Assembly: GCA_002337215.1 (NCBI GenBank)
Contig: DDFO01000005.1
Coordinates: 57,264 to 63,855, forward strand
DNA from: Phycisphaerales bacterium UBA1926
Lineage (GTDB): Bacteria > Planctomycetota > Phycisphaerae > Phycisphaerales > UBA1924
Length of the DNA stretch: 6,592 bases
Direction of reading: 5' to 3'
Every line of letters begins with the position of its first letter. Within the stretch, counting starts at the first letter, position 1. The position numbers were made by a program, and so were the translations under genes. This document shows, piece after piece, positions 1 to 6,592 of this stretch. The notes beneath the pieces are model-generated. The model did not search any database. It was not told the origin of the DNA and saw only the letters and a list, made by a program, of their open reading frames with translations.

Positions 1-1
1 G

Positions 2-1948
2 GATCTGCTGACGCTCGCGGCGAGCGGGGGGGGCAACGCCGGGTTCGGTGTGCTGCTCATCGTCGCGCTCGGCGTTGGTGCCCAATGGCTCGCGTGGCGC
101 ATCAAGGTGCCCTCCATTTTGCTCCTGCTCGCGTTCGGATTCGCCGTCGGGCCCGGCTGGGCGATGGCCCAGGGCAAGCCGCTGCTCGACCCGGACAGCC
201 TGTTCGGCGATCTGCTCCTGCCGCTCGTCGGCCTCTGCGTGGGGCTGATTCTCTATGAAGGCGGCCTGACGCTCCGCGCCCGTGACATCAAGGGTGTGAG
301 CCGGGCCGTGTTCACGCTCGTGTCGCTCGGCGCGTTCGTCACGTGGATCGTCGCCTCGCTCGGTTCTTACATCGTGCTCGGGCTCAGCCCCCAGCTGAGC
401 GCGCTGCTCGGCGCGATCCTGATCGTGACGGGTCCGACGGTGGTAGGGCCCCTGCTCCGCCACATCCGCCCCGCGGGGCAGTCGGGCCCGATTCTCCGGT
501 GGGAGGGCATCGTGATCGACCCCATCGGGGCGGTCTCCGCGGTGCTCGTGCTCGAGGTTCTGCTCGCCGGTAACCCGGCCGAGGTCCCGCTCACCGTCGG
601 CATCGCGCTGCTCAAGACGATCGTGATCGGAGGCGGGATCGGGCTCAGCAGCGCGCTGCTCCTGCTCGGCTTCCTCGACAAGTTCTGGATTCCCGAGCAC
701 CTGCAGAACCCGACGAGCCTGATGCTTGTGGTCATCGCCTACAGCGTCTCGAACCACTTCCAGGAAGAATCGGGCCTGCTCGCGACCACGGTGATGGGCG
801 TCTTCCTCGCCAACCAGCGCCGGGTCGATCTGCGGCACATCCTCGAGTTCAAGGAGAACCTGAGCGTCCTGATCATCGCGTCGCTGTTCATCGTGCTCGC
901 GGCCCGGATCACGCCCGCCGACCTTGAGGCGGTCAACTGGTGGCGTTCGGGGCTGTTCCTCGCGGTGCTCGTGCTGCTCGCCCGCCCCGCGTCGGTCTGG
1001 CTCTCGACCATCGGTGCCGGGCTCGACTGGCGCGAGCGGCTGTTTATGTCGTGGATGGCACCCCGCGGGATCGTCGCGGCCGCCGTCGCGAGCGTCTTCG
1101 CGCTCTCGCTCGAAGAGGCGATGCCCGATTCCGGTGCCTCCCGCCTTGTCCCGCTCGCCTTCCTGATGATCGTGGGCACCGTGACGATCTACGGGCTCAC
1201 GGCCTCCCCTGTCGCCCGGCTGCTCGGCGTTTCCGACCAGGATCCCCAGGGGGTCTTCATCGTCGGCGCGTCCCCGGTGGCACGTGCGATCGCGGCCGTC
1301 CTCAACCGGCACGGCGTTGCGGTCGCGCTCGCCGACACGAATCGGGGCAACGTCACCAGCGGGCGGATGGCGGGCCTCAAGATCGCCTACGGCAACATCC
1401 TCGACGAGATCTTCTTCGAGAACCTCGACCTCCGCGGCATGGGGCGGGTCATCGCGATGACGCCCAACGAGGAGGTCAACACGCTCGCCCTCCAGCGATT
1501 CACGCACGAGTTCGGCAAGGCAAACCTCTACCGCCTCCCGGCGCGGGTGGACAAGAAGGAACGCCCCAAGCCGAAGAGCGAGGACAGCAAGTCGATCCCC
1601 GAACGCATCCGCACCGGCAGCGTCGATCTCGACCCGCTGCAGAGCCACTCGTCATCAACGGGCCGGCGGGTGTTCGATACCGGCATCGATCTCACGACGC
1701 TCGAAAAGCGGCTCGCGTCCGGCTGGGTCATCAAGGCGACGAGCATCAGCGCCGAGTTCACCTTCGAGGACTACCACACGCTCTACGGCGACGAGGCCGT
1801 CCCGATGTTCGTCGTCGATGCCGACGGCGACGTGACCATCGCGGTTGCAGGGAAGCACCCCACGGCCGAGCCCGGCTCGAAGATCATCGCGCTGGTCAAC
1901 CCCGAGTCGCTGTTCATCCTCAAGGGGCCCAAGTTCGAGGGCGATTGA
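2..1948 (+). CDS. CPA1/NhaP-type cation:proton antiporter with C-terminal TrkA-N (RCK) domain, 5' partial
   Basis: Inner-membrane exchanger expected to swap Na+ or K+ for protons in pH and ion homeostasis. Numbering is from the GTG at 50. Residues 1 to about 395 form a polytopic hydrophobic region with CPA1-like signatures: TGPTVVGPLLR (127-137), WEGIVIDPIGA (151-161, the membrane-embedded acidic site), SGLLATTVMGVFLANQ (241-256) and APRGIVAAAVAS (337-348). A cytoplasmic Rossmann domain follows (about 401-500; glycine-containing turn GASPVAR at 406-412, acidic D429 at the end of strand 2), as in TrkA-N modules that bind NAD-type nucleotides. A charged, probably disordered linker (501-545) leads to a C-terminal part ending in PGSKIIALV, similar to the end of RCK-C domains. 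The frame has no stop back to position 2 and encodes about 16 more residues, so the true start is probably left of the window; GTG 50 is only the first visible candidate. The transported ion cannot be told from sequence. Confidence 0.88.
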   Translation, partial: DLLTLAASGGGNAGFGVLLIVALGVGAQWLAWRIKVPSILLLLAFGFAVGPGWAMAQGKPLLDPDSLFGDLLLPLVGLCVGLILYEGGLTLRARDIKGVSRAVFTLVSLGAFVTWIVASLGSYIVLGLSPQLSALLGAILIVTGPTVVGPLLRHIRPAGQSGPILRWEGIVIDPIGAVSAVLVLEVLLAGNPAEVPLTVGIALLKTIVIGGGIGLSSALLLLGFLDKFWIPEHLQNPTSLMLVVIAYSVSNHFQEESGLLATTVMGVFLANQRRVDLRHILEFKENLSVLIIASLFIVLAARITPADLEAVNWWRSGLFLAVLVLLARPASVWLSTIGAGLDWRERLFMSWMAPRGIVAAAVASVFALSLEEAMPDSGASRLVPLAFLMIVGTVTIYGLTASPVARLLGVSDQDPQGVFIVGASPVARAIAAVLNRHGVAVALADTNRGNVTSGRMAGLKIAYGNILDEIFFENLDLRGMGRVIAMTPNEEVNTLALQRFTHEFGKANLYRLPARVDKKERPKPKSEDSKSIPERIRTGSVDLDPLQSHSSSTGRRVFDTGIDLTTLEKRLASGWVIKATSISAEFTFEDYHTLYGDEAVPMFVVDADGDVTIAVAGKHPTAEPGSKIIALVNPESLFILKGPKFEGD

Positions 1949-1985
1949 GCGAGGTCAACGGCGTTCTCATCAGCCCTTCTGCCGG

Positions 1986-2738
1986 TCAGCGGGCTCCCGA
2001 CAGCCGATCCGCGATCGCGTGCGCCGTCGGGATGCTCGGCTCGCGGCGTACGAACGCGCGCAGATCGTCGAACGCGACCCAACGAACCGCGTCGTACTCC
2101 CATCGGCTCGTGCGGTTCTCCGCGTCGATGAGCGCGATGAGTTCTTCAACAGGCCGGCGCAGCGCGACGCGGACGATCAGCTCGACCGATTGTCCGACCG
2201 GATCGTGCAGCAGCGCGATCGGGGGTGTCGGATCGGGATCGACGGGAAGCCCGACCTCCTCGCGGATCTCGTTGATGAGGACGCGCCAGACGTCGTCGGC
2301 ATCCATCTCGGTCTGATCGACCGGGGGCGGATCGACGCCGCCCGAGGGGCCGAACTCCCACATCCCCCCGAACACACGCGTCGCATCGCTGCGGAGCCCG
2401 AGCAGCGCGTGCGGCGTTCCCGCCGCGTCCCGCGCCTCGAGAAGACCGGTCACGCCGAGTTGGACGACGCCCGTGCCGATCGCCGGTTGCACAGCGAGGT
2501 TCCTGTATTCCTCCCGCCCGGCGCGGACGAAGCCCCGCTCGGGATGGGCGCCGAGAAAGGCAAGAATCGGTCCGTTGAACGCACGCGGGTTCTCGGCGCG
2601 GATCCGATCCCAGGCGGCCTCGACGGACCTCGGGTCGACGCCGCTCGGCTGCGAGAACGATTCCAGCTCGATCCGCAGCGGGATGTCAGCGGGAAGGTCG
2701 TGCCAGACGCACCCCGTGCCCTCGTCCGCATCACTCAC
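1986..2738 (-). CDS. Nudix hydrolase with degenerate Nudix box and extra N-terminal domain
   Basis: A 250-residue protein starting at GTG (2738), whose first bases overlap the ybaB stop in the tetranucleotide GTGA, implying translational coupling. Nudix proteins hydrolyse nucleoside diphosphates linked to another group, using Mg2+. The Nudix region spans about residues 85-230: WEFGPSGGVDPP (127-138), then the catalytic helix NEIREEVGL (156-164) with E157, E160 and E161 as likely metal ligands, and a late YDAVRWVAFDDL strand (215-226). Against the consensus G-x5-E-x7-REUxEExGU the first Arg is Asn and the loop before the helix is expanded, so the upstream Gly and Glu do not fall at canonical spacing. 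The N-terminal part (about 20-80, with AAWDRIRAENPRAFNGP) resembles the leading module of eukaryotic NUDT22-type UDP-sugar hydrolases; this is recognition by eye, and the substrate remains unknown. It is convergent with the antiporter gene, 37 bp apart, with no obvious terminator between them. Confidence 0.8.
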   Translation of the reverse strand: MSDADEGTGCVWHDLPADIPLRIELESFSQPSGVDPRSVEAAWDRIRAENPRAFNGPILAFLGAHPERGFVRAGREEYRNLAVQPAIGTGVVQLGVTGLLEARDAAGTPHALLGLRSDATRVFGGMWEFGPSGGVDPPPVDQTEMDADDVWRVLINEIREEVGLPVDPDPTPPIALLHDPVGQSVELIVRVALRRPVEELIALIDAENRTSRWEYDAVRWVAFDDLRAFVRREPSIPTAHAIADRLSGAR

Positions 2739-3103
2739 GGCAGGAAGTTCTTCAGCCCGGGGATCATGTCCGAGAGCCCCATCTCCTGCGCCTCGGCCTC
2801 GACGATCGTCTGCGCCGCTTCACGGGCTTTCAGCAAGCCGTTGTTAACCGCCTCGGCCACGAGCGACTCGGCGAACTCCCGGCTCTCCTCGCTCGCGAAA
2901 CCCGCGCCGATCGCCGGGTCGATCGAGACGCGCAGCACCTTCGCGGTCCCGGTGACGGTTGCGCGCACGGCGCCGCCCCCAGCCGACCCCTCGACGCGGG
3001 TCGCCTCGAGCTTCGCACGCACGCGGTCGGACGCCGCTTTGACCTTGTCTTTGTCCTTGAGCAAACCCGCGATGGCGCCCATCGCCTTGAACTGATCGAG
3101 CAT
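2735..3103 (-). CDS. ybaB: YbaB/EbfC family nucleoid-associated protein
   Basis: A 122-residue member of the YbaB/EbfC family: small DNA-binding proteins that form tweezer-like dimers and coat the nucleoid. The N-terminal helix (MLDQFKAMGAIAGLL, then a Lys/Asp-rich run to about residue 35) leads into the hallmark segment EGSAGGGAVRATVTG (38-52) and the strand VLRVSIDPAIG (57-67). Long helices follow (about 73-107, SLVAEAVNNGLLKAREAAQ) with a short tail ending in IPGLKNFLP. It is slightly longer than the roughly 100-110 residues usual in the family. The ATG at 3103 is supported by an AGAGGA ribosome-binding sequence 9 bases upstream. It lies 33 bp after the dnaX tau stop, the common dnaX-ybaB order in bacteria, so cotranscription is likely. 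Its stop overlaps the GTG start of the Nudix gene. Confidence 0.93.
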   Translation of the reverse strand: MLDQFKAMGAIAGLLKDKDKVKAASDRVRAKLEATRVEGSAGGGAVRATVTGTAKVLRVSIDPAIGAGFASEESREFAESLVAEAVNNGLLKAREAAQTIVEAEAQEMGLSDMIPGLKNFLP

Positions 3104-3112
3104 TGGTTGGAT

Positions 3113-3118
3113 TCCTCT
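3113..3118 (-). promoter_or_regulatory. Ribosome-binding site of ybaB
   Basis: The minus strand reads AGAGGA here, 9 bases before the ybaB ATG. It lies in the 33-bp gap after the tau stop codon, so ybaB can initiate independently of how many ribosomes complete tau. No comparably clear site precedes dnaX or neuC. Confidence 0.6.
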
Positions 3119-3136
3119 GGTTCGAGCCGGCGCCCG

Positions 3137-3847
3137 CTAGCGGCGCTTCGGATGGATATGGGTGACCTTCGCCCCGAACACCTCCGCGGCCCGCTGCACG
3201 AGCGGGTGGCTGTCAGCCTCGCGCGGGTCGAACGCCGGGCTCTGATCGGAACCGAGTTCCGGACCGTCCGCGGGACCGGGTTCTGGACCGGTCTCCGGTT
3301 TGGTCTCTGGATTGGATGCCTGACGCGGCTGCTCCGACCCCGAGGTGGATTCGGGTCTGGGCTTCAGATCGACGAACTGGATCGACATCGACCGGGCGCC
3401 CGTCTCCTGCACGAGCCGAACGATCTCGGGGAGATGATCCCGCGCCATCGCCGAACGCGCCGCCGGCACACCGAGGCGGAGCAGCTTGGGGGAGGTCTGC
3501 TGCACGATCATCGAATCGAGCATCGCGCGCAGCCGAGGACCGGCGAGTTCGAGCACGCGAGGCCAGACCTCGTCGGGGTTCGGGGGGGTGGTGCCCGCCG
3601 GTTCACCGGCCGCCGCGTCGACCTCGGGCCGATCTGTTCCCTTGGGGTCAACAGCACGCTCGGGTGCTTGTTCGGTGACCCGCTCAACGGTGCGCGAACC
3701 GCTCTCTCGGTCGCGGTCGGACGCGGGGTGTGTCACCGGACCCCGCGCAGGCGGGGATGGCTTGGGAGTCGGTGCCTGGGCAGGGGGCGTTGTTGGTACA
3801 GGATCGGCCGAGGGTGCCCGGGACGCGGGCCCCGCGGCCGTCAGGCT
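3137..3847 (-). CDS. dnaX: DnaX tau-specific C-terminal region, reached by -1 frameshift from dnaX
   Basis: This frame is -1 relative to dnaX and open without a stop from the A7 run to TAG at 3137. Joined at the slip site it extends the ATPase by 236 residues, giving tau of about 615 residues (E. coli tau is 643). The segment starts with a Pro/Ala-rich linker (12 prolines in the first 37 residues), then a charged stretch. Next comes a helical domain (PDEVWPRVLELAGPRLRAML through QETGARSMSIQFVDL, tau about 470-540) of the type seen in DnaX C-termini. A second Pro/Glu-rich linker and a terminal HPLVQRAAEVFGAKVTHIHP motif follow, matching the usual DnaX tail. In other bacteria this region of tau binds the polymerase alpha subunit and DnaB. 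A separate gene starting at GTG 3736 is formally possible, but it would begin inside the linker with no ribosome-binding site. A homopolymer sequencing error is the main alternative to programmed shifting. Confidence 0.85.
   Translation of the reverse strand, partial: SLTAAGPASRAPSADPVPTTPPAQAPTPKPSPPARGPVTHPASDRDRESGSRTVERVTEQAPERAVDPKGTDRPEVDAAAGEPAGTTPPNPDEVWPRVLELAGPRLRAMLDSMIVQQTSPKLLRLGVPAARSAMARDHLPEIVRLVQETGARSMSIQFVDLKPRPESTSGSEQPRQASNPETKPETGPEPGPADGPELGSDQSPAFDPREADSHPLVQRAAEVFGAKVTHIHPKRR
3812..3833 (-). promoter_or_regulatory. Candidate frameshift-stimulating hairpin
   Basis: On the minus strand, GGGGCCCG (3833-3826) pairs with CGGGC-A-CCC (3820-3812): eight G-C pairs, one bulged A and a five-base loop. 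It starts 13 bases after the A7 run. A competing 5-bp hairpin (CGCGG/CCGCG, 3836-3824) begins 10 bases after the run. GC-rich sequence folds easily, so this is suggestive only. Confidence 0.4.
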
Positions 3848-4983
3848 TTTTTTCCGGGCGACCCCGTTGCGGACGAGCGGGCATCACGGCCCGCGACCAA
3901 CGCCGTCACATCCGCCAGTTTCTCGGTCATGGCGAGCCGGACGAGCAGCGCGTCGAAGAGCGCGCGAGGAGAACTCGACGACTTGACCGCCCGCTGCACG
4001 CTCTCGGTGAGCGCGATCATGTGCACCAGCCCCGCGGCGTCGAACCGCTGCGCGCGCTCGGCCTCGTCTTTCCGCGTCGCGCCGGTCAACTCGACAAGGT
4101 CCGTCTCCGGGCCGCACGCCGACATCACCATCAGGTCGCGGAACCGCTCGAGGAACGCCTCCATCACCTGGTCGGTCGAGGTCTTGTTGACAAGGACCGC
4201 GCCCTGCTCAAGCACCGTCTTCGGATCCCCGTCCGCGATCGCGTCGATCAACGACCCGATCACCTCGCGATCGGGCAGCCCCAGCAGCGATTCGAGCAGC
4301 GTCAGCGTGAGTTTCTTCTCACCCGCGGCGATCAAGCGATCGAGCAGGCTCAACGCGTCGCGCATCGACCCGTTGCCGAGCCTCGCGACCGCGGAGATCA
4401 GTTCCGCGTCGGCCTTGAGGCCCTCCTGCTTCACCACCGCCTCGAGGTGGTCCTCGATCTTGCCCGAGGGGATGTTCCGGAAGTCGAACCGCTGGCACCG
4501 GCTCTGGATCGTGGGGGGCACCTTGTGCGGCTCGGTCGTGCACAGGATGAATTTCACATGCTCGGGCGGCTCCTCCATGGTCTTCAGGAGCGCGTTGAAC
4601 GCCTCCTTGGTGAGCATGTGGACCTCGTCGATGATGTAGATCTTGTACTCGCCCCGCAGGGGGCGGTAGACGCTGCTCGCGATGACCTCGCGGGCCTCGT
4701 CCACGCCCCGGTTGCTCGCGCCGTCGATCTCGATCGTATCGGTGTCCTGACCCGTGAAGATCGCCTGGGCGATGTCTTCTTTGCCCTCGGGGTTGTTGAG
4801 CGCGTCGGCGAAGATCCGCGCCATCGAGGTCTTGCCGACCCCCCGCGTCCCGCTGAACAGGTAGGCGTGGGCGACCTTGTTCTGGTCGATCGCGGCCTTG
4901 AGCGTGCGCGCGATGGATTCCTGTCCGACGACCTCGTCGAACGAGCGGGAGCGGTACCGGCGGGCGAGAACGGTGTAGGCCAT
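3841..4983 (-). CDS. dnaX: DNA polymerase III gamma subunit (dnaX zero-frame product)
   Basis: Clamp-loader AAA+ ATPase that loads the beta clamp on DNA. From ATG 4983 the zero frame gives 380 residues opening with the conserved MAYTVLARRYRSRSFDEVVGQE; an in-frame GTG at 5022 would add 13 unconserved residues and overlap neuC, so ATG 4983 is preferred. Visible motifs: Walker A GTRGVGKT (45-52), EIDGASNRGVDE (85-96), Walker B IYIIDE (115-120), TMEEPPEHVKFILCTTEP (135-152) and the arginine-finger SRC motif SRCQRFDF (161-168). Domain III, the oligomerisation collar, runs from about 220 to 360 and ends near ALFDALLVRLAM. The protein stops right after domain III, as gamma does in Escherichia coli. 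The four-cysteine zinc module expected between Walker A and B is absent. The zero frame ends at a run of seven A, then GCC TGA; see the tau entry for the frameshifted product. No clear Shine-Dalgarno sequence precedes the start. Confidence 0.93.
   Translation of the reverse strand: MAYTVLARRYRSRSFDEVVGQESIARTLKAAIDQNKVAHAYLFSGTRGVGKTSMARIFADALNNPEGKEDIAQAIFTGQDTDTIEIDGASNRGVDEAREVIASSVYRPLRGEYKIYIIDEVHMLTKEAFNALLKTMEEPPEHVKFILCTTEPHKVPPTIQSRCQRFDFRNIPSGKIEDHLEAVVKQEGLKADAELISAVARLGNGSMRDALSLLDRLIAAGEKKLTLTLLESLLGLPDREVIGSLIDAIADGDPKTVLEQGAVLVNKTSTDQVMEAFLERFRDLMVMSACGPETDLVELTGATRKDEAERAQRFDAAGLVHMIALTESVQRAVKSSSSPRALFDALLVRLAMTEKLADVTALVAGRDARSSATGSPGKKA
3847..3853 (-). promoter_or_regulatory. 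dnaX slippery heptamer A_AAA_AAA for -1 frameshifting or transcriptional slippage
   Basis: The minus strand carries seven consecutive A placed exactly as X_XXY_YYZ in the dnaX zero frame (GGA AAA AAA GCC TGA). Both Lys codons can re-pair after a -1 slip, and the zero frame stops two codons later. E. coli dnaX uses A_AAA_AAG by ribosomal shifting, and Thermus dnaX uses a longer A run by transcriptional slippage; either mechanism could apply here. Upstream, ACGGGGTC is only a weak candidate for a stimulatory Shine-Dalgarno-like element. Confidence 0.8.
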
Positions 4984-5006
4984 AGCGGCATGGTATCGTG
5001 CCGGGG
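4984..5006. promoter_or_regulatory. 23-bp divergent dnaX/neuC intergenic gap
   Basis: Only 23 bp separate the preferred start codons of dnaX (ATG 4983, minus) and neuC (ATG 5007, plus). No Shine-Dalgarno sequence is clear on either strand. A TATCGT on the plus strand at 4994-4999 is a poor -10 candidate whose transcript would be nearly leaderless. Either both messages are leaderless or very short-leadered, or the promoters lie inside the opposite coding regions. Confidence 0.3.
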
Positions 5007-6233
5007 ATGACGGATCACGCACGCATCTCGCCTCCCGACGCAGAGCCGGGCCGCCCCGGCAAGGGCCCGAGGCGGATCGCCGTGGTGACCACGGGGAGGG
5101 CCGATTACGGGCTTTTCATCCCGGTTCTTCGGGCTCTGGAGCGTCATCCGGGAACCACGCCGATTGTCTACGCGACCGGGGCGCACCTCTCCGAGCGCCA
5201 CGGGATGACCATCGACCGCGTCCGCGCCGACGGATGGGACCAGATCGAGACCGTCGAGACCGAGTTTACCCATGACCAGGACATGCCGTCGCGGATCGCC
5301 CGCGGGGTCGGGAGGTTTGGCGACGCGTTCTCATCTCGGCGCGGCCCGAACGCGCCGGACGTCGTCACCCTGCTGGGCGACCGATTCGAGACGCTCGCCG
5401 CCGCCGTCGCCGCGTCCGCGTCCGGGGTCCCCATCGCCCACATCCACGGCGGGGAGATCAGCACCGGCGCGCTCGATAACCAGTTCCGCTACGCGATCAC
5501 CGCGCTCGCCAACCTCCATTGCGTCGCGACCAAGCGGGCCCGCGACCGGCTCGTCGCGATGGGCGAAGCTCCCGAAACCGTGATCCAAACCGGTGCCCCT
5601 GGCCTCGATGGGATCGCGGAACAACAGCCGATGCCGCGTGAGGATTTCTGCCGCGAGGCAAGGCTCTCAGGCGACGGCCCGTTCCTGCTCGTCACCCTGC
5701 ACCCCGAGACGATCGGGGGATCCGACGCGACGCAGCAGGCGGGCGGGCTTGTGCGAGCGCTTGAGTCGGTCGGGATGCCGGTGCTCGCGACGGCCGCGAA
5801 CCAGGACCCCGCGGGGAACGCGATCAACGCCGTGATCGAGGACGCGTGCGCCCGGAACGGATGGGCCTTCTCGCGCGCGCTCGGCCCGCTCTATCACCAC
5901 GCGATGCACCATGCCGCGGCGATGGTGGGCAACTCATCGAGCGGGATCATCGAGGCCGCGAGTTTCGGGTTGCCCGTCGTCAATATCGGCGAGCGCCAGG
6001 GCGGGCGCGAGCGATCGGGGAATGTCGTCGATTGTGCGCACGACGCGGGCGCGATCGAACGCGCGATCCGCGACGCGCTCGCGATGGAATGCGCCGGGAT
6101 CGCGAACCGTTACGCCGCGCCGTCCGGAGCGAGCGCCGCCGACCGCATCGCCAACGCGATCGCGGCGATGCCGCTGGGCGCTGCGTCGATCCGCAAGGCT
6201 TTCGACCCGCCCGGGCTCGGCAAATCTGAGTGA
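5007..6233 (+). CDS. neuC: UDP-N-acetylglucosamine 2-epimerase (hydrolysing), NeuC/NnaA/LegG family
   Basis: Cytoplasmic enzyme predicted to convert UDP-GlcNAc to ManNAc plus UDP, the first step toward sialic-acid-like sugars; the related LegG acts on UDP-diacetylbacillosamine, so the exact substrate is open. From ATG 5007 it has 408 residues; GTG 4998 is an alternative adding three residues. Family motifs: TTGRADYGLFIPVLRAL (28-44), GDRFE (124-128), HIHGGEISTGALDNQFRYAI (146-165), LHPE (231-234), NSSSGIIEAASFGLPVVNIG (309-328) and ER (329-330). It has the two-lobed GT-B-like layout of the family. The first 22 residues are an unconserved Pro/Gly-rich leader, and start choice there is uncertain. 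The last 13 residues (RKAFDPPGLGKSE) and the stop are encoded by the first copy of the 150-bp repeat, so the native end was probably near residue 395. No neuB or neuA homologue is in the window, so pathway membership is inferred from family only. Confidence 0.9.
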   Translation: MTDHARISPPDAEPGRPGKGPRRIAVVTTGRADYGLFIPVLRALERHPGTTPIVYATGAHLSERHGMTIDRVRADGWDQIETVETEFTHDQDMPSRIARGVGRFGDAFSSRRGPNAPDVVTLLGDRFETLAAAVAASASGVPIAHIHGGEISTGALDNQFRYAITALANLHCVATKRARDRLVAMGEAPETVIQTGAPGLDGIAEQQPMPREDFCREARLSGDGPFLLVTLHPETIGGSDATQQAGGLVRALESVGMPVLATAANQDPAGNAINAVIEDACARNGWAFSRALGPLYHHAMHHAAAMVGNSSSGIIEAASFGLPVVNIGERQGGRERSGNVVDCAHDAGAIERAIRDALAMECAGIANRYAAPSGASAADRIANAIAAMPLGAASIRKAFDPPGLGKSE

Positions 6234-6256
6234 GTTCTCTGAAGAAACCATGGTTT

Positions 6257-6340
6257 GGTGCCATGGAGACACCGCGGAGCGGATTCTCCATGCCGAGAAC
6301 GGCTTAAACATGGAGAAGGCTGCGCCGTCTCCACGGCACC
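6257..6340. repeat. Nested inverted repeat of repeat copy 1
   Basis: Outer arms ggtgccatggagac (6257-6270) and gtctccacggcacc (6327-6340) are complementary over 14 positions with one A/C mismatch. Inner arms ttctccatg (6284-6292) and catggagaa (6309-6317) are perfect 9-bp complements. A small ccg-agaa-cgg stem caps the structure. As RNA this gives a long imperfect stem 24 bases downstream of the neuC stop, without a following U run. Confidence 0.8.
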
Positions 6341-6406
6341 CGGCAAGGCTTTCGACCCGCACGGGTTCGGGTAATCTGAGTGAGTTCTCTGAAGAAACCA
6401 TGGAGT

Positions 6407-6490
6407 GGTGCCATGGAGACACCGCGGAGCGGATTCTCCATGCCGAGAACGGCTTGAACATGGAGAAGGCTGCGCCGTCTCCATGGCACC
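6407..6490. repeat. Nested inverted repeat of repeat copy 2
   Basis: Outer arms ggtgccatggagac (6407-6420) and gtctccatggcacc (6477-6490) are a perfect 14-bp inverted repeat. Inner arms ttctccatg (6434-6442) and catggagaa (6459-6467) are a perfect 9-bp pair, with gcg/cgc and agc/gct pairs between the two stems. The tip is ccg-agaa-cgg (6443-6452). In copy 3 only the left arms (6557-6570, one change, and 6584-6592) lie inside the window. Confidence 0.9.
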
Positions 6491-6592
6491 CGGCAAGGCT
6501 TTCGACCCGCACGGGTTCGGGTAATCTGAGTGAGTTCTCTGAGGAAACCATGGATTGGTGCCATGGAGCCACCGCGGAGCGGATTCTCCATG

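Follow-up and report, generated by a model that had tools for sequence, protein, structure and literature searches.

A predicted -1 frameshift at an A7 heptamer would yield tau from dnaX in a family of Phycisphaerales

Results

The dnaX locus of Phycisphaerales bacterium UBA1926

The stretch of DNA analyzed here, referred to as the window, comprises 6,592 nucleotides at the end of contig DDFO01000005.1 (positions 57,264 to 63,855) of Phycisphaerales bacterium UBA1926, the genome of which is a 3.85 Mb draft in 64 contigs with an estimated completeness of 74%. Its dnaX gene is encoded on the minus strand, with a ybaB/ebfC-like gene downstream and a divergently oriented gene for a NeuC-like epimerase upstream (Table 1). 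The 0-frame ORF, which corresponds to gamma, reached 375.8 bits against TIGR02397 (dnaX_nterm, cut-off 250) and exceeded the cut-offs of PF13177, PF22608 and PF12169, indicating that domains I-III of an AAA+ clamp loader are present. The final codons of this ORF are GGA AAA AAA GCC TGA (3855-3841), while in the -1 frame an ORF extends from the A7 run to position 3137, exactly to the base as read in a preliminary description of this DNA. Joining 379 residues from the 0-frame to the 236 residues of the -1 frame gives a predicted product of 615 aa, and the product sizes of about 380 and 615 residues proposed in that description match this arithmetic.

Table 1. Features of the dnaX region in the window (coordinates refer to the window)
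Feature	Position	Strand	Details
Gamma (dnaX 0-frame ORF)	3841..4983	minus	ATG at 4983, TGA at 3843-3841, 380 aa
Slippery heptamer A_AAA_AAA in 0-frame register	3847..3853	minus	Sequence; A7 followed by GCC TGA
Tau-specific tail (-1 frame ORF)	3137..3847	minus	236 codons plus stop at 3139-3137
Predicted stimulatory hairpin	3802..3842	minus	-29.9 kcal/mol, z -3.0
SD-like GGGG, weak	3862..3865	minus	-12 to -9 relative to the heptamer
ybaB/ebfC-like gene	2735..3103	minus	PF02575, 55.8 bits; directly downstream, dnaX-ybaB order

The -1 frame had also been described as a recognizable C-terminal region of tau. A Pfam scan with the single tail sequence of the window gave no match and the similarity to NF011526 was weak (19.3 bits), so that a family profile was needed. 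When 25 tau tails that are read in the zero frame in other families of the order were combined into a profile (threshold E 1e-3), it matched the tail of the window in the -1 frame with an E-value of 4.5e-9, and neither of the remaining frames gave a match, in agreement with the earlier assignment. The outermost base pair of the predicted hairpin is located 5 nt after the heptamer in the fold and 7 nt after it according to a hairpin finder. Upstream of the heptamer, a strict GGAG motif is absent from the window.

Early termination of gamma at a conserved heptamer

A search for gamma in 163 family genomes gave a match at E 1e-60 in 153 and none in 10. From 140 of the matching genomes, 141 dnaX loci were read, two of which were cut by contig ends, leaving 139 loci in which the end of the gene could be read; eight matching genomes remained unread due to partial matches or contig ends. 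Gamma stops early in 131 of the 139 loci, and the frame runs on in eight. In every one of the 131 loci with a short gamma, an in-frame X_XXY_YYZ heptamer is located at the gamma terminus, compared to a background of 42 out of 2809 15-codon windows from the gamma bodies of the family that contain one. The heptamer is A_AAA_AAA in 113 loci (eight of them within A8), G_GGA_AAA in 16 and C_CCA_AAA in two, meaning that 18 sites are classical tandem-slip sites with a run of only four A. Five loci contain overlapping heptamer forms (GGGAAAAAAA in three and CCCAAAAAAA in two). Apart from the sites themselves, only nine runs of A7 or longer occur in 414,963 bases of family loci. The stop codon of gamma follows one codon after the heptamer in 114 of the 131 loci, directly in 13, after six codons in three and after seven codons in one. 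Five further genomes of the family, which were read later and are kept out of all other family counts, uniformly contain A_AAA_AAA in the same register, with the stop codon zero or one codon later. The comparison of close relatives across the A run that the preliminary description had called for thus yielded the same arrangement in nearly the whole family, and this conservation supports its main proposal, that gamma and tau are encoded by one dnaX through an A7 site in -1 register.

Some loci deviate from this pattern. In seven family loci tau stays in the 0-frame together with runs of A7 to A9. Two of them (L168 and L147 from genomes G106 and G107) have an A9 run in phase 0 with tau in the 0-frame and are surrounded by A7 genomes in the tree, an apparent return to the transcriptional type. 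In L109 of G137, a genome assembled into one contig with 86% completeness, A6 is found in place of A7 and the frame overruns tau into the next gene; this is possibly a homopolymer error, and possibly real. Three loci with G_GGA_AAA (L009, L094 and L101 from G008, G066 and G067) differ from most others in that the gamma stop lies six codons on. A broken dnaX in G002, from the same genus as the window, was considered as an insertion, which was ruled out because the interruption consists of N, marking a gap in the scaffold, and the sequences on its two sides are duplicates.

The -1 frame encodes a tau-like tail

The tau-tail profile matched the -1 frame in 115 of the 131 family loci, with 16 remaining below the threshold, and matched another frame in none of the 131. 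Among 33 overlapping pairs of tails, about half of them within a single cluster of closely related loci, 714, 490 and 1762 substitutions fell at codon positions 1, 2 and 3 of the -1 frame, a pattern that points to selection of the tail as protein-coding sequence in this frame. The tail is 63 to 254 codons long, with a median of 171 among the 125 loci in which its end is inside the locus. The tail lacks a regular start: 46 of the 131 loci have some start codon in the -1 frame no more than ten codons from the heptamer or the gamma stop, 85 have none, and the tail frame of the window has its first one 39 codons past the heptamer. In related genomes, a homologous tail is fused to gamma in frame 0.

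The separation of the two frames is also visible in protein databases, where a standard annotation had been predicted to split the gene into a short dnaX and an unnamed ORF. As anticipated, the best 120 of 7997 database relatives of gamma have lengths of 359-418 aa, and the tail has 11 relatives that are listed as proteins in their own right, 129-199 aa long; three of these carry the name 'hypothetical protein'. Catalog entries of this kind call for caution, since they present a short DnaX and an unnamed ORF where full-length tau is likely made.

dnaX loci outside the family

Searches in the larger order and class provided 67 loci outside the family, a part of which was picked for a short frame. 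Among these, 55 have A9 or A10 runs, ten have A7 in phase 2, one has G_GGA_AAA and one has no site. Tau is found in the zero, -1 or +1 frame, so both polarities exist outside the family, although the polarity counts are biased by the choice of some loci for a short frame. An organism label, taken from the record title, was available for the best 80 of at least 591 matched stretches. Five loci among these best 80 (L221-L224 and L227), labeled Phycisphaerales (two), Phycisphaeraceae, Planctomycetota and Planctomycetaceae, combine an early gamma stop with a phase-2 run of A7 or A8. In the same set, dnaX of other Planctomycetota, for example Aporhodopirellula and Gemmata, has A9 or A10 with tau in frame 0, and no such run or site was found in 39 of the best 80. 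Reversed polarity is also seen outside Planctomycetota, in the dnaX of a Clostridia MAG (L294): its A9 run is in phase 2, gamma terminates 13 nt downstream of the first base of the heptamer, and about 108 codons of the -1 frame are open. The ORFs of a rumen bacterium (L250) and an Omnitrophota MAG (L274) are short as well (421 and 325 aa), and no run or heptamer was found in these two loci.

Register and flanking elements

The A run lies in phase 2, the sole phase in which A7 yields A_AAA_AAA, in all 113 family sites with A7 or A8 and in all 11 other A7 sites, whereas 60 A9/A10 sites are distributed over phases 1, 0 and 2 (32, 12 and 16, respectively). The flanking sequences differ as well. 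GGAG, GAGG or AGGA is present at -15 to -7 in 84 of the 131 family loci, while 47 loci, including the window, lack these motifs. With the range narrowed to -14 to -8, such a motif accompanies 67 of 113 A7 sites and 13 of 18 non-A7 sites, compared to two of 60 A9/A10 sites. Over the 40 nt upstream of the heptamer, GGAG occurs 87 times versus 39 times in shuffled sequences, with 74 of the 87 occurrences falling within -14 to -11. Neither GAGG (34 versus 38 in shuffles) nor GGAGG (17 versus 15) shows an overall enrichment upstream of the heptamer.

The 50 nt downstream fold with a mean z of -2.10 at A7 sites and -2.23 at non-A7 sites, but -0.14 at A9/A10 sites. Within the family, the downstream mean z of about -2.1 to -2.3 contrasts with 0.2 to -0.4 at control offsets. 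In one set of controls, five usable offsets gave -0.1 to -0.4, while the mean at offset +27 was spoiled by a row with near-zero variance. At least five of the six positions +8 to +13 are paired in 85% of cases versus 58% when only the 3' part was shuffled, and several types of base pairs occur at each of these positions, whereas the corresponding values at A9/A10 sites are 20% and 30%. The hairpin finder detected a hairpin in all of 129 loci, and 87 of these have a stem that begins at +7 or +8; as this tool was used without a control, more weight is put on the shuffled controls. Stimulators are weaker at the 11 A7 sites from outside the main group, three of which have an SD-like motif, and the mean z there is -1.29.

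Since family and class loci are related by descent, these counts are not independent. On a tree with 109 rows, the fewest changes required were 11 for the site class and 13 for the polarity, and within the family six for GGGAAAA and two for CCCAAAA, but these are rough numbers because good support is limited to 30 of the 106 inner branches. The two site classes could be compared in five independent, well-supported pairs, in about 3.3 of which the A7-type site goes with the hairpin and in about 1.9 with the SD-like motif; with five pairs, the association cannot reach significance, but its direction is consistent.

Lysine codons and tRNAs

The A-site codon of the heptamer is AAA in all 131 family sites and never AAG, although AAG is the predominant lysine codon in the gamma bodies of the family (1579 of 1921, versus 342 AAA). 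A search with an anticodon-arm pattern in 12 genomes found a match with the CTT anticodon in 11. ARAGORN confirmed both tRNA-Lys (ctt) and tRNA-Lys (ttt) in the genome of the window, in two further family genomes (G102 and G176) and in two genomes from outside (G320 and G337); in the remaining pattern-searched genomes, one or none of the two tRNAs was checked with this program. G320 and G337 have A9/A10 sites, hence the presence of tRNA-Lys(CUU) cannot be the sole factor deciding the mechanism.

Discussion

Recoding of dnaX is a classical case of alternative decoding, with ribosomal frameshifting in E. coli and transcriptional slippage in Thermus. In both organisms, tau is the 0-frame product and recoding generates gamma. 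The preliminary description suggested that the same recoding operates in Phycisphaerales bacterium UBA1926. Our analysis supports the recoding of gamma and tau as such, yet the polarity is reversed, and it is tau that recoding would produce. We regard it as very probable that gamma terminates at 380 codons and that -1 ribosomal frameshifting at A_AAA_AAA yields a predicted tau of 615 aa. Translation in the 0-frame would end after 380 codons, making gamma the default product. A ribosome slipping by -1 on A_AAA_AAA would instead fuse gamma to the tail of 236 residues, resulting in tau. The downstream hairpin likely stimulates the shift, and the upstream Shine-Dalgarno-like stretch perhaps contributes. 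Both frames, their register, the conservation of the heptamer and of the -1 tail, and the flanking elements are directly seen across the family; from these we infer that ribosomes do slip, with a frequency likewise to be inferred, and that both proteins would take part in the clamp loader.

Whether the ribosome or RNA polymerase slips had been left open, and the comparison of the loci now favors the ribosome. The main competing explanation is transcriptional slippage of the Thermus type on the A7 run, by which mRNAs with varied numbers of A would be formed, some of them with tau in frame. It draws on the class relatives with A9/A10 runs at the same place, which look like cases of transcriptional slippage, and on the available text of Antonov et al., 2013 (PMC3711429), where the slippage argument was extended to two-ORF dnaX genes with A7-A9. 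Transcriptional slippage goes along with homopolymers of about eight to nine or more in any register, whereas the sites considered here are A7 and exclusively in phase 2, at variance with the A9/A10 runs that occur in all phases. Moreover, 18 of the 131 sites have just four A after GGG or CCC, and the SD-like motif and the hairpin accompany A7-type but not A9/A10 sites. In the window itself, an X_XXY_YYZ heptamer in 0-frame register is followed by a structure a few nucleotides downstream, as is typical of -1 frameshift sites. An SD-like stimulator upstream, which bacterial sites often have but do not require, is represented in the window by GGGG only. The non-homopolymer heptamers, the fixed register, the GGAG-like motif and the hairpin together favor -1 ribosomal frameshifting as judged from sequence comparison, which makes transcriptional slippage as the principal mechanism unlikely, although A7 may permit some transcriptional slippage too. 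For the A9/A10 sites outside the family, transcriptional slippage is the likely mechanism.

Other explanations dispense with recoding altogether. Gene callers give the tail its own ORF, and with a start codon near the heptamer or gamma stop in 46 loci, gamma and an independently initiated tail could be two proteins, produced by re-initiation or coupling, with no fused tau. We consider this very improbable, since a nearby start codon in the tail frame is missing in the other 85 loci and first appears after 39 codons in the window, the conserved tandem-slip heptamer and its stimulators would be left unexplained, and in related genomes gamma and the homologous tail form a single ORF in frame 0. 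Still less credible is a loss of tau, with a decaying tail and gamma alone in use: the wide spread of tail lengths would fit such a decay, but the tail profile is retained in 115 of the 131 loci and substitutions are found mainly at third positions of the tail's own frame. We assign the lowest probability, close to nil, to an assembly or sequencing indel that obscures a single in-frame tau gene. The incomplete draft state of the window's genome, the error-prone nature of homopolymers and the one-contig genome G137, in which A6 leads to a frame missing tau, would speak for such an error. However, a stop within zero to seven codons of the heptamer is common to the 131 family loci, among them those of the one- or two-contig genomes G109, G117, G121 and G176, and the heptamers other than A7 hold the same register. 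In addition, a 100% identical protein of 380 aa (P0012) is encoded on three contigs, the longest with 122,535 bases compared to 63,855 bases for the contig of the window, and a 99% identical protein of 380 aa (P0013) on seven contigs. Gamma therefore ends at the same residue on other contigs, bearing in mind that these assemblies may share reads. Taken together, the 131 family loci and the near-identical proteins elsewhere mean that an indel error does not explain the early stop.

Compared to E. coli dnaX with its A_AAA_AAG heptamer, the predicted -1 ribosomal frameshifting in the family shares the tandem slip at the end of gamma, the downstream hairpin, the encoding of gamma and tau in one gene and, in 84 of 131 loci, an SD-like motif at a distance similar to that in E. 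coli. It differs in that gamma is the 0-frame product and tau the shifted one (in 131 of 139 family loci), in the strict use of AAA as A-site codon, in the occurrence of G_GGA_AAA and C_CCA_AAA at some sites and in the presence of a second tRNA-Lys(CUU). Thermus thermophilus dnaX, with A9, has an A run at the end of gamma and the same pair of products, and it is resembled by the A9/A10 relatives in the class. In contrast, the run in the family is shortened, either to A7 or to four A preceded by GGG or CCC, and it stands in a fixed register and is flanked by RNA stimulators.

Reversed polarity of dnaX has been known since 2013, and a ribosomal case with reversed polarity has already been suggested. 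The available text of Antonov et al., 2013 (PMC3711429) reports 17 dnaX genes from 12 genera that depend on recoding for tau, with nine A10 runs and one each of A9, A8 and A7, and argues for transcriptional realignment at the shorter runs, too. These two-ORF genes are similar to the locus described here in the requirement of recoding for tau and in the zero-frame gamma stop just after the site, while in the present case a whole family with a fixed register, alternative heptamers and stimulators points to the ribosome. Atkins et al., 2016 (PMC5009743) list Chlorobium phaeobacteroides as a candidate in the section available to us; its site is A7 and, according to unpublished data of these authors, has stimulators similar to those of E. 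coli dnaX. In the open-access literature we found no paper on reversed ribosomal dnaX recoding in these Planctomycetota; a search on dnaX frameshifting and transcriptional slippage in Planctomycetota retrieved only Antonov et al., 2013, and one on dnaX frameshifting in Phycisphaerae and related names none. What our comparison adds is the family-wide scale, the alternative heptamers and the apparent replacement of a transcriptional by a ribosomal mechanism within one class.

The efficiency of frameshifting at these heptamers deserves consideration. A_AAA_AAA is described as less shifty than A_AAA_AAG in E. coli (Atkins et al., 2016; PMC5009743, as far as the accessible section goes), and G_GGA_AAA was inefficient in one instance and among the more efficient E. 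coli heptamers elsewhere in the accessible parts of Sharma et al., 2014 (PMC4066793). Efficient shifting at such sites would need the stimulators or the local tRNAs. A dedicated AAG-reading tRNA was suggested in the accessible section of Atkins et al. (PMC5009743) as a possible reason why Thermus uses slippage of RNA polymerase. A dedicated tRNA-Lys(CUU) would grip AAG too tightly for slipping, which could account for AAA in the A-site, and tRNA-Lys may thus set the A-site codon rather than the mechanism. Both tRNAs, the avoidance of AAG and an indicated ribosomal slip coincide in the family. This interpretation is testable, and the idea that ribosomal shifting of dnaX at AAG is disfavored by the possession of two lysine tRNAs (PMC5009743, same section) becomes directly accessible to experiments.

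With regard to the evolution of dnaX recoding, we lean towards a scenario in which the class repeatedly swapped transcriptional slippage at A9/A10 for ribosomal frameshifting at A7 and subsequently at G_GGA_AAA or C_CCA_AAA. The default subunit would have flipped, tau would have become dependent on frameshifting in nearly the whole family, and tRNA-Lys(CUU) would hold the A-site codon at AAA. Tau is the organizer of the replisome, and its supply in a large family of bacteria would, if this is true, depend on the behavior of the ribosome. The class would also constitute a natural experiment in the evolution of recoding, with the same gene, the same place and the same products, but two mechanisms and overlapping intermediate sites.

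A repeat at the contig end

Apart from dnaX, the window contains a 150-bp unit that is repeated 2.7 times at positions 6193-6592, next to the contig end, and includes an imperfect palindrome (fold z -6.8). A query of 393 bases from this region found 52 matches in the same genome, many of them about 86 bases long, and some matches are on both strands at one place. The repeat is a dispersed REP- or MITE-like element.
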